Assembly (NCBI RefSeq): GCF_025685415.1
Contig: NZ_JAGSYB010000001.1
Span: 744,001-808,000, forward strand
DNA from: Terriglobus aquaticus
Lineage (GTDB): Bacteria > Acidobacteriota > Terriglobia > Terriglobales > Acidobacteriaceae
DNA length: 64,000 bases
Direction of reading: 5' to 3'
In this document: positions 1 through 64,000 of the stretch, one piece after another
How the letters are laid out: each line of letters starts with the position of its first letter
Position numbering within the stretch: the first letter of the stretch is position 1
Notes under the pieces: model-generated
What the model was told of the DNA's origin: nothing
The model's input: only the letters and a program-made list of their open reading frames with translations
Databases searched by the model: none
Made by a program: the position numbers and the translations under genes

Positions 1-838
1 TGTGCGCCCGAACGTACTGGGGCACAGCCGACACTTGCTCGTGCGTCAGGTAGCCACGAAGAGCTTTCTCTGCCGCGGCGCTGTTGCGCTTGAGGTCCAT
101 CAGAATGCGGGCAGCGTCGATGCTGTCTGGTCCGCGGGCACCGTCCGTCTGGATGGCGAGGACTGCATTGCGCTCTGCCTGATCGTAGAGCTTCCGCTTG
201 CGGTTGTAGTTCGCCAAGTCGACGTACGCTTCGGCGGAGTGCGCGACCGCCAGTTCGCGGGCATACGCGGCGTCGGCAGCGGCGGTGTCGCCAGCTTTCG
301 CGTCGATCATGCCTTCGAGGCGGGCGGCGCGCGCCGGGGACAGGGGCTGGAGCTGGTTGACCAGAGCACGCGCACGATCGAGGCCGCCGCCAACAATGCC
401 TGGCGCATTGACGTAGAACTCGCCCAGATCGCTCAACGCGTCCACGTCGCGGGGATCCTGTCGCGCGGCCGCTTCGAAGTTCTCACGGATGCGTCCGACC
501 ATGCGCATGCCGGTCAACGCGCCTGCGTGGTCGGCTTTTGCGCCATAGGCCCGCGCCAACTCCAACGTGTACTTGGCATTGGCAGGTTGGGCGTTGTGCG
601 CGGCTTCGCACGCAGAGATGGCCTCGTCGTACCGATCAACGCTCCCCTGCAGCATGCACAGCAACTCCTGTGCTTCTGCGTTGCCGGGGTTTGCGGAGGT
701 GAGCTTTTGCATCTCGGCGACAGCCGCGTCGACTTTACCCTGGTGCGCGAGCGCTCGAGCAGCGGAGAGCCCCTGGCCGAACGCGGAGCATGGCAGCAGG
801 AAAGCGACGGCAAGCGCGCTTTCAACAAGGCGGGTCAC
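1..838 (-). CDS. Secreted TPR-repeat protein, 3' end outside window
   Basis: The minus frame opens with GTG at 838 and stays open to the left edge (279 codons visible). The GTG overlaps the stop of the upstream adaptor gene as GTGA, so the two are probably translationally coupled. Residues 1-22 form a signal peptide ending in a SAFGQG-type site. After that come alpha-helical repeats with TPR spacing, such as the LTSANPGNAEAQELL segment followed by repeats ending in DEAISACEAA. The likely role is a periplasmic protein-interaction scaffold. Pairing with an HlyD-type adaptor suggests a part in an export system, but nothing in the sequence names a substrate. The C-terminus is not visible, so the full length and any fused domain are unknown. 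Confidence 0.75.
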   Translation of the reverse strand, partial: MTRLVESALAVAFLLPCSAFGQGLSAARALAHQGKVDAAVAEMQKLTSANPGNAEAQELLCMLQGSVDRYDEAISACEAAHNAQPANAKYTLELARAYGAKADHAGALTGMRMVGRIRENFEAAARQDPRDVDALSDLGEFYVNAPGIVGGGLDRARALVNQLQPLSPARAARLEGMIDAKAGDTAAADAAYARELAVAHSAEAYVDLANYNRKRKLYDQAERNAVLAIQTDGARGPDSIDAARILMDLKRNSAAAEKALRGYLTHEQVSAVPQYVRAH

Positions 839-2100
839 TTCGCCTCCTGCACGGCAAGCCCGTCGGCCAGGTCCACGTTGCTGGTGGTATTCAGCGCGAG
901 CACATCGCCGGCGGAAAGGCCGCCGGTGATCTGAACGGTTTGCAGGTTTAGGGCTCCCACCTGGACGCCGGTCTTGTGCAGTTTGCCGTTTCGAACCACG
1001 TAGACGAAGTTGCGCGGTGCCTCTGTTTCAGTACGGAGGGCTTCGCGCGGGATTGTCAGAACGCGGTACACCTGCTGCGTCGTGACCCGCGCCGTGACGT
1101 TTGTGTTGGGCAGCAGGTCGCCGGTCGCGTCGTCGATATTGATGAGGCATTCGCCCACGTTGCGGGTGCCGTAATTGATGACAGTGGTCGGGACCCGAAC
1201 GATGTGGCCGTGCCACTCCTTACCGGGACGCGCGTCCCAGGTGACGATCACGGCGCTGTTCTGCTTGAGCTTGCCGATCTCCGGCTCGTCGAAATAGGCG
1301 AGCACCTGCATGTGGGTCAGGTCTGCTACCTGCGCCAGTTCTTCACCCGCGGCGACATAGTCGAACTGCCGTACCGGGAGTGAAAAGACAGTGCCGGCGA
1401 ACGGGGCGCGAATGACGCTGTTCTCCAATTGGACCTGTGCTGCCTGCAGGCTGGTGCGGCCTTCAGTCACCTGAGCTGCCACACGAGCCCGGTCGGTCGG
1501 AGCGTAGCGCTGTGTCTGGCGCTGCTGCAGCGAGGTCAGTGAGCTCTGAGCCGTCAGCAGGCGTTCGCGCGCGGCGGCGACCTCGTTGGCTGACGCGGCG
1601 CCGCGGGCCTGCAACTGCTGCAAGGACGCGAGACCCTGGCGGGCCTGATCTACCTGGAGCCTGGCACGAGCCAAATCGCCGGAAAGGGCGATGCGCTCTT
1701 CCTGGGATCCGCCCTGCTGTACGTCCGTTTGCGCTGCGACTGCCGAGGTGATGGCTTCCTTCGCGGACGCAATCTTCGCTTGAGCGTCCGTCGTATCCAT
1801 CCTCAGCAGCAGGGTGTTGGCCGCGACCAGTTGTCCCGCGTGCACATACACCTGCTGAACCTGGCCGGGCTGGGCCGCATGGGCCTGGAAAAGCTGGGTG
1901 GGTTCGACCTTGCCGTTGGTCGAAACGGAGCTGAGGATGTCCCCCTCCGCGGCCCGAGCGGTGCGAACGTAGACCACGTCACGCGTGGCGTGACGAATCA
2001 CGGCGACCCCCGCAACCAGCAGGAGAACAACGCCGAGAAGTAGGAGGGAACGCCGGATGGCAGGGCTGGAAGCTACGGTGGGCATGCGTCTTCGCGTCAC
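835..2100 (-). CDS. HlyD/MacA-type periplasmic adaptor (membrane fusion) protein
   Basis: This 421-residue protein has a positively charged N-terminus, one membrane segment at about residues 17-35, a split biotinyl-lipoyl region (GQVQQVYVHAGQLV near 77 and VIRAPFAGTVFSLPV near 230), a long glutamine- and alanine-rich coiled-coil hairpin between them, and a C-terminal beta-barrel/membrane-proximal region. That is the usual order for RND and ABC-export adaptors of the MacA group. No ABC permease or RND pump lies beside it in the window; upstream is recJ, downstream a TPR protein. The pump may lie beyond the left edge. The frame begins with GTG at 2100; an in-frame ATG at 2085 is an alternative start. 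Confidence 0.85.
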   Translation of the reverse strand: MTRRRMPTVASSPAIRRSLLLLGVVLLLVAGVAVIRHATRDVVYVRTARAAEGDILSSVSTNGKVEPTQLFQAHAAQPGQVQQVYVHAGQLVAANTLLLRMDTTDAQAKIASAKEAITSAVAAQTDVQQGGSQEERIALSGDLARARLQVDQARQGLASLQQLQARGAASANEVAAARERLLTAQSSLTSLQQRQTQRYAPTDRARVAAQVTEGRTSLQAAQVQLENSVIRAPFAGTVFSLPVRQFDYVAAGEELAQVADLTHMQVLAYFDEPEIGKLKQNSAVIVTWDARPGKEWHGHIVRVPTTVINYGTRNVGECLINIDDATGDLLPNTNVTARVTTQQVYRVLTIPREALRTETEAPRNFVYVVRNGKLHKTGVQVGALNLQTVQITGGLSAGDVLALNTTSNVDLADGLAVQEAK

Positions 2101-2155
2101 GTCAGTATATAGGACGCCCTTCGGCCAGATCGGCTTCTGAAAGTTCGCCCTCGCC

Positions 2156-4051
2156 TTACAGGTCGCCGGCGTCCGATGCCCGCCTCAGATCGCAGACGTG
2201 GATTTCGAGACCGCCGTAGTCGGGCCGATCGTTCCAGCGAAGTTGGTAGAGCAGATCGATGGGAGAGCCGATCGCAATGTCGAGTTGCTGAAGTCGTTCC
2301 GGCCAGGAGAAGGTGCGTGCCCAGCAGAGGCAATCCAGAGCTGAACCCTGTCCGGTCTGCACTCGAAGCTTGAGGTGGCGATCTTTGAGGACGCGGACGT
2401 CCTGGAGGAGGACGTGGGTGGCCAAGAAGACTGGCTCCTCGTTGGCGTTGCCGAAAGGTTGCAGCCGGCTCAACCAACCCCATGTCTCCGGTCCGACCTC
2501 GTGAAGAGGGAGCAAGGCATCGGCCCGGGAGACCGCGGCACGTGGCTGGCTGGAGCCATGCTGTGCGGCATGAGCCAGCATCCGCTGACGCAGGGCAGGA
2601 ACGAGCGAGGAATCCAGCGAGAAGCCCACCGCATGCGCGTGGCCACCGAAGCGCAGAAACAAGCTCTCGCCCTCGTCGGCCAGGTGACGGGAGTGCACCG
2701 AAGTGAGGGCGTCCAGCAGGTGAAAACCTTCGACGGATCGCCCTGAGCCGTGCGCCGCGCCGTCGTCATGCGTGATGACCAGGGCTGCTCGCTGCGTGCG
2801 ATCGACCACTCGTGACGCCAGGATGCCGATAACTCCGCGGTGCCAACCTTCTCCGTCCAGGACGAAGATGCCCGGCCGCTCCGATCCCGCGGCTTCGATC
2901 AGTTGATCGATCTGCTCGTGGAGGCCCAGAAGGATGCTGGATTCAACGTTGCGACGATCTTCGTTGAGCGTGTGCAGTCGTTGGGCCAGGGTCTCTGCCT
3001 CTTGCGGATCCCGGGTCAGCAAGAGGGCAACCACATCGCTGGCCACATCCATGCGTCCTGCTGCGTTGATGCGTGGAGCGATGCGGAAGGCGATTTCGGA
3101 AGCGAGTGGCGCGCGGCCGGAAGAACCGACCTGCGCCAGCCGCATGAGCGCGCGTAGCCCGGGCTGCCGAACGTCGCGCAGTTCCGCCAGACCAAGTGCG
3201 ACGATCGCGCGGTTTTCGCCGGTCAGCGGGACGGCATCTGCGACCGTCGCGATCGCGACCAGCTTGAGAAGGGAACGCTGGAGCTTTTCAAAGCTGGCCG
3301 GCTCTACGGGTTCTAGTGGCGTGCCGGGTTCGCCAGCAGCCCGTAACAAGGCTTCTGCCAGCTTCCAAGCCACCGCGGCGCCACAGAGGTGTGTTTCGGG
3401 GTACGCACAGCCAGTCTGGTTGGGGTTGATCACCGCGACTGCCTGTGGGACGCCGCGAGACTCCGGCAGGTGGTGATCCGTGACAATCAGATCCATGCCG
3501 CGGGCCGCCGCCTCCTCGGCGGCGACAAAGGCGCGAATGCCTGTATCGACGCTGATGACGAGCCGGACGCCTTCGTCGGCGGCCTCCGCCAACACACTCG
3601 GCTGCACCCCGTAGCCTTCGCGGATGCGATGCGGAATGTGGTAGCGGACCAGGGAGGGTCGGCCGCGAGGTGTGATGCGGTCAATGGCCGTCTTCAGCAG
3701 AACGGTCGCTAGCGTGCCATCTACGTCGTAGTCGCCGTAGATCAGCATGGGCTCTTCGCGGCGTACGGCTGTAACGATGCGACGAACGGCGCTCTGCATG
3801 CCCAGGAGCAGGGAAGGATCGTGGAGATGAGTTAGCGAGGGCTCAAGGTAGGTTGGGACGTCCTGCGCGTTGCGCAAACCACGCAGCCAGAGCAGCCGTG
3901 CAACCCACTGTGGCAGATCCGCTTGCCGGGAAAGGGCGTCTACGCCGTCTGTGTCTGCCGGGGCTAGTTCCCAGGTACGGCTTGATGCCGTCACGGCCGG
4001 GTTTGCGTGCTGGGCCATGGCACCCTCATGCGGGGTGAAGCTGGCACTCAC
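2156..4051 (-). CDS. recJ: Single-stranded-DNA-specific exonuclease RecJ
   Basis: RecJ degrades single-stranded DNA 5' to 3' in recombination and mismatch repair. The 631-residue product has the DHH phosphoesterase motifs in order: GDYDVDG at about 106-112, VDTG near 169-171, TDHH at 191-194, then the DHHA1 part with GSGRSVEGF and the FGGHAHAVG loop. A C-terminal OB-like region follows. These are the Mn-binding and catalytic residues of the family, and the length is close to normal. The frame starts at GTG 4051, one base after the stop of the upstream gene; ATG 4018 is another possible start. Family assignment is secure. Confidence 0.95.
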   Translation of the reverse strand: MSASFTPHEGAMAQHANPAVTASSRTWELAPADTDGVDALSRQADLPQWVARLLWLRGLRNAQDVPTYLEPSLTHLHDPSLLLGMQSAVRRIVTAVRREEPMLIYGDYDVDGTLATVLLKTAIDRITPRGRPSLVRYHIPHRIREGYGVQPSVLAEAADEGVRLVISVDTGIRAFVAAEEAAARGMDLIVTDHHLPESRGVPQAVAVINPNQTGCAYPETHLCGAAVAWKLAEALLRAAGEPGTPLEPVEPASFEKLQRSLLKLVAIATVADAVPLTGENRAIVALGLAELRDVRQPGLRALMRLAQVGSSGRAPLASEIAFRIAPRINAAGRMDVASDVVALLLTRDPQEAETLAQRLHTLNEDRRNVESSILLGLHEQIDQLIEAAGSERPGIFVLDGEGWHRGVIGILASRVVDRTQRAALVITHDDGAAHGSGRSVEGFHLLDALTSVHSRHLADEGESLFLRFGGHAHAVGFSLDSSLVPALRQRMLAHAAQHGSSQPRAAVSRADALLPLHEVGPETWGWLSRLQPFGNANEEPVFLATHVLLQDVRVLKDRHLKLRVQTGQGSALDCLCWARTFSWPERLQQLDIAIGSPIDLLYQLRWNDRPDYGGLEIHVCDLRRASDAGDL

Positions 4052-4052
4052 T

Positions 4053-4520
4053 CTAGGCGTCCGAGTCGTCGCCGCTTTCGATGTGGATCGAACCCAGCTC
4101 TGTCATTGCTTCGAGCCACTGCTGATAGCGGTCGTACCACTCGGTCGCGGTCTCGTACAGAAAGACGACACCCTGGTGGGCAAATCCTAGCTGCAGGTAA
4201 CCGATCTTTCCGACGTGCTTGGCAAGGTGGTGCGCATCTTCCATCTCCGGACTGTCGTCGTCCGGGAAGTTCTGGGCGCGCATCTGCTCCATCAGAAGTT
4301 CCAGATCTTCCTTTTCCAGCACGACGTCCGACATGGTGACGAACTGCGCTCCGCTCGCCTTGGCGTGCTCGACGAAGTCCTTCCAGCTGTCGGCGTTCTC
4401 CTCTTCAAAGATGATCGACGGCACATCCTCTGGCACATAGGCACTGAACCTGCGCAGCCCATTTCCGGCTACAAAGGCAATCATGTCGTCTTTCAAGGAG
4501 TGGAGGTCGTCAGGCTGCAT
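4053..4520 (-). CDS. Small acidic protein of unknown function, upstream of recJ
   Basis: The 155-residue product starts MQPDDLHSLKD at ATG 4520. An upstream in-frame ATG (4577) would crowd the divergent DUF507 promoter and is less likely. The protein is acidic, has no signal peptide or membrane segment, and is mostly alpha-helical by composition. A central segment about a region 'at the level of a small molecule or protein domain' cannot be recognised as any family I know. It ends one base before the recJ GTG, so the two genes are probably co-transcribed. It may be a lineage-specific conserved protein; no function is claimed. Confidence 0.7.
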   Translation of the reverse strand: MQPDDLHSLKDDMIAFVAGNGLRRFSAYVPEDVPSIIFEEENADSWKDFVEHAKASGAQFVTMSDVVLEKEDLELLMEQMRAQNFPDDDSPEMEDAHHLAKHVGKIGYLQLGFAHQGVVFLYETATEWYDRYQQWLEAMTELGSIHIESGDDSDA

Positions 4521-4600
4521 ACAGGGTATTGTCTCACCGCGCGCGTCCTCGAAAGCACTGGGTGGCGGCATGCGCACGCATGGTACGATGATTTCCGTTC

Positions 4601-4879
4601 ATGCTCTTCTCCAAGGAATACATCGGCTATCTTTCGCGCCAGGTGGTGCGCCGCCTGACGGAGGCGAAGATGGTGCGCACCGAAACGCCTGCTGTGCTGC
4701 AGGAACGCGTCTACCAGGGTCTTCTGGACGAGTTGTCGCTGGAGGACCGTATCAACGACGAAGCGCGCCTGATTCTCGAGAGTATTCAGGACGACATGTT
4801 GCGCACTGGCGCCAGCTACCCTGAGATGTTTAAGAAGATCAAGATGCGTTTGGTGCAGCAATACAAGGCGGTGCTCTAA
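4601..4879 (+). CDS. DUF507 family protein, first of a tandem pair
   Basis: This is a 92-residue cytoplasmic protein of the DUF507 family, found in Acidobacteriota, Deltaproteobacteria-type groups and Aquificota; its function is unknown. The features seen are an N-terminal amphipathic helix with YIGYLSRQVVRRL, a central ERVYQGLLDEL segment and a C-terminal KKIKMRLVQQYKAVL helix. Its TAA stop overlaps the ATG of the next gene by one base (TAATG), so the two are almost certainly translated together. A TACGAT element at 4584-4589 could be its -10 box, which would leave only a very short leader. Confidence 0.85.
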   Translation: MLFSKEYIGYLSRQVVRRLTEAKMVRTETPAVLQERVYQGLLDELSLEDRINDEARLILESIQDDMLRTGASYPEMFKKIKMRLVQQYKAVL

Positions 4880-5154
4880 TGCGCCTTTCCCGGGACAAAG
4901 TGAACAAGCTGGCTCACGTGATCGCGGATACTCTTGCGGATACTGACCAGGCGGAGTTCCTTGAAGATCGGAACACGTTGCGCCAGGAGGCGCGACGGAT
5001 CCTGGAGCAGCTCTTCGTCGAGGAAACACGCATCGACGGTGCTGCCCGGCAGAAAATTCTGTCTCAGCAGCGGATCATCCCGGAAGGTTCCCAGGAATGG
5101 GACATCCTGTACCGGAAGTACTATAACGACGAGGTCAAACGGCTCGGAGTGTAA
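4879..5154 (+). CDS. DUF507 family protein, second of a tandem pair
   Basis: The 91-residue product is a paralogue of the preceding protein, with the same layout: an N-terminal KVNKLAHVIADTL helix, a charged middle, and a C-terminal WDILYRKYYNDEVKRLG helix. Tandem DUF507 genes with a one-base overlap suggest that the two proteins act as a heteromeric complex. No catalytic motif is visible. Function is not known for the family. Confidence 0.85.
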   Translation: MRLSRDKVNKLAHVIADTLADTDQAEFLEDRNTLRQEARRILEQLFVEETRIDGAARQKILSQQRIIPEGSQEWDILYRKYYNDEVKRLGV

Positions 5155-5173
5155 GCAGGCGCGACACCTCGGA

Positions 5174-5202
5174 TTGAAACTGCCGAGCGGGTTGCGTATA
5201 CT
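5174..5202 (+). promoter_or_regulatory. Sigma-70 promoter of tRNA-Glu
   Basis: TTGAAA at 5174-5179 and TATACT at 5197-5202 are separated by exactly 17 bases. The expected transcription start is near 5209, about 11 bases before the mature tRNA 5' end. Confidence 0.8.
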
Positions 5203-5219
5203 GAGTCTGTTGCTGTTAC

Positions 5220-5296
5220 GGCGATATGGTGTAACTGGTTAACACGTCGCCCTCTCAAGGCGAAGAGTTCGGGTTCGAGCCCCGATATCGCTACCA
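5220..5296 (+). tRNA. tRNA-Glu (anticodon CUC)
   Basis: The 77-base sequence folds as a cloverleaf: acceptor GGCGATA/TATCGCT (one G-U pair), a four-pair D stem, anticodon stem TCGCC/GGCGA with loop CTCTCAA (anticodon CTC at positions 34-36), a five-base variable loop, and T stem TCGGG/CCCGA with loop TTCGAGC. Discriminator A and an encoded CCA follow. CUC reads the glutamate codon GAG. Confidence 0.95.
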
Positions 5297-5312
5297 AGAT
5301 TCGAATAGACGA

Positions 5313-5350
5313 GCAAGTTAGAGGCGATCCGACAGGGTCGCCTCACTTGC
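5313..5350 (+). terminator. Hairpin terminator after tRNA-Glu
   Basis: GCAAGT and GAGGCGA arms pair with TCGCCTC and ACTTGC around a short loop, followed by GTTTGGG. The long, nearly perfect stem just downstream of the tRNA fits an intrinsic terminator with a weak U tail. Confidence 0.65.
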
Positions 5351-5410
5351 GTTTGGGCCGGGCATTCCTACGGGTGCCCGGAGTACATCTCTCTCATGTC
5401 AGAACGTTGA

Positions 5411-5707
5411 GGAACTCTCTTCAAGCCGTATGCTGAGCGCGCTGCAATCGAAGGCATCCTTCACACCGTTGAAGATGGTGGCCAAGATCTGAAGCTCTGG
5501 CGTGGAGGTACCGAGAACACTCGATCAGTAGCCAAGGCTGTCTGTGCTTTCGCAAATGCGATTGGCGGTGTAACCGCACCGCGGGGCCGACCTCTTCCAG
5601 AGCCCATCGTCCGGCCGATTCCGCGGGTGCTACTGTCGCCGGCCAGCGTGTTGGAATACGCTGACCACAGACGGCCTTGGGGAGAGAAGCGGTCCCGAAC
5701 TCGCTAG
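5411..5707 (+). pseudogene. Remnant of an AlbA_2 (Schlafen-like DNA-binding) domain gene
   Basis: Between the stop at 5408-5410 and the stop at 5705-5707 there is a 98-codon open frame with no ATG, GTG or TTG start that would keep the homologous part. Its central residues GGTENTRSVAKAVCAFANA resemble the AlbA_2 signature, in which a charged strand is followed by a VCAFANxxGG helix. The stretch after that (PRGRPLPEPIVRPIP) is low in information. I read it as a decayed fragment of a gene whose 5' end is lost. It lies between the tRNA terminator and the efflux operon, a typical place for insertion and decay. Confidence 0.4.
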
Positions 5708-5719
5708 ACTCGAGGTACG

Positions 5720-7267
5720 ATGCGCAATCAGCCACAGGAATCGCTCGATGCGGCACGGGAAGGAGCATCCCGGGTTCGCGACGCTAGCCTGCGATCTTCG
5801 CGCGTTTGCGCGCTCGACTTTCACATCGTACTTTTTGCAACGATCTCCGTTTTCTTCGCTCTAGGAGCCAGGGCACAAGAGCTCCCCTCGCGACCCGACC
5901 GGCCCTGGCTGACTCCGGACCAGACAAAGCTCGCCACCAGAGCCATTGCGAACCGCCAACCGAAAGAGGCCGAACTCGAAGACAGGGTCTACACTCTCTC
6001 CGATCTCATCGACTTCGCCGAGGCTCACAACCCGGAAACCCGCGAAGCCTGGCAAGCAGCCGTCGCTCAGGCGAAAGAGACAAACGTCGCCCGCAGCGCA
6101 CTATTCCCATCCCTCGATGTCGGCTTCCTTGCTCTCAGCCAACGCAATGGCGTGCTGCTCTACGACACCTTCGTTATTCAGGAACTCGGCATCGGTGAAG
6201 TCAGCGCGCGCCTCACCTATACGGTCTTTGACGCTAACGAGCGTCTGAACCGGGTTCGGCAGCAACGTGAACTACTCCACGCTGCATCGTTCCGCTTCAA
6301 TGACGCGCATCGCAAGCTGCTCTACAGCGTCATGCACGGTTACTACACCTTGCTCAATGCACAGGGGCAGCGCGAAGCGGCCCAAGCGAACTACACCAGT
6401 GCCGCGGCAGTTGCCGACTCCACGCAGGCGCGCTTTGACGAGGGCCTTGCCACGCTGCCCGACCTGTCCGAGGCCAAGGCTGCAGCCGCGCAGGCGAACT
6501 ACGAAGTGCAGCTTCGTATCGGTGATGAAAGGAAGGCGGCCGGCACTCTCGCGACCACGCTTACAGCGCCCCCAGACAGCGCCTTCAAGGTGCAGTCCAT
6601 CGCCGATCTGGAGATTCCCTCCACTATGGCCGATACGGCTCGCGGACTCATTGAGACCGCGCTGCACAACCGCCCTGACCTGCTCGCGCAAGCATCCAAC
6701 GTCGATGCCGCGAAAGCCGGGGTCCGCGCTGCCCGCAGCCGATATTATCCCAGCGTCAGTTTCAACGGTACGCTCGGGGAACTCCGCGCCATCGGCGGCC
6801 AAAGCGACTATCTGGCCGCCTACGCCACCGGCAAAGTCTGGGATGCCGAAATGAACCTCCGTTGGAACGTCTTCGACGGGGGTGAGCGCCGCAATCGCGT
6901 AGCAGAGGGCCAAGCGGATGTGCGGCGCGAACAGGAGGCTCTTCGTGCATCACAGGACCGCATCGAGTCCGAAGTCTGGAATGCCTATGTTGACGCTCAG
7001 ACTGCGCTACGCCAGCGCGATGCAGCCACCGCCCTGCTGAATGCTTCGCAAGACTCCTACAATCAGGCCCTCGAAAGCTACCAGGCTGGCGTTCGCAACA
7101 TCGTGGACGTGCTTACCGCACAGCGCCAGCTTGCCCAGGCACGCTTTGAGGACACGGCGGCGCGGGTGGCCGTGCTCGACAGCTTTGCCCAAGTGCAATT
7201 GCGCACTGGCACACTGCTGCGCCTTGTTTCTCAGATGCCAAGGACTGCCGGAGCAAGACAGCCATGA
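5720..7267 (+). CDS. mdtP: TolC-family outer-membrane efflux protein (MdtP-like)
   Basis: The 515-residue product is the outer-membrane channel of a tripartite efflux system. A long N-terminus leads to a hydrophobic segment at about residues 36-52 ending in ARAQE, read as the signal peptide; a downstream start is possible. Two outer-membrane efflux repeats follow, with the hallmark patterns ALFPSLDVGF, RPDLLAQASNVDAAKAGVRAA (near 315) and SYQAGVRNIVDVLTAQRQLAQA (near 450). It is the first gene of a four-gene operon and overlaps the next by ATGA. The symbol rests on the neighbouring ytcA, mdtN and mdtO homologues; in E. coli mdtP is last in the operon, here it is first. Confidence 0.85.
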   Translation: MRNQPQESLDAAREGASRVRDASLRSSRVCALDFHIVLFATISVFFALGARAQELPSRPDRPWLTPDQTKLATRAIANRQPKEAELEDRVYTLSDLIDFAEAHNPETREAWQAAVAQAKETNVARSALFPSLDVGFLALSQRNGVLLYDTFVIQELGIGEVSARLTYTVFDANERLNRVRQQRELLHAASFRFNDAHRKLLYSVMHGYYTLLNAQGQREAAQANYTSAAAVADSTQARFDEGLATLPDLSEAKAAAAQANYEVQLRIGDERKAAGTLATTLTAPPDSAFKVQSIADLEIPSTMADTARGLIETALHNRPDLLAQASNVDAAKAGVRAARSRYYPSVSFNGTLGELRAIGGQSDYLAAYATGKVWDAEMNLRWNVFDGGERRNRVAEGQADVRREQEALRASQDRIESEVWNAYVDAQTALRQRDAATALLNASQDSYNQALESYQAGVRNIVDVLTAQRQLAQARFEDTAARVAVLDSFAQVQLRTGTLLRLVSQMPRTAGARQP

Positions 7268-7533
7268 AATTCAGAGCACCCTATCTCTGCGCTACGCTAC
7301 CGCTCTTGCTCTTGGCGGGCTGCGCACACAACCCATCCGTCAACGTCCTGGGCTCCTACTTTCCGGGTTGGGTATTTTGCGTTTTCGTCGCATCGCTGCT
7401 TACTGTGTTCGTACGCTTTCTTCTACGCCGGCTCGGCTGGGAGCACCAGCTCGCTCCGCTCGTCGTCATCTATCCGTCGATCGCCATCCTTTTCTGTCTG
7501 ACTCTATGGCTCATCTTCTTCGGGGTGCGATAA
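7264..7533 (+). CDS. ytcA: YtcA-like small membrane lipoprotein
   Basis: The 89-residue protein has a lipoprotein signal with lipobox LLAGC at residues 17-21, then two membrane segments (about 36-52 and 68-86) separated by a short charged loop. This fits YtcA, which in enterobacteria precedes mdtNOP. It starts within the stop of mdtP (ATGA) and ends three bases before mdtN. Its role is unknown; the position suggests a small accessory subunit of the efflux pump. Confidence 0.75.
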   Translation: MKFRAPYLCATLPLLLLAGCAHNPSVNVLGSYFPGWVFCVFVASLLTVFVRFLLRRLGWEHQLAPLVVIYPSIAILFCLTLWLIFFGVR

Positions 7534-7536
7534 ACC

Positions 7537-8769
7537 ATGCCGACCCAGACGTCATCCGCAGACTCGCAAGCTCCCGTCCAGTCCCTGGTCGGCAAGGTTG
7601 TCAGCGCTGTGATCGTGCTGCTTTCTCTGCTTATGGTCCTATTTGCCATCTGGATCACCACAAGAAATCCACGCACTGATGACGCCGAGGTCTTCGCCAA
7701 CTTCATCGGCATCGCGCCCGTTGTCGAAGGCCCCATCACCGAGCTACCGGTCAAAGACAACCAACTTGTTCGCGCCGGTGATCTTCTCTTCCACATCGAC
7801 GACGCTCCCTACCTCTACGCGCTGCAGAACGCGCAGTCGCAGCAGGCAGCGCTCGCCGGCCAGATCGACAACGAGAGCCGCCATATCGCCGCGCAGCAAC
7901 ACGCCGCAAGCGCAGCGGCGGCCGGCATCGATACTGCACTGGCGAACAATCAGCGCAATGCTGCCGATGTGCTGCAGGCTGTCGCGCAGGTCGATCAAGC
8001 GAAAGCCGAGCTCCAGCGAGCGACGGAGGAAGCCAGCTATGCGAAGGCCAATGCCGAGCGCATCGCACCTCTGCTTGCTAAGCGCTATGTCACTCCAGAC
8101 CAGTTACAGCAGGCACAGACTCTCAGCGCCTCGCGCGCGCAATCCGTTGGCACCGCGCAGGCAGCGCTTGCAGCCGCACAGGCCAGGCTGGAGGCGGCAC
8201 GCGCCGGCCAGCGCGCCTCCGCCGCTAACGTCACGCAGAGCGGGGCACAGTATCGGCAGTCGCAATCCGCCGTCGATATTCTGAGCCCGCTCACCGCACA
8301 GCGTGGAGCCCGTGCCGCCGCTGTCAGCCGGGCCCAATACGACTACGACCACACCCGCGTCTACGCTCCCTTTGACGCGCGCGTCACAAACCTTCGCATC
8401 TCCGAGGGCGCCTACGCAAAGGCCGGCCAACAGGTATTCACCCTCATCGATACCCGTGTCTGGTGGGTCATCGCCAACTTTCGTGAGACGCAGCTTCAGC
8501 GCATCCACGTCGGCGACCCCGTTGAGGTCTACACGATGTCGCATCCCAACGAGCGTCTTCACGGCACGGTCGACAGCATCGGTTACGCCGTAACGCCAGA
8601 CGCCGACACCATCGGCCGCCTCAGCCCAGACCTTCCCGATACGCAACGCACTCTCAACTGGGTGCACCTCGCCTCGCGCTACCCGGTGCGCATCCGCATC
8701 GACCACCCCGCGGCCGACCGCCTCCGCATTGGTGAGTCCTCCACCGTCATCGTTCACCCAGCTCATTAG
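7537..8769 (+). CDS. mdtN: HlyD-family efflux adaptor (MdtN-like)
   Basis: The 410-residue periplasmic adaptor has an N-terminal membrane anchor at about residues 21-42, immediately followed by NPRTDDAEVFANFIGIAPVV, a segment characteristic of MdtN and EmrA-type adaptors. The lipoyl half-motifs flank an alanine/glutamine-rich coiled coil (about residues 95-245), and YAPFDARVTNLRISEGAYAK starts the second lipoyl half. It would join the inner-membrane FUSC-type pump encoded downstream to the outer-membrane channel encoded upstream. MdtNOP has been linked to export of toxic aromatics, but the substrate here cannot be told from sequence. Confidence 0.85.
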   Translation: MPTQTSSADSQAPVQSLVGKVVSAVIVLLSLLMVLFAIWITTRNPRTDDAEVFANFIGIAPVVEGPITELPVKDNQLVRAGDLLFHIDDAPYLYALQNAQSQQAALAGQIDNESRHIAAQQHAASAAAAGIDTALANNQRNAADVLQAVAQVDQAKAELQRATEEASYAKANAERIAPLLAKRYVTPDQLQQAQTLSASRAQSVGTAQAALAAAQARLEAARAGQRASAANVTQSGAQYRQSQSAVDILSPLTAQRGARAAAVSRAQYDYDHTRVYAPFDARVTNLRISEGAYAKAGQQVFTLIDTRVWWVIANFRETQLQRIHVGDPVEVYTMSHPNERLHGTVDSIGYAVTPDADTIGRLSPDLPDTQRTLNWVHLASRYPVRIRIDHPAADRLRIGESSTVIVHPAH

Positions 8770-8783
8770 AAGGGCACGCAACG

Positions 8784-10928
8784 TTGGGCACCGCCGTCAC
8801 TCCCGCCTACGCACAGGTCCGTCAGGAGCGCGTGCCGCGTCCCACTCTGGCCTCTTTGTGGGACTACCTCAAGCAGGAGCTCAAGCCCTATCCCGGACGC
8901 TGGTGGCTCGTTCTCCGCATGGTGATGGCCGCGGCCATCATGATGCTGTGGGTCGTCACGTTCCGGATCCCCAACGCGGCCCTCGGCGTCTACTACACGC
9001 TGCTGATCTCTCGGGAGTCCGCCAGCGAAACCTGGGAAGGCGCATGGAAGCTTCTCGCCTCCATCGGTGCATCCCTCGTTTTCACTCTCACCGGCAACAT
9101 CCTCACAGCGGGCTCACCCGTACTCCACTTTCTGTGGGTTGGCCTCTCGTTCCTGGTGATCTTCTTCCTGATCAGCGCCGTCCGGGAGTACCGCGTCGCT
9201 ACCGGCTTCGGCTTCCTCGCCATCTCTTCTATTCCACTCTGGGACTTTCCCACCTCAACTGACCGCGCCCTCACCTATACCCTATGGGCTGCCCTCTCCG
9301 TCACCATGGGTGCCGCTGTCACCGTTGTCGTCGAAACGGTCTTTGCGGCCCTTCACCGCACCACGCCGCTCGAGGATGGCGTTCTCGGCCGCCTCAGCGA
9401 CGTTGCATCCGTCCTGCACGATCCGCAACATGTAGCCCGAGACACCCGCGAACAGGTTCTCCAGTACTCCGAAATCGGTACCGGCCTGCTGCGCCGCTAT
9501 CTCGCACGCGCCGATGCCGGAGCGGCCGAGTATGCACGCCAGGCAGTCCTTATCGGTCTCGCCGGCCGTCTTATCGACCTCACCGCAGCGCTCCTCATCC
9601 CTGCGGAACTGGAAACTCTCACATCAGCGGACCTCGAGCACCTGCGCATTCTCGGGGATCGGGTGCAGGCCATTCGAGAGATCGGCATCTTGCAGCAGGG
9701 CAGCACCACTCCGCTGGTGGAACAGCTGCCCTCGCCACCCACCGCTGCCACGGTTGTGCAATTGCTTCACTCCACCGTCGATCTGCTCGGCCAGTCGCTC
9801 GACCAGCCCCAAAATGCAGACATCTATATCGCAAGCGACGAGCTTCGCGAGGCGCCCGTCTTCAAACGCGACGCCTTCACCAACCCGCAGCATCTTGTGT
9901 TCGCACTCCGCGGCGGGGGCGCGGCCATGTCGTGCTTCCTGCTCTATCACCTCTTCGCGTGGCCGGGCCTTTCTTCCTCCCTTGCCACCTGCATGATTAC
10001 CGCGCTCAGCACGACGGGGTCCTCGCGCCAGAAGCAGATTCTCCGCGTGCTGGGGGCCATCACAGGTGGCCTTGTGCTCGGCATCGGCGCGCAGGTCTTC
10101 TTGACGCCCGCGTTCGACACGGTAGCCTCGTTCGGAGCCATGTTCACGGCTGTTACCGCGATCGCCGCCTGGATCGCCACCTCCAGCCCACGAATCTCCT
10201 TTTATGGAGTGCAGATCGCCTTCGCCTTTTACCTGGTGCACCTGCGCGTTTTTGGACCGCAGCGAATGCTGACGCCCGCTCGCGACAACGTCATCGGCAT
10301 CCTGCTCGGGCTGCTCGCCATGTGGCTCATCTTCGATCAGTGGGACGCGCAACAGGCGAGCACCGCCATGCGCACGAGCTTTGTTCATGCTATGCGCCAG
10401 ATCGTCACGCTAATGCGCACCCGCACCGCTGGCAATGGCTCCAAGGCCGATTTGCTCCGCAGCATTCGTGCCCAGCGCGACAGCATCAACGCTACCTTCA
10501 CGCAGGTCCGCACGCTCGCCGATAGCGTCCTGCTTGAATTCAGCTCCGACCGGTCCGAAGCGCTCCGCGTCCGCCGCCACATTCGCACATGGACGCCCGA
10601 GCTCCGCGCCTTCTTCTTGCTTCAGGTCACACTGTCCCACATCCGTCTGATCAGCCCGGACGGTCGCCTGCTGCGCCATGCCGAAGAAGTGGAAGAAGCA
10701 AACGCCGCCACGCTTGAGAGCCTCGCGGACTACCTCGAGCACGGCTCCGCGCCGCCTATCAGTAGCTCGCTCCTGCGCGTGCCCGCGGATGGCGACTCGC
10801 GGGAGTACACCATCGTCTGCAACAGTGCGAAGATTCTCAAGAACCTGACACCGCAGTTCCTCGCGCTCAATGGTGACGGAAGGCCCGGCGATGACCCCGC
10901 AGAAGAACGCCTCGAAGGCGGTGCCTGA
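8784..10928 (+). CDS. mdtO: FUSC-family inner-membrane efflux protein (MdtO-like)
   Basis: The 714-residue product has two blocks of membrane segments (about residues 46-200 and 375-510), each followed by a soluble helical domain. This is the layout of the fusaric acid resistance/aromatic acid exporter family (FUSC, including AaeB and MdtO). The start is TTG at 8784, with AGAAGGG about nine bases upstream, and there is no good ATG nearby. The C-terminal soluble domain ends in an acidic tail. It is the last gene of the mdtP-ytcA-mdtN-mdtO unit. The transported compound is not known. Confidence 0.85.
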   Translation: MGTAVTPAYAQVRQERVPRPTLASLWDYLKQELKPYPGRWWLVLRMVMAAAIMMLWVVTFRIPNAALGVYYTLLISRESASETWEGAWKLLASIGASLVFTLTGNILTAGSPVLHFLWVGLSFLVIFFLISAVREYRVATGFGFLAISSIPLWDFPTSTDRALTYTLWAALSVTMGAAVTVVVETVFAALHRTTPLEDGVLGRLSDVASVLHDPQHVARDTREQVLQYSEIGTGLLRRYLARADAGAAEYARQAVLIGLAGRLIDLTAALLIPAELETLTSADLEHLRILGDRVQAIREIGILQQGSTTPLVEQLPSPPTAATVVQLLHSTVDLLGQSLDQPQNADIYIASDELREAPVFKRDAFTNPQHLVFALRGGGAAMSCFLLYHLFAWPGLSSSLATCMITALSTTGSSRQKQILRVLGAITGGLVLGIGAQVFLTPAFDTVASFGAMFTAVTAIAAWIATSSPRISFYGVQIAFAFYLVHLRVFGPQRMLTPARDNVIGILLGLLAMWLIFDQWDAQQASTAMRTSFVHAMRQIVTLMRTRTAGNGSKADLLRSIRAQRDSINATFTQVRTLADSVLLEFSSDRSEALRVRRHIRTWTPELRAFFLLQVTLSHIRLISPDGRLLRHAEEVEEANAATLESLADYLEHGSAPPISSSLLRVPADGDSREYTIVCNSAKILKNLTPQFLALNGDGRPGDDPAEERLEGGA

Positions 10929-10981
10929 GGAACGGGATCCCAAGCGCGCCAGTACAAGGCAGATCGCCGGTCAGATCACAT

Positions 10982-11190
10982 CTAAGCAAAGGTGGCCTGT
11001 CTCGCAGCGGAACGTGTCTTGCTGTCCATCTTGTTGCGCAGCTCCATCGTGTTGGCGGTAATGGTGCGCTTGCTCAATGCATTGCCCTGGTCTCGCCATT
11101 TGAGAACGGCTTTGCGATCGAAATCCGGCTGATCGTTACCGATCTCCAGGGAAGGTTCAAGAACCGCAGAGGTCCCGTTTCTAGGGCATT
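10982..11190 (-). pseudogene. Possible decayed gene fragment after the FabF gene
   Basis: On the minus strand an open frame runs from within the 3' end of the ketosynthase gene to a stop at 10982-10984. It reads like real protein (LEPSLEIGNDQPDFDRKAV, then a lysine/arginine-rich tail) but has no start codon before the homologous-looking part. I do not recognise the family. It could be the C-terminal end of a lost gene or chance. The rest of 10929-11180 shows nothing else. Confidence 0.25.
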
Positions 11191-12434
11191 CGCTTGAAGA
11201 TCAAAGAAGCATTTGTCCCTCCGAAACCAAAGGAGTTAGACATCACATAGCGCGATTCCATCGCTCTCGGCTGGCTCAACACCAAAGGAAAAGTGCAAGC
11301 AGGGTCTTCGGTCTCAAGGTTGGTCATTGGCGGTGCTACTTGATCGCGCAGCGCCAGAACGGACAGACCCGCTTCGAGGCTTCCAGCGCCGCCGAGAAGG
11401 TGGCCTGTCATCGACTTCGTCGAACTTACCCAAAGGTCAGGGTTCGCGGAGAAGACCTGCCTGATGGCCGTGGCCTCCGCGCGGTCACCCAGCGGAGTGG
11501 ACGTGGCGTGAGCATTCAGGTAAGCGATGTCGGACGCGGAGATTCCAGCGTCAGCCAAGGCAAGCTCCATGACTCGGCGGATTCCGCTCCCATCCTCTGG
11601 AGGAGCATTGGTGTGGAAGGCGTCCCCATTCGCGGCATAGCCAACGATCTCCGCCAGAATCGACGCATTGCGGGCTTGGGCATGCTCCAGAGTTTCAAGT
11701 ACAAGGATGCCTGCACCCTCGCCCGTCACAAAGCCGTCCCGACCGATGTCCCAAGGGCGGGACGCGCACTCGGGATCTTCGTTACGCGTCGAGAGGGCCT
11801 TCATCGCAGCGAAGCCGGCAATAGAGAGGGGAGTAACGGCGGCCTCGCCGGCACCAGCGAGCATGACGTCTGCCTCGCCACGCTGCAGGATCCGAAACGC
11901 CTCTCCGATGTCGTGTGCTCCGGTGGTACAGGCCGTAGCGCAGGTGAGGTTTGGCCCGCGAGCGCCGTGGCGAATCGCGATTTGACCCGCGGCGAGGTTT
12001 GCGATCGATGCTGTTATGAAAAAGGGCGAGACCCGGCCTGGACCACCTTCCATGAGCCGAGTGTGCTCGCGCTCGATGACCTCAAAGCCTCCGATACCGC
12101 TACCGACGTGCACGCCAACACGGTGTGGATCCTCATCAGCCATAGCGAGCTTGGCATGACGAACAGCCATCTCCGCGGCTGCAATCGCAAACTGGATGAA
12201 GCGGCTGGTCTTCTTGATGTCCTTGCGGTCGATGAAGGCCTCAGGCCGAAAGTCCTTCACCTCTCCCGCGATCTTGCATGCGTGGTCTCTTGGGTCGAAG
12301 AGTGTGATTTTCTCGATTCCGGAGCGGCCCTGAAGGATGGCGGCCCAGGTCTCTTCCGTGCCGATACCGACGGGACTAATCAGTCCTACACCCGTGACCA
12401 CCACGCGCCTCTGCTCAACCAACCGCACTTGCAT
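11181..12434 (-). CDS. fabF: Beta-ketoacyl-ACP synthase II (FabF/KAS II type)
   Basis: The 417-residue enzyme condenses malonyl-ACP with an acyl chain. The active-site set is intact: Cys169 in ATACTTGAH, His309 in NAHATSTP, Lys340 and His345 in KSMTGHLLGG, plus the C-terminal NSFGFGGTN loop. Length and order match FabF throughout. It is the last of six minus-strand genes, the others being oxidoreductases, and no acp or fabD gene lies beside it. It may therefore be an accessory KAS II rather than the housekeeping copy, so the symbol describes the family more than the role. Confidence 0.85.
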   Translation of the reverse strand: MQVRLVEQRRVVVTGVGLISPVGIGTEETWAAILQGRSGIEKITLFDPRDHACKIAGEVKDFRPEAFIDRKDIKKTSRFIQFAIAAAEMAVRHAKLAMADEDPHRVGVHVGSGIGGFEVIEREHTRLMEGGPGRVSPFFITASIANLAAGQIAIRHGARGPNLTCATACTTGAHDIGEAFRILQRGEADVMLAGAGEAAVTPLSIAGFAAMKALSTRNEDPECASRPWDIGRDGFVTGEGAGILVLETLEHAQARNASILAEIVGYAANGDAFHTNAPPEDGSGIRRVMELALADAGISASDIAYLNAHATSTPLGDRAEATAIRQVFSANPDLWVSSTKSMTGHLLGGAGSLEAGLSVLALRDQVAPPMTNLETEDPACTFPLVLSQPRAMESRYVMSNSFGFGGTNASLIFKRMP

Positions 12435-12461
12435 CGATGACTCCTTGATTCTGTGCCTGGC

Positions 12462-13220
12462 TTAGACCTGGGCAACGCCACCATCAACGAAGAGCTCAAT
12501 GCCAGCGACAAAGCTCGCATCTGCTGACGCGAGGAAGACGGCGACTCTCGCCACCTCTTCCGCGCGACCGATACGCCCGAGGGGAATGTCCGATCCGAGA
12601 TGGTCGTGAAATCCTTTCAGATGTTCAGCGTCCGTGACGCCGGCGAGTCCGTTCAGGCCAGGCGTTTCGATGGGACCCGGGCTGATTACGTTGACACGAA
12701 TCCCGCGATCCTTCAGATCGTTCGTCCAGCCGCGAGCGAAAGACCGCACCGCTGCTTTCGTCGCCGAATAGACGCTGAAGGCAGGCTTGCCCTGCTTAGA
12801 TTCGATAGACGCGTTGAGAAGGATCGAACCACCGTTGGGGATGAGCGGCAGCGCCTTTTGCACGGTGAAGAGCAGGCCTTTCACGTTTGTGTTGAAGTGC
12901 TGGTCAAAATGCTCTTCCGTGATCGAGCCCAGCGGCGAGAAGCTTGCCACACCTGCATTCACGAACAGGATGTCGATGCGGCCCTTCTCCTGCTTCACCC
13001 GGGTGAAAAGTGCATCCAGCTCGGCAAGGTTGCTGACATCCGTCCTGATGCCGCGGGAATGTGCTCCGAGGGACTCCACGGCTCTGTCGAGCTCAGCCTG
13101 ACGCCGCGCGGTGACGTACACGAAGGCACCTTGTTTGATGAATTCCTGTGCCGTCGCGAGGCCGATACCGGAGTTGCCTCCGGTGATGAGTGCGATTTTG
13201 CCTTGCAGTTTCCCTGACAT
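12462..13220 (-). CDS. Short-chain dehydrogenase/reductase
   Basis: The 252-residue classical SDR has the nucleotide-binding GGNSGIG at 14-20, the NAG motif near 88-90, and the catalytic Ser138, Tyr151 and Lys155 (YSATK). The end GGVAQV fits the tetrameric SDR C-terminus. The residues after the first strand (TARR) favour NADPH. The substrate cannot be read; the family includes glucose dehydrogenases, ketoreductases and quinone-linked enzymes. It lies 27 bases upstream of the ketosynthase gene in the same run. Confidence 0.85.
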   Translation of the reverse strand: MSGKLQGKIALITGGNSGIGLATAQEFIKQGAFVYVTARRQAELDRAVESLGAHSRGIRTDVSNLAELDALFTRVKQEKGRIDILFVNAGVASFSPLGSITEEHFDQHFNTNVKGLLFTVQKALPLIPNGGSILLNASIESKQGKPAFSVYSATKAAVRSFARGWTNDLKDRGIRVNVISPGPIETPGLNGLAGVTDAEHLKGFHDHLGSDIPLGRIGRAEEVARVAVFLASADASFVAGIELFVDGGVAQV

Positions 13221-13260
13221 CTGCGTTTCTCCTCTACGATTTTTGGTGGCGTATGCCGCT

Positions 13261-14160
13261 TTACTTGTCTGTGGCCCCCAGAAGCCGCGCCTTGTTCTTC
13301 ACGAGAAAAGACTCAAAGCTCGTTGGGGGAACACCTGTAAGTTCCTGGACGGCATGCGATACACGTTCGAAGTTGCCGGCTCGGGTATTCGCATCGGTGG
13401 TGACGAGCATCGGTGCAAGCTGTGGAGATACGCCACTCGCGACCAACTCGCGTGCAAGGGCGGTATCGTCAACCTGCCGCACCTCAATGGGGCGATCGAC
13501 TGAGCGGGACAGGGCAGCTGCCAACTCGGCCGCTGACATCGCGTGCGGTCCGGTGATGTCGTAGATCTGGCTGGTTTCTTTGTCGCGCACAAGAGCTGCG
13601 GCGGCGGCGCGCGCGACATCGGAGCGCGTCACGTAAGCAATCCTCCCAGCACCTGCTGAGGTCAGCCAGGTGCCGGTCCTCAGCGCAGCGGGGATTAGGC
13701 CTAGTTCTACCGGGTTTTCGGCGTACCAAGCGACGCGAAGAATCGTGTAGGAGAGATCGCTCTCCCGTATCGTGGCTTCGGTAGCCACGTGGTCCGAGGA
13801 GAACGGAATGGCAGTGCTCGCCTCGGGCTCCGGCATCGAGGTGTAGTGGATGTGGCGAACTCCCGCGCGCTTCGCTGCGTCGATCGCATTCGTGTGCTGC
13901 TGAACGCGTCTGCCGGAGAAGAGATCATCTGTCGAGATCAGCAACAGACGATCAGCACCTTGGAATGCCTTGCTCAATGTTTGCGGATCATTGAGATCTG
14001 CATGACGTAAATCCACACCAAGGCTTGCATAGGCGCCCAGCTTGTCTGGTGTGCGCGTGGTTGTGATGATGCCCGACACACCCGCATGTAGCAGTTGGTC
14101 CAACACCATTTGGCCAAGGCGTCCACTGCCCCCCGTGACTAAGATTCTTGATTGACTCAT
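13261..14160 (-). CDS. NmrA-like NAD(P)-binding protein (QOR2/YtfG type)
   Basis: The 299-residue atypical SDR has an N-terminal Rossmann motif TGGSGRLG and the substrate-side pattern HIHYTSMPEPE in place of the classical YxxxK site. The middle reads like NAD(P)H-dependent quinone oxidoreductase 2 and NmrA-type redox sensors. These proteins bind NADP(H) and either reduce quinones or sense redox state. Other reductases next to it favour an electrophile- or quinone-response role; that is inference. Confidence 0.8.
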   Translation of the reverse strand: MSQSRILVTGGSGRLGQMVLDQLLHAGVSGIITTTRTPDKLGAYASLGVDLRHADLNDPQTLSKAFQGADRLLLISTDDLFSGRRVQQHTNAIDAAKRAGVRHIHYTSMPEPEASTAIPFSSDHVATEATIRESDLSYTILRVAWYAENPVELGLIPAALRTGTWLTSAGAGRIAYVTRSDVARAAAAALVRDKETSQIYDITGPHAMSAAELAAALSRSVDRPIEVRQVDDTALARELVASGVSPQLAPMLVTTDANTRAGNFERVSHAVQELTGVPPTSFESFLVKNKARLLGATDK

Positions 14161-14181
14161 AACCGTCTTCCTTCTGCCGTA

Positions 14182-14478
14182 TTACAGCTCGGTCAGGCGT
14201 GTCATCGTGGGCGGCGCAGCAAGCCGTCCTTCGAGTGCCTTGAAGACTTTCTTCGTGTACTCCTGCTGCATGTGAAAGTCATGGGCGGCTTCCGAACGGA
14301 ACACTTCGAAGAACACCAGCCGGTTCGGATCGTCCTGCCGAACGGTTTGGTAGAAGACTTCGACGCCCGGTTCGGCGATTGTCAGCGGTAGATTCTCGTT
14401 TGCAGCCGCCACAATCAGGTCCCGATACTCCGGCTTCACCGTGGCTTCTACCAACAGAATGACTTTGTTCTCAGGCAT
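14182..14478 (-). CDS. Antibiotic-biosynthesis monooxygenase (ABM) domain protein
   Basis: The start is ATG 14478, preceded by a GAGAGGGAAAG ribosome site, giving 98 residues. A longer open frame upstream would overlap the nitroreductase gene. The fold is the dimeric ferredoxin-like ABM domain: VILLVEATVKPEYRD strand-helix, an EPGVEVFYQTV strand, and FEVFRSEAAHDFHMQ near the end. Members include YgiN-type quinol monooxygenases and haem-degrading proteins. A quinone-related role would suit the neighbours, but the residues do not decide it. Confidence 0.8.
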   Translation of the reverse strand: MPENKVILLVEATVKPEYRDLIVAAANENLPLTIAEPGVEVFYQTVRQDDPNRLVFFEVFRSEAAHDFHMQQEYTKKVFKALEGRLAAPPTMTRLTEL

Positions 14479-14503
14479 GGCTTTCCCTCTCCTGTCGTTT
14501 CGC

Positions 14504-15136
14504 TTACAAGCTCTGGTGGATCTGCTCGATCGGTTTGCGAACCTTCGCCAAATGCGCGTGCTCATCGCCATTGGAGTGAACGCCCACAGCTACCAGCACC
14601 GTCGAGCGCAGGAGCCTTGCCGGTAGACCGAGGATCGCGTCGACCTTGTCCGGCACGAAACCTTCCATGGGACTGACATCGATGCCAGCCTCTGCGGCCG
14701 CTGACACAAGCACGCCCAATGCGATGTAAGCCTGGCGCTGCGCCCAGATGAGGCGCTGCTCCGGAGCGAAGCTCATGATGAACCCTTTGATCTGGTTTTC
14801 GCGAGCCTCAAGAGCTGATCGAGGAACACTGCGCACTGCAGCGGCCAGGTCGATGGAACGCGCAATGGTCCGCTCGTCAACGTCGGTCTCGGCCGCCAGC
14901 ACGAAGAACAGCGAAGCCTCCGTAACCTGTGGCTGATTGAATGCAGCTTCCGTTCGAATGCGCTCGCGAACGACAGGGTCAGTGACCTGTAGAAGACGGA
15001 AGGGCTGCAGATTGAACGACGTGGGCGCAAGCCGCAACGCTTCCAGAAGTATGTCGAGCTGTTCAGGCGAGATGCTCGCGGCAGGGTTGTACTTCTTGAC
15101 TGCATAACGCTTCTGCAGCGCAGGAATGAGGGACAT
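14504..15136 (-). CDS. Nitroreductase-family FMN-dependent NAD(P)H oxidoreductase
   Basis: ATG 15136 has GGAG seven bases before it, giving 210 residues; a TTG four codons upstream is less likely. The N-terminal KRYAVKKYNP and the LRLAPTSFNLQPFR segment bind FMN phosphate, as in NfsB/YdgI-type nitroreductases. The C-terminal GIDVSPMEGF and GLPARLL segments complete the dimer interface and flavin site. Such enzymes reduce nitroaromatics and quinones by two electrons. It is the second gene of the minus-strand run. Confidence 0.88.
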   Translation of the reverse strand: MSLIPALQKRYAVKKYNPAASISPEQLDILLEALRLAPTSFNLQPFRLLQVTDPVVRERIRTEAAFNQPQVTEASLFFVLAAETDVDERTIARSIDLAAAVRSVPRSALEARENQIKGFIMSFAPEQRLIWAQRQAYIALGVLVSAAAEAGIDVSPMEGFVPDKVDAILGLPARLLRSTVLVAVGVHSNGDEHAHLAKVRKPIEQIHQSL

Positions 15137-15160
15137 GTTTTTCTCCAAAGAAGGTTGAGT

Positions 15161-16141
15161 TTAGAAACGAAACAGGATCTTGCCGCTGCGCTCTGCGGTT
15201 TGTGCATGCGCCAGAGCTTCCTGGTATTGCTCGAGCGAGTACGTCTGCTCAACTTGGGCGAAGAGCTTGCCTTCCGCGACGAGCGACGCAAGATGCTGGT
15301 AGGTCCACTGCACCTCTGCTCGCGGAGCATTCCGAAGCCACCTGATCAGCCAGAAGCCGTGAAAGCTGAGTCCGCGGAAGTACATATCCACGGGGTCGAT
15401 CTTGGGGAAGACGCCGGTCTGCAAGCCGTACCCAACACCGACACCGCCATCGCGCACAAACTGCAGAAGCGTTCCGATGGGTTCGCCTCCGAGCGTGTCG
15501 AAGGCGACGCTGAGGCGATCGGAACCGAGGGCAGCCTCAATCTGCTGCTTGAGGTCATCGCCCTGCAGCACGACTGCGTCGCCCCCAAAGGCGCGTACGG
15601 CATCTGCAGCCTCTTGCCGCCGCACCACGTTCAATGTCTTCAGGCCAGCCAGCTTCGCCAACTGCACGATGTATTGCCCCATGGCTGCGTTTGCGGCGGT
15701 CTGGCCAATCCAGTCGCCTGGCATCAGGTGCGTGTATTGCTTCAAAAGGAGGTACGCGGTTGCCGGGTTGATGCCGATCATGGCGAGTTGAACCGGGTCG
15801 GCGGATTCGCTCACCTCCACCACGTTTCGGCTGGAAACCACGGTCTGTTCCGCCCACGTCCCTTGCTCGTACGTTGGCAGAATCAGCACCCGCTTTCCGT
15901 CCAGAGCACTTGCCGCGTGGCCGGTACCGATTACGCGGCCAACACCTTCCGAACCGACGTTGTACGGGAACTCGGGCCGCACCCCATATTTGCCTTCCAC
16001 CAGCATGAAGTCGGATCGGTTCATCGGAGCCGATTCCATCTGCACCAGCAGATCGTCCGCGGCAAGCGACGGTGCCGGTGCACTGTCCAGCCTGACTACC
16101 TTCGCAGCGTCTCCAAAAGCTGTGAGTTGTAAACGACGCAT
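15161..16141 (-). CDS. MDR-superfamily reductase (MECR/quinone oxidoreductase type)
   Basis: The 326-residue zinc-free medium-chain reductase has a GroES-like N-terminal half, the glycine-rich TANAAMGQYIVQLAKLAG nucleotide-binding stretch near 150-165, and no structural-zinc cysteine cluster. The closest pattern is trans-2-enoyl thioester reductase (MECR/ETR1), with quinone oxidoreductase as the alternative. An AAGGAGAG site precedes ATG 16141. It is the first gene of the six-gene run; the intergenic space to the divergent CGNR gene (16142-16268) should hold both promoters. Confidence 0.82.
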   Translation of the reverse strand: MRRLQLTAFGDAAKVVRLDSAPAPSLAADDLLVQMESAPMNRSDFMLVEGKYGVRPEFPYNVGSEGVGRVIGTGHAASALDGKRVLILPTYEQGTWAEQTVVSSRNVVEVSESADPVQLAMIGINPATAYLLLKQYTHLMPGDWIGQTAANAAMGQYIVQLAKLAGLKTLNVVRRQEAADAVRAFGGDAVVLQGDDLKQQIEAALGSDRLSVAFDTLGGEPIGTLLQFVRDGGVGVGYGLQTGVFPKIDPVDMYFRGLSFHGFWLIRWLRNAPRAEVQWTYQHLASLVAEGKLFAQVEQTYSLEQYQEALAHAQTAERSGKILFRF

Positions 16142-16268
16142 TGAACTCTCCTTGTGCCGATCGCGGCTGTAATGATCTAATAAGAGAGAGGCATTACATC
16201 AGGAGCAGATTCGAACAACCAACAAAGAGATTCAGAAAAGATTTGGAATCGTCTGGAAAGGACAATGA

Positions 16269-16799
16269 ATGGAATCGACGGAGAAGTTGAACAAGTCGAT
16301 TGAGCGCGTCCTGGCCTTCCTTAATTCGCGTGCTGTGGGCTTTGAGAAGGGCATAGACCAACTGCGCAACGCGGAGGAAGCCTCCCGGTTCTTGGCACCC
16401 GCTTTCGGTCAGCAGGCTGTGATCTCCTCCCGTGCCCTGGGAGAGCTCAGACGCTTGAGGCAAGCCCTGCTGGATCTGGTAGCCACAGGATGGCGGGAAG
16501 GAGCGGCCGCGGACGCGCTGAATGAAATCGCGTCCCGTTCGCTGTACACCATCGCCTTTCGAGGCGACCAGGAGATTGCCCTTCAGCCTGTTCACGAAGG
16601 CGCAGCCTTGAGTGTTCTTATCCGGGACGTTGCCGGTTTGATCGAGGCGGGCCAGTGGAATCGCGTAAAGCATTGCTCGGATGGAGCATGCTCCGCGACC
16701 TTCTTCGACCGCAGCAGGAACAGGACGCAGCGCTGGCATTCTTTTGAGATCTGCGGAAACAAGAACAACGTGGCGGCTCACCGGGCCCGCCACGCCTGA
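16269..16799 (+). CDS. CGNR zinc-finger (ABATE domain) regulatory protein
   Basis: The 176-residue product has an N-terminal helical ABATE-type domain and a C-terminal treble-clef zinc finger with KHCSDGACSATFFDRSRN and EICGNKNNVAAHRARH, which give the family its CGNR name. It is presumed to bind DNA; ABATE proteins are linked to stress-induced transcription control. It faces away from the oxidoreductase run and is the first of three closely spaced plus-strand genes. The likely targets are the divergent run, its own operon, or both. Confidence 0.85.
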   Translation: MESTEKLNKSIERVLAFLNSRAVGFEKGIDQLRNAEEASRFLAPAFGQQAVISSRALGELRRLRQALLDLVATGWREGAAADALNEIASRSLYTIAFRGDQEIALQPVHEGAALSVLIRDVAGLIEAGQWNRVKHCSDGACSATFFDRSRNRTQRWHSFEICGNKNNVAAHRARHA

Positions 16800-16809
16800 A
16801 AGGGCGCAG

Positions 16810-17517
16810 ATGAAGCTAGGAAACGAGCCGGTCGAAGCGCAGCAGTTGGCGGATGTGCATGCAGCGCTTATTCAGCAGTTCTTGACCGCAGGTAATTTGC
16901 CGTCCATGGATCGCATCGCATCGTCCTTGCAGATCACCGCCCTTGAGTTGACCAAGCGATTGAACGCGCTGGCCGATCTGCACGGCCTCGTCTTGCATCC
17001 GCACGCAACGGAACCGTGGGTCGTGCACCCGTTCTCAACGACGCCAACGCTGCATTATGTCGAAGGCAGTTTGCATGGCTGGTGGGCGCCGTGTATTTGG
17101 TGCGCCCTGGGCGTTGCGCAACTCGCAGGCGGCGTGGTGCGCATCCATACGCGCATCGGTGCGGAAATCGAGCAGATTGTGGTGGAAGTCAGAAACGGTG
17201 TTCCGCTAGATGCCGATGGCATCTTCGTTCACTTCTCGATCCCGCCCCGTCGCGCATGGGCCAACGTTCATCAGCATTGCTCTCTCGTGCTGCCCTTCCG
17301 CAGCCACAACGACATCAACCAGTGGTGTGAGCGGCATGGCCAGACATACGGAGAAGCCGTAACTCTGGAGAGGACGGCGGCTCTCGCAAGGCGTTGGTAT
17401 GGACCCTACGCGCGAGCATCCTGGCGCAAATGGACCGTGGAACAGGCGCGGGAGATCTTCAATGAGTCCGGTCTGACGTCCCCGTTCTGGGAAATCCCGG
17501 GGAGAGGGACCTACTGA
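16810..17517 (+). CDS. MerB-fold (alkylmercury lyase-like) protein without the full active site
   Basis: ATG 16810, preceded by AAGGGCGCAG, gives 235 residues; a longer frame from 16681 overlaps the CGNR gene. An N-terminal winged-helix-like part (about 10-65) is followed by the MerB-type core. In MerB the catalytic set is Cys96, Asp99 and Cys159. Here the WCAL motif keeps the first cysteine (Cys98), but the aspartate position is Gly101. The segment matching MerB Cys159 reads ANVHQH, with no cysteine at the expected place. Organomercury cleavage is therefore unlikely. It ends on the ATG of the decarboxylase gene. Confidence 0.7.
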   Translation: MKLGNEPVEAQQLADVHAALIQQFLTAGNLPSMDRIASSLQITALELTKRLNALADLHGLVLHPHATEPWVVHPFSTTPTLHYVEGSLHGWWAPCIWCALGVAQLAGGVVRIHTRIGAEIEQIVVEVRNGVPLDADGIFVHFSIPPRRAWANVHQHCSLVLPFRSHNDINQWCERHGQTYGEAVTLERTAALARRWYGPYARASWRKWTVEQAREIFNESGLTSPFWEIPGRGTY

Positions 17518-18902
17518 TGTCGTCACTTCTAGCCGACCCCGCCCAGGAAGTGCAGTTGATACGCAACGCTGATGATCGCGCTGCGAACTATCTTCGGCAG
17601 ATTGGTTATCGCCGCGTCTTTCCGAGCGACGAAAGCCTCGCAGGGCTTGCGGCTTTCGATGAGGCGTTGCCAGAGCACGGGAAAGATCCCGCTGAAGGAT
17701 TGGCGCTGCTTGACGAAAAAGGCTCGCCCGCGACCGTCGCCACAAACGATCCACGATACTTCGGATTTGTCATTGGAGCAGCACTGCCGGCAGCAGCAGC
17801 GGCGGAGCGGCTGATGCTGTCCTGGGATCAGAGCGCGTCACTCTTCCTTGGATCACCCGTAGCCGCGAAGATCGAGAAAGTCGCCGCGAACTGGATTCTG
17901 GAGGTTCTCGATCTGCCGCGTGAAAGCGCCGTCGGGTTCGGGACCAGCGCTACCGCCTGTACGCTGGCCTGCATCGCGGCTGCGCGCCGATCTATCCTGG
18001 CGCGGCATGGGTGGAACATCGATGATGAGGGCTTGATCGGGGCACCGGAGGTCGAAGTCGTTCTCTGCGAAACGGCCCACATCACCGTCAAGAAAGCTCT
18101 CCGCATTCTGGGCTTTGGCATGAAGCGCGTTCACATTGTTCCAGCCGACGCCTATGGAAGACTTGATCCGAGCAAGTTGCCAGCGCTGAACGATCGCACC
18201 ATCCTCTGCCTGCAGGCGGGCGAGGTGAATACCGGCGAGTTCGACGACTTCCAGCAGATCATCCCCAGAGCCAAAGCTGCAGGAGCTTGGGTCCACGTTG
18301 ATGGTGCCTTCGGGCTGTGGGCCCGTGCATCCAGCTATGCGCACCTTACTAGTGGGATCGAGCAGGCGGATAGTTGGACGACAGATGGTCACAAGTGGCT
18401 CAACACTCCGTACGACTGCGCCATGTCTATCTGCAGAGACCCGAACGCTCTCGCAGGCGCCATGAACAGCGACGCTGTCTACTCCTCCGCGTCCCCTTAT
18501 GCACAGAAGAATCTCACGCTTGAGTTCTCACGCAGGGCACGGGGTATTCCGGTGTGGGCGGCGCTTCGCAGTCTGGGCAAAACAGGCGTGGCCGAGATGG
18601 TGGAGCGTCACTGCTTACTCGCACGTCAAATCGCTGAGGGTCTGACTGAGGCGGGCTACACAGTCCTAAACCGCGTCGTCATCAACCAGGTCTTGGCACG
18701 TGCCGCTGATGATGAGGAGACGAAGGCTGTGGTCAAGGCGGCGCAAGAATCGGGAGAAGCGTGGTTCGGTGCGTCGATCTGGAACGGCAAGGCGGCATTT
18801 CGGATCAGCGTCTCGTCCTGGCGTACACATGAGCTTCATGCAGAACGCTTGATTACTTTGATGAGAGCAATCAGGCGGTTAGAAGTCCGGATCCGGCCCT
18901 GA
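17517..18902 (+). CDS. PLP-dependent group II amino acid decarboxylase
   Basis: The 461-residue fold-type I enzyme shows the family residues: His188 in CETAHIT stacking on the cofactor, Asp262 in HVDGAFG binding the pyridine nitrogen, and Lys293 in TTDGHKWLN forming the Schiff base. These match the glutamate/aromatic-L-amino-acid/aspartate decarboxylase group. The substrate cannot be fixed from the motifs. Its ATG overlaps the stop of the MerB-fold gene by one base (TGATG), so the two are translated together. Confidence 0.85.
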   Translation: MSSLLADPAQEVQLIRNADDRAANYLRQIGYRRVFPSDESLAGLAAFDEALPEHGKDPAEGLALLDEKGSPATVATNDPRYFGFVIGAALPAAAAAERLMLSWDQSASLFLGSPVAAKIEKVAANWILEVLDLPRESAVGFGTSATACTLACIAAARRSILARHGWNIDDEGLIGAPEVEVVLCETAHITVKKALRILGFGMKRVHIVPADAYGRLDPSKLPALNDRTILCLQAGEVNTGEFDDFQQIIPRAKAAGAWVHVDGAFGLWARASSYAHLTSGIEQADSWTTDGHKWLNTPYDCAMSICRDPNALAGAMNSDAVYSSASPYAQKNLTLEFSRRARGIPVWAALRSLGKTGVAEMVERHCLLARQIAEGLTEAGYTVLNRVVINQVLARAADDEETKAVVKAAQESGEAWFGASIWNGKAAFRISVSSWRTHELHAERLITLMRAIRRLEVRIRP

Positions 18903-19013
18903 GCCGTCGAATGAAGTGTGTCATCGATAGTGACATTGCGATCTGTCGTGAGTCGCTCGTATTGACCCTGCAGGAGTCGCAGTCGAACCAATCCGCGTCT
19001 TGTGGTCCTTACG

Positions 19014-19250
19014 CTAAACGCGGGCAAGAGGAAGCTGCACCACGCATCGTGCGCCGGAAGAGGTATTTTTGTCGAAATAGATTCGGCCCCCCGAGCGCTC
19101 GACAACGAGTCGCGACACGGCCAGGCCTAGGCCAGCTCCGCTGGCGTTTTCTCGTGGCTGCTCGCTTCCCCTGTAGAAGCGATCAAAGACGGTGTGCTGG
19201 GAGCGGAGGCTGTCCTCCGCGCGGCGCAGGCGGCGCAAGCTAATCGCCAC
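19014..19250 (-). pseudogene. C-terminal fragment of a sensor histidine kinase
   Basis: A minus-strand frame of 78 codons ends at 19014. Its last 60 residues are the end of a HATPase domain: TVFDRFYRG, a G2 box GAGLGLAVSRLVVERSGG and a final VVQLPLARV. Everything upstream (dimerisation domain, N and G1 boxes, sensor) is missing, and homology stops near 19196, where the sequence turns into a plus-strand efflux-gene remnant. This is a truncated, non-functional gene. Confidence 0.75.
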
Positions 19251-19910
19251 CTGATCTCACGCCAGCTTTCGGCCTTGGCTCAGAGCGAGCTGCGCTCCAC
19301 GCTGGATGTAAATTTCGCCAGCGTACTGGAAAGTGAAGCGGACCTCGCCGTGGTACGAGCGCAGAGCATCGTTGCGCAGCATCGGGCACGGCTTGCCACC
19401 GCGGTCGGATCGCAGAGGCCAATCATGGAGTCGCTCGTTGAGCCGTCCGGCAGCGGCGATGCAAGGCCAGGTTCGCCCGATGCCTTGCAGCAACAGGCCC
19501 AGGCGCAACGTGCAGATCTGGCGGCGGCACAGGCACAGCAGCAAGCGGCACAGGAGCTCGCCCTTGCGGAAAAGCGCCTGAAGTATCCCACGCTCAATGG
19601 CCTGCGCACAGCCCGCCAGATTCCATAGCGGGATCACACGCTGCACGACAACTACGCCGCTGCAGGCTTCAACTTGAACATATCTCTCTTCACGGAAATC
19701 TTTTTGCCGCCCGGCGCGCGGAAGCCGAACTGGAATCGACAGCACGGCAGCGCGACGTAGAGCAGGTACACCTGCGGGTGACCGAGCAGGTGCGGGATGC
19801 ATGGTACCGGGCAGATGAGGCTTACCGTAGCTCGATGTAGCGGCTCGTCTTGTCGTCAGAGCAGGGAAGCGCTGCATCTGGCTTAGGATCGGAACCTTTT
19901 CGGACAGCCG
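19194..19910 (+). pseudogene. Decayed TolC-family outer-membrane efflux gene
   Basis: From about 19194 the plus strand reads as the middle of an outer-membrane efflux protein: QLSALAQSELRSTLDVNFAS, then ESEADLAVVRAQSIVAQ and QRADLAAAQAQQQAAQELAL. A stop occurs near 19626. After it, NYAAAGFNLNISLF and, in another frame, FAARRAEAELESTARQRDVE and RVTEQVRDAWYRADEAYRS continue the same family. Both ends are gone and there is at least one frameshift. It may be the remnant of a second efflux operon that had its own histidine kinase. Confidence 0.75.
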
Positions 19911-19922
19911 TACCACTATTCC

Positions 19923-20969
19923 CTACCTCGGTGGCTCTCCTCCTAGGTAGAAGACACGCAGCGAAGGGGCTTGGGCGATGAGCGTTGTTAGCCCGGGAAG
20001 TTGGAAGCGCGCCGCGACTGGTGGAGCCCAGCCGATCTGGTCACCGCTAAGTGGGTGAGCGTTTTCTTGGGCGACGCCGGTCCGCCTTTGGAAGAGAGAG
20101 GGATCTTGTGTTTGCGCGATGGTTGCAGCTGCGAGCTTTCGTAGAGCTCCGTCTCGTTCGGCAAAGAGATCTGTGCCGTTTGCCTGGCCGAACTCCCCGA
20201 TCATCACCAGGGGAGCAAGCGCATACAGGTGATAGTGCAAAGCCTTGCTGCCGCGGGCCATCTCAAGCGGCAATGTGCCGTCTGGCTGAATCTGTGCAAT
20301 GCCGTTCCGATATGCTGCGTAGGCCCATTCCAGATCGTTCGGCTCGTTCGTTGCAGCGGCGATAGCGGCCAACTCCATTCCGGCCCAGTACAGGTGATTA
20401 TTCCCCTGCGTCTTCCGTTGAGCGGCCTGGTCGTACCAGTCGCGTGTAGCTTGTCCTAGCGTCCTTAGCCAAGGGATGATTACCTGCTGCTGCGAAGAAG
20501 TCTGCAGCCCGGAGTCACGCACTTTCAGGTAGGCGACGGCGATCGCTCCGGCCAGCCAGCCCTGCACGTAATACGACTGCGCCGAAGACATGCGGCCCGT
20601 CATGGCATGCTGCGCCGCGAGAGAGGCGATATAGCCCAGCGTGCATCGGGCGGCGTCGCGTGAGCCGGTGTCGCGATATTCATCTGCCTCCGTCACAATC
20701 TGCAGCGCTGCTGACTTCGCCGGCTTTGCTGCTTCGGTGTAGGCCTTCATGCGGACAGGGTCGACGATCGAGTGCGTCGGATCGTCCAGGCGGTAGAAGC
20801 CGTCCATGATCAGATCGGGACCTACGGCCGGGAGCGCAGGACAGGAAGCCGCTGCGTCGGTCAGGGTCACGGGACGACCGCTCCACGGAGAGCGAATGGG
20901 GCTTTGTGCGCTTGCAAATCCACAAACGATAGCGAAGGCAACAGCAACAGCAGCGCGCTGTTTCAGCAT
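19923..20969 (-). CDS. Exported PL5-type alginate lyase-like enzyme
   Basis: ATG 20969, with GGGGAG seven bases before it, gives 348 residues starting with a signal peptide that ends in CGFASAQ. A longer frame would run into the receptor gene. The (alpha/alpha) barrel pattern of PL5 is present, including the signature QGNNHLYWAG (AlgL has NNHxYW, with Asn and His catalytic). Such enzymes cleave polymannuronate-type polymers by beta-elimination in the periplasm. It lies downstream of a TBDR gene, separated by a terminator-like hairpin, which fits a polyuronate-use locus. Confidence 0.8.
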   Translation of the reverse strand: MLKQRAAVAVAFAIVCGFASAQSPIRSPWSGRPVTLTDAAASCPALPAVGPDLIMDGFYRLDDPTHSIVDPVRMKAYTEAAKPAKSAALQIVTEADEYRDTGSRDAARCTLGYIASLAAQHAMTGRMSSAQSYYVQGWLAGAIAVAYLKVRDSGLQTSSQQQVIIPWLRTLGQATRDWYDQAAQRKTQGNNHLYWAGMELAAIAAATNEPNDLEWAYAAYRNGIAQIQPDGTLPLEMARGSKALHYHLYALAPLVMIGEFGQANGTDLFAERDGALRKLAAATIAQTQDPSLFQRRTGVAQENAHPLSGDQIGWAPPVAARFQLPGLTTLIAQAPSLRVFYLGGEPPR

Positions 20970-20990
20970 GGTCAGACTCCCCGGAGTTGC

Positions 20991-21026
20991 GGAAAAAGAA
21001 GGCGGAGAGGCAGGAAACCTCTCCGC
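20991..21026 (-). terminator. Intrinsic terminator between the receptor and the lyase gene
   Basis: On the minus strand GCGGAGAGG pairs perfectly with CCTCTCCGC around a seven-base loop, followed by CTTCTTTTTCC. It sits after the receptor stop and before the lyase ribosome site, so partial termination would lower lyase expression relative to the receptor. Confidence 0.7.
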
Positions 21027-21087
21027 TGGAGGGAGGCACAGCGAATGCAAGTCAGGAATAGTTGATCCCTGGCCCGCAGACATCGTG

Positions 21088-24000
21088 TCAGAACGTGAAG
21101 CGTCCTTGCAGTTGCAGGTTGCGTGGACTCTGCGCGCTGGTGATCTGGCCAAATCCATTGGATCCCGCACGGAAGTCGGGAACGAATGTGTTGGTTCCGG
21201 AAACCTGATCCGCAGCCGCGGTCAGCGATGAGTTGGGCGCATTGAAGTTGGTGTGATTCAGCACGTTGAACGCATCCAGGCGCAACTGCAATTGCAGTTC
21301 CTTGTACAGCGGAATTGTCTTGGACACGGAGGCGTCGAACTGCACGATGCCGAACGAGCGCGCTGCATCGCGTGGCATGGTGCCCAAGGACGAGTCTAGA
21401 ATCCGAGTGCGGTTGCCGTTCACCGTGGCGTAGATGGGACCGCTGGGCGTGAGCGGGTAGGCCTGCGGACCGACGGCTGTGTTATCCACCTTGCGGAAGT
21501 AGCGCAACGAAGCACCATCAAAGTACGGCTTTACGATGATGTCTTTCACCTGCCCGTTCGGCCGCTGTTGCGAGACGTTCGGATAGACGTTGTTCTGCGT
21601 GATGTTGACCGGCAGGCCCGTTTGCCCGACAAAGGCAGGCGAGATGTTCAGGCCGCGCAGCCACTTCGGTCCGCCTGTCGTGTATTGCAGTGCGATGTTA
21701 GCGCGGTGCTTGATGTCGATATTGCTGACTGCGTAGTCCTGCTTCCGGAGGCTGTCGATGCCGGTGTACTGCGCGTTTGCAGTGCCGTTCGGCGCGGAGA
21801 AGTTGTAAATGGTGGAGCCATCGTCCAGCGCCTTGGCGTACGTATAGCTGGAGAGGATCTTGAGGCGCGCGTTGAACTGCCGGCGAGCATTCACCTGCAA
21901 GGAGTTGTAATTCGACATGCCCACGTGTCGCACGACACTGAATGTCTGTAATGCCGGGAAGGGCTTGACGAGTTGTGTGGCCTGCGTCGTGTTCGCCTGA
22001 GTGACCGCGTTTGCCTGCGCAAACGGGACAAGGTTGACCGGGATGTTGTACGGCAGATGGAGCGAGTGGTTGCCAACGTAGTTCACTTCGAGCGTGACGG
22101 CCAAAGGCAGCTGCCGCTGGAAGCCCAGGTTCCATTGCTGCACCAGCGGCATGGGCGAGAGCTTGTCGAAGCTGAGGCCGCTGACGGTGTAGGGATTACT
22201 GGCGCGTGTCGTGTCAGTAGGCGAGGGGATCGCCGCAAAGGAAGCCGTCAGGTCAGGAGAAAGCGTGAGCGGCAATCCCTGGCTTAGGCTGAAGGCCTGA
22301 GGCCTCGCTGTTCCCAGCGCATTCGAGGTCTGCGTCTGGTCATAGCCCGGGAAAGCGATCTGGCCGCCAAGGTTCTGGAAGATCGTTCCATAGAACGTGC
22401 CAAAGGCGCCGCGGATGACAGTCTTTTGATCCACGCTGAAGGCAAATCCGACGCGGGGCGACAGGTCCACCTTGGCCGTCTGCACGTTCAGCGATTCGGA
22501 TGCATTGACGCCGGCACGCAGCAGCAGGCCCGTCGCCGGATCGAAGCGGGAGTACACATTGTTGGCAATTTTGACAGGAGCTTCGTACTCGTAACGCAGG
22601 CCGGCATTCACGGTAAAGCGCGGTGTGACCTTCCAGTCATCCTGCATGAAGAAGCCCAGGTTCCAGTTGCGGCGGCCGGTGGGCGGCTGCGGCAATTGGT
22701 AATTCGCTGTGCTGATCTTGCCAGTCAGGAAGTCGGCGAGTCCCGTCGTCGGATTACCGCCCGCACCATGATTCGTCTGCGTCCCGTTGAAGTTGATGGA
22801 GCCGTTGGGGCTGCCGGAAGGGTTATAGCTGTTGAACTGGTTCTTGCGCAGGGATGCGCCGAAGCGGAAGGTATGCTCGCCCAGCGTCTTGGTGACGGTG
22901 AGGTACGGGCTGAACGTGTTCGTGATGTTGATCTGATTCGTGTTGGTGTCGGCACCGATGTTGTTGTAGCCGGTGATGGTGATCTGAGGCGTCTCATCCA
23001 GCGGAAGGCTGGCAATGCCGAGTTGCTGGCTGGCGCCCAGACCCGCACCCGGCGGATTGCGACGCACGTCATTGCGGAAGAAGCCCATGTTCAGGTCAGT
23101 CACCAGCGTGCTGGTCCACGCGCGCGTGTGCTGAATGGAGCCGATCCATGCGCTCGAGCATGAGCAATCGAAGTTGGTGTTGAGCAGCGGCACCTGATAG
23201 ACCACCGGGTTCGGCGAGGTGTTCCGGTACCGATACACGTTGAAGCTGAGGCGATCCTTCTCGGTGGCTGCGTAGTCGACGCGGCCCACCAGGCGAAGCT
23301 GGTCCGGCGAGGTCGTGTCCTGCTGCACATAGTTGTTGGTGTTGCGGCCGTTCACAGGGTCTGGTGTTCCCGCCACGTTGGGTAAGGGCATGAGCGCCAA
23401 GATGCGGACGGCCGCTGGATCCAGACCGGTGGTGATCCGGTTGCCAGCGTAGCGGGGCGTGTTTGTTCCCGGTGCGGTGGCGGAACCGGGTACGTAGATC
23501 GGCACCGTCGAAGCCGAGAAGTCGCCGGCACGTTTCGCCGCATCGGGTACGGTCAGCGTGGTCGTCGTGGTAGCGCGCTGGATCTGCCGGTCATAGTTGA
23601 CGAAGAAGAACAGCTTGTCCCGGCCATTAAAGACCTTGGGGATCCACACCGGGCCGCCCAGCGAACCGCCGAATTGGAAGAAGCGGTTGCGCGGCCTTGG
23701 GATCGGTGTACCGTCTGACTGAAGGTTCAGCTTGTTGAAGTAGGTGTTCGCGTTCAACGCCTCGTTGCGCACCAGCGAGTACACCGCGCCGTGAAAGACG
23801 TTCGTGCCCGAGCGCGTGTTGGCCGAAAGGACGGCGCCGCTCGTGCGGCCGTACTCGGCAGGCGCGTTCGTCGTCAAGAAGCGGAGTTCGTCGACACCGT
23901 CCGGAGAGGGAAGCGTCTGAGGCTGCCCCGTGGAGGCGACGATGGTCGAGACGCCGTTTAGCAGGACCTCTGTGTTCAAGGTGCGGCTGCCATTGATCGA

Positions 24001-24576
24001 AAGCTGGGCGGTATTGACCGTGGTCGGGTTTCCGCCGGTCGCGACGCCAGGGACAAAAGCGAGAAGGTTCTCGGTATTCCGATTGGCCAGCGGAAGGTTC
24101 TGCACCTCAGATGGCGAGATCAAGGTTGAGACGTTCGACGTCGTTCGGTCGAGCTGCTCTCCTTTTGCTGTAACGGTGACCACCTCATCGCTGGCGCCCA
24201 GCTCCAGGGTCACGTTTACCGCCGTCACCTGGGAGACGGTGGCGATCACATTATTGATCGTCGTCGTCTTCAGACCGGATGCGGTGACGGTGACCTTATA
24301 GCTGCCCGGGAGGACCGAGGGAGCGTTGAAGGTACCGGCACTGTCCGTCTGACCACGAAACACGACAACGTTGGTGTCGTTATTGGTGATGGTGACGTTG
24401 GCGTTCGGCACCAAGGCACCGGATGGATCGAGCACCTGACCGCGGACGGTTCCGTTGGTGTTCTGTGCCATGAGGCTGGGCTGCAGGGTCGGAACCACCT
24501 GCAGAGCGGCAACTGCCAGACTGGCCGCGAGCAGGCCATTGCGGCTGCGCCGATAGGAATTGATTTGAGTGCTCAT
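21088..24576 (-). CDS. Oar-like TonB-dependent outer-membrane receptor
   Basis: ATG 24576 with a strong GGAGG site five bases before it gives about 1162 residues; the frame could start 13 codons earlier but lacks a site there. After the signal peptide (ending in SLMAQ) comes a carboxypeptidase-regulatory-like domain (about residues 30-115, GTVRGQVLDPSGALVPNANV), a plug with LANRNTENLLAFVPGV, and a long beta-barrel ending in the aromatic QGRFTF. This is the Oar/SusC-like class used by Acidobacteriota to import oligosaccharides and other large substrates. Two lyase-like genes flank it. Confidence 0.9.
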   Translation of the reverse strand: MSTQINSYRRSRNGLLAASLAVAALQVVPTLQPSLMAQNTNGTVRGQVLDPSGALVPNANVTITNNDTNVVVFRGQTDSAGTFNAPSVLPGSYKVTVTASGLKTTTINNVIATVSQVTAVNVTLELGASDEVVTVTAKGEQLDRTTSNVSTLISPSEVQNLPLANRNTENLLAFVPGVATGGNPTTVNTAQLSINGSRTLNTEVLLNGVSTIVASTGQPQTLPSPDGVDELRFLTTNAPAEYGRTSGAVLSANTRSGTNVFHGAVYSLVRNEALNANTYFNKLNLQSDGTPIPRPRNRFFQFGGSLGGPVWIPKVFNGRDKLFFFVNYDRQIQRATTTTTLTVPDAAKRAGDFSASTVPIYVPGSATAPGTNTPRYAGNRITTGLDPAAVRILALMPLPNVAGTPDPVNGRNTNNYVQQDTTSPDQLRLVGRVDYAATEKDRLSFNVYRYRNTSPNPVVYQVPLLNTNFDCSCSSAWIGSIQHTRAWTSTLVTDLNMGFFRNDVRRNPPGAGLGASQQLGIASLPLDETPQITITGYNNIGADTNTNQINITNTFSPYLTVTKTLGEHTFRFGASLRKNQFNSYNPSGSPNGSINFNGTQTNHGAGGNPTTGLADFLTGKISTANYQLPQPPTGRRNWNLGFFMQDDWKVTPRFTVNAGLRYEYEAPVKIANNVYSRFDPATGLLLRAGVNASESLNVQTAKVDLSPRVGFAFSVDQKTVIRGAFGTFYGTIFQNLGGQIAFPGYDQTQTSNALGTARPQAFSLSQGLPLTLSPDLTASFAAIPSPTDTTRASNPYTVSGLSFDKLSPMPLVQQWNLGFQRQLPLAVTLEVNYVGNHSLHLPYNIPVNLVPFAQANAVTQANTTQATQLVKPFPALQTFSVVRHVGMSNYNSLQVNARRQFNARLKILSSYTYAKALDDGSTIYNFSAPNGTANAQYTGIDSLRKQDYAVSNIDIKHRANIALQYTTGGPKWLRGLNISPAFVGQTGLPVNITQNNVYPNVSQQRPNGQVKDIIVKPYFDGASLRYFRKVDNTAVGPQAYPLTPSGPIYATVNGNRTRILDSSLGTMPRDAARSFGIVQFDASVSKTIPLYKELQLQLRLDAFNVLNHTNFNAPNSSLTAAADQVSGTNTFVPDFRAGSNGFGQITSAQSPRNLQLQGRFTF

Positions 24577-25011
24577 ACTGCCTCCAAGATGTGGTGCGGA
24601 TTTCGGAGCTCGCATGCCAGCAGGAGGGGTGCTTGGCCCCTCCCGCGTCTGCCTGGTAGGCGGGCTTTGTTCAACGCCACGTCACAATGCGTGTGGAGGA
24701 AGAACAGTGACAAGTTACTCACCGTTTGACACTGAATTGATCCCGTTTGAATCTTTGCCAAACCCATTCGGATCAGCGGCTTAGCTTCATCCAAGCGTGA
24801 CCGGGCTTCAGGTCAATCGGTTGCCGGAGTGCTCTCACCGAGGCGGCGGTACGGGAGTTCGCTAAGAGCAAGACGCAAATTGCTGAGTTCCGGACAGACC
24901 ACCCGAGCGATGCCCGAGCATGTGGCAGGCGAGATCCTACCCTTCTCCTAGGTGGAGCGAGCGACCGCAGCAACGCAGCCTCCACCTCCGCAGCCTGGTC
25001 GGATCAGGACG
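24577..25011 (-). other. 435-base leader region upstream of the receptor gene
   Basis: No credible gene is seen here. On the minus strand 24623-24643 can form a GGAGGGG/CCCCTCC hairpin about 45 bases before the receptor start, which could affect message stability. The rest shows no clear promoter I can defend. Confidence 0.35.
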
Positions 25012-26223
25012 CTAGCTGACCCACAGCAGCGGCTGCCGGACCGGGTAGTTGCGGATCACTTCACGATCACTCGGGTCGGGATTCAGTCGCTTCCATGTGT
25101 CCAGGTAGTCCGGCCGGTTGCAGGCCAAGCCCGTAAACAGCAGACCCGGTGATCGCACCGGCAGCGCGTCGAAGTGTTGCACGTCATGGGCGTACGGCCA
25201 GGAGCTCTTATCCCGCAAGTAAGGGTAGAGCCACGCGGCTGCCCGGCAGGCACCGCGGCCGTCCGGCAGGCTAGCCTGCACCACGTTACGCCCCGGAACG
25301 GTCAGCGATTGCGCCAGACACACCGTCACGTCAAAGTTGAAGATCGAGTAGCTGTACGGTTTTGTCCGGGCAAGTTCCAGAGGGAAGGAGCCATCCGGAG
25401 CCATCTGCGTCGTCAGCAGCTTGTCCATGTACCACTGGCGGATGCGGTCGCGGATGCCCTCGTCCCGGTTCACACGGGCAAACTCCGCTGCCTGCAAAGC
25501 CCAGCAGGTCGCATGGTTGTTCTTGGCGTCGCGCTCCGTCACGCCTTTCTGGCTCGTGTCCATCCACTTCAGGTACTCCCGAAACCAGGTCGTTACGCCT
25601 ACCCATTCTGCGTCCGGCATGTTGGACTGCAGCAAAACGGCGGATCGTGCGACTTCAACCAGGTGCAGAGTATCGATGATGCCGTAGCTGCGTCCGGTCG
25701 AGACCCCGACCACACCTTGCGAATATTCAAGGTTTGGGTTCATGCGCGTATCTGGCGTTACAAACCAGGCACGGAGGTGAGCTCTCGCCGCATCCGCGTA
25801 AGCTGCCTTTCCCGTCAGCATCCAGGCCGCGGTCAGTTGTGGTACCAGCAGCGAGAGCCGAACCATGACGTGGCGGTGGCCATCGAAGTTGTCAGGATTG
25901 CTCTGGCCGTCCCGATTGATGTAGGGACCGCTCGGGTTCGCGGGGTTGGGCCAGAAATAGTCAGCTTGCGAAAAGTAGTCATGCCGGCCTCCGGGGCTTT
26001 TGGCTGAGGGCACATCCACCACCGTCAGCGGCTTCTCAACCAAGGCAGATTCCGCAGCCTTCAGAATGCGCGCGCGATCGACATTCGCAACGAATTGCTT
26101 CGGATCAGGCAGGCTGGGGATCGCCGCGACCCAACCCGGAAGACGCGTTGTGCCCACGCCCGCAGCGGCCAGGCCGGATCGCTTCAGCATGTCGCGTCGG
26201 GAATGTGTGCCTTGCGCCTTCAC
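25012..26223 (-). CDS. Tat-exported alginate lyase-family enzyme
   Basis: The 403-residue protein starts with HSRRDMLKRSGLAAAG, a twin-arginine signal, so it folds in the cytoplasm before export. The alpha-helical barrel of the alginate-lyase superfamily follows, with KNNHATCWALQAA in place of the PL5 NNHxYW signature and SFPLELARTKPYSYS matching the next conserved block. The Asn and His of the active site are kept; the later aromatic differs from AlgL, so the substrate may be another polyuronate. It is divergent from a membrane-anchored presumed regulator. Confidence 0.78.
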   Translation of the reverse strand: MKAQGTHSRRDMLKRSGLAAAGVGTTRLPGWVAAIPSLPDPKQFVANVDRARILKAAESALVEKPLTVVDVPSAKSPGGRHDYFSQADYFWPNPANPSGPYINRDGQSNPDNFDGHRHVMVRLSLLVPQLTAAWMLTGKAAYADAARAHLRAWFVTPDTRMNPNLEYSQGVVGVSTGRSYGIIDTLHLVEVARSAVLLQSNMPDAEWVGVTTWFREYLKWMDTSQKGVTERDAKNNHATCWALQAAEFARVNRDEGIRDRIRQWYMDKLLTTQMAPDGSFPLELARTKPYSYSIFNFDVTVCLAQSLTVPGRNVVQASLPDGRGACRAAAWLYPYLRDKSSWPYAHDVQHFDALPVRSPGLLFTGLACNRPDYLDTWKRLNPDPSDREVIRNYPVRQPLLWVS

Positions 26224-26363
26224 AACGTCTCCTTTCGACAGGCGGACGCCTGCAACGGCTCCGCCAAGCTAAGCTTTACTCGTTCCGACGCACTATCGCC
26301 AGTGTGAAACCGTTAGTGCGCCGTATTCATGTTTTCTGAGGAAATCAGCTGTTTGGGCCGACG

Positions 26364-26392
26364 TTACAAACGTCCTCGCGTTCCGCTATGAT
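26364..26392 (+). promoter_or_regulatory. Predicted sigma-70 promoter of the membrane regulator
   Basis: TTACAA at 26364-26369 and TATGAT at 26387-26392 are spaced by 17 bases. The predicted start of transcription falls at or next to the GTG at 26399, which would make the message leaderless. Confidence 0.5.
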
Positions 26393-26398
26393 GCCTCG

Positions 26399-27685
26399 GT
26401 GGTCACGACGCAGCGCCATTGGACGACCTGGAAACCGATCACAGAGGAAGATCGGGCGATCGTCATGGCGGAGCTGCAGGCGGTGCTTGCGCATCCGCAG
26501 TTTGCGAACAGCAAACGGTATCCCAGCCTGCTGCGCTACCTGGTCGAGCACACACTCGCAGGCGACGTAGACCACATCAAGGAACGCACGCTGGGTGTCG
26601 AAGTGTTCGGGCGACCCGCAACCTACGACACGACGAATGACACCGTGGTTCGCTTCACGGCAAGCGAGGTGCGGCGCCGTCTAAACACCTTCTACTTGCA
26701 GAGCGAAGAGCGTCCGATCCAGATCGCACTGCCGGTCGGCTCCTACGTACCTGAATTCCTACGTGACATGTCCGCCGAAGAAGAGCACGCGGTGCAACAT
26801 GTTCCAGCTCTTCACCCAGCCATAGACAGCAAGCCAGCAGCACCCACTGCGCCTCAGGAAAGTTCGCCTCTAGTTCAGTTGGAGCCGGAGCAATCAGCGG
26901 CATATGAGACCACTGCCGCTCACAGGATTTCTCGCTTATCGTCAATCCTCATCACGGTTGCGGTCGCGTTGGCCGTCTGCGGATCTGCAGCTTTCGCGTG
27001 GTACCGAATGCACCCGATCGGCGGATCGGCGGTCGACCGCTTCTGGCAGCCGTTTGCCCGAGACAGCCAGAAGCCCTTGCTCATCGTCGGCGGCAATATC
27101 TTCTCTGACAACCTCTACTCGGGGACCGAGACGGCGACCTCTGATGTGGACTATCCCTTTGTGTCGATTCAGATCGCGTCGGCCATGACACGGGTCAGCA
27201 GCCAGTTGCAGCGCGAGGGCAGCAGCGTGGACGTGAAGGCTGCCAACGGCACCACCCTCAACGATCTTCGGGATCGGCCGTTGATCCTGATCGGCGGCTA
27301 CAACAATCAATGGACGAAGCGGCTCACAAGCGCGTTGCCGTTGCGGCTGACTCCAGCAGCGGCACCCGCGATTCAAGATTCCGCGCGTCAGGCACAGGTC
27401 TGGCAGCGGGATCGAAACCAGCCCTACAACTCGTCCGACGACTACGCCCTGATTGGCCGCTACCGCGACACTACCACGGGCAACATGGTCGCGCTCATCG
27501 CGGGCATCGGGCGCAACGGTTCGGAAGCTGCTGCGCAGTTTCTAACGGACGAGCGCCGCATGGGAGATCTTGAGCGGCAGGTAGGAAAGAGCTTTGATCG
27601 CGCCAACTTCGAGGCTGTGCTCCGTGTCCAGGTAATCCAGGGCAAGACAGGAGCTCCTACCCTGATCTCTGTACGGTCTTGGTAG
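26399..27685 (+). CDS. Membrane-anchored protein with an acidobacterial N-terminal domain, presumed regulator
   Basis: The 428-residue product has a cytoplasmic N-terminal domain (about 15-125) with HPQFANSKRYPSLLRYLVE and FTASEVRRRLNTFY. This domain is common in Acidobacteriota fused to TPR or cyclase-like parts, and its function is unproven; a DNA-binding or signalling role is inferred. One membrane segment lies at about 180-203. The rest would be periplasmic and reads like a sensing domain. It opens with GTG; ATG 26465 would cut into the conserved domain. It faces the lyase gene, so a CadC-like one-component control of that locus is plausible. Confidence 0.6.
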   Translation: MVTTQRHWTTWKPITEEDRAIVMAELQAVLAHPQFANSKRYPSLLRYLVEHTLAGDVDHIKERTLGVEVFGRPATYDTTNDTVVRFTASEVRRRLNTFYLQSEERPIQIALPVGSYVPEFLRDMSAEEEHAVQHVPALHPAIDSKPAAPTAPQESSPLVQLEPEQSAAYETTAAHRISRLSSILITVAVALAVCGSAAFAWYRMHPIGGSAVDRFWQPFARDSQKPLLIVGGNIFSDNLYSGTETATSDVDYPFVSIQIASAMTRVSSQLQREGSSVDVKAANGTTLNDLRDRPLILIGGYNNQWTKRLTSALPLRLTPAAAPAIQDSARQAQVWQRDRNQPYNSSDDYALIGRYRDTTTGNMVALIAGIGRNGSEAAAQFLTDERRMGDLERQVGKSFDRANFEAVLRVQVIQGKTGAPTLISVRSW

Positions 27686-28023
27686 GCACTGGGCCTTAGA
27701 AGCTGCCGCGAAGCCGTACGGCCTCATCACCTCACTCCTTCTAGTGTCCGAGCGGAGGTCTTGCCAACTACATCGGTGTGACCTGGAAGCGCGTGCTTTA
27801 CGGAAGCACCTGTGGGCCTCACTCCAGCGTAGAGTGGGCGAGCGGTCGGTCGTCGATGTATACAGTTCGAATGGCCGGCCCCTTGACTCGAGTCAGTTCT
27901 ATGGGTGCCTCGGGCTTGTGGCGGATGCCGGTCCGTTCATGTTCCAATGCTGGGAAACGTTTCGACTTGATCCTCCAGATCGGAATCGTACTCATCCCTC
28001 TACTCGTTTAGTCAGGATTTGGC
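27686..28023. other. 338-base region without an intact gene
   Basis: Several short frames exist but none looks intact. On the minus strand a stretch near 27830-27880 reads IRTVYIDDRPLAHSTLE before a stop and resembles short exported acidobacterial proteins; it may be a remnant. A GTGCTT/AAGCAC hairpin sits at 27793-27809. The araA ribosome site (AGGA) is at the right end. Confidence 0.3.
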
Positions 28024-29508
28024 ATGACCTCAGCAGCGCAGAAGGAACTTTGGTTTTGTACGGGCAGTCAGCACTTGTACGGCCCTGGCCCGTTGGGTCA
28101 GGTTGCTGAACATTCGCAGGCTATTGCGGCTTCGCTCGATGCGCGATCAGAGATTCCCGCCCGCGTCGTGTTCAAGCCGGTGCTGACCACAGCCGATCAG
28201 ATTTTGCAGTTGTGTCGCGAGGCGAATAACGCGGAGACCTGCATTGGTCTTGTGCTGTGGATGCACACGTTCTCGCCGGCAAAGATGTGGATTGCCGGTC
28301 TGACCGCGTTGCGCAAGCCATTCCTTCACCTCCACACCCAGTTCAACCGCGAACTGCCGTACGCCACCATCGACATGGACTTCATGAACCTGAACCAGGC
28401 GGCGCACGGCGACCGCGAGTTTGGCTTCCTGACGGCGCGGCTGCGTCTGCCGCGAAAGGTGGTGGTGGGGTATTGGGAAGACGGCGACACCATTGACGAG
28501 ATAGGCACATGGACCCGAGCGGCTCTGGGCTGGGGCGAGTCGCAGACGCTGAAGGTTGCGCGCTTTGGCGACAATATGCGGAATGTCGCGGTGACGGAAG
28601 GGGACAAGGTTGAAGCACAGAAGGTGTTCGGCTACACCGTTTCCGGTTACGGCATTGGTGATCTGACGGACCGCATGGCGCAGGTCGCGGACCGCGAAGT
28701 AGAGACGCTCGTGCAGGAGTATCGGGACAGCTACTCCATCGCGAAGGAACACGACAAGCCAGACGCCCTTGCCGTCGCGGCGCGAATCGAATTGGGCCTG
28801 CGCGCCTTCCTCACCGAGGGAGGCTTTGGCGCCTTCACCGACACCTTTGAAGACCTGCACGGTATGGGGCAGCTACCAGGCATCGCAACCCAAAGGCTGA
28901 TGGCAGATGGGTTTGGTTTCGGCGGCGAAGGCGACTGGAAGACTGCCGCGCTCGTTCGCGTGATGAAGGTAATGGCACAGGGGCTGCCGGGCGGCACCAG
29001 CTTCATGGAGGATTACACGTACGATCTTGCGGGACGGGCGAAGGTGCTGGGATCGCACATGCTGGAGATCTGTCCCACAATTGCGGCAGACCGGCCGTCG
29101 TTGGAGGTTCATCCATTGGGCATCGGCGGAAAGTCGGATCCGGTGCGGCTTGTATTCACATCGCCTGCAGGTGCGGCCATCGTTGCCAGCGTGGTGGACA
29201 TGGGCAATCGCTTCCGCATGATCGTCAATGAAGTCGACGTGGTTACACCCGAACAAGCGTTCCCCAAGCTTCCGGTCGCACGGACGCTGTGGCATGCGAA
29301 ACCGAACCTGAAGGTCGCTGCCGCCGCATGGATCTACGCCGGTGGTGCGCACCACACCGGGTTTTCTCAAGCGCTGACCATGCAGCATATGGAGGACTTC
29401 GCGGAGATCGCTGGGATCGAGCTCGTCCGCATCGATGACGAGACCAGATTGCACGAGTTGAGGCGTGAACTTCTCTGGAGTGATGCGGCGTACCGCATCG
29501 GAAAGTAG
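28024..29508 (+). CDS. araA: L-arabinose isomerase
   Basis: AraA converts L-arabinose to L-ribulose. The 494-residue product starts [13 protein letters not shown], the typical AraA opening, and keeps the metal and active-site segments around [10 protein letters not shown] and the C-terminal [13 protein letters not shown], where the metal-ligand histidines fall. AGGA lies seven bases before ATG 28024. araB and araD follow at 5 and 9 bases. There is no araC beside the set, and no arabinose transporter in the window. Confidence 0.96.
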
Positions 29509-29513
29509 GTACT

Positions 29514-31097
29514 GTGGCGATCGTTGCCGGCGTTGATTTTGGAACGCTCAGCACGCGGGTGACTCTGCTGGATAGCGAACGCGGCCGGCTTGGCATGGCG
29601 CTGGCTTCCTATCCTCTGCAGCGGCGGCGTGACGACCCGGATTACGCAACCCAGTCGCATGAAGACCAGATGGGTGCATTGGTCAAGGCCGTTAAGCAGG
29701 TGCTTGCGGATACGGGAGTTGCAGGCGAAGAGATCGCAGCCATTGCTCTGGACACGACGGGATCCTCGGTGATCCCGGTCGATGCAACGATGCAGCCGCT
29801 GGACGACTACTACTTGTGGTGTGATCACCGCGCGCTGAAGGAGGCGCAGCAGATTACCGCCGCCGCCCACGTACAGCAAGTGGAAGCGATCGACTGGTGC
29901 GGGGGCGTTTATTCGCATGAGTGGGGTTGGGCCAAACTGCTGCACTGGTTGCGCCATAACCCGCAAGAGCGAGATCGATTCGCAAGCGCGTTCGAGCACT
30001 GCGACATGGTGGCCGCTACCCTTGCCGGCATCACCCATCCGAAGCAGGTGAAGCGTTCCGCATGTGCCATGGGCCACAAGTGGATGTGGAATCCGAAGTG
30101 GGACGGCTACCCTTCCCAGCAGTTCCTATCGTCGCTTGATCCTCTGTTCGACGGCATCCGCGAAAAGATGTCGGGTGATGTACTGACCAGCGATCACCTG
30201 GCGGGGCACTTGTCGGAGGCGTGGGCGGGCAAGCTCGGCTTGCGTGCGGGTATCCCGATTCCAGTCGGCGCCTTCGACGCGCACTGGGACGCAATCGGTG
30301 CTGGTTGCCGCGAAGGCGACGTGGTCAACGTGGTTGGTACGTCCACTTGCATCATCGCGATGACACGGACCACCCAGCTTGTGCCCGGCGTGTGTGGTGT
30401 GGTGCCGGGCTCAGTGCATCCGTCCTTCACGGGGGTTGAAGCAGGACTTTCTGCCGTTGGGGACATCTTTGACGCCATCGCCAAGCGTGCCGGCCGCGAC
30501 GTGAAGTCGCTGTCGCAAGGTCTGGATGCCTACGCCGCTGGGCAGACCGGCCTTCTGCGTCTGCCATGGGATAACGGCGACCGCACCGTTCTGGTGAAGA
30601 GCGAACTGGGCGGTGTTACGCTCGGCTGGAACCTGCTGCACACCGCCCAGGACGAGTTGTTTGCCGCAATCGAGGGAACCGCCCTGCACACCCGGATCAT
30701 CCTGGAGCGCATGGCAGAGCACGGCGTGCCAACGGAGCGAGTGATCAATGCGGGAGGTATCCCGCAGCAGAATGCGGTACTGAACCAAGTGTATGCGAAC
30801 GTCTTCAACAAGCCGGTGCTGGTGCCGCAAACGCCGCCCACCAGTATCGGGTCAGGCATCTTTGCTCTGCTTGCAGCCGGCGCCTTCGGGTCCATCGAAG
30901 AGGCGCAGCAGAAGATGTGTCCCGACACCCGCACCTTCACCCCGGAACCGGTTGCGGCTGCGCGCTATGAGAGGCTCTACCATCTGTTCCGCTCGGTCTA
31001 CTTCGGGCTGGGTGATTCGACAGCGGACGCAGTCCCGCTAGGCCACGTTCTTCGGGAGCTTAGGAATCTCGCGGCACAAGCACGCGAGCATGCGTAG
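29514..31097 (+). CDS. araB: Ribulokinase
   Basis: AraB phosphorylates L-ribulose at O5. The 527-residue FGGY-family kinase begins VAGVDFGTLSTRVTLLD (phosphate-1 loop), has LDTTGSSVIPVD in the first domain, VGTSTCIIAM in the second, and the AGGIPQQNAVLNQ adenosine motif near the end. GTG 29514 is the start, five bases after the araA stop. Length matches AraB rather than xylulokinase. Confidence 0.95.
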   Translation: MAIVAGVDFGTLSTRVTLLDSERGRLGMALASYPLQRRRDDPDYATQSHEDQMGALVKAVKQVLADTGVAGEEIAAIALDTTGSSVIPVDATMQPLDDYYLWCDHRALKEAQQITAAAHVQQVEAIDWCGGVYSHEWGWAKLLHWLRHNPQERDRFASAFEHCDMVAATLAGITHPKQVKRSACAMGHKWMWNPKWDGYPSQQFLSSLDPLFDGIREKMSGDVLTSDHLAGHLSEAWAGKLGLRAGIPIPVGAFDAHWDAIGAGCREGDVVNVVGTSTCIIAMTRTTQLVPGVCGVVPGSVHPSFTGVEAGLSAVGDIFDAIAKRAGRDVKSLSQGLDAYAAGQTGLLRLPWDNGDRTVLVKSELGGVTLGWNLLHTAQDELFAAIEGTALHTRIILERMAEHGVPTERVINAGGIPQQNAVLNQVYANVFNKPVLVPQTPPTSIGSGIFALLAAGAFGSIEEAQQKMCPDTRTFTPEPVAAARYERLYHLFRSVYFGLGDSTADAVPLGHVLRELRNLAAQAREHA

Positions 31098-31106
31098 GAG
31101 AGATCG

Positions 31107-31817
31107 ATGCTGCTGCAGCGTTTGCGGGAAGAGGTGCTCGAGGCCAACCTGGAGCTGGTCAAGCGAGGGCTGGTGCTTTATACTTTCGGCAATGCGTCCG
31201 GCGTGGATCGCGACCAGGGCTTAGTTGTGATCAAGCCCTCGGGCGTGGACTATGACAAGCTGAAGCCCGAGCACATGGTTGTTACCGATCTCGAGGGCAA
31301 CATTGTGGACGGCGAACTTCGGCCGTCCTCTGATCTGGATACACACACGCTGCTGTACCGCGAGTTCACCGGGATCGGCGCAGTCGTTCATACCCATTCG
31401 GAGTATGCGACCAGCTTCGCCCAGGCTGGCCTGCCCATTCCGGCCTACGGCACCACGCATGCGGACTACTTCTATGGTCCTGTCCCGGTCACCGAACCGC
31501 TGAAAGATGAAGCCATTCAGGGCCGTTATGTTCATGAGACCGGGGCGGCGATTGTGGAGCGTTTTCGGCAGCCCGGCCGCGAGGTCGATCCGCTGGCAAT
31601 CCCCGCGTGCCTCGTGGCAGGGCATGCGCCGTTTGTGTGGGGCAAAGACGCGCATGATGCTGCGCACAATGCTGTGGTGCTGGAGGCCGTCGCGCGCATG
31701 GCATTTCGCACAACGCTGCTGCGGGCAAACTGCGAAGGCGTGTCGCAGGCCTTGCTGGATCGCCACTATTTCCGCAAGCACGGGGCATCCGCGACGTACG
31801 GTCAGCGCACCAAGTAG
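31107..31817 (+). CDS. araD: L-ribulose-5-phosphate 4-epimerase
   Basis: AraD makes D-xylulose 5-phosphate, the exit to the pentose phosphate pathway. The 236-residue class II aldolase-fold enzyme shows FGNASGVD, KPSGVDYD, the zinc site VVHTHSEYA (the two histidines) and VAGHAPFVWGK (third histidine). GGAGAG lies before ATG 31107. It completes the araA-araB-araD unit and is followed by a strong hairpin. Confidence 0.95.
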   Translation: MLLQRLREEVLEANLELVKRGLVLYTFGNASGVDRDQGLVVIKPSGVDYDKLKPEHMVVTDLEGNIVDGELRPSSDLDTHTLLYREFTGIGAVVHTHSEYATSFAQAGLPIPAYGTTHADYFYGPVPVTEPLKDEAIQGRYVHETGAAIVERFRQPGREVDPLAIPACLVAGHAPFVWGKDAHDAAHNAVVLEAVARMAFRTTLLRANCEGVSQALLDRHYFRKHGASATYGQRTK

Positions 31818-31852
31818 AGGCTGCCGGGAAGCATTCGTCGACCCAAACAAAT

Positions 31853-31900
31853 GAGAGCGGCGCAACTCTTGCTGGTCTCCTGCAAGGGTGCGCCGCTCTC
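31853..31900. terminator. Long hairpin between araD and katG
   Basis: GAGAGCGGCGCAACTCTTGC pairs with GCAAGGGTGCGCCGCTCTC around a nine-base loop. Because the two genes converge here it can serve both strands. The tail GTTGTTGG is only mildly T-rich. Confidence 0.75.
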
Positions 31901-31939
31901 GTTGTTGGCGGACTGCCTGTGGCTCAGGCACTCCGGAGG

Positions 31940-34314
<2,375 letters not shown>

Positions 34315-34343
34315 ATAAGCCACAGGCTTGCGAGGTATAGGCT

Positions 34344-35237
34344 ATGGCTATGGAATTGCACCAGCTCCGATACGCCTGTGCTGTACACGATACGGGCAGC
34401 TTCAGCCGCGCGGCCGAGCGTTGTCAGGTGGCGCAGCCATCGCTTTCACAGCAGGTACTCAAGCTGGAAGAGGAACTCGGCACCAAGCTCTTCGACCGCC
34501 TCAGCCGCGGCATCCGGCTGACTGAGGCCGGACGCGCTTTTCTGCCGCACGCCCGTTCTGTGCTGGACCATCTGGAATTGGCACGTGCCAGCGTTTCTAA
34601 TACGGCCGACGTTCGGGGCAATGTGACACTCGGCGCGATCCCGACAATCGCTCCGTACCTGATCCCGCCGTTTACGGTCGCGTTCGCCAAGCAGTACCCA
34701 GTGTCGCGGCTGCGGATCGTCGAAGAAACCACGCCAGGTCTCATCGAGAGCTTGAGAAATCTCTCGATCGACTTTGCGCTGCTGTCCTTACCCATCCGGC
34801 AGAAAGATTTGGAACTGACCCGGATCCGCACCGAGCGGCTCTTTGTGGCTCTGCCCGAAGCGCATCCGCTCGCCAGTCGTCGCTCCCTTGCGCTGACAGA
34901 GCTGCGCGGCGAATCCTTTGTTATGCTGCGCGACGGCCATTGCTTCCGCGATCTAAGCCTGAACCTGTGTGGAAGCGCTCGCGTCACACCGAATATTTCG
35001 TTTGAGAGCAGCCAGTTCAGCTCTGTGCTGGGCATGGTTGCCGCGGGCATTGGAATCTCACTCATCCCAGAGATGGCGCTCACTCGAGCGGCTGCCTGCA
35101 GGTTTCTTCCGCTGCGCGACAGCACGGCGGTTCGCACCATTATTCTGGCGTCTCTTCGCGGCCGCAGCTTCAATCAGGCGCAGCAAACGTTCGCAACCTG
35201 GCTTCAGGCTCGCTCTCGAAGGCGCAAAGAGGTATAG
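34344..35237 (+). CDS. oxyR: LysR-type hydrogen peroxide sensor OxyR
   Basis: The 297-residue LysR regulator has an N-terminal winged helix (residues 4-63, TGSFSRAAERCQVAQPSLSQQ) and a periplasmic-binding-like effector domain. The redox pair is present: Cys200 and Cys209 in RDGHCFRDLSLNLC, with the same nine-residue separation as Cys199 and Cys208 of E. coli OxyR. The context next to divergent katG supports a true OxyR rather than a generic LysR protein. Oxidised OxyR would activate katG from the 118-base shared region. Confidence 0.93.
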   Translation: MAMELHQLRYACAVHDTGSFSRAAERCQVAQPSLSQQVLKLEEELGTKLFDRLSRGIRLTEAGRAFLPHARSVLDHLELARASVSNTADVRGNVTLGAIPTIAPYLIPPFTVAFAKQYPVSRLRIVEETTPGLIESLRNLSIDFALLSLPIRQKDLELTRIRTERLFVALPEAHPLASRRSLALTELRGESFVMLRDGHCFRDLSLNLCGSARVTPNISFESSQFSSVLGMVAAGIGISLIPEMALTRAAACRFLPLRDSTAVRTIILASLRGRSFNQAQQTFATWLQARSRRRKEV

Positions 35238-35270
35238 CACCAAACCCGCTTCGAGATGCTCGCAGGAAGC

Positions 35271-36668
35271 CTAGTTTTGCCACAAGTACATCGCGCAGCC
35301 ATGCGGTGGCAACTGCTTGAACTGGGCGCTGTCGCTCAAAATTTCGCCAGTCCATGCATCTTTGATAGGGATGCCACGCGGAATCTGAACACCGTGCAAA
35401 GAACTCGGTGCGGGCAGCGTTGCCTCTGACAAGTTGAAGAACGCGATCGCATGGTTCTTGTTCAGCATGTCGGCCGTCCACACGACCATTCGTTCGTCGG
35501 CGTAGACCTGACGGCTCACCAGAGCGGTTTGATCGACACGAATTACCTTCCGGTTTGTAAGCAGCGAGATCGTTGCCGCATCCAGCATGGTCAAATTCGT
35601 GCCAAGAACAAGCGGGCTGCGACTGATCGCCCACAACGTAAACTGCGATTGCTCCTCGTCCAACGAAAGGCGTGACATGCGCGGTCCCGGTCCCACGTCC
35701 GGCCTGGGTGCAAGCATGCCGAACGGCAGCATATCCGCATCCGGCCAGTGACCTGGACCTGCGTGTGGCGCCCAAGCGGCAATACGTGCAAACTGACTGC
35801 TGACCGAGAAAGGGAAGTCGCCGGAGCCGCTCCAGACGTCCCACACGTCATTCGAGATGCGCCACATCTGCGAGAGCCGTTGCACCTCGTCGGCATGCTG
35901 CAGATTCGTCGGTCCGGGAGAGAGGCTTAGCACCATGGCACGTCCGCTCTTTGCGATGGCGTCGTGGATTTGCCGAATCTCCGAAGCCCTGTACGGGTGG
36001 TCTGCAATGCAATCGACCTTGAGGAAGTCCACACCCCAGTGGCTGTACTGGCGGATGAGGGAGTCATACCAAGCCTGGCCGGCTGCGTTGTCGCGCACCC
36101 CGTAACTGGTGGGGTCCCAGGGGCAGGTCTCGGCAACATCCGCCGCATCGGGAGCGGAAAAGGGCGAGCCCTCGATTGGCAGCTTCAGGCGAACACTTTC
36201 TTTAGGGATGCCGCGAAGAATGTGAAGCCCAAACTTCAGGCCTTGCGCATGCGTCCACCGTGCCAGCTGCATCATGCCTTCAGACCCGCTATACAGCCGC
36301 GTCTGCCCGTCGTGCTTCACTGGTGCGCCGCCCGCGGAAGGAAAGCGCACCGGAGCCGGCAGGAAGCGGCCGTGTTCGTCGAGAGCGTATTGCAGGTTTC
36401 CCGGATGAGGCCGCTGTTCGGGGTTCTCCATGTACCAGCCCTCGTCGACGACGGCATAAGTCCATCCGAACGGCTTCAACTTGTCTCTGAGAACCTCCGC
36501 GTTGGCGTGGAACTGCTGCTCGGTCACAGTCAGGCCGTAGCTGTCCCAACTGTTCCAACCCATCGGTGGCGTGGGCGCCAGGATGGTCGAACCGCTCTGC
36601 GCCCCCAACGTCGCCGCCAGTAAGACCGCAAACGCCGCAAACAGACAGGAGGAAAGCCATCGACGCAT
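35271..36668 (-). CDS. Secreted GH27 alpha-galactosidase
   Basis: The 465-residue product has a signal peptide (cleavage near LGAQS) and a (beta/alpha)8 GH27 domain with PPMGWNSWDSYG near its start. The nucleophile is Asp219 in FLKVDC and the probable acid/base is Asp274 in ISNDVWD. A C-terminal beta-sandwich follows. It removes terminal alpha-galactose from galactosides or galactomannan side chains. It is the last gene of the minus-strand galactoside locus. Confidence 0.9.
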   Translation of the reverse strand: MRRWLSSCLFAAFAVLLAATLGAQSGSTILAPTPPMGWNSWDSYGLTVTEQQFHANAEVLRDKLKPFGWTYAVVDEGWYMENPEQRPHPGNLQYALDEHGRFLPAPVRFPSAGGAPVKHDGQTRLYSGSEGMMQLARWTHAQGLKFGLHILRGIPKESVRLKLPIEGSPFSAPDAADVAETCPWDPTSYGVRDNAAGQAWYDSLIRQYSHWGVDFLKVDCIADHPYRASEIRQIHDAIAKSGRAMVLSLSPGPTNLQHADEVQRLSQMWRISNDVWDVWSGSGDFPFSVSSQFARIAAWAPHAGPGHWPDADMLPFGMLAPRPDVGPGPRMSRLSLDEEQSQFTLWAISRSPLVLGTNLTMLDAATISLLTNRKVIRVDQTALVSRQVYADERMVVWTADMLNKNHAIAFFNLSEATLPAPSSLHGVQIPRGIPIKDAWTGEILSDSAQFKQLPPHGCAMYLWQN

Positions 36669-36798
36669 TGAGACCTCTTTCCGACTTGGCGCGCTTGCGG
36701 CTCACCGCAGCCAGCCTTCGCGATATTTAGAAGCTTCCCGTAAACGCTGCCCTTTGTGATCGGAAGCGCGGCAAGCACCGAATCAGGCGCGTCCTGAG

Positions 36799-38964
36799 TT
36801 ATCGTCGGCTCGGTCTCGTACCGCTTCCGAGTGACTTGCTCTCGATGATCATCAAATCCCAGGGCTGCAGATGCACGCTCGCACCCTGAGCCACGGAGGC
36901 GTTCGTCAATAGATCCTTGCCCGCGGTTCCGTTGAACCGAACATCCTGCGCGTCCGAGCTGTAGTTCAGCAGATAGGTCAGTGTGCTGCCGTCCGCGCTG
37001 CGGCCGCGCTTCACGCGCACCGGCGACGCTACTGTCCCTGCGTCCACCGGAATCCCGCTGCTCCGCAACGTGTCCAGAACGACGGCTTGCTGCAGTTCGG
37101 GCGATAGAACCGTCCCCTCATAGGTGAGGGTTCCCGTGCCCCAGGTGTTGCGCGTGATCGCAGGCCACCGGCCAAAGAAAGGATGATCGTACGTTGCAAG
37201 CGTCTGAGCGGTCGTTGGTCGCAGGAACTCCGCCCAGTCGGTCACCCGGTTGGCTGCGCCGGCGTGGAAGGGATCATTTCGCAGGCTCAACGGCTTTTCC
37301 AAGCTTGAGAATTCCTGATAAGTGAAACCGGCCGCTTCGCGCAACGGCCCGGGCGCCAGCTCCCAGCGCACCGCTGAGTTCTCATTGGTGAAGCCGCTCT
37401 TGAAGGTCATGAGCACGTGGCCGCCGTGATGCACGTAATCGGCGATGCGCCGCAGCAGCGCGTCGTCTGCAGAGTAGAGCGACGGGACGACAAGCAGCTT
37501 GTACTGCGAAAAGTCCGGCGTGGTGGGGAACACAAAGTCGGTTCCAACGTTGGCGCGGTACAGAGCACGATGCAACTGCTGCAACGTCCCTCCATACGAA
37601 TCGCTCATCTGACCTGGCGTCCAACCACCGGGCGAGGATGCGTACGGCATGAAGCGGATGGCGTTGGCCGAGTCGACGCTGTAGAGAATCGCGACATCGT
37701 TATGCACCTGCATGTTGGCAATCTTCGGTCCGATCTGGCGAAGTTCGTGCGCCACTCGCGAGACTTCCGCATAGGCTCGATTGGGTTGCAAATCGTGGCT
37801 GAGCACGCCCTTCCAGTAGGTCTCCTGTCCCGCGTGGATGGAATGCCAGTGCCAGTACTCCACCGTGTTGGCGCCGCTGCTGGTGTGGGTATACACGTCC
37901 AGGCGTAACTGTCCGTCATAGGGCGGGAACTGCCCTTGTGAGCTCCAGCCCTCGGTCTGCGCATCCGTCTCGGTCACCAGGTAGTTGCCATGCTTCAACG
38001 AGCGTGCGAAGTCGCCCTGCATCGCCTGGAACGCACCGTCCATATGGTCCTGTGCAACCCAGTAAGGATTGTTCGCGACCACGTCCAGAACCTTGGACAC
38101 CTCGACTTCGTTCACGTCGGCCCGCATCATGCTGCCAAAGTCCTGCGTCACAAACTGGTTCGGCCCGCGATGGGAACGCACGAGCGCGGCCTGCCATGCT
38201 AGGAAATCTGTGACTCGATCCTGCTGGAACCGAGACCACTCCAGCTTGTAACTCGTACTGGTGGCATGATCGCGTGTGGGAAAGTCGGCCCAATCGTTCA
38301 CGTCCTGTCCCCAGTAGTTGAGAAACCAGGCTTTGTTCAGCGCGTCCGTTGTGCCGAACTTGCGCTTGAGCCGATCCACAAACGCTGGATAGAGCGATGA
38401 GTTGGTGGCGCCGTAGCTGGAGGTTTCGTTGTCGATCTGCCAGCCGATCACGGCGGGATTGTCCTTGTAGTGCTCCACCAGGTTCACGATCAGGCGTTCG
38501 GCATAGCGCCGATAGTCTGGATCGTCGGTGTTCATGTTCTGCCGCATACCGTACCCGGTAGCGCCCCCGTCTATGGGCCGGGCGAGCATCGCTGGATGTG
38601 CCTTCGCCATCCAGCTCGGAATCGAGTACGTCGGGGTTCCCAGGATCACCTTGATGCCCGCTTTGTTCATGGCATCGACCACGCGGTCCATCCAGGCGTA
38701 CTCAAAGACACCGTCACGGGGTTCCCACAGGCTCCAGGTGGACTCGCCCATGCGCACCACGGTGATGCCGGCGTCTTTCATCAACTTGACGTCCACGTCG
38801 AGTCTGCCCGGTTGCAGTGCCGCTGGCATGTACTCGTTGTAATAAGCGGCGCCGTACAGAATCGTAGGCTGCTTCATCCCCGGTGCGGCTTCCTGCGCTC
38901 CAAGGGGAACGCTAAGGGCGAGAAGAGAGGCAAACCGCAGACTTCGAAGGAGAGGATTTCGCAT
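36799..38964 (-). CDS. Secreted GH42 beta-galactosidase, copy 1
   Basis: ATG 38964 gives 721 residues starting with a signal peptide (SVPLGAQE); the longer frame has no better start. The GH42 barrel shows the acid/base Glu180 in GWQIDNETSS and the nucleophile Glu332 in LVTETDAQTEGW, then the trimerisation and beta domains. Typical cytoplasmic GH42 enzymes lack signals, so exported forms point to extracellular or periplasmic galactan breakdown. It is about 50% shaped like its neighbour copy but clearly diverged in sequence. Confidence 0.9.
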   Translation of the reverse strand: MRNPLLRSLRFASLLALSVPLGAQEAAPGMKQPTILYGAAYYNEYMPAALQPGRLDVDVKLMKDAGITVVRMGESTWSLWEPRDGVFEYAWMDRVVDAMNKAGIKVILGTPTYSIPSWMAKAHPAMLARPIDGGATGYGMRQNMNTDDPDYRRYAERLIVNLVEHYKDNPAVIGWQIDNETSSYGATNSSLYPAFVDRLKRKFGTTDALNKAWFLNYWGQDVNDWADFPTRDHATSTSYKLEWSRFQQDRVTDFLAWQAALVRSHRGPNQFVTQDFGSMMRADVNEVEVSKVLDVVANNPYWVAQDHMDGAFQAMQGDFARSLKHGNYLVTETDAQTEGWSSQGQFPPYDGQLRLDVYTHTSSGANTVEYWHWHSIHAGQETYWKGVLSHDLQPNRAYAEVSRVAHELRQIGPKIANMQVHNDVAILYSVDSANAIRFMPYASSPGGWTPGQMSDSYGGTLQQLHRALYRANVGTDFVFPTTPDFSQYKLLVVPSLYSADDALLRRIADYVHHGGHVLMTFKSGFTNENSAVRWELAPGPLREAAGFTYQEFSSLEKPLSLRNDPFHAGAANRVTDWAEFLRPTTAQTLATYDHPFFGRWPAITRNTWGTGTLTYEGTVLSPELQQAVVLDTLRSSGIPVDAGTVASPVRVKRGRSADGSTLTYLLNYSSDAQDVRFNGTAGKDLLTNASVAQGASVHLQPWDLMIIESKSLGSGTRPSRR

Positions 38965-38977
38965 CGTGGAACTCCGC

Positions 38978-38992
38978 TGAACGTACGGTTCA
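38978..38992. promoter_or_regulatory. 15-base inverted repeat upstream of GH42 copy 1
   Basis: TGAAC and GTTCA arms flank five bases, 14 bases before the ATG. It resembles a LacI-family half-site arrangement and shares TGAA and CCGTA with the 14-base element found at two other promoters, but it has odd spacing. Confidence 0.3.
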
Positions 38993-39038
38993 ACCTGCAA
39001 CCGGTGTTTTGCCACTCAGAACTGAAGCGGCTGACGGT

Positions 39039-41108
39039 CTACTTCAGGACCGCGACCTCGTATTGCGCAAGGGTGATCTTGCTGACGGTTTCTCCAGTCA
39101 GCACATTCGACATGCCATGCGGAAGAGCGACGGTCTGCGGGGTCGCGTCGTAGTTCGTCAGGATATAGACCTTCCGGCCAGGAGCGGAACGTACCGCCAG
39201 ATCAACCCCAGCCGGCAGGTCCGGCATCACGGTCTCAAGGCCGCTCTGACTCATCATCCACTTGGCTGCAGCAGTCATCGCGGGCTGCTCCAGCGCCGTG
39301 CCAATGTACGTAATTTGCCCTTTGCCGACGTGGCGCGTCACGGCCGCAGGCTGGCCATTCAACCAGCCATTGCTCTTGCCATAGCGCATCAGCACTTCGG
39401 TTCCCGGAGCGGGTGAGCCCAACTGTTCCGCCCATTTCGGCGAAGTCGAGTTGCCCCACGTTCCGGTCACGGGTGCGGCCTCGTCCAGCGCATACCACTG
39501 TTCCACGCGATCGCCCAGAAGGCTTCCCAGCGGTCCCGGTTGCCGTTGTGGCATCAGGCTGTTGTCTTCGTCCTTCATGGCGCTACGCTGCGTCAGCACC
39601 AGGTGGCCGCCAGCCTCTACATAGGCTTCCAGGTTGTGGATGGCAGCCGGCGTTAGCAGGTTCAGCGCTGGGGCGACCACGAGCTTGTAGCGGGACAGCG
39701 GCGCCACGTCCGACACAACATCAACCGAATGCGCCTGCGCCCGTAGCGCGGCGTACCACGGAACGATCGCGTCGCCCACGGGATCGAAGCTCTTGTTGTG
39801 CCGCTGCCAGTTGATCGCCCATCGGCTTGGGTAATCCTGCAGGATGGCAACCTGCGACTCGACCGTGGTGCCGGCGAGCACGGGGGCAGCTTTTTCAAAG
39901 TCTGCTCCAATCTGCTGAACCTCTGCATAGAGCGGAACAGGTGTCCCATCCGCACCCACGAGCACCCCGTGATACTGCTCCTGCCCGTTCAGCGCACTGC
40001 GCCACTGCCAGTACTCCACCGCTTCCGCGCCGTGCCCAATGGCGTGCCAAGCCATGGCACGCACTTCGCCCTTGTCCAGGGCCGTATTGTTGGGCGACCA
40101 GTTCACGAAGCCTGGCTGCGTCTCCATGACCCAGAAGTTCTTGCGGAGAAATCCCCGTGTCAGGTCATGCGCGGCACCGTTCCGCGCCAGGTCCAGATGC
40201 CCACGGCCCACGTAGTCGTCCCATGACGCAAAATCCAGGTCCTGCGCCACGGTGTAGTGATCGTAGGCATCGAACCAGCCCATCATGTTGGTCGTAATGC
40301 GTTGCCGCGGCTCAGCGTACTTGCGGATCGCGTCCAGGTGTGCGCGCTGATAGCTGCGCCAGGTGTCGCTGACAAATTCTTTCCAGTTCAGCAACAGACC
40401 GGGGTTGCCGTATCCCTCTTCGATTGGGATCTGATCCCAGCTCTGGTAGGTCTCGCTCCAGTACGCCGTGGTCCAGCGCCGGTTCAACTCATCCAGTGTC
40501 TTGTACTTGGCTTTGAGCCAATGCTGAAACTGTGCCCGAGTACTTGGGCCATAGCTTTCTGCCGCATACTCATTGTCGATCTGCCAGCCGATCACATCGG
40601 GATCGTGGCCAAAGCGTTGCGCCATGCGTTCCGTGATCCGGGTGACCAGTTCGCGATACTTGGGACTGGACCAGTCAAACTGTTGGCGATTGCCATGTTC
40701 GTCCTTGCGGCCATCCTCTTTGGTGCGAAGAGTTTCCGGATATTTCTGAGTGAGCCACGCCGGTGGCGCAGCGCCGGGTGTGCCTAGAACAACTGCGATA
40801 TGGTGCTTTTCCGCCGCTCGGATGGCTCGCTCCAACCAGTCGAGCTGGAAGTTTCCCTCACTCGGCTCCATCGTGCTCCAGGCAAACTCGCCCACGCGCA
40901 CCAGGTGGATGTGCGCAGCTTCCATGAGTGCCAGGTCGGCTTCCCACCTCTGCTCAGGCCACTGCTCCGGATACCAGGCCGCGCCCAACAGCAATGCAGG
41001 CACCCGCTGTTCCGTAGGAAGGGCCTGTTGTGCCATGACAGTGCATGGCAGAACGGTGGCAGTAATCGCAAGCAGCGCGGAACGTAGGTGATGTCGCATT
41101 GGGGGCAC
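39039..41108 (-). CDS. Secreted GH42 beta-galactosidase, copy 2
   Basis: The 689-residue product has a signal peptide ending in CTVMAQQ and a GH42 barrel with Glu180 in GWQIDNEYAAE as acid/base and Glu329 in WVMETQPG as nucleophile. GTG 41108 has GAGGAAAC immediately upstream; ATG 41099 is the alternative. The sequence is nearer to canonical GH42 than copy 1 is, so the two may act on different linkages. A LacI-type operator candidate lies 17 bases before the GTG. Confidence 0.9.
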   Translation of the reverse strand: MPPMRHHLRSALLAITATVLPCTVMAQQALPTEQRVPALLLGAAWYPEQWPEQRWEADLALMEAAHIHLVRVGEFAWSTMEPSEGNFQLDWLERAIRAAEKHHIAVVLGTPGAAPPAWLTQKYPETLRTKEDGRKDEHGNRQQFDWSSPKYRELVTRITERMAQRFGHDPDVIGWQIDNEYAAESYGPSTRAQFQHWLKAKYKTLDELNRRWTTAYWSETYQSWDQIPIEEGYGNPGLLLNWKEFVSDTWRSYQRAHLDAIRKYAEPRQRITTNMMGWFDAYDHYTVAQDLDFASWDDYVGRGHLDLARNGAAHDLTRGFLRKNFWVMETQPGFVNWSPNNTALDKGEVRAMAWHAIGHGAEAVEYWQWRSALNGQEQYHGVLVGADGTPVPLYAEVQQIGADFEKAAPVLAGTTVESQVAILQDYPSRWAINWQRHNKSFDPVGDAIVPWYAALRAQAHSVDVVSDVAPLSRYKLVVAPALNLLTPAAIHNLEAYVEAGGHLVLTQRSAMKDEDNSLMPQRQPGPLGSLLGDRVEQWYALDEAAPVTGTWGNSTSPKWAEQLGSPAPGTEVLMRYGKSNGWLNGQPAAVTRHVGKGQITYIGTALEQPAMTAAAKWMMSQSGLETVMPDLPAGVDLAVRSAPGRKVYILTNYDATPQTVALPHGMSNVLTGETVSKITLAQYEVAVLK

Positions 41109-41124
41109 GTTTCCTCGGCGGCAG

Positions 41125-41138
41125 TGTATACGGATTCA
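41125..41138. promoter_or_regulatory. 14-base operator candidate, copy upstream of GH42 copy 2
   Basis: The plus strand reads TGTATACGGATTCA. Its outer and central bases form an imperfect palindrome, TGnATnCGnATnCA, with the central CG typical of LacI-family operators. The identical 14 bases occur, in the other orientation, at 53151-53164 in front of the receptor gene. Confidence 0.6.
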
Positions 41139-41183
41139 CTCAGCCTTGGCGACTGACCGGTTTGCCAGGTCCGAAAGCTCGCC

Positions 41184-42749
41184 CTATCTCCAGATCCAAT
41201 TGCAAACTGCGGTACACAGCAAAAGAAGCGTGGCCACCAGGAGAAGACGTCGATCCACGGGAGATGCCAACGCATTGCTTCGGCCCAGTAACGTCTTTTC
41301 ACTCACAGAGAGCGCCGGTGCGCCGCTCGGAATGACAAGCACCAGCGTCAACGCAACGGTGAAGGCGAGGAGTGCCGCATAGAAATTCGCCGCCATGTTG
41401 CTGCCGAACGGGATGGCTCCAAGCCGACCCAGGAAGATGATGCCCAACGCCACCGCGGATCCCGCGCTGAAGCCCACCAAAGCACTTCGTTCCGAAGCTG
41501 AGCGGGAAATCATGCCGCCGAAAAACACCGCCCAGAAGGGAACCCCAAGCACCGAAAAGATAAGTTGCACTGCTTCCATGATGTTGCTGAACAGGAAATT
41601 AAGCAGAGAGAGGAACAGGCTGAGGACTGCGGCTACCAGGATGGCAGCGACGCCGAGGCGAACCGGCGTGGCCTGGCGCTGCCCGGATTTTCGAGACCTC
41701 AGCTCTGGTAGCAAATCGATCGTACAGATCGCCGCAAAGGCGGAAAGATTTGACGCAAAGGACGACATGAGGCCAGCGCACAACGCCGTAAACCCGAGTC
41801 CCAGCATCCACGGTCCGTACAGTTGCTGCATCATGCGTGGGATCGTTCGATCAAAGCGGCCGTCGTTGACATGAAGCAAGATGGGAGCGGCCAGACCCGG
41901 CACGACCACGATCCCCGCAAACAGAAGCTTGCCGAAGCCGGCCAGCAGCGGCACCTGTCGCGCGGCCAGGTCTGTGCGAGCCGTGAACGCTCGCTGCATC
42001 AGAACAAAATCCGTACACCAGTAGCTGAAACTGAGCACGCAACCCAAGCCGACCACAATGCCGAGTAGGTCCATCGGAGCGCGTGGGTCTACCCAGGGAA
42101 GCTTGCGCCACACATGACCATGCGCACCCAAAGCGGCACCGTTCAGCAAACCCGGCATGCGAGCGCACCGGATGGCAAGCGGAGCGGTTCCGGCAAGCAG
42201 CGTCGCAAACTGCAGCACCTGGTTGTACATGGTGGCTCGAATGCCGCCCAGCAAGACATAGCTGGTGACTAGCGCAGTACAGAGCAGCAGGCTCCAACGC
42301 AACGGAATGTCTGCGATGACATGGACTACCTCACCCAGGGCATAGAGGCTGATGCTTGCCAGCAACTGAAGTACCACTGCGGTTACGCCAGCGTTCAGCA
42401 GTTGCATCCTGGGGCCGTATCGCTGGCCAAGAAACTGCGGCACACTCTGGATGCCGTGTTGCCGGTAGAGAGGCATCATCCAGATGGCGAGAAACACTAG
42501 CGCAGGGATCGCTCCGATCCAATAAAAGTGCAGAGCCACCGCACCGTACTGGGCCGCCATGGCGCTCAGGCCGACTATTTCCACCGCGCTGAAGTTTGCA
42601 GACAGGTACGCCGCCAGCACGATCCCGAAAGGGAGAGAGCGGGATGCCTGAAGGTAGTCTTCCGATGTAGCGACCCTGGACCTGGTCCAAAGGCCAACCA
42701 GGAGTGTGAACGCAAAGTACGCAAAGAGCGGCAGCAGGTGCGGATTCAC
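41184..42749 (-). CDS. Sodium/solute symporter (SSS family), likely sugar importer
   Basis: The 521-residue membrane protein has about 13-14 hydrophobic segments. SSS-family marks include the N-terminal YLQASRSLPFGIVLAAYLSAN (sodium site area) and GGIRATMYNQVLQF, close to the family signature. The start is GTG 42749, overlapping the LacI stop as GTGA, so the regulator and transporter are co-translated. Between a LacI gene and galactosidase genes, galactose or a galactoside is the likely cargo. Confidence 0.85.
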   Translation of the reverse strand: MNPHLLPLFAYFAFTLLVGLWTRSRVATSEDYLQASRSLPFGIVLAAYLSANFSAVEIVGLSAMAAQYGAVALHFYWIGAIPALVFLAIWMMPLYRQHGIQSVPQFLGQRYGPRMQLLNAGVTAVVLQLLASISLYALGEVVHVIADIPLRWSLLLCTALVTSYVLLGGIRATMYNQVLQFATLLAGTAPLAIRCARMPGLLNGAALGAHGHVWRKLPWVDPRAPMDLLGIVVGLGCVLSFSYWCTDFVLMQRAFTARTDLAARQVPLLAGFGKLLFAGIVVVPGLAAPILLHVNDGRFDRTIPRMMQQLYGPWMLGLGFTALCAGLMSSFASNLSAFAAICTIDLLPELRSRKSGQRQATPVRLGVAAILVAAVLSLFLSLLNFLFSNIMEAVQLIFSVLGVPFWAVFFGGMISRSASERSALVGFSAGSAVALGIIFLGRLGAIPFGSNMAANFYAALLAFTVALTLVLVIPSGAPALSVSEKTLLGRSNALASPVDRRLLLVATLLLLCTAVCNWIWR

Positions 42750-43789
42750 TGTGGTGCTCTACGAACTCGGGGCTTGTTCGTGGATCGTCTCGCCTGGCGA
42801 GGTGGCGCAGTGGTCCCGCGCACCACCAATTCGGTTTTCAGGCTGAACTGTGCACCCCTACCATCTTCCTGCCGCTTCGTGTGCTCAAGCGCTTCGATGC
42901 AGAGCTGCGCCAGACGTTTGCGCGGGATGCGAACCGTCGTGAGTGGGGGATGCATCACTTCACTCAGCAGGACGTCGTCGGTGCCGATCAGGGAGATGTC
43001 GCGGGGTACCTGCAGGCCGCGCTTGTGTGCGCCGAGCATGGCACCGAACGCACTCAGGTCGTTGGCATGCAGCACCGCAGTTGGCGGCTCGGGCAAGTCT
43101 AGAAGTTGGGCCATCGCGGCCTCGCCACCCGGGACCCGGTAGTTTCCGGGCTTGACCAGCGTCGCATCATAACGGAGGTCTGCCGCTTGCAGTGCCTGCC
43201 GGAACGCGTTGACCCGAAGCTTCGACGTTTGCATCTGCGGGTAGCCTCCGATGAAGCCGATGCGGTCATGGCCGAGCGAGCGCAGATGCAGAACTGCTTC
43301 TGTAAAGCCGGATTCGTAGTCGATCGCTACATCGCTCCGACCGGCGTCTGTACTGCGCCGATCCAGCGTCACGATAGGAATGCGGCGCTGCAGGAGCGGC
43401 TCGATAGCCTGAGTTTCAAATTCGGAACCCATCAGGACCGCGCCGTCCACTTGGCGCATCAGCATGCGACGTACTGAACGCAACAGGCCTTCCGCATCCT
43501 GCACGCTCGTCAGCAGCATCTCGTGATCGATCTGCTCTAAGGCCGCTTCAAACGCCGCAAGAAACTCGGAGAAGTATGGGTTGCAAATGTCCGGGATGAC
43601 CAGACCGTAGGTTTTGCTTCGCCCGTACTTCAGGGTCGTCGCACTCGGATTCGGGATGAATTTGGCTTCGTCGAGAATGACCTGGACCCGCCGCGCCGTC
43701 TCTGCCGTGACCGCGTTTGAGCCGTTGATGACGCGTGACACGGTGGCGCTCGATACTCCGGCGCGCCGTGCGATTTCACGCATGTTCAT
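42746..43789 (-). CDS. LacI-family transcriptional regulator
   Basis: The 347-residue product has an N-terminal HTH and hinge (REIARRAGVSSATVSRVING, then ATTLKYGRSKTYG) and a periplasmic-binding-type effector domain with LHLRSLGHDRIGFIGG. The DNA contact residues are of the usual LacI/PurR kind. The C-terminal tail is arginine- and proline-rich. It lies inside the galactoside locus and probably senses galactose or an oligosaccharide. The element TGnATnCGnATnCA at 41125 and 53151 is its likely target. Confidence 0.92.
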   Translation of the reverse strand: MNMREIARRAGVSSATVSRVINGSNAVTAETARRVQVILDEAKFIPNPSATTLKYGRSKTYGLVIPDICNPYFSEFLAAFEAALEQIDHEMLLTSVQDAEGLLRSVRRMLMRQVDGAVLMGSEFETQAIEPLLQRRIPIVTLDRRSTDAGRSDVAIDYESGFTEAVLHLRSLGHDRIGFIGGYPQMQTSKLRVNAFRQALQAADLRYDATLVKPGNYRVPGGEAAMAQLLDLPEPPTAVLHANDLSAFGAMLGAHKRGLQVPRDISLIGTDDVLLSEVMHPPLTTVRIPRKRLAQLCIEALEHTKRQEDGRGAQFSLKTELVVRGTTAPPRQARRSTNKPRVRRAPQ

Positions 43790-43830
43790 GTGCTCACTCT
43801 ACCTCGGTCCGGCCTCTAGGCGGCTCATTC

Positions 43831-45474
43831 TCAGAATGTACCCATCTTGATATGCACCACCGCATTCCCGGATCGCCGGAAGTTCAGTCCACGGTCAGTC
43901 TGGTCACCATTCCATAGGCGCAGCGGGACCCACTTGCCATCCACGTAGTGCCCCTCTTCGGCCTGCAGAATCTGCGAGCCGATGCCGGGCAGATGGCCCG
44001 CAGTGTGGAAGAAGACACTGCTATCGACTCCCGTGACAAGAAACTCGTCAGGGCCGATCTGGGCCACCAGGGCGCGACCGCTATGATCCGGGGTTCCGGG
44101 AGCCGGCCGGCCATCTGGCTGTGGGAACCCGAACCGGACCGTTGCTTTCCATTGCCCGAAGTCCAGCTCCTGTTCGGCCTGGCCTGGCGCATCTACTGCG
44201 GTCTGCAGTTTGCCTTCCAGGTTTAGCTGCGCCAACTCGCGAGCCATCGGCGCCAGAAGCGCGTAGTTGGACGTGTGAGCTCGCGGGCCTTCCGGCTCGC
44301 GCCGGTGAGCAGCCGAATCGTCCGGCGCTGCTGGTGCCCAGGTCCATCCGGTGCGGTCTACCCCGAACGGAGAGAATCCGATCGCACCCTTGCCTAGAGC
44401 GAGATACAAGTAGGCCGCGTAGGAATCGCCGTATCCAGTCTCTGGAATCCAGAGTGGGTTGTCAGGCCGGGCGTACGCGTCCAAGACGCTCGTATAGAAC
44501 TTGCGGTCGTCCGAGTAGATATCGGGTCCGATCATGTCGATGGCGGGCGCTAGAGCCTTCCACAAGGGAAGCATCGTCTGCGTGGGACCGCCGGAAGGCC
44601 AGCCAATGCCGGGATTCGGAATCTGGCGCTCGGGCAGTTCCCCGATCGGGTACTCGAGCCAGACATTGCAATAGAAAGGGATGTCGAGCTCCCGTTTGCC
44701 TGCTTTCGCAATCTCGTTGACGTAATGCGCCTGCTGATAGGCCTGGAAGGTCTCATCAGCGCGGCTGCCAAATACTTCGGTCCAGGTCCCAGGCTGCTTG
44801 TGTAGGGCTCTCAGCACTTCAGCCGGCACCTGCCCCGCAAACTCGCGGTTCGATTCCGTTGAGTAATCCCGAGGTGAACCGATGATGCCCGATTCGTTTT
44901 CCACCTGCACGAGGATCACGGTGTGCTCCTGAGCATCGACCTCTGCAACGTGATGCATCAGCGCGGCGAACGCGCGCTGGTCCGCTTGCAGGTTGTTGCG
45001 CGAGCCGGCAGCTAAGACGTCGATGGGTTTGCCTGCCGCATTGATCACCCTTGGATAAGTCTTCGGATCGGTCTTCACCCATTGCGGCACGTAATGCATG
45101 TTGCCGTTCTTCCAAGTGCCAAACCACAGGAGCACTAGATGCAAGTGGTGCTCTCTCGCGCCCTTAATCAGAAGGTCGGCGGTGCTGAAATCGAACGTGC
45201 CGGGTCGAGATTCCAGTTGCTCCCAATAGACCGGCGCCTCAACCGTATTCGCGTGCATATCCTCCAGTGCAGGCCACACCTGCGGCAGCGTGCTTGCCCA
45301 CGAACTGGAATTGTTGATCTGTGCTCCCAGAACAAGAAAGGGAGCGCCGTCCACAATCAACGCGTGGCGACCGTTCCTGGTCTCAAGGTGCGGCTTTTCT
45401 GCGGCTCTAAGGACCAGCGGCATCACCGAACAAAGAGCGCCGACAAAAGCGCAGCGTAGTGCAGTAACCATCAT
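43831..45474 (-). CDS. Secreted GH35-like beta-galactosidase with C-terminal DUF5597-type domain
   Basis: The 547-residue product has a signal peptide (VLRAAEKP) and a GH35/GH42-clan barrel: Glu194 in VQVENESG as acid/base and Glu345 in WIPETGYG as nucleophile. The second half ends in a beta-rich domain of the DUF5597 type seen in Caulobacter and Acidobacteriota homologues. Such enzymes act on beta-galactosides or rhamnogalactan side chains. It lies between the unknown gene and the LacI gene. Confidence 0.85.
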   Translation of the reverse strand: MMVTALRCAFVGALCSVMPLVLRAAEKPHLETRNGRHALIVDGAPFLVLGAQINNSSSWASTLPQVWPALEDMHANTVEAPVYWEQLESRPGTFDFSTADLLIKGAREHHLHLVLLWFGTWKNGNMHYVPQWVKTDPKTYPRVINAAGKPIDVLAAGSRNNLQADQRAFAALMHHVAEVDAQEHTVILVQVENESGIIGSPRDYSTESNREFAGQVPAEVLRALHKQPGTWTEVFGSRADETFQAYQQAHYVNEIAKAGKRELDIPFYCNVWLEYPIGELPERQIPNPGIGWPSGGPTQTMLPLWKALAPAIDMIGPDIYSDDRKFYTSVLDAYARPDNPLWIPETGYGDSYAAYLYLALGKGAIGFSPFGVDRTGWTWAPAAPDDSAAHRREPEGPRAHTSNYALLAPMARELAQLNLEGKLQTAVDAPGQAEQELDFGQWKATVRFGFPQPDGRPAPGTPDHSGRALVAQIGPDEFLVTGVDSSVFFHTAGHLPGIGSQILQAEEGHYVDGKWVPLRLWNGDQTDRGLNFRRSGNAVVHIKMGTF

Positions 45475-45518
45475 GGTTATTCCTTTCGTCGGCTTACTTG
45501 CCGCGTAATCCGGTGGGC

Positions 45519-46826
45519 TCAGCTCAACAACCGCAGTGCTTGGGACATCGTCTGTGGAGCAGAGAGTGCTTTACCCGCAGTCAACCCTGGGCCAAGGACG
45601 GCCGCCTCTCCGGTGCGCTCGTGCCAGACCAGACAGCTTGCGGTCTCCGCTCCGGGAAGCCGTTGCAGGTTGATCCAGGTGTACCAGGCACCCTGTTCCG
45701 CATCGACCAGCGATCCCCTTGTATCCAACCCGGCCGGCGGCGCTCCCGAGAGCATCTCGTTCATACCCTGCTCCGCCTGCCGCGGCGTGAAGCGAAGCAA
45801 TAACGTGTTTGGCTCTGCACGCCGAAGGCACTCTCGGGCTGCCCATTGCACAAAGGTTGTCGCGAAGATCTGTGTGCCCGATCCTTCCGTCAATAACGAA
45901 AGCTGAAAGTGCGTGAGCGCCGAATCTGCTCTGTCCATGCCCATCTGCTCGGGAGTGGTCTGCATCAGCAGCGTTCTCAACTGTTCTGGACCGCTGCTTT
46001 CCGCGCTCATCGCATTCCGTGCGCGTGCAAGCAGGCTGGCGCGAACTGGAGCGAGGGCGTCGTAGCTGACGACCGTGAGGCTCTGGCTCGTACGGGGCAT
46101 CGCTTCGGCATCCCGCCGCGATCCTCCATCGATATACCAATGCCCGTACTCGGAAGGGTGCGCGGAGGCTCGCTCGGCGGTATGCCGCAGCATGCCTTGC
46201 CAGCCATCCCGGTCCGCAATCCGCAGCGCAAGGCCATGCGAGCGCAGCTTGCGGAACGCTGGAAGACCTTCCAGCGTTCCGTCGAGCAGGATTAGCACGT
46301 GCCGAGGAACCGCTGCGCCAGCCTGGGTAGGATCGGGAAATGCTTCGACAAAGTCCTTCGCTGCCTGGCGGAATCGAGGCATCTGCCCGCTCGACCACAA
46401 CGTAGCGGTCAACACATCCAGGTAGTGGCCTGGTTCGCTGACCCAGTCCATCGCCTCCAACGATGCAGGAAGCTCGAAGGTACGGAAAGGTGCCAGCAAC
46501 CGCTCCCGCGATACCGCGTCCCGCGCCTGAAGCTGCGTGAGTTGCGAGAGGATTCGTTCCCGCTCCCGTGGAAAGCGATAGTCATAGGCGGCAATTTCCC
46601 GCAGCAGAAGTGGCAGCAGCGGAAGTGGCAACGTTCGCAGAAGCGGCAGAAAGCGCGTAACCATCTGCCGCGCTTCGGGCGGGTACTCGTGAAACGACGT
46701 TTCCACCAGGTCCTGTGGCTTGCGTACTACAGCCGAGCCGCCGTTTCCTTGAAGGCCTTTCTGGCTGCCGGTCTCCACGTGCTCCTCAGCACGTTGCTGC
46801 GCCGGCGAAGCGTTGGCCAACTGCAT
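45519..46826 (-). CDS. Protein of unknown function in the galactoside locus
   Basis: ATG 46826 overlaps the upstream stop by one base (TGATG), giving 435 residues; a longer frame upstream is a shadow. There is no signal peptide or membrane segment. Visible elements are a proline/leucine-rich helix LPLPLLPLLLREIAAYDYRF, a strand-loop PRHVLILLDGTLEGLPAFRK that looks like part of a Rossmann-like core, and a repeated beta segment near the end (WINLQRLPGAETASCLVW). I do not recognise a family. Coupling to the phosphatase-fold gene suggests the two proteins work together, but no reaction is proposed. Confidence 0.65.
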   Translation of the reverse strand: MQLANASPAQQRAEEHVETGSQKGLQGNGGSAVVRKPQDLVETSFHEYPPEARQMVTRFLPLLRTLPLPLLPLLLREIAAYDYRFPRERERILSQLTQLQARDAVSRERLLAPFRTFELPASLEAMDWVSEPGHYLDVLTATLWSSGQMPRFRQAAKDFVEAFPDPTQAGAAVPRHVLILLDGTLEGLPAFRKLRSHGLALRIADRDGWQGMLRHTAERASAHPSEYGHWYIDGGSRRDAEAMPRTSQSLTVVSYDALAPVRASLLARARNAMSAESSGPEQLRTLLMQTTPEQMGMDRADSALTHFQLSLLTEGSGTQIFATTFVQWAARECLRRAEPNTLLLRFTPRQAEQGMNEMLSGAPPAGLDTRGSLVDAEQGAWYTWINLQRLPGAETASCLVWHERTGEAAVLGPGLTAGKALSAPQTMSQALRLLS

Positions 46827-48007
46827 CACGACAGCACCTCCGTGAGCGGTGTGCCGCGGGCGAACCGCGCCTGAAAGCCAAGGCGCTGCGCCAGCGTGGG
46901 GACCAGGTCCAGCGAATCTACGGGACGATCGATGACAACGTTTTGTCGCACGCCGGGCCCAAGCACCAGCATCCACGTAGTGCGGCTCAACGGATCGCCG
47001 GTGCGATGGTGCTGAAAGCCGTTCCCACCGGAGTCCTCGTCGGAGTCTCTGCCGAAATCAGGCAAAACGTACAGCGTGGTGCGGTCTTTGTATTCCGGCT
47101 CGCTCTGGATCGTGCGCCAGATCTCCGCGCAAAGGCGATCGCTGCGCCGGATGCCCTCGAGGTAGAGCGAGAACGCGCCGGAGTGTGCGATGTCGATGTC
47201 GTGCAAGGTGATCCATAACAGCGACGGTGCAGCGCGGCGCATGATCTGCCGGGCGATATAGAACGAAAGTTCATCGGGACTGTTGAGAGTCGCGGCATGC
47301 GCCCGGAAGTCTTCTATAGAGAGGTCCAGAAGCTCGGCCGTGCGATGCAGGTCCTGTTCTGAGATTGAACCGGTGGGCGACGGATCGAACAGCGGCGTCT
47401 CGTAGTTGTCGCGCAGCATGTGCTCCGTCATGGCTCCGCCGGTGGTCCCGCGCATGGCTGCTGCCAGCAGATGTTTAGGTAGGATGACCCGTGCGCCAAG
47501 ACCTGTTCCGTACAGGCGATTGTTGCTCTCCCCGATGCCGCCAAACCCGTTGCTCGGCGCGACCACCCAAGCGTCCTCCGCCGGGCGCTTCAGGTCGCGC
47601 CGCAGGTACTCAAAGACAGTGGGGTTTTCCGGCTGCGTCGCTGCGAAATTGTTGAAGCGCTCATACACACCGGTGGCCAGTGAGGCGGTAGCCACGTAAT
47701 GCCCAAGGATGCCGCGGTTGATGACCTGCGTGTAGAACGTAGCCTGCGGAATCAATTGGCTCAGCAGCAGAGGGATGTTCGCCTGTCCCTCCGGCGCGAA
47801 CGTTTCTGCATCGCGCGCGCCCCCGCCAAACGTGACGACAACCGCTTTGGGCGCTGGCCCGGCACCGAGCGACGCCATTGCGGCCGCGGGAAAGAGTCTC
47901 GCGCCAGCAGCGCAGCCCACAGCGTGCCGCATGAAGTCGCGCCGCGTTTGCGACTGACGATGTGCTTCCTGTCGCAGGTAGCTGCTCAGTTCGCCGTAAC
48001 CAGGAAT
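46826..48007 (-). CDS. Tat-exported alkaline phosphatase/sulfatase-fold protein
   Basis: The only ATG (47932) would remove a twin-arginine signal: upstream in frame the protein reads SQTRRDFMRHAVGCAAGARL. No ATG, GTG or TTG precedes it, but ATT at 48005-48007 sits seven bases after a near-perfect AGGAGGTGA site, so I place the start there (393 residues). The mature part is alkaline-phosphatase-superfamily-like: FGGGARDAE early, LHDIDIAHSG in the middle and LYVLPDFGRDSDED plus FQHHRTGDP late, where metal ligands would fall. The substrate is unknown; a sulfate- or phosphate-bearing glycan is possible. Confidence 0.65.
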   Translation of the reverse strand: MPGYGELSSYLRQEAHRQSQTRRDFMRHAVGCAAGARLFPAAAMASLGAGPAPKAVVVTFGGGARDAETFAPEGQANIPLLLSQLIPQATFYTQVINRGILGHYVATASLATGVYERFNNFAATQPENPTVFEYLRRDLKRPAEDAWVVAPSNGFGGIGESNNRLYGTGLGARVILPKHLLAAAMRGTTGGAMTEHMLRDNYETPLFDPSPTGSISEQDLHRTAELLDLSIEDFRAHAATLNSPDELSFYIARQIMRRAAPSLLWITLHDIDIAHSGAFSLYLEGIRRSDRLCAEIWRTIQSEPEYKDRTTLYVLPDFGRDSDEDSGGNGFQHHRTGDPLSRTTWMLVLGPGVRQNVVIDRPVDSLDLVPTLAQRLGFQARFARGTPLTEVLS

Positions 48008-49434
48008 GTCGTCACCTCCTTCATGCGCCGTTCTTCCTCAGCCTTTGCATCACCCGCATACTTCTGTTGCAGCGCGATCTCCTGCTGCGCCTCGTCCCGC
48101 TTTCCCAGGTGAGAGAGAGCGCGCGCGAGCCGGTAGTGCGCCTCGGGGTAGTCGGGACGCTGTTGCAGAGCACGGTGCAGCAGATCAGCGCTGCCCGCCC
48201 AGTCGTTTCGCGATTGCTGCAATACCGCGAGCTGGTACCAGGCATCGGCCAGCTTGGGATTCACGCGAACCGCATTCCGCAACAAAGCTTCAGCCGCTAC
48301 AGCATCCTGCTTGTCCGCAGGCTGGTGCAGGATGGCGACTCCAGCAAAGAGCGACGCCTCAGCATTCGCCGGATGCGCCTCCGCAAAGCGCCGCAACGAG
48401 GTACATCCTTCCTGCTGGGCACCGCCCAAAGCACTGCAGCTTCGGCCAAGCAGGTCCGCGGCCGTACTGGAGTTCGGGTCCTTGCCGAGCAGGTCGGCAA
48501 ACACTGGAACTGCCTTCTCGTAATCAGCGTTGCCGTAGTACGCAACGCCTAGTGCAGTGCGCATCCGTTCGCTGGACGGGTAGCGCTGCGCAGCGTAGGT
48601 CAGCACCTGGATCGCAGCGGGGAACGTCCAGTGACGCATCAGCTCCGTGGCATAGCTGTATAGATTCGCCTCACTGGGATCCAGCTCTGCCGCGCGCTTG
48701 AAATGCTGCGCGGCCGATTCGAAGTGGTGCGATTGTTCCTCCGCCTCGCCCAGCAGTTCTTGCAGCGGAGCCGAGCTCTCCTGGTCCGGCGCCGCATGCA
48801 GGACGGTAAGCGCCTGGCCTGGATCATTGGCTGTCAGCAGTGCCACGGCCCAATCGTGCCGCAGATCATCGTCCACGGCAACGCCTTGCTGCTGCATCAG
48901 GCGCGCTCCGGCGGAGTAGGCCTTCGCAGCAGCGGAAGCATTGGCCGCTTCCATCTGCGCCTGCGCCAGATGGATCATCAGGACCGGATTGTCGGGCTGC
49001 TGCGAGCTGGCTTCGGTCAGCAGAGTAACCGCTTCTCCGGGCGCCCCTGACTTGATCAAGGCCACCGCAAGGTTGCCGGAGATGTCCGCATCACGCGGCG
49101 CCAGCCGATGTGCGCATTGCAGATATGGAAGCGCCTCCTTCAGATCTCCCGACTCCGCGAGAGTCATGCCGGTAGCAGTCTGGACCTCGACCTGCTTCGG
49201 ATATTTCGTAGCAAGCCGCAGCAGGGAAGGCCGCGCCGCGGCGAGGTTTCCAGCCTCATAGGCTTGAATGGCCGATGTCAGACTTGCCTTGTCTTCGGCT
49301 GACATCGATGCACCACTCTGTTGCTGTCGTGCGGGAGTGTGTCTGGTCGCTGTGGCGTCCTGCGCCCACAGCGTCGCCCGGCTGCACGAAACTCCGAGCA
49401 GTACGGCCGCGACGACAAAACGGGCAGGGATCAT
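47986..49434 (-). CDS. Secreted TPR-repeat protein downstream of the receptor
   Basis: ATG 49434 gives 482 residues; a TTG eight codons upstream is less likely. A signal peptide ending near LWAQD is followed by about ten TPR-like helix pairs, e.g. GNLAVALIKSGAPGEAVTLL and AHYRLARALSHLGKRDEAQQ. It probably scaffolds or binds partners in the periplasm; TPR genes directly behind Oar-like receptors are common in this phylum. Its 3' end holds the ribosome site for the next gene. Confidence 0.85.
   Translation of the reverse strand: MIPARFVVAAVLLGVSCSRATLWAQDATATRHTPARQQQSGASMSAEDKASLTSAIQAYEAGNLAAARPSLLRLATKYPKQVEVQTATGMTLAESGDLKEALPYLQCAHRLAPRDADISGNLAVALIKSGAPGEAVTLLTEASSQQPDNPVLMIHLAQAQMEAANASAAAKAYSAGARLMQQQGVAVDDDLRHDWAVALLTANDPGQALTVLHAAPDQESSAPLQELLGEAEEQSHHFESAAQHFKRAAELDPSEANLYSYATELMRHWTFPAAIQVLTYAAQRYPSSERMRTALGVAYYGNADYEKAVPVFADLLGKDPNSSTAADLLGRSCSALGGAQQEGCTSLRRFAEAHPANAEASLFAGVAILHQPADKQDAVAAEALLRNAVRVNPKLADAWYQLAVLQQSRNDWAGSADLLHRALQQRPDYPEAHYRLARALSHLGKRDEAQQEIALQQKYAGDAKAEEERRMKEVTTFLVTAN
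48011..48020 (-). promoter_or_regulatory. Strong Shine-Dalgarno site before an ATT start
   Basis: AGGAGGTGAC on the minus strand lies inside the 3' end of the TPR gene. With a seven-base gap to ATT (48007-48005) it decides the start of the phosphatase-fold gene. Confidence 0.6.
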
Positions 49435-49524
49435 TGCGACGATCTTACTCAAGCTCAAGCAGATGCTGATAGGGCAATCGGGTCGCGGCGTATGACCCGA
49501 GCGATCCAGGACTGTAAAACCGAC

Positions 49525-49550
49525 GCAGCCGGAGTAGCTCCTCCGGCTGC
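49525..49550 (-). terminator. Hairpin terminator after the receptor gene
   Basis: GCAGCCGGAG pairs perfectly with CTCCGGCTGC around a six-base loop and is followed on the minus strand by GTCGGTTTTAC. It lies between the receptor stop and the TPR start, as at 20991-21026 in the other receptor locus. Confidence 0.7.
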
Positions 49551-49574
49551 GCAGTTACATCGTTGTAGCGCTGG

Positions 49575-52500
49575 TTAGAAGTTGATCTTGCCCGCGAACT
49601 GCCAGAATCGCGAGTCAGGCGTGAAGGCACCCAGGTTGCGGGCACCCGTAATCTGCCCACCGCCGCTGCTTATGTTCGCATTGGGGTTGCCGTAAGCAGG
49701 TGTGTTGAGCAGGTTGAAGTAATCGGCGCGCAGTTGGAACGTGGTTTCCCGGAAGAGTCCGAAGTTCTTGTATAGCGAGCCATTAATGCGCTCGTAACCC
49801 GGTCCGTACGCGCTGTTGCGCGGCGATCCGAGATAGGGAAGCGCGAACAACCCGGTGACCGTCTGTCCCGCTGCCAGGGGCGTGGGGTTACGGAACGAGC
49901 AGGGGTTATACCAAGTATTCGTGTTGCGCGTCGACGTAGGGCAGGTGAATGGCTTCGTCTGCGGATCGGACGTACCACCCCCAGCGAACTCGTTGCGGAT
50001 CATGACGGGATGTGCGCCAGCACCGGCAGGACCAGTCACGCTCAAATTCATGCTGAACGGGTTACCCGTTTGCGCGACAAACGTGAGTGAGTTGGTCCAT
50101 CCACCCAGCAGGATATCCAGAATGCCCGGGTGATTCCCGTGCGCCCGGCCTACACCGTACGGGATGGCGTACGAACCATTCAGTGCGAAGCGGTGTCTTA
50201 CATCGAAAGGTGAGTTGCTGTAGTCACTACCAAGGCCGATCAGGTTCGGTCCGCGATACCCAGCGTCGCCCGTGCTGCCGAGTGGCGTTGGTGCATCGTC
50301 CAGCGCGTGCGAGTAGGTGTAGCTTGCCAGAAAGCTAAGACCGCTACGCAACCGCTGATCCAGCTTGGCCTGAAGGGAGTTGTAGTTTGAGGCTCCTTCA
50401 TAAGAGCTGTATGCGTCACCACCGATGGTGGGGAACGGTTGGTACGGAGTAGTGTTCGCGCCCGGTGCCTGGAGAACCAACGCCGAGTTCCGGTCCGGGA
50501 AGACCACCAGGTGACGCGAGTTCGAACCAACGTACGACACCGTGGTCGACATCGTGGGGTTAATTGCGTACTCCAAGGCCAGATTGTATTGCTGGCTGTA
50601 CGGCGTCTTCACAAAAGGATCGGAACCACGGAGATTGGGGTTAGACACTGAGTTTTGCAGGCCAGCCGCGATTGCTGCGTTGAAACCGTTCTCCAGGGTG
50701 ATGCCGTTGTTCCGGCAGTTACCCACGTTGCATGACCCATACAGCGTCTGTGAGTTGTAGGTCGAGTCGAACTCAAACGGATAGTTTTCACCCAAATTCG
50801 GGTAATAACCAGCGCTTTCCAGGCCGCCGTAGAAGATGCCGTAGCCGGTCCGGATCACCGTCTTGTCATTCAGCTTGTAAGCCAGGCCAAAGCGCGGAGC
50901 GAAGTTCTTCTTTTGCGGGTCAACCAGGAAACGGTTGTTCGTGTACTGCAGGTTGATATGGTTTGCGGCCAGCGTGTTCAGGAAGCTCGCTGCCAACGGC
51001 ACTCCGCTCTTGGACTGCGGGATGCGGTAGAAGCCTGTGCCAGCACCGGGTGCCAGCGTATTTACGATGAACGCCGCCTGGTTATCGTGACGTTCCAGAT
51101 AGGGCTGTGCGTACTCATAACGCAGGCCGATATTGATCGTGAGATTCGGTGTCGCCTTCCAGTCATCCTGGAAGTATCCGGCACGGATCCAGCGAACATC
51201 GTCCGACGTAAAGATGTTGGAGACTGCTGCTGTGTCCATGTTGTTGGTCAGGAAGTCGGCCACTCCGAATCCCGTGTAGGCGATGCCGGTCGTCTTATCG
51301 GTCGGTGCGCCCGCGGCCGCGGTGAACTTACCTGTAAAGCCGTAAGAACCGCGCGACTGAGTCGGCTGGGTCGTCGAGAAGCGAATGCGCTGGAAGTTCA
51401 CGCCCATACGCATGCTGTGATTGCCTGCGATCTTCGTTACGTTATCCAAGATCTGGTAGACGTTCTGGTACTCATCCGTCACCGCAAACGTTGGTGAACC
51501 GAAGCTTGAGATACCACTGACGGCCACGTTAGGTAGGCCGCCATTCTGCTGCCCGCCGGGAATGCCGCCCAGGCCCAGGCTCGCGGCGAGTCCAGTGTTG
51601 CTGCCGTTTGGCTGCAGGAACCCGAAGTGGCCGTAGTTGTAACCAAAGCGCGCTTCGTTCACCAGGTTGGGGTTGAAGATGTGCGTCTCGCTGGCGGCCA
51701 GAGCTTCGCTCAAATTGGTGATCGTTCCCGTGTCACCGAAGCCACCACCATCCAGCACATTGCCCAGCGGAGGTGTGCGTGTGCCAGGGGTGTTCGAGTA
51801 GCTGGTGCGGACGAACATCTGATCGTGCTGACTGGCGTTGTAGTCCGCGCGAATATCAAATTGCGTCGTGTTGTTTACGGCGTTGCGGCTGCTGAAGTAG
51901 TTGTTTACTGCCGTTCGGCCGCCAATTGCCTGGTTTGGCTGTGGGTACAGGTTCAGGATCTTGAGCGCGGTCTGATCGATTTGTGACGGCAGCAGCGTGT
52001 TGTTCGGCAGTGGTGTAGCGATGTTGCCGGAGTTGGGCTGCACCAGCTGCACTGGAGAGTTGCCGGTGAGCGCCGGATTCAGCAGTTCGGAGAAATTGCC
52101 CTGGCGCATCAAGGCAGTCGGAACGGTAAAGGTTCCTGATTCGCCAAAGATAATGCGGTTCGCTTCCGCGTCACCAAACAGGAAGAGCTTGTCCTTGAGG
52201 ATCGGAAAGCCAAGCGTTCCGCCGAACTGGTTCTGCCGGTATTTCGGCACAGTCCGGTTACCGAAGGATGCCCACTCGTGGATGTCGAAGGCATCGTTGC
52301 GGATGTACTCCCAAGCCGCGCCGTGGATGTGGTTTGTGCCCGACTTTACCGAGGTGTTGATTACAGCACCTGCGGAGTGGCCGAACTCCGCGCTATACGC
52401 TCCCGTTTGTACTTTGAATTCCGCCAGGGCTTCCGGTGGCGGCTTCACGCTGTAGCTGGCGCCGTTGAAGAAGTCCACCACGTTTACGTTGTTATCCACG

Positions 52501-53111
52501 CCATCCAGCAGGAAGTTGTTCTGCTCAGCGCGCTGGCCGTTGGCGTTGAAGTCGCCACCGTTCTGACCGCGCGAGCCGTTCGCAGGCGCAATGCCGGTCG
52601 TGAGCTGCGCGATGAAGACGTAGTTGCGACCGTTCAACGGCGTATCGACGATCGTCTGTGCCTCGATCACCTGTCCGGTTGAGCCGTCACCGGTCTGCAG
52701 TTGAGGTGCTTCGGTGGTGACTGTCACCACGTCCGTTGCGCCTGGGGTGAGTGTCATGTCGACGCCCGCACGCTCATCCACGTGAAGCTGTACGTTCTTC
52801 TGCTCCGAAGTGTTGAAGCCGGAGGCCGAGACCCGAACGGTGTAGTTACCGATCTTGACGGGCGAAAAGGTGTAAACACCGCTGCCGTCCGTTTTGTCAG
52901 TCAGGGTGAACCCTGTATCAACGTTCGTAATTGTCACCGAAGCGTTGGAGACTGCAGCGCCGGACGCATCTCGGACAGTACCGGTGATAGTGCCTTGATC
53001 GACCTGTGCGAATGCACTTGCCCCACAGGCCGCAAGAGAGAGTGTCACTGCGAGAGTTCCACCTCGCAGAGCCGTGATGGGCGATGGCGCCATTTGACCT
53101 CGAAATTTCAT
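49575..53111 (-). CDS. Oar-like TonB-dependent receptor of the galactoside locus
   Basis: The frame is open from 53165, but the predicted transcription start near 53173 and an operator over 53151-53164 make ATG 53111 (MKFRGQM) more likely; ATG 53093, with CGAGGT before it, is another option. About 1178 residues: signal peptide (ACGASAFAQ), carboxypeptidase-like domain (TGTVRDASGAAVSNASVTIT), plug (TPLNGRNYVFIAQLTTGI), and a beta-barrel ending WQFAGKINF. It should import the products of galactan breakdown across the outer membrane. Confidence 0.88.
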   Translation of the reverse strand: MKFRGQMAPSPITALRGGTLAVTLSLAACGASAFAQVDQGTITGTVRDASGAAVSNASVTITNVDTGFTLTDKTDGSGVYTFSPVKIGNYTVRVSASGFNTSEQKNVQLHVDERAGVDMTLTPGATDVVTVTTEAPQLQTGDGSTGQVIEAQTIVDTPLNGRNYVFIAQLTTGIAPANGSRGQNGGDFNANGQRAEQNNFLLDGVDNNVNVVDFFNGASYSVKPPPEALAEFKVQTGAYSAEFGHSAGAVINTSVKSGTNHIHGAAWEYIRNDAFDIHEWASFGNRTVPKYRQNQFGGTLGFPILKDKLFLFGDAEANRIIFGESGTFTVPTALMRQGNFSELLNPALTGNSPVQLVQPNSGNIATPLPNNTLLPSQIDQTALKILNLYPQPNQAIGGRTAVNNYFSSRNAVNNTTQFDIRADYNASQHDQMFVRTSYSNTPGTRTPPLGNVLDGGGFGDTGTITNLSEALAASETHIFNPNLVNEARFGYNYGHFGFLQPNGSNTGLAASLGLGGIPGGQQNGGLPNVAVSGISSFGSPTFAVTDEYQNVYQILDNVTKIAGNHSMRMGVNFQRIRFSTTQPTQSRGSYGFTGKFTAAAGAPTDKTTGIAYTGFGVADFLTNNMDTAAVSNIFTSDDVRWIRAGYFQDDWKATPNLTINIGLRYEYAQPYLERHDNQAAFIVNTLAPGAGTGFYRIPQSKSGVPLAASFLNTLAANHINLQYTNNRFLVDPQKKNFAPRFGLAYKLNDKTVIRTGYGIFYGGLESAGYYPNLGENYPFEFDSTYNSQTLYGSCNVGNCRNNGITLENGFNAAIAAGLQNSVSNPNLRGSDPFVKTPYSQQYNLALEYAINPTMSTTVSYVGSNSRHLVVFPDRNSALVLQAPGANTTPYQPFPTIGGDAYSSYEGASNYNSLQAKLDQRLRSGLSFLASYTYSHALDDAPTPLGSTGDAGYRGPNLIGLGSDYSNSPFDVRHRFALNGSYAIPYGVGRAHGNHPGILDILLGGWTNSLTFVAQTGNPFSMNLSVTGPAGAGAHPVMIRNEFAGGGTSDPQTKPFTCPTSTRNTNTWYNPCSFRNPTPLAAGQTVTGLFALPYLGSPRNSAYGPGYERINGSLYKNFGLFRETTFQLRADYFNLLNTPAYGNPNANISSGGGQITGARNLGAFTPDSRFWQFAGKINF

Positions 53112-53150
53112 CCTGTGTCTCGCTTTCGGTGGCTGCATGTTCGGCGTTTC

Positions 53151-53164
53151 TGAATCCGTATACA
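53151..53164. promoter_or_regulatory. 14-base operator candidate, copy at the receptor promoter
   Basis: The plus strand reads TGAATCCGTATACA, the exact complement of the element at 41125-41138. It lies 10-23 bases after the predicted transcription start, a normal place for a repressor block. Confidence 0.6.
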
Positions 53165-53179
53165 TTGCAGCGCCAAGAA

Positions 53180-53208
53180 CTCTAAGCCGCTGGAGAAATC
53201 GGTGTCAA
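53180..53208 (-). promoter_or_regulatory. Predicted promoter of the receptor gene
   Basis: TTGACA at 53208-53203 and TTAGAG at 53185-53180 (minus strand) are 17 bases apart, giving a transcription start near 53173. Confidence 0.6.
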
Positions 53209-53220
53209 CATCTTCTTTTC

Positions 53221-53236
53221 AGCTTCGATTGAAGCT
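53221..53236. repeat. Inverted repeat upstream of the receptor promoter
   Basis: AGCTTC and GAAGCT arms flank four bases, 13 bases upstream of the -35 box, a good place for an activator. No regulator for it can be named. Confidence 0.35.
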
Positions 53237-53396
53237 GCTTCGGGCGGTTGATTCGCACTAAAAGCAGCCATCCCTCGACGATTGTCAGGGCGTAGCAAGG
53301 CGAAAACAGTCAGATGTGAGATGGCCGAGTCAGGTCTCGAGAGCAGATCCACAGATAGAGGACATGCTCACCGCGGGATCACGCTTCCGAACGTTT

Positions 53397-54485
53397 CTAG
53401 CTCGCGCCAACCAGCACAATCGGCATCGTGGGTGTGAGCGAGCCGCCAGCATTCTCTACCGTGATTGCAAAGCCCGTAGCAGCGACGTGCTGGAAATGGC
53501 TGTTGATTAGCGTTGCGTTGCCTGCGTTATCAGGCCTGAAGGTGCCAGCGGGGATGGGTGCGGAACCGTCCGCCGGCATCAGCCAGAGTTCATACACCTT
53601 GTTCGCCGGAAGGCTGCTCAGATCACTGCCCGTGAAAACAAGCGTACCCGTGCTGGCGAGGTAGGTGCCTCGCCCGGAGGGCCGCTTCTTCTCCTTCGGA
53701 ACGGTGAGGGTCACGTGCAGCGCAGTGGGATCCGCCAAAGCCGCAAGCACTTGTTGCGAGTCCGCCGCAGCTGCCGCAATCTGCTGTTCCTTAGTTAGAG
53801 CTTCGCCGAGCTGCTTCCGCTCGGCTTCCGTCTGATTTGCCGTGGCGGCCAGCGAGTCGGCTTTGGCTGCAGCACGCTGCGCCTGCAGGGCTGTGGCGTC
53901 GGCCTTTGCCGCGAGCGCGGCACTCTGTGCAGAGAGGGCAGCCGCCCGGCTTTGCGCCTGTGCAGCTTCCTGCTGCTTGGTCGTCAGTTGAACTCCCGCC
54001 TGTTGCAGGGAGTTGCGTAACCGATCCCGCTCCGCAGCCACGCTTGCAACCTGTGACTGTGCGTCGTGTAACTGTGCAACCTGGCTTTGCGCCTCATGAT
54101 TTCTGCGCAGCAGCAGGCCAACTCCGACCAGCAGAGCCGCTGCCACTGCCCACCCGGCCCACAGCAGCCCCAGGCTCCAGCTCCAGCGAGGCGAGCGTTC
54201 GACCACCTCGGCAACCCTGCGCGGTGCTGGCGCCGCGGCAACTGGTACGGTACGTTCCCGTTCCACGCTGCTCTGCAGGCGACTCAGCGCCGATGCAGGC
54301 ACCTCTTCCATAACGGTCGTTGCCGATGCGTATAGTCCGAGAACTGACTGAATCTCAGCCAGTCTGGCGGCCACCTCCGGATCGCTCTCCACCAGGCCCG
54401 CCACCTGCGTCATCTCTTCAGCAGACAGCGCCTGCATCGCGTACAGGATCAGGTCGTCTTCTGTCACAAACCCATGCATGCTCAT
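53397..54485 (-). CDS. RskA-type membrane anti-sigma factor with long coiled coil
   Basis: The 362-residue protein has a cytoplasmic N-terminal part (about 1-95), one membrane segment (about 103-126), a long alanine/glutamine/glutamate-rich coiled coil (about 130-235), and a C-terminal anti-sigma-K domain with LPANKVYELWLMPADGSAPIP. RskA proteins hold an ECF sigma factor inactive until a periplasmic signal triggers cleavage. It overlaps the sigma gene by ATGA. The coiled coil is unusually long and may place the sensor domain away from the membrane. Confidence 0.85.
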   Translation of the reverse strand: MSMHGFVTEDDLILYAMQALSAEEMTQVAGLVESDPEVAARLAEIQSVLGLYASATTVMEEVPASALSRLQSSVERERTVPVAAAPAPRRVAEVVERSPRWSWSLGLLWAGWAVAAALLVGVGLLLRRNHEAQSQVAQLHDAQSQVASVAAERDRLRNSLQQAGVQLTTKQQEAAQAQSRAAALSAQSAALAAKADATALQAQRAAAKADSLAATANQTEAERKQLGEALTKEQQIAAAAADSQQVLAALADPTALHVTLTVPKEKKRPSGRGTYLASTGTLVFTGSDLSSLPANKVYELWLMPADGSAPIPAGTFRPDNAGNATLINSHFQHVAATGFAITVENAGGSLTPTMPIVLVGAS

Positions 54486-55045
54486 GCTTTCAGGGTCCTT
54501 TCCAGAAGATTGACCGCCGCCCGAATACGTGTCTTGACCGTGCCCAGGGGTGTGGCCGTTTTGGCTGCGATCTCTGTATGCGTCAGTCCTTCGAAAAACG
54601 CCATTTCCAACGCCGTCTGTTGTTCAACAGGAAGCTGACTCGCCACCTCGCGCACCCGCGCCAACAGCAGGTTATTTTCGGACGACGCAGCAAGGTTCAC
54701 CGGCGACGCCAAGGGCAGATCGTCGACCGGTTGCGTCAGCTTCCGCCTGCGAATGCTGTCCACCGCACGGTTCCGCGTCATCACCGCCAGTAGCGGTTCC
54801 AGCGATTGCTGGTCCTCGCGCAACTCGAACGGCTTTCTCCAGACCTGCATGAAAATCTCCTGGAGAACGTCTTCTGCGTCCTCTCGATCGTTCAGGACTC
54901 TCATGGCGACTGAAAAGACGAGCTTCGAGTGCCTTTGGAAGAGGCGCGTCAGTGCCTGCTCATCGCCCTCTTTGATTCTGAGAAGCAGAGCAGGATCTGA
55001 CTCCTGGCCCTCTTCCAGTCTCGGTCGCGTTGAAGAGTCACTCAT
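54482..55045 (-). CDS. ECF RNA polymerase sigma factor (SigK-like)
   Basis: ATG 55045 gives 187 residues; a GTG at 55087 is possible. Region 2 has RLFQRHSKLVFSVAMRVLND and the DVLQEIFMQVWRKP core-binding helix; region 4 has THTEIAAKTATPLGTVKTRI, the -35 recognition helix. The pairing with an RskA-type protein identifies the SigK-like group. Its regulon could include the receptor genes nearby, but the receptor promoter here looks like sigma-70. Confidence 0.9.
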   Translation of the reverse strand: MSDSSTRPRLEEGQESDPALLLRIKEGDEQALTRLFQRHSKLVFSVAMRVLNDREDAEDVLQEIFMQVWRKPFELREDQQSLEPLLAVMTRNRAVDSIRRRKLTQPVDDLPLASPVNLAASSENNLLLARVREVASQLPVEQQTALEMAFFEGLTHTEIAAKTATPLGTVKTRIRAAVNLLERTLKA

Positions 55046-55187
55046 AGAACGTTCGGGGAAGGCGGATGGTTTGTGGCCTACAGCCACTTACGTGCATACG
55101 ATACACAGCGCTGGAAGCCTTGTGGAACGATTGCGCAACAAAATTCGTTGGCTCGTGACGTTTGCGGCACCCTTTGCCGCGGCGGCG

Positions 55188-55994
55188 TCACTGCGGTGTC
55201 CACTGCGGGTGAGTGGTGAACAGCCCATCCACAAAGCCAAGGTGATACATCAGGAACAGGCCGAAACAGAGGCTGATACCGCCTGAAATCCACCCCAGCG
55301 AGTCGGTCCAGCGATGAAATCGCGTCGAGCCGTACCTGAGGGGAATGGCAAAAAGTGTGGTCATCAGCACCATGCCCAGCATAGTCCCCACACCAAAGAT
55401 CACCAGGTATACGGCCGCCCAGACCGGATCCTGAATGGTCGCAAGCACCAGAAGTGCCACGGCAGCAGAGCCGGCTAAACCGTGTACCAGACCGATGAAC
55501 AAAGGCCGCAGTGTATGGAACACGCCCAGCTGGGTTAGCGAGCTGCGAAGCGGGCTGTATCCAGCTTCCTCGACTTCGGAAAGGGAAACGCCTGCTGGTT
55601 CAGGGGCGGTCGCGAACCGGCGCGAGAGGTACGGCAGCAAGCCGGTTAGGTTAAGAATGCCAAGGAGCACCAGCATGACGGCCACACTGAACTCCATCAG
55701 CAGACCTAGCCGAATCGGTATCTGCACGTGAAAGAGGATGATCAGGCATCCCACGAGGAAGACGGTGATGGTGTGACCCAGGCCCCAAAGGCATCCGATG
55801 AGAGCCGCGTGCGCGATGGATCGCTGCCTTGTGACAATGGTCGACAACGCAACCACGTGATCGGCGTCCGTGGAGTGACGCATTCCCAGCACCAGGCCAA
55901 GACCCACCAGGAACAGGACTCGGCCGGAGTGCGGTTGTTCCCCCGGTAGAAGGGCGCACAATGACACAGCCTTCGCGAGGAGAAAGGCGCTCAA
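55188..55994 (-). CDS. NicO-family nickel/cobalt permease
   Basis: The 268-residue membrane protein has about six to seven segments. The metal motif HX4DH is His40 to His46 (RHSTDADHV), and a second conserved block GLVHGLAGSAAV lies near 170. The start is TTG 55994, since an in-frame stop lies just before it. It would bring in nickel for the cofactor made by the larBCE genes; it is the last gene of their operon. Confidence 0.85.
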   Translation of the reverse strand: MSAFLLAKAVSLCALLPGEQPHSGRVLFLVGLGLVLGMRHSTDADHVVALSTIVTRQRSIAHAALIGCLWGLGHTITVFLVGCLIILFHVQIPIRLGLLMEFSVAVMLVLLGILNLTGLLPYLSRRFATAPEPAGVSLSEVEEAGYSPLRSSLTQLGVFHTLRPLFIGLVHGLAGSAAVALLVLATIQDPVWAAVYLVIFGVGTMLGMVLMTTLFAIPLRYGSTRFHRWTDSLGWISGGISLCFGLFLMYHLGFVDGLFTTHPQWTPQ

Positions 55995-56046
55995 CGCCGT
56001 TCCCGCTCACGCTCTACAGACCCGCACTGCCGGAAGCCTCGCATGG

Positions 56047-57114
56047 TTAGGAAGGCTTCGTCTCAGGATTTGCACTGCTGCCGCCCAGCCACTTCGGATT
56101 CTGGGCCGTGCCGTCGAAGATGTTCGAGGTCTTGAAAGGCTCAAACCGGCCGGTCAGCGCTACCTCCCGTGTACGCCCCAGCAGGTCGCTTCGTTGCGCC
56201 TCCGTCATCGGTTTGAAGTCGTGAGCTGCCGTAAGAGCCTGTTGCAGAATCTCCGGCTTGTCGATGCCGGTGATGACAACAGAAACGCCCGGGACGGAAA
56301 GGCCGTAATGCAACGCCTCTGCCGGCTGGAAGGTATTCGTCTTCAGCAGCCAGCCGTCCCCAAACGTCTTCATCGCCAGCACGCCTGTTCCGGCCTTGAC
56401 CGCCACCGGGATCACCAGGTTCGTGAACGACCGGAAGTGCGCGTCGAAGACGTTGACCGGCATCTGCACCGTATCGAACTTGAAGCCGTGCTGGGCCGCG
56501 ATCTCGAACATGCGCAGGTGGATCTGTGGGTCCTTGTGACCCGTAAAGCCGATGTAGCGAATCTTGCCGGCTGCCTTCGCAGCCATTGCGGCGTGAATCG
56601 CACCGTCGTCTGCAAAGATTCGATCCGGGTCTTCAAAGCGGAGGATCTCGTGAAACTGCACCAGGTCGATTACGTCGGTGTTGAGGCGGCCCAGTGACTG
56701 CTCCAACTGCTTGTCGTAGTCCTTCGCAGTGCGGGCGTCCAGCTTGGTCATCAGAAAGACCTTCTGCCGGTAGCCATCCTTCAGCGCCTGGCCCATGCGC
56801 ACTTCACTGATGCCGTCGTTGTAGTCCCAGCAGTTATCCATGAACGTGATACCCGCATCGATCGCGCTGCGGACCAGTCGTATCGCATCTGCCTGAGGGA
56901 TCTTCCCGTCTTTGTCCAGGTGATATCCGCCCATGCCGATGGCTGAGACGCGTTCACCCGTCGTGCCCAGCTCGCGGTAGAGCATGCCCGGCGCCTCGGG
57001 CCGCTGTACCGGCGCCCGGTCTGAGGTCTTGCCCGCCTGTGCGTCCGCAGAGGCTGTTGCGACGGAGGCAACCCCCGCGGCTGCCGCCGTCTTCAGGAAA
57101 TCTCTGCGCTCCAT
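56047..57114 (-). CDS. Tat-exported aldo/keto reductase
   Basis: The 355-residue product begins MERRDFLKTAAAAG, a twin-arginine signal ending near SADAQ. The aldo/keto reductase barrel keeps the tetrad: Asp93, Tyr98 (CWDYNDG), Lys124 (MTKLDAR) and His155 (VQFHEIL). Substrate is unknown. Export is notable because the family normally uses cytoplasmic NADPH; the cofactor may be taken out already bound. It lies between larB and the nickel permease, 52-58 bases from each. Confidence 0.85.
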   Translation of the reverse strand: MERRDFLKTAAAAGVASVATASADAQAGKTSDRAPVQRPEAPGMLYRELGTTGERVSAIGMGGYHLDKDGKIPQADAIRLVRSAIDAGITFMDNCWDYNDGISEVRMGQALKDGYRQKVFLMTKLDARTAKDYDKQLEQSLGRLNTDVIDLVQFHEILRFEDPDRIFADDGAIHAAMAAKAAGKIRYIGFTGHKDPQIHLRMFEIAAQHGFKFDTVQMPVNVFDAHFRSFTNLVIPVAVKAGTGVLAMKTFGDGWLLKTNTFQPAEALHYGLSVPGVSVVITGIDKPEILQQALTAAHDFKPMTEAQRSDLLGRTREVALTGRFEPFKTSNIFDGTAQNPKWLGGSSANPETKPS

Positions 57115-57172
57115 GGTCTTCTCCTGTGTGCCGTACTTCCAATGGGATGCGATTTCGTGACGACGTGCCAGC

Positions 57173-57955
57173 TTACCGCGCAGCCGCTTTTGCGCCGTTC
57201 CTGGGATCGCTGGCCCGGGCGATCAGAGTTGCCGAATACGCGGCTCCAAATCCGTTATCGATGTTCACCACGCTTACGTTAGGCGAACAGGAGTTCAGCA
57301 TCCCAAGCAAGGCGGCTGTGCCGGCGAACGAAGCTCCGTATCCCACCGAGGTCGGGACAGCGATGACGGGAACCGCCACCAGTCCGCCGACCACCGACGG
57401 AAGCGCGCCTTCCATGCCGGCGCACACGATCACGCAATGCGCTTCGAGGACCTGGTCGCGTACGGCCAGCAATCGATGCAGCCCCGCCACACCAACGTCG
57501 AAAAAGCGTGTGACCCGGGTTCCGAAGAACTCCGCGGTAAGGGCTGCCTCCTCCGCTACGGGCAGGTCGCTGGTGCCGGCGCACAGCACGGCGACGTGTC
57601 CCCAGGTGGCTGGCAGGTCAGTTTGCCGCAGTGAGATCAGGCGCGCCGTCTGGTGGTAGTGCGCTTGCGGTGTCAACGCCTGTACCGCGGCAGCGGTCTC
57701 CGGCGTGGCGCGGCTTGCCAGCACGTCAGACCCGGCCGCAGTCATGCGCGCAAACAAGTCCGCCACCTGCTCCGGAGTCTTGCCCGCCGCATAGATTACC
57801 TCTGGCAGGCCGGTGCGAAGCGCCCGGTGGTGGTCAATGCGCGCTTCTCCCGTGTCCTCAAATGGCAACTTCGCCAGTCGATCGGAAGCTTGCTCGGGCG
57901 AAAGCGAGCCGCGCTGAACGTCAGCCAACAACTCCAGAACCGCGGCGGGATTCAT
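57173..57955 (-). CDS. larB: Pyridinium-3,5-biscarboxylic acid mononucleotide synthase LarB
   Basis: LarB carboxylates and hydrolyses nicotinic acid adenine dinucleotide, the first step to the nickel-pincer nucleotide. ATG 57955 overlaps the larC stop as ATGA, giving 260 residues. The N-terminal part is LarB-specific (ARIDHHRALRTGLPEVIYA). The C-terminal part is PurE-like, with VAVLCAGTSDLPVAEEAAL, CAGMEGALPSVVGGL and a NIDNGFGAAYSA end. All expected blocks are present. Confidence 0.93.
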   Translation of the reverse strand: MNPAAVLELLADVQRGSLSPEQASDRLAKLPFEDTGEARIDHHRALRTGLPEVIYAAGKTPEQVADLFARMTAAGSDVLASRATPETAAAVQALTPQAHYHQTARLISLRQTDLPATWGHVAVLCAGTSDLPVAEEAALTAEFFGTRVTRFFDVGVAGLHRLLAVRDQVLEAHCVIVCAGMEGALPSVVGGLVAVPVIAVPTSVGYGASFAGTAALLGMLNSCSPNVSVVNIDNGFGAAYSATLIARASDPRNGAKAAAR

Positions 57956-59370
57956 GACTTCGGCCCCTTCGTGCTGTGTGCGTTCAGGTAGGCCGCCATG
58001 GCCGCAGCATGGACTTGCTTCAGCGGCACACCGTTCTGTTCCGCCAGCCGGCGGCAATCTTCAAACTCTGGATTCGCGTTCAAGGTCTCGCCCATCGATC
58101 TTCCGATCTTCACACGGACATTACCGAACTCGGTCTGAACGTCCACGTGCTCGCGGTCGAGGCACACGCGCCGATCCATGCGGGTGCGGACCCCAAGCGT
58201 CGTGGTCTCTCGCAGCAGCATCTGCTCCAGCCGGTGCGCGTCTTCTGACCGGGCCAGCACGGTCAGCAATGTTCCAGGCCGGCCCTTCTTCATGATGACC
58301 GGCGCCAACATCACATCCATGGCGCCTGCATCGAGCGCACGGTCTGCCACATACGCGAGAAGCTGCGGCGTTGCATCGTCGACCGCGGTTTCGATCACAG
58401 CAATGGACTCCTGTGCCGGTTCCTGAAACGCCGCACTCAGCGCGCTCTCGGCAAATCCATTCCGTTCGGAGCCCGCAGGGGCAGAGGCCTCTCCCACGCA
58501 AAGCCGGAGAACGTTAGCGAAGCCCGGGGGGTTGCGCGTACCTGCGCCGTAACCGATGCTCTGCACCTGCATGACAGGTTGAGGACCGTAGGTGGGCGAT
58601 AGCGCGCGCAGCAGTGCCGCGCCCGTTGGCGTGGTCAGCTCTTTTTGCAGATGGGCAGCATACGTCGGCACGCCACGCAGCAGATCTGCGGTCGCGGGTG
58701 CCGGGACAGGGAACACGCCGTGCGCGCAGCGAACGGTGCCGCTGCCGACATTCACGGGCGAGCAGTGCCAAGCATCCGCGCGCAGGTGAACCAGCCCTGC
58801 TGCCGAGGCCACGATATCGACGATGGCATCCACCGCGCCGACCTCGTGGAAGTGGATCTCGTCGACCGGAACGTTGTGGATCTTCGCCTCAGACGCGCCG
58901 AGCAGATCGAATGTGCGCATCGCGAGGTGCTTTACGTCGTCAGTGAGCCGCGACCTACCGATGATCTCGCGTATGTCCGTGAGGGACCGCGCGTGACCCT
59001 CGTCGAGGTCGGCACCTGCATCCATGGCGACCTCGTCCCACGTGTTCGCACCAGGGGTCGACGTGAACCCATGGTGACCTTCGCGATGCTGATGCTGAGT
59101 CTTCGCTTGCGGGGAGTAGGGCTCGCCTTTCCGCTGCTCTTCCGGCCGCGAGGGCGCCGGGACTTCTGCTGGCTGGCCTTGATCGAGCACCCGCACCTTC
59201 ACCGCCGTGATGCCACTGCGATCGACCGAGTCGAACTGCAGCGAGGCTCCCAGGTTCATTGCATCGGCAGCATCCTCCAGGACCGATCGCGGAACACCGG
59301 CATCGACCAGCGCTCCTAGCAGCATGTCCCCGGCGATCCCGGCGAAGCAATCAAGGTATGCGACGCGCAT
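57952..59370 (-). CDS. larC: Nickel insertion protein LarC (single fused chain)
   Basis: LarC uses CTP to insert nickel into the pincer nucleotide. The 472-residue product opens with YLDCFAGIAGDMLLGALVDAG, has IHFHEVGAVDAIVDIV in the core, and keeps the LarC2 part (MKKGRPGTLLTVLA, then GETLNANPEFEDCRRLA). LarC1 and LarC2 are one frame here, while Lactiplantibacillus splits them by a programmed frameshift. A short His-rich insert (HQHREGHHG near 93-100) may bind nickel. Confidence 0.94.
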   Translation of the reverse strand: MRVAYLDCFAGIAGDMLLGALVDAGVPRSVLEDAADAMNLGASLQFDSVDRSGITAVKVRVLDQGQPAEVPAPSRPEEQRKGEPYSPQAKTQHQHREGHHGFTSTPGANTWDEVAMDAGADLDEGHARSLTDIREIIGRSRLTDDVKHLAMRTFDLLGASEAKIHNVPVDEIHFHEVGAVDAIVDIVASAAGLVHLRADAWHCSPVNVGSGTVRCAHGVFPVPAPATADLLRGVPTYAAHLQKELTTPTGAALLRALSPTYGPQPVMQVQSIGYGAGTRNPPGFANVLRLCVGEASAPAGSERNGFAESALSAAFQEPAQESIAVIETAVDDATPQLLAYVADRALDAGAMDVMLAPVIMKKGRPGTLLTVLARSEDAHRLEQMLLRETTTLGVRTRMDRRVCLDREHVDVQTEFGNVRVKIGRSMGETLNANPEFEDCRRLAEQNGVPLKQVHAAAMAAYLNAHSTKGPKS

Positions 59371-59419
59371 CGGTGCTACCTTCTCTCCTCAAGCAATTTG
59401 TGTGAACGCACGCCGGTCT

Positions 59420-60277
59420 CTAACGCGCCGCAGCGATAGCTGAAGCGGGCAGCACCGCGTTCATCGATCCCGACCGGTATCCGTCAGCGTCCACCGTGAC
59501 GTAGGTGAACCCGAGCAGCTTGAGCGCGGCAGAAAACCGCTGCAACATCTCTGCGGAAAGCGCCCGCGGCAGATCGGCGCGGTCGATCTCGATGCGCGCC
59601 AGATCCCCATGATGCCGCACCCGTACCTGCGAGAACCCAAGCGCATGCAAAGCTGCCTCAGCCTCTTCCACTTGCCGCAAATTGTGTGGGGTCACAGGGC
59701 GGCCGTACTCGATGCGGCTGGCCAGGCAGGCGCTGGCTGGCTTGCTCCAAAGCGTCAGGCCGGCTTCTTGCGCCAGAGTCCGGATATCTGCCTTTGTCAG
59801 GTGTGCCTCGACGAGCGGAGCCACTACCCGGTGCTGTGCCGCGGCACGCTGTCCCGGCCGAAACTCGCCACGGTCGTCCAGGTTCATGCCAAACGCAAGA
59901 TGCGCCAGGCCGAGCCGGGCGCGCTCCGTCTCCATGGCTTGGAACAGCGTGTCCTTGCAATGAAAGCAGCGAGACGAGTCGTTGCGGGCGTACTCCGGCC
60001 GACTCACCTCGTCCGTCACGAGCACCCGCGTTGCAATCCCGTGCTCGGCCGTGAAGGTAAGGGCTTGCGCGAGTTCTGCACGGGGCAGAGAAGCCGAGTC
60101 CGCAATGGCCGCGACTGCGCCAGTGCCCAGCACCCGATGGGCCGCAAACGCCAGGAATGCCGAATCCGTCCCGCCGGAGTATGCGATGAGCACGGAACCG
60201 AGCGCCAGCAGTGACTCGTCCAGCAGCCGTGCTTTCTCGGCAAGCGTCATTGTCTCGGCATTCACGTGTTCCTTCAT
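59420..60277 (-). CDS. larE: Pincer nucleotide sulfur transferase LarE
   Basis: LarE converts the two carboxylates of the cofactor precursor to thiocarboxylates. ATG 60277 gives 285 residues; a TTG seven codons upstream also exists. The ATP-pyrophosphatase loop is SGGTDS (34-39). Three cysteines are present: Cys104 and Cys107 in SSRCFHCKD, and Cys184 in KPASACLASRIE, the place of the sulfur-giving cysteine. Homologues with three cysteines are reported to carry an iron-sulfur cluster instead of sacrificing the side chain; that is inference here. Confidence 0.93.
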   Translation of the reverse strand: MKEHVNAETMTLAEKARLLDESLLALGSVLIAYSGGTDSAFLAFAAHRVLGTGAVAAIADSASLPRAELAQALTFTAEHGIATRVLVTDEVSRPEYARNDSSRCFHCKDTLFQAMETERARLGLAHLAFGMNLDDRGEFRPGQRAAAQHRVVAPLVEAHLTKADIRTLAQEAGLTLWSKPASACLASRIEYGRPVTPHNLRQVEEAEAALHALGFSQVRVRHHGDLARIEIDRADLPRALSAEMLQRFSAALKLLGFTYVTVDADGYRSGSMNAVLPASAIAAAR

Positions 60278-60334
60278 CCTCTCCCCGTCTGCAGTCAATT
60301 GGATGCACGCGGCAGACCGGATCCCGGCGACGAC

Positions 60335-61255
60335 TCAAGCACGTACTTCCAATGCTTGGAGCACGCCAAAGCTTCGCGCCATCCGGGTCGCCTCTGTCAG
60401 CGCCGCAACCACCCGGGTTCCGTCGCTGTCCTGCTGCGCGTTCAGCGGTGCAAACAGGATCGTCTCTTCGCGCCGGGCAGAGCAATTGCATACGGCCAGA
60501 GCACGCATCAGCCAGATCGCGGCGGCGACACTTCCGCAATCCAAGCCGACCCAATCTTCATAGCGATCCACAACTTCGAAAGAAGTCTCCTGCGCAATCT
60601 CGTCCTCAATGCGTCTGCGGGTGGACTCTGAAATCGGAGTTACGTCCAAGCCAGGCTGAAGCAGCGGCATCTGCCGGTCCATGGCGGCCAGCAGCTCGGC
60701 GACCTGCGCATGCTGCGCCTCCGTCATGTGGTCCTGCCAGTAGTGACAGGTCTTCGCGACAGAGGTGATCACGTTCTTGATCTCCTTTTCGACGCGGAAG
60801 TGCGGGCCGGTGGGGAGGAATACGGACAAGCCCTGCACCACCGCCGTCACGTTCTCCATCACGATGGCTCGAGCCACCCACCCAGCCATCGCCGCGCTCG
60901 TACAGTACAGGCGCAGCCAGCCTGCGCGGCTCGCGGGCTCAGCGCACAAACGGGTGACCAGGCCAATGCCTCGGCCGATTTCTGCTGAAGCGGCAAGCAT
61001 GCTGGTTTGCTGCTCTGGCGTCAGGTTCGAACCGCGGAACGGTTCCAGCAGCTTGCCGCGATGCGGTGGTCCGCCGGCCATCGCCAGATGGCAAAAGGTC
61101 GCCCACATCTTGTCCCACTCCACCTTGCCGTCTGGCCCATATCGCAGGCCGGCAGAGCCCATCGAGCGGGGCTGAACCGCTGCGTCGAACACTTGGTACG
61201 TCTCTGGCAGCAGCACGCGCAACCGATGTTCGAACTCTTCCATGCTGTCGCTCAT
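60335..61255 (-). CDS. Protein of unknown function, first gene of the lar operon
   Basis: ATG 61255 with GAGG eight bases upstream gives 306 residues. No signal peptide or clear membrane segment is seen. A central helical part holds TFCHLAMAGGPPHRGKLLEP, then RLYCTSAAMAGWVARAI and VAKTCHYWQDHM; the C-terminal part has VGLDCGSVAAAIWLMRALAV, CNCSARREET, and ends in helices. The cysteines and histidines in TFCHLA, TCHYW and VCNCSA could bind metal, but this is not shown. It is not LarA, LarD or a known Lar transporter. Its distance of 57 bases to larE and shared direction indicate one transcript. Confidence 0.75.
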   Translation of the reverse strand: MSDSMEEFEHRLRVLLPETYQVFDAAVQPRSMGSAGLRYGPDGKVEWDKMWATFCHLAMAGGPPHRGKLLEPFRGSNLTPEQQTSMLAASAEIGRGIGLVTRLCAEPASRAGWLRLYCTSAAMAGWVARAIVMENVTAVVQGLSVFLPTGPHFRVEKEIKNVITSVAKTCHYWQDHMTEAQHAQVAELLAAMDRQMPLLQPGLDVTPISESTRRRIEDEIAQETSFEVVDRYEDWVGLDCGSVAAAIWLMRALAVCNCSARREETILFAPLNAQQDSDGTRVVAALTEATRMARSFGVLQALEVRA

Positions 61256-61706
61256 CGATCCATCCTCACCACCATCTGCCTGCGCGTTAGGGCAGGTTGC
61301 TGTCCCCGTTCTGCGAGGCATCCAGTGTCAGCGTAATCCAACCATCGCCTGCGGTCCCAAGCACCCCTTCCGTCCTTGTGTAACATTGACGAGTCGGTAG
61401 CTCCCCCGAACTGCCCTGTGCTTCGATCCATGTTCCCCTCGCAGACAGCTTCGTACTCAGCGCTCAGGCTCCCATCCGCACCCCTGCGGGTCGTAGGCTG
61501 CAACGCGGCGCTCGGTCGTGGTCTCCTCGCAGGCCGATGTTTGGCCGTGGGCTGCTGTCGCTCCCTCCTCTTGGCATAAAACAGCGTCGATGTCCTGCTA
61601 AGGACGGCGGTCCACCGCGCGCGAACGCCAATCATACAAAGCATCTGCTGATCTTCTTTCCACCTGGTTCGCTCGCCAGGATTCCAATCGAGCGTCGGAG
61701 TGTTTT
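61256..61706. other. 451-base divergent intergenic region
   Basis: It separates the lar operon (minus) from a receptor gene (plus) and must hold both promoters. Short frames here look spurious. I see no defendable promoter boxes or repeats; GGAG seven bases before 61707 is the receptor ribosome site. Confidence 0.4.
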
Positions 61707-64000
61707 ATGTCTCACCGTCATCCTTTCGGATCGCGTCCTCTCGCATCCGTACTCGGCCTTGCGCTTCTACCCGCAGTGACCTTCCAGGCGCATGCGCAGA
61801 CATTCCGCGGTTCCATCAGCGGCAACCTGCAGGACCCGTCCGGCGCGGCCGTTGCGGGCGCTACGATCACCGCCACGCAGGAAGATACGGGCATCGCTCG
61901 CACTACTGTTTCCTCCTCCAGCGGCGACTACACCTTTGCGGACCTTCCTCTCGGCCAGTACACCGTGACCGTTTCGGTCAGCAGCTTTCAGCCGTACGCG
62001 GTCAAGGGCGTCACCGTCAGCGCCGGCTCCACGTACTCCCTTCCCATCCGCCTTGCAGTGTCCGAGCAGACAGCAACCGTCGATGTATCCGCAAGCGCCC
62101 TCGCGCTGGACACCGCGAACATGCAGCAGACCACCACACTGCCCGAGCACCTGTTGCAGGACGTTCCGCTGAATGGCCGCGACTTCAAGAAGCTGGTTGG
62201 GGTGCTGCCCGGTTTCGGCGGCTACTCCGGCGTACTGGGGTCCATCAACGGCGCGCGCGCAAACCAGACCAACTGGCAGATCGACGGTACCGACAACAAT
62301 GACCTTTGGACGAACAACTCCGCCGTGAATCAGTCAGGCGTGCAGGGTATTGCCGGAACGCTCATGCCGGTCGATGCAATCCAGGAGTTCTCGCTGGTCA
62401 CGCAGTCCACGGCGGAGTCGGGGCGCGATCCGGGAGCCACGGCCAACCTCATCATCAAGTCCGGCACCAACCAGTTCCACGGCTCGGCGTATTACTTTAA
62501 TCGCCACGAGGCGCTCAGCGTCGACCCTGTGTTTGTGCCGAAGAAGAAGCTGCGCAACGAGAACTTCGGCGGCTCCATCGGCGGACCCATCGTGCCGAAC
62601 CGGACATTCTGGTTTCTGGCTTTCGAGCGGCAGCAGTTCACCATCGGCATCCAGGGCCTGGGCACCGAGCCCTCTGCCGCGTATCAAAACGAAGCGCGCA
62701 ATCTGCTGGCGCTCAACGGCATTCCCGTTAATCCGCTCTCGCAGACGTTGCTGAACACCTTGTGGGAGCCGGGCGCACTTACCGGCCCAGCCAACTCCGG
62801 CAACTTCAGCCCCGGGCTAGAAACCGGCTTCAGCAACAACGGCGTACTGAAACTGGATCACACCTTCGGAGCCAACGATTACCTCTCCTTCCGCTACTTC
62901 ATCGGGCAGGGGAATCAGGTCGCTCCCAGCGGCAACGTGGTTCAGAACAGCTACTTCGAGATAGCACCCATTCACATTCAGAACTACTCGGTCGTCTACA
63001 ACCACACCTTCTCGCCGCGCGTGACCAATCAGGTGCTTCTGGGCGTGAGCGCTTACAACCAGAAGTTCGACGACTTCAACCACAGCTTCGACGTCAATAC
63101 TCTCGGTTTGAACATCGGCAACACCGGTCTTACCGGAGCGCCCAACATCATCCTCTCGGGCTTCGACCAGATCGGCGTCAATCCGCCGCAAGGACGCCGG
63201 GACATCACCGGCCATGTGACCGACGCGCTTACCTACGTCGTGGGTAGCCACTCCTTCCGCTTCGGCGGCGAGTATCGCAAGGCACAGTTGGACGAGTTCT
63301 ACCACCGCAACGGCCTGGGAACCTTCAATTTCGATGGCACCCGCGGTCGCCGACAGTTGAACGGCAGCGCTGTGGCGTACCCGAATAACCCGTACACCGA
63401 CAGCAACGTCGCCTCGCTCGCCGACTTTCTGGCCGGGTATGTTTCCACCTCCAACCTGGCGCGCGGAAACCCGGAGCGGCTGGTGTACATGAACACCTTC
63501 GACCTGTTTGCCCAGGATGCGTGGCAGGTGAACCGCAGGTTGAACGTGAACTACGGCGTGCGCTGGGATTACGAAGGTCCGATCCACAACGGCGATAAGA
63601 ACCTGCCGACCTTTGTTCCGTCGCTCGGCGGCCTCGTGGTACAGGGGCAGACCATCGACAATCTGTACCCGCAGCGCTGGCTCAACTTTGGCCCGCGCGT
63701 CGGGTTTGCCTTCCAGCCGCGCCCTGACGCCGGCACAGTCTTCCGCGGTAGCTATGGCCTGTTCTACGACACAACTGCCATCAGTCCGTTCCTCGACAAT
63801 CGTCCCTCGGGCACCACGGCGCCGAACGGTCTGGAAGGGAATCCCGCGGGTACTTCGCCGGTGCAGACGATCACGCAAAATGCGTACGCGATCGCCGCCG
63901 GGCAGCCGCTGTTCGCAGGCGGACCCGCGAGCATCGTGGGCCTCTTCTCCGTCTCGCAGAGCTTCAAGACGCCGGTTTCCCAGAACTTCACCTTCAGCGT
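61707..64000 (+). CDS. Oar-like TonB-dependent receptor, cut by the right edge
   Basis: ATG 61707 (GGAG seven bases upstream) opens a frame that runs off the window after 764 codons. The signal peptide ends near TFQAHAQTF. A carboxypeptidase-like domain follows (GSISGNLQDPSGAAVAGATI), then a plug with LNGRDFKKLVGVLPGFGGY and the start of the beta-barrel. It is a third, distinct member of this receptor class. Its position opposite the lar operon raises the chance that it imports a substrate or metal complex for that pathway, but this is only context. Confidence 0.88.
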   Translation, partial: MSHRHPFGSRPLASVLGLALLPAVTFQAHAQTFRGSISGNLQDPSGAAVAGATITATQEDTGIARTTVSSSSGDYTFADLPLGQYTVTVSVSSFQPYAVKGVTVSAGSTYSLPIRLAVSEQTATVDVSASALALDTANMQQTTTLPEHLLQDVPLNGRDFKKLVGVLPGFGGYSGVLGSINGARANQTNWQIDGTDNNDLWTNNSAVNQSGVQGIAGTLMPVDAIQEFSLVTQSTAESGRDPGATANLIIKSGTNQFHGSAYYFNRHEALSVDPVFVPKKKLRNENFGGSIGGPIVPNRTFWFLAFERQQFTIGIQGLGTEPSAAYQNEARNLLALNGIPVNPLSQTLLNTLWEPGALTGPANSGNFSPGLETGFSNNGVLKLDHTFGANDYLSFRYFIGQGNQVAPSGNVVQNSYFEIAPIHIQNYSVVYNHTFSPRVTNQVLLGVSAYNQKFDDFNHSFDVNTLGLNIGNTGLTGAPNIILSGFDQIGVNPPQGRRDITGHVTDALTYVVGSHSFRFGGEYRKAQLDEFYHRNGLGTFNFDGTRGRRQLNGSAVAYPNNPYTDSNVASLADFLAGYVSTSNLARGNPERLVYMNTFDLFAQDAWQVNRRLNVNYGVRWDYEGPIHNGDKNLPTFVPSLGGLVVQGQTIDNLYPQRWLNFGPRVGFAFQPRPDAGTVFRGSYGLFYDTTAISPFLDNRPSGTTAPNGLEGNPAGTSPVQTITQNAYAIAAGQPLFAGGPASIVGLFSVSQSFKTPVSQNFTFS

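Follow-up and report, generated by a model that had tools for sequence, protein, structure and literature searches.

We consider it very probable that the gene run listed in Table 1 is an operon supplying the nickel-pincer nucleotide (NPN), and that the main user of this cofactor is a hexonate 2-epimerase of LarAH group 18 (LarAH18) encoded about 375 kb away. The run lies in a window of 64,000 nucleotides of Terriglobus aquaticus DNA. A sequence-only reading of the window had noted larE, larC and larB without larA and offered two interpretations, namely that the client enzyme is encoded elsewhere, or that one of two other products of the run is linked to a novel role for the cofactor. As a whole this interpretation was partly supported. 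Since the most likely cofactor user is an epimerase encoded elsewhere in the genome, the run itself is mostly ordinary. The surprise came from close relatives, which retain an epimerase of this kind and genes for making the cofactor, yet seem to be without the nickel-insertion gene.

The lar run and a LarA homologue elsewhere in the genome

The gene content and ORF positions were as the sequence-only reading had given them. Homologues of larB, larC and larE, all above curated cut-offs, place the run among NPN operons, with NPN itself as the predicted product. The ORFs are separated by 36, 49, 58 and 52 bp, except that the larB start at 57955 overlaps the larC stop at 57952; this was the sole ATG or GTG start found in the scanned stretch. 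Alignment with relatives suggests that the true larE start lies near 60250. A scan for promoters and terminators gave no excess over shuffled sequences.

Table 1. Genes of the run, beginning with the first gene. Scores are in bits, with the model cut-off in parentheses.
Gene or product	Position	Strand	Features
UNK, 306 aa, unrecognised family, first gene of run	60335..61255	-	Segment of about 57 residues duplicated within the protein
larE, sulfur insertase (NPN synthesis)	59420..60298	-	NCBIfam TIGR00268 299 (150); SGGxDS and CXXC-C motifs
larC, nickel insertase with its LarC1 and LarC2 regions joined in a single ORF	57952..59370	-	NCBIfam TIGR00299 210 (90), NF052512 146 (50); Pfam Ni_insertion PF01969 458 (22.1)
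larB, carboxylase/hydrolase of NPN synthesis	57173..57955	-	NCBIfam NF033503 292 (175)
Aldo/keto reductase (AKR) with twin-arginine signal	56047..57114	-	Pfam Aldo_ket_red PF00248 111 (24), TAT_signal PF10518 23.2 (22.7); NCBIfam Tat signal TIGR01409 23.1 (16.7)
NicO-like membrane protein, probable nickel importer	55188..55994	-	PF03824 below cut-off

The product of the NicO-like gene had been called a NicO nickel permease. A NicO match was indeed seen, with 14.8 bits to PF03824 (17.3 in the genome search; cut-off 27.7) and 17.1 bits to TIGR00802 (cut-off 333). Both scores fall below the cut-offs, so a nickel permease is likely and not established.

The whole genome, including the window, was searched with Lar_N. 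The single match was located at 423 kb on contig 1, outside the window, which agrees with the earlier statement that neither run nor window holds larA and supports the interpretation that the client is encoded elsewhere. A lar operon without any client in the genome is ruled out by this match. The LarA homologue sits about 375 kb from the run. The homologue is full-length, lies between uxaC and gntK, and scored 660 bits (cut-off 500) to NF052594, the NCBIfam model "nickel-dependent putative hexonate epimerase" of LarAH group 18. Its neighbours are UxaC (594 bits, cut-off 387), gluconokinase (166, cut-off 113.75) and KduI (388, cut-off 250). The sequence-only reading had looked to a larA gene in a lactate racemase context; the gene exists, and its context is hexonate, not lactate. 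The sole PDB match of LarAH18 was 4nar (E 3e-33), labelled "putative uronate isomerase", which may be GntE2.

Equivalents of D72, R75, H108, H174, K184 and H200 are present in the LarAH18 sequence, and an equivalent of K298 was assigned without certainty. Excerpts of PMC7583248 give the former six residues roles in pincer binding and catalysis. In the same excerpts, LarAH groups 19 and 20 epimerise D-mannonate and D-gluconate, and a hexonate substrate is put forward for group 18 as a hypothesis.

The lar genes and larAH18 were found as one joined locus in related genomes. In four fetched genomes of genus g36, a single stretch of 20 kb holds larE, larC, larB and the AKR gene together with uxaC and a larAH18 that is 78% identical to the one in this genome. 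Of the six loci from other genera with larB near larC, four have larAH18 and uxaC inside the same 20 kb. The run and larAH18 are far apart in this genome, and their joint regulation is therefore only putative.

From these genes we infer the substrate and direction of the epimerase, the import of nickel and the loading of LarAH18 by this operon. LarB and LarE would build the bis-thiocarboxylate pincer P2TMN, into which LarC would insert nickel, probably imported by the NicO-like protein, to give NPN. LarAH18 most likely converts D-mannonate and D-gluconate into each other, which would let carbon from hexuronates exit via gluconokinase. The false lead of a lar operon without a client is thereby removed, and the nickel-pincer cofactor would be tied to hexuronate use in Acidobacteriaceae. 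The SDR expected to make mannonate matched several sugar-dehydrogenase models and passed no specific equivalog.

UNK and the aldo/keto reductase

As previously noted, the first gene of the run encodes an unrecognised 306-residue protein (UNK), for which no Pfam or NCBIfam match exceeded the cut-off. Judged by its sequence, UNK is a new family found in Acidobacteriota with an internal duplication: in an alignment of 23 rows the repeat test gave a score of 80.7, and none of 30 column shuffles exceeded 18.4.

UNK is probably a solitary gene with no functional tie to lar that leads the run by chance in two sister genomes. It is scattered, occurring in 33 of 299 genomes of the class and in 2 of 19 of the genus, and no gene family recurred beside it across loci in two neighbourhood clusterings made with crude gene calls. 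Against a solitary gene, the sister genome (G018) has kept UNK in the same place at 55-56% identity, and a larC-type gene alone adjoins UNK in two further, distant lineages (loci L020 and L025), where about 0.02 such cases are expected in 26 loci by a post hoc test. This adjacency would fit a role for UNK in assisting LarC or nickel handling in only some lineages of Acidobacteriota, as would its place at the head of the run in both LarC-bearing genomes of the genus. Between UNK and larE the sister genome also holds decayed copies of larE and the UNK C-terminus (read by eye), as if the pair had been duplicated. We nevertheless regard a helper role as unlikely. No lar gene was seen in the flanks examined, some of them short, at 24 of the 27 UNK loci, the presence of UNK was independent of that of LarC in the 299 genomes (p 0.55), two UNK-bearing genomes (G268 and G314) are LarC-less, and the adjacency test was post hoc. 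UNK as a regular lar gene is ruled out, since only the sister locus among the 27 has it with larB, larC and larE. Thus, of the link between UNK and larBCE across genomes on which the sequence-only reading had turned, no general form was found, and what remained is the larC-type neighbours at two loci, more than chance would give. Within the run, UNK is probably an accessory gene, dispensable for NPN synthesis.

The description of the AKR as Tat-exported held at the level of domain models, with both AKR domain and Tat signal over their cut-offs. The twin-arginine motif was present in all eight aligned copies, whose start codons were picked so as to include it. PDB relatives of the AKR are labelled L-galactose dehydrogenase and oxidoreductase. 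The AKR is a regular companion of the run but resembles an ordinary member of its family, and it is a probable partner in the same sugar-acid pathway.

It is very doubtful that a non-LarA protein of the run, either UNK or the AKR, is a further or even the main user of the cofactor. The genome has a LarA-type user, UNK occurs in two LarC-less genomes, and the AKR domain is normal, with PDB relatives among AKR-type enzymes, for which we know of no need for NPN. In favour of such a user, the AKR accompanies larC-larB in five of the six loci from other genera, and excerpts of PMC11796402 report larB, larE and larC without larA in about 15% of surveyed genomes and suspect non-LarA users of NPN, for example in cyanobacteria. 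Of the new use earlier suggested for one of the two products, the regular company of the AKR stood, whereas the AKR looks ordinary and UNK lies mostly outside lar runs.

Relatives without LarC

Of the 19 genomes of the genus, just two gave a LarC match, the same two in which the NicO-like protein occurs, while LarE exceeded its cut-off in all 19. The LarC-less genomes tested carry a second type of LarAH18 (type B), and so do three genomes of genus g38 in which LarC was likewise not found. Most of the genus thus has LarAH18 of another type without LarC, so LarAH18 and LarC are not always found together. Nickel permeases fail to separate the groups outside the genus, because LarC-less G268 and G270 have NicO-family matches over cut-off.

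The LarC-less runs appear to be maintained. The pincer-binding residues are conserved in type B, all 10 loci inspected have larB close to larE, and dN/dS values of 0.05-0.29 among four genomes compared indicate purifying selection on LarE, on LarB where inspected and on the LarA-type epimerase, with LarC not found. A LarC search with E up to 10 in 18 LarC-less genomes, which left out G009 (70% complete) and G016 (80% complete), gave nothing above 12.1 bits. Incomplete assemblies are an unlikely cause, because this relaxed search was empty and G001, G002, G006 and G270 are one-contig assemblies of 99% completeness. In eight LarC-less runs compared, larAH18B, larE and larB recurred in all; three further clusters that did so overlap these genes in other frames, as judged by position, and no LarC substitute recurred beside type B. 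In titles and opening lines of abstracts, no description of the missing LarC was found.

We put at about even the chance that hexonate epimerisation of the same pincer type proceeds in these sister lineages without LarC. Their cofactor could be metal-free P2TMN, could hold another metal, or could receive nickel by a LarC-independent route. The full larE-larC-larB-NicO run would then represent the nickel-using form of a pathway that operates in relatives without the known enzyme for inserting nickel. The LarC-less lineages form a natural experiment on the pincer pathway: if their epimerases are functional, LarC, or even nickel, can sometimes be dispensed with, and this would bear on the way in which hydride is carried by the pincer cofactor.

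Comparison with known systems

As with the NPN genes larB, larC and larE of Lactiplantibacillus plantarum and Thermotoga maritima, three curated equivalog models were passed here, and LarE shows the CXXC-C motif, a mark of the iron-sulfur LarE type in excerpts of PMC9283937. The run differs in adding UNK, the Tat-signal AKR and the NicO-like protein and in being without larA. The AKR belongs to family PF00248 by its domain score and differs from it in the twin-arginine signal and the company of larE-larC-larB. LarAH18 agrees with group 18 of the LarA superfamily (NF052594) in score and in the pincer and catalytic residues examined; in this genome, however, larB, larC and larE are distant from it, and the activity of the group is itself hypothetical in the excerpts of PMC7583248. 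Compared with GntE2, the D-gluconate 2-epimerase of Thermotoga, as excerpted there, LarAH18 has the same residue set but belongs to a different LarAH group.

The probable client enzyme of the lar run

The sequence-only reading, which saw no larA in the window, placed the client of the nickel-pincer nucleotide (NPN) either elsewhere in the genome or in a new use tied to one of two products, the unrecognised first-gene product (UNK) or the Tat-signal aldo/keto reductase (AKR). A whole-genome search for LarA homologues bore out the first option. The genome assembly, 4.16 Mb in 2 contigs and 99.99% complete, holds a single Lar_N match, at 423 kb of contig 1; the window begins at 744 kb. Its product, LarAH18 (LarA superfamily group 18), retains the equivalents of LarA D72, R75, H108, H174, K184 and H200, residues whose roles are described in excerpts of PMC7583248. 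The gene is flanked by a UxaC equivalog and gluconokinase, followed by SDR, cupin, KduI and PfkB-type kinase genes and, by eye, an aldolase-like ORF. The same excerpts report D-gluconate/D-mannonate epimerisation for LarAH groups 19 and 20 and give a hexonate as the group 18 substrate as a hypothesis only. The window run very probably supplies NPN to LarAH18.

Positions of the lar run, the LarAH18 gene and associated features
Feature	Position	Strand	Remark
UNK, larE, larC, larB, AKR, NicO-like protein	window 55188-61255	minus	ORF positions
ECF sigma factor, RskA-type anti-sigma gene	window 53397-55087		straight after the run
LarAH18 gene	L002:8108-9388		NF052594 'nickel-dependent putative hexonate epimerase', 660 bits, cut-off 500
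Decayed fragments similar to larE and to the C-terminus of UNK	L006:7458-8453		sister genome G018, between UNK and larE
Small ORF with signal-like start	L020:9205-9717		between LarC1-length ORF and UNK

The identities of larE, larC, larB and the AKR gene in the run were upheld by family models: LarE, LarB and both LarC regions passed curated NCBIfam cut-offs, and the AKR domain and the Tat signal passed those of Pfam. Gaps between ORFs are 36, 49, 58 and 52 bp, and the larC stop is overlapped by the larB start. As for the nickel permease assigned to the run, a NicO-like protein is present but its match to PF03824 is weak and below cut-off (14.8 bits of 27.7). The sigma factor gene lies 100 bp downstream of it, and a large TonB-receptor-like outer-membrane protein gene follows the anti-sigma gene.

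We fetched 40 LarC loci (20 from the window's family, 20 from other families), chosen non-randomly among the LarC matches listed. Six, every one from the window's family, had larB near larC; five of these held the AKR gene (L141-L145, not L146), and in four (L141, L142, L143 and L145) larAH18 and uxaC lay within the same 20 kb. Gene order varied, with the AKR gene between larC and larB in L143 and L145. Since the two gene sets are joined in these relatives, the window run is one half of what in genus g36 is a single intact locus. A twin-arginine motif occurred in all eight aligned AKR copies, whose start codons were picked so as to include it. At the other 34 loci (L127-L140, L147-L166) larB was not found in the flanks covered around larC; larE lay 6-8 kb from larC in three. 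Some of these 34 genomes had no Lar_N match whatever.

Neighbourhood and family of UNK

A peptide-pattern scan of genome contigs gave 27 UNK loci. The link of UNK to larBCE suspected earlier was not conserved: larE, larC, larB, AKR and NicO genes all adjoined it in L008 only, from the sister genome G018, and no lar gene was found in the flank covered, short for some, at 24 loci. A larC-type gene alone accompanied UNK in L020, where an ORF of LarC1 length lies on the same strand some 0.75 kb upstream, and in L025, where the two genes are divergent and about 50 bp apart. This adjacency is above chance (about 0.02 larC genes expected within 2 kb across 26 loci, L008 excluded; two seen) but was noticed post hoc. 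Neighbourhood comparison revealed no recurring gene family beside UNK. Among 299 class genomes UNK was present in 33, independently of LarC (p 0.55), and co-occurred with Lar_N (p 0.005 without correction for phylogeny).

The decayed fragments in G018 would fit duplication of a UNK-larE pair, followed by decay. The small ORF in L020 resembles FmdE-type proteins by eye. The L009 record, titled Bordetella parapertussis MAG, appears acidobacterial, the same 74,711-base contig occurring in G054, of the window's class.

No Pfam or NCBIfam family matched UNK over its cut-off. Relationship to DUF4780 (PF16012, touched by 7 of 23 members, best E 9e-5) or to LpoA (best PDB sequence match, E 0.008) was judged unconvincing. 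A segment of about 57 residues occurs in two copies (hhalign probability 98, score 80.7; maximum 18.4 in 30 column shuffles). The 23-row alignment excludes two partial copies (L028, L030) and three broken by frame shifts, which are assembly errors or pseudogenes (L024, L031, L032).

LarC-less relatives and two types of LarAH18

LarE was over cut-off in all 19 genomes of the window's genus, and LarAH18 matched in 16/16 tested (15 over cut-off; the G012 match in three pieces). LarC, UNK and the NicO-like protein were found in the same two only, the window genome and G018. When LarC was searched for again with E up to 10, in 15 of the 17 LarC-less genus genomes and three from g38, no score exceeded 12.1 bits, against more than 460 bits in each of the two LarC-bearing controls. 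Class-wide, 17 of 222 Lar_N genomes had no LarC match and 61 of 266 LarC genomes no Lar_N match. larB lay near larE in all ten LarC-less genomes inspected, seven of the 17 in the window's genus (L117, L118, L119, L121, L126, L123, L124) and three in g38 (L198-L200), each with a second LarAH18 type, B. In G005 and G006 larE-larB sits within the uxaC cluster, apart from larAH18B.

Type B scored 570-600 bits and was 45-47% identical to the window LarAH18 (seven genus loci compared). In the window's genus and g38, the window's type, A (631-660 bits), occurred in 6/6 LarC-bearing genomes tested, and type B in 16/16 LarC-less genomes with a full-length match; three LarC-bearing g36 genomes held both. 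G237, a MAG in 610 contigs from a different family, runs counter to this pattern: it carries type A but gave no match to LarC. A 33-row tree set A and B apart on long branches, with support values (92/92 and 94/94) that fall short of the starred level.

No NicO-family match over cut-off was found in ten LarC-less genus genomes tested, nor in the window genome or G018, where the NicO-like protein falls short of it; among g36 and g38 genomes such matches occurred in 6/6 LarC-bearing and 2/3 LarC-less ones. Nickel uptake therefore only weakly marks the split.

The plainest alternative to LarC-independent function is that LarC-less genomes carry an unrecognised insertase elsewhere. The only genes recurring in all eight LarC-less runs compared were larAH18B, larE and larB. 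Pincer residues are retained in type B, and SGGxDS and CXXC-C in all eight LarC-less LarE rows aligned. dN/dS was 0.05-0.29 in 17 of 18 comparisons among four genomes, the other being saturated; a stop preceding its start was included in one LarB segment (G004). Function of the type B module in the absence of LarC is about as likely as not. In E. coli, according to excerpts of PMC11796402, LarA has been seen carrying the cofactor in a nickel-free form.
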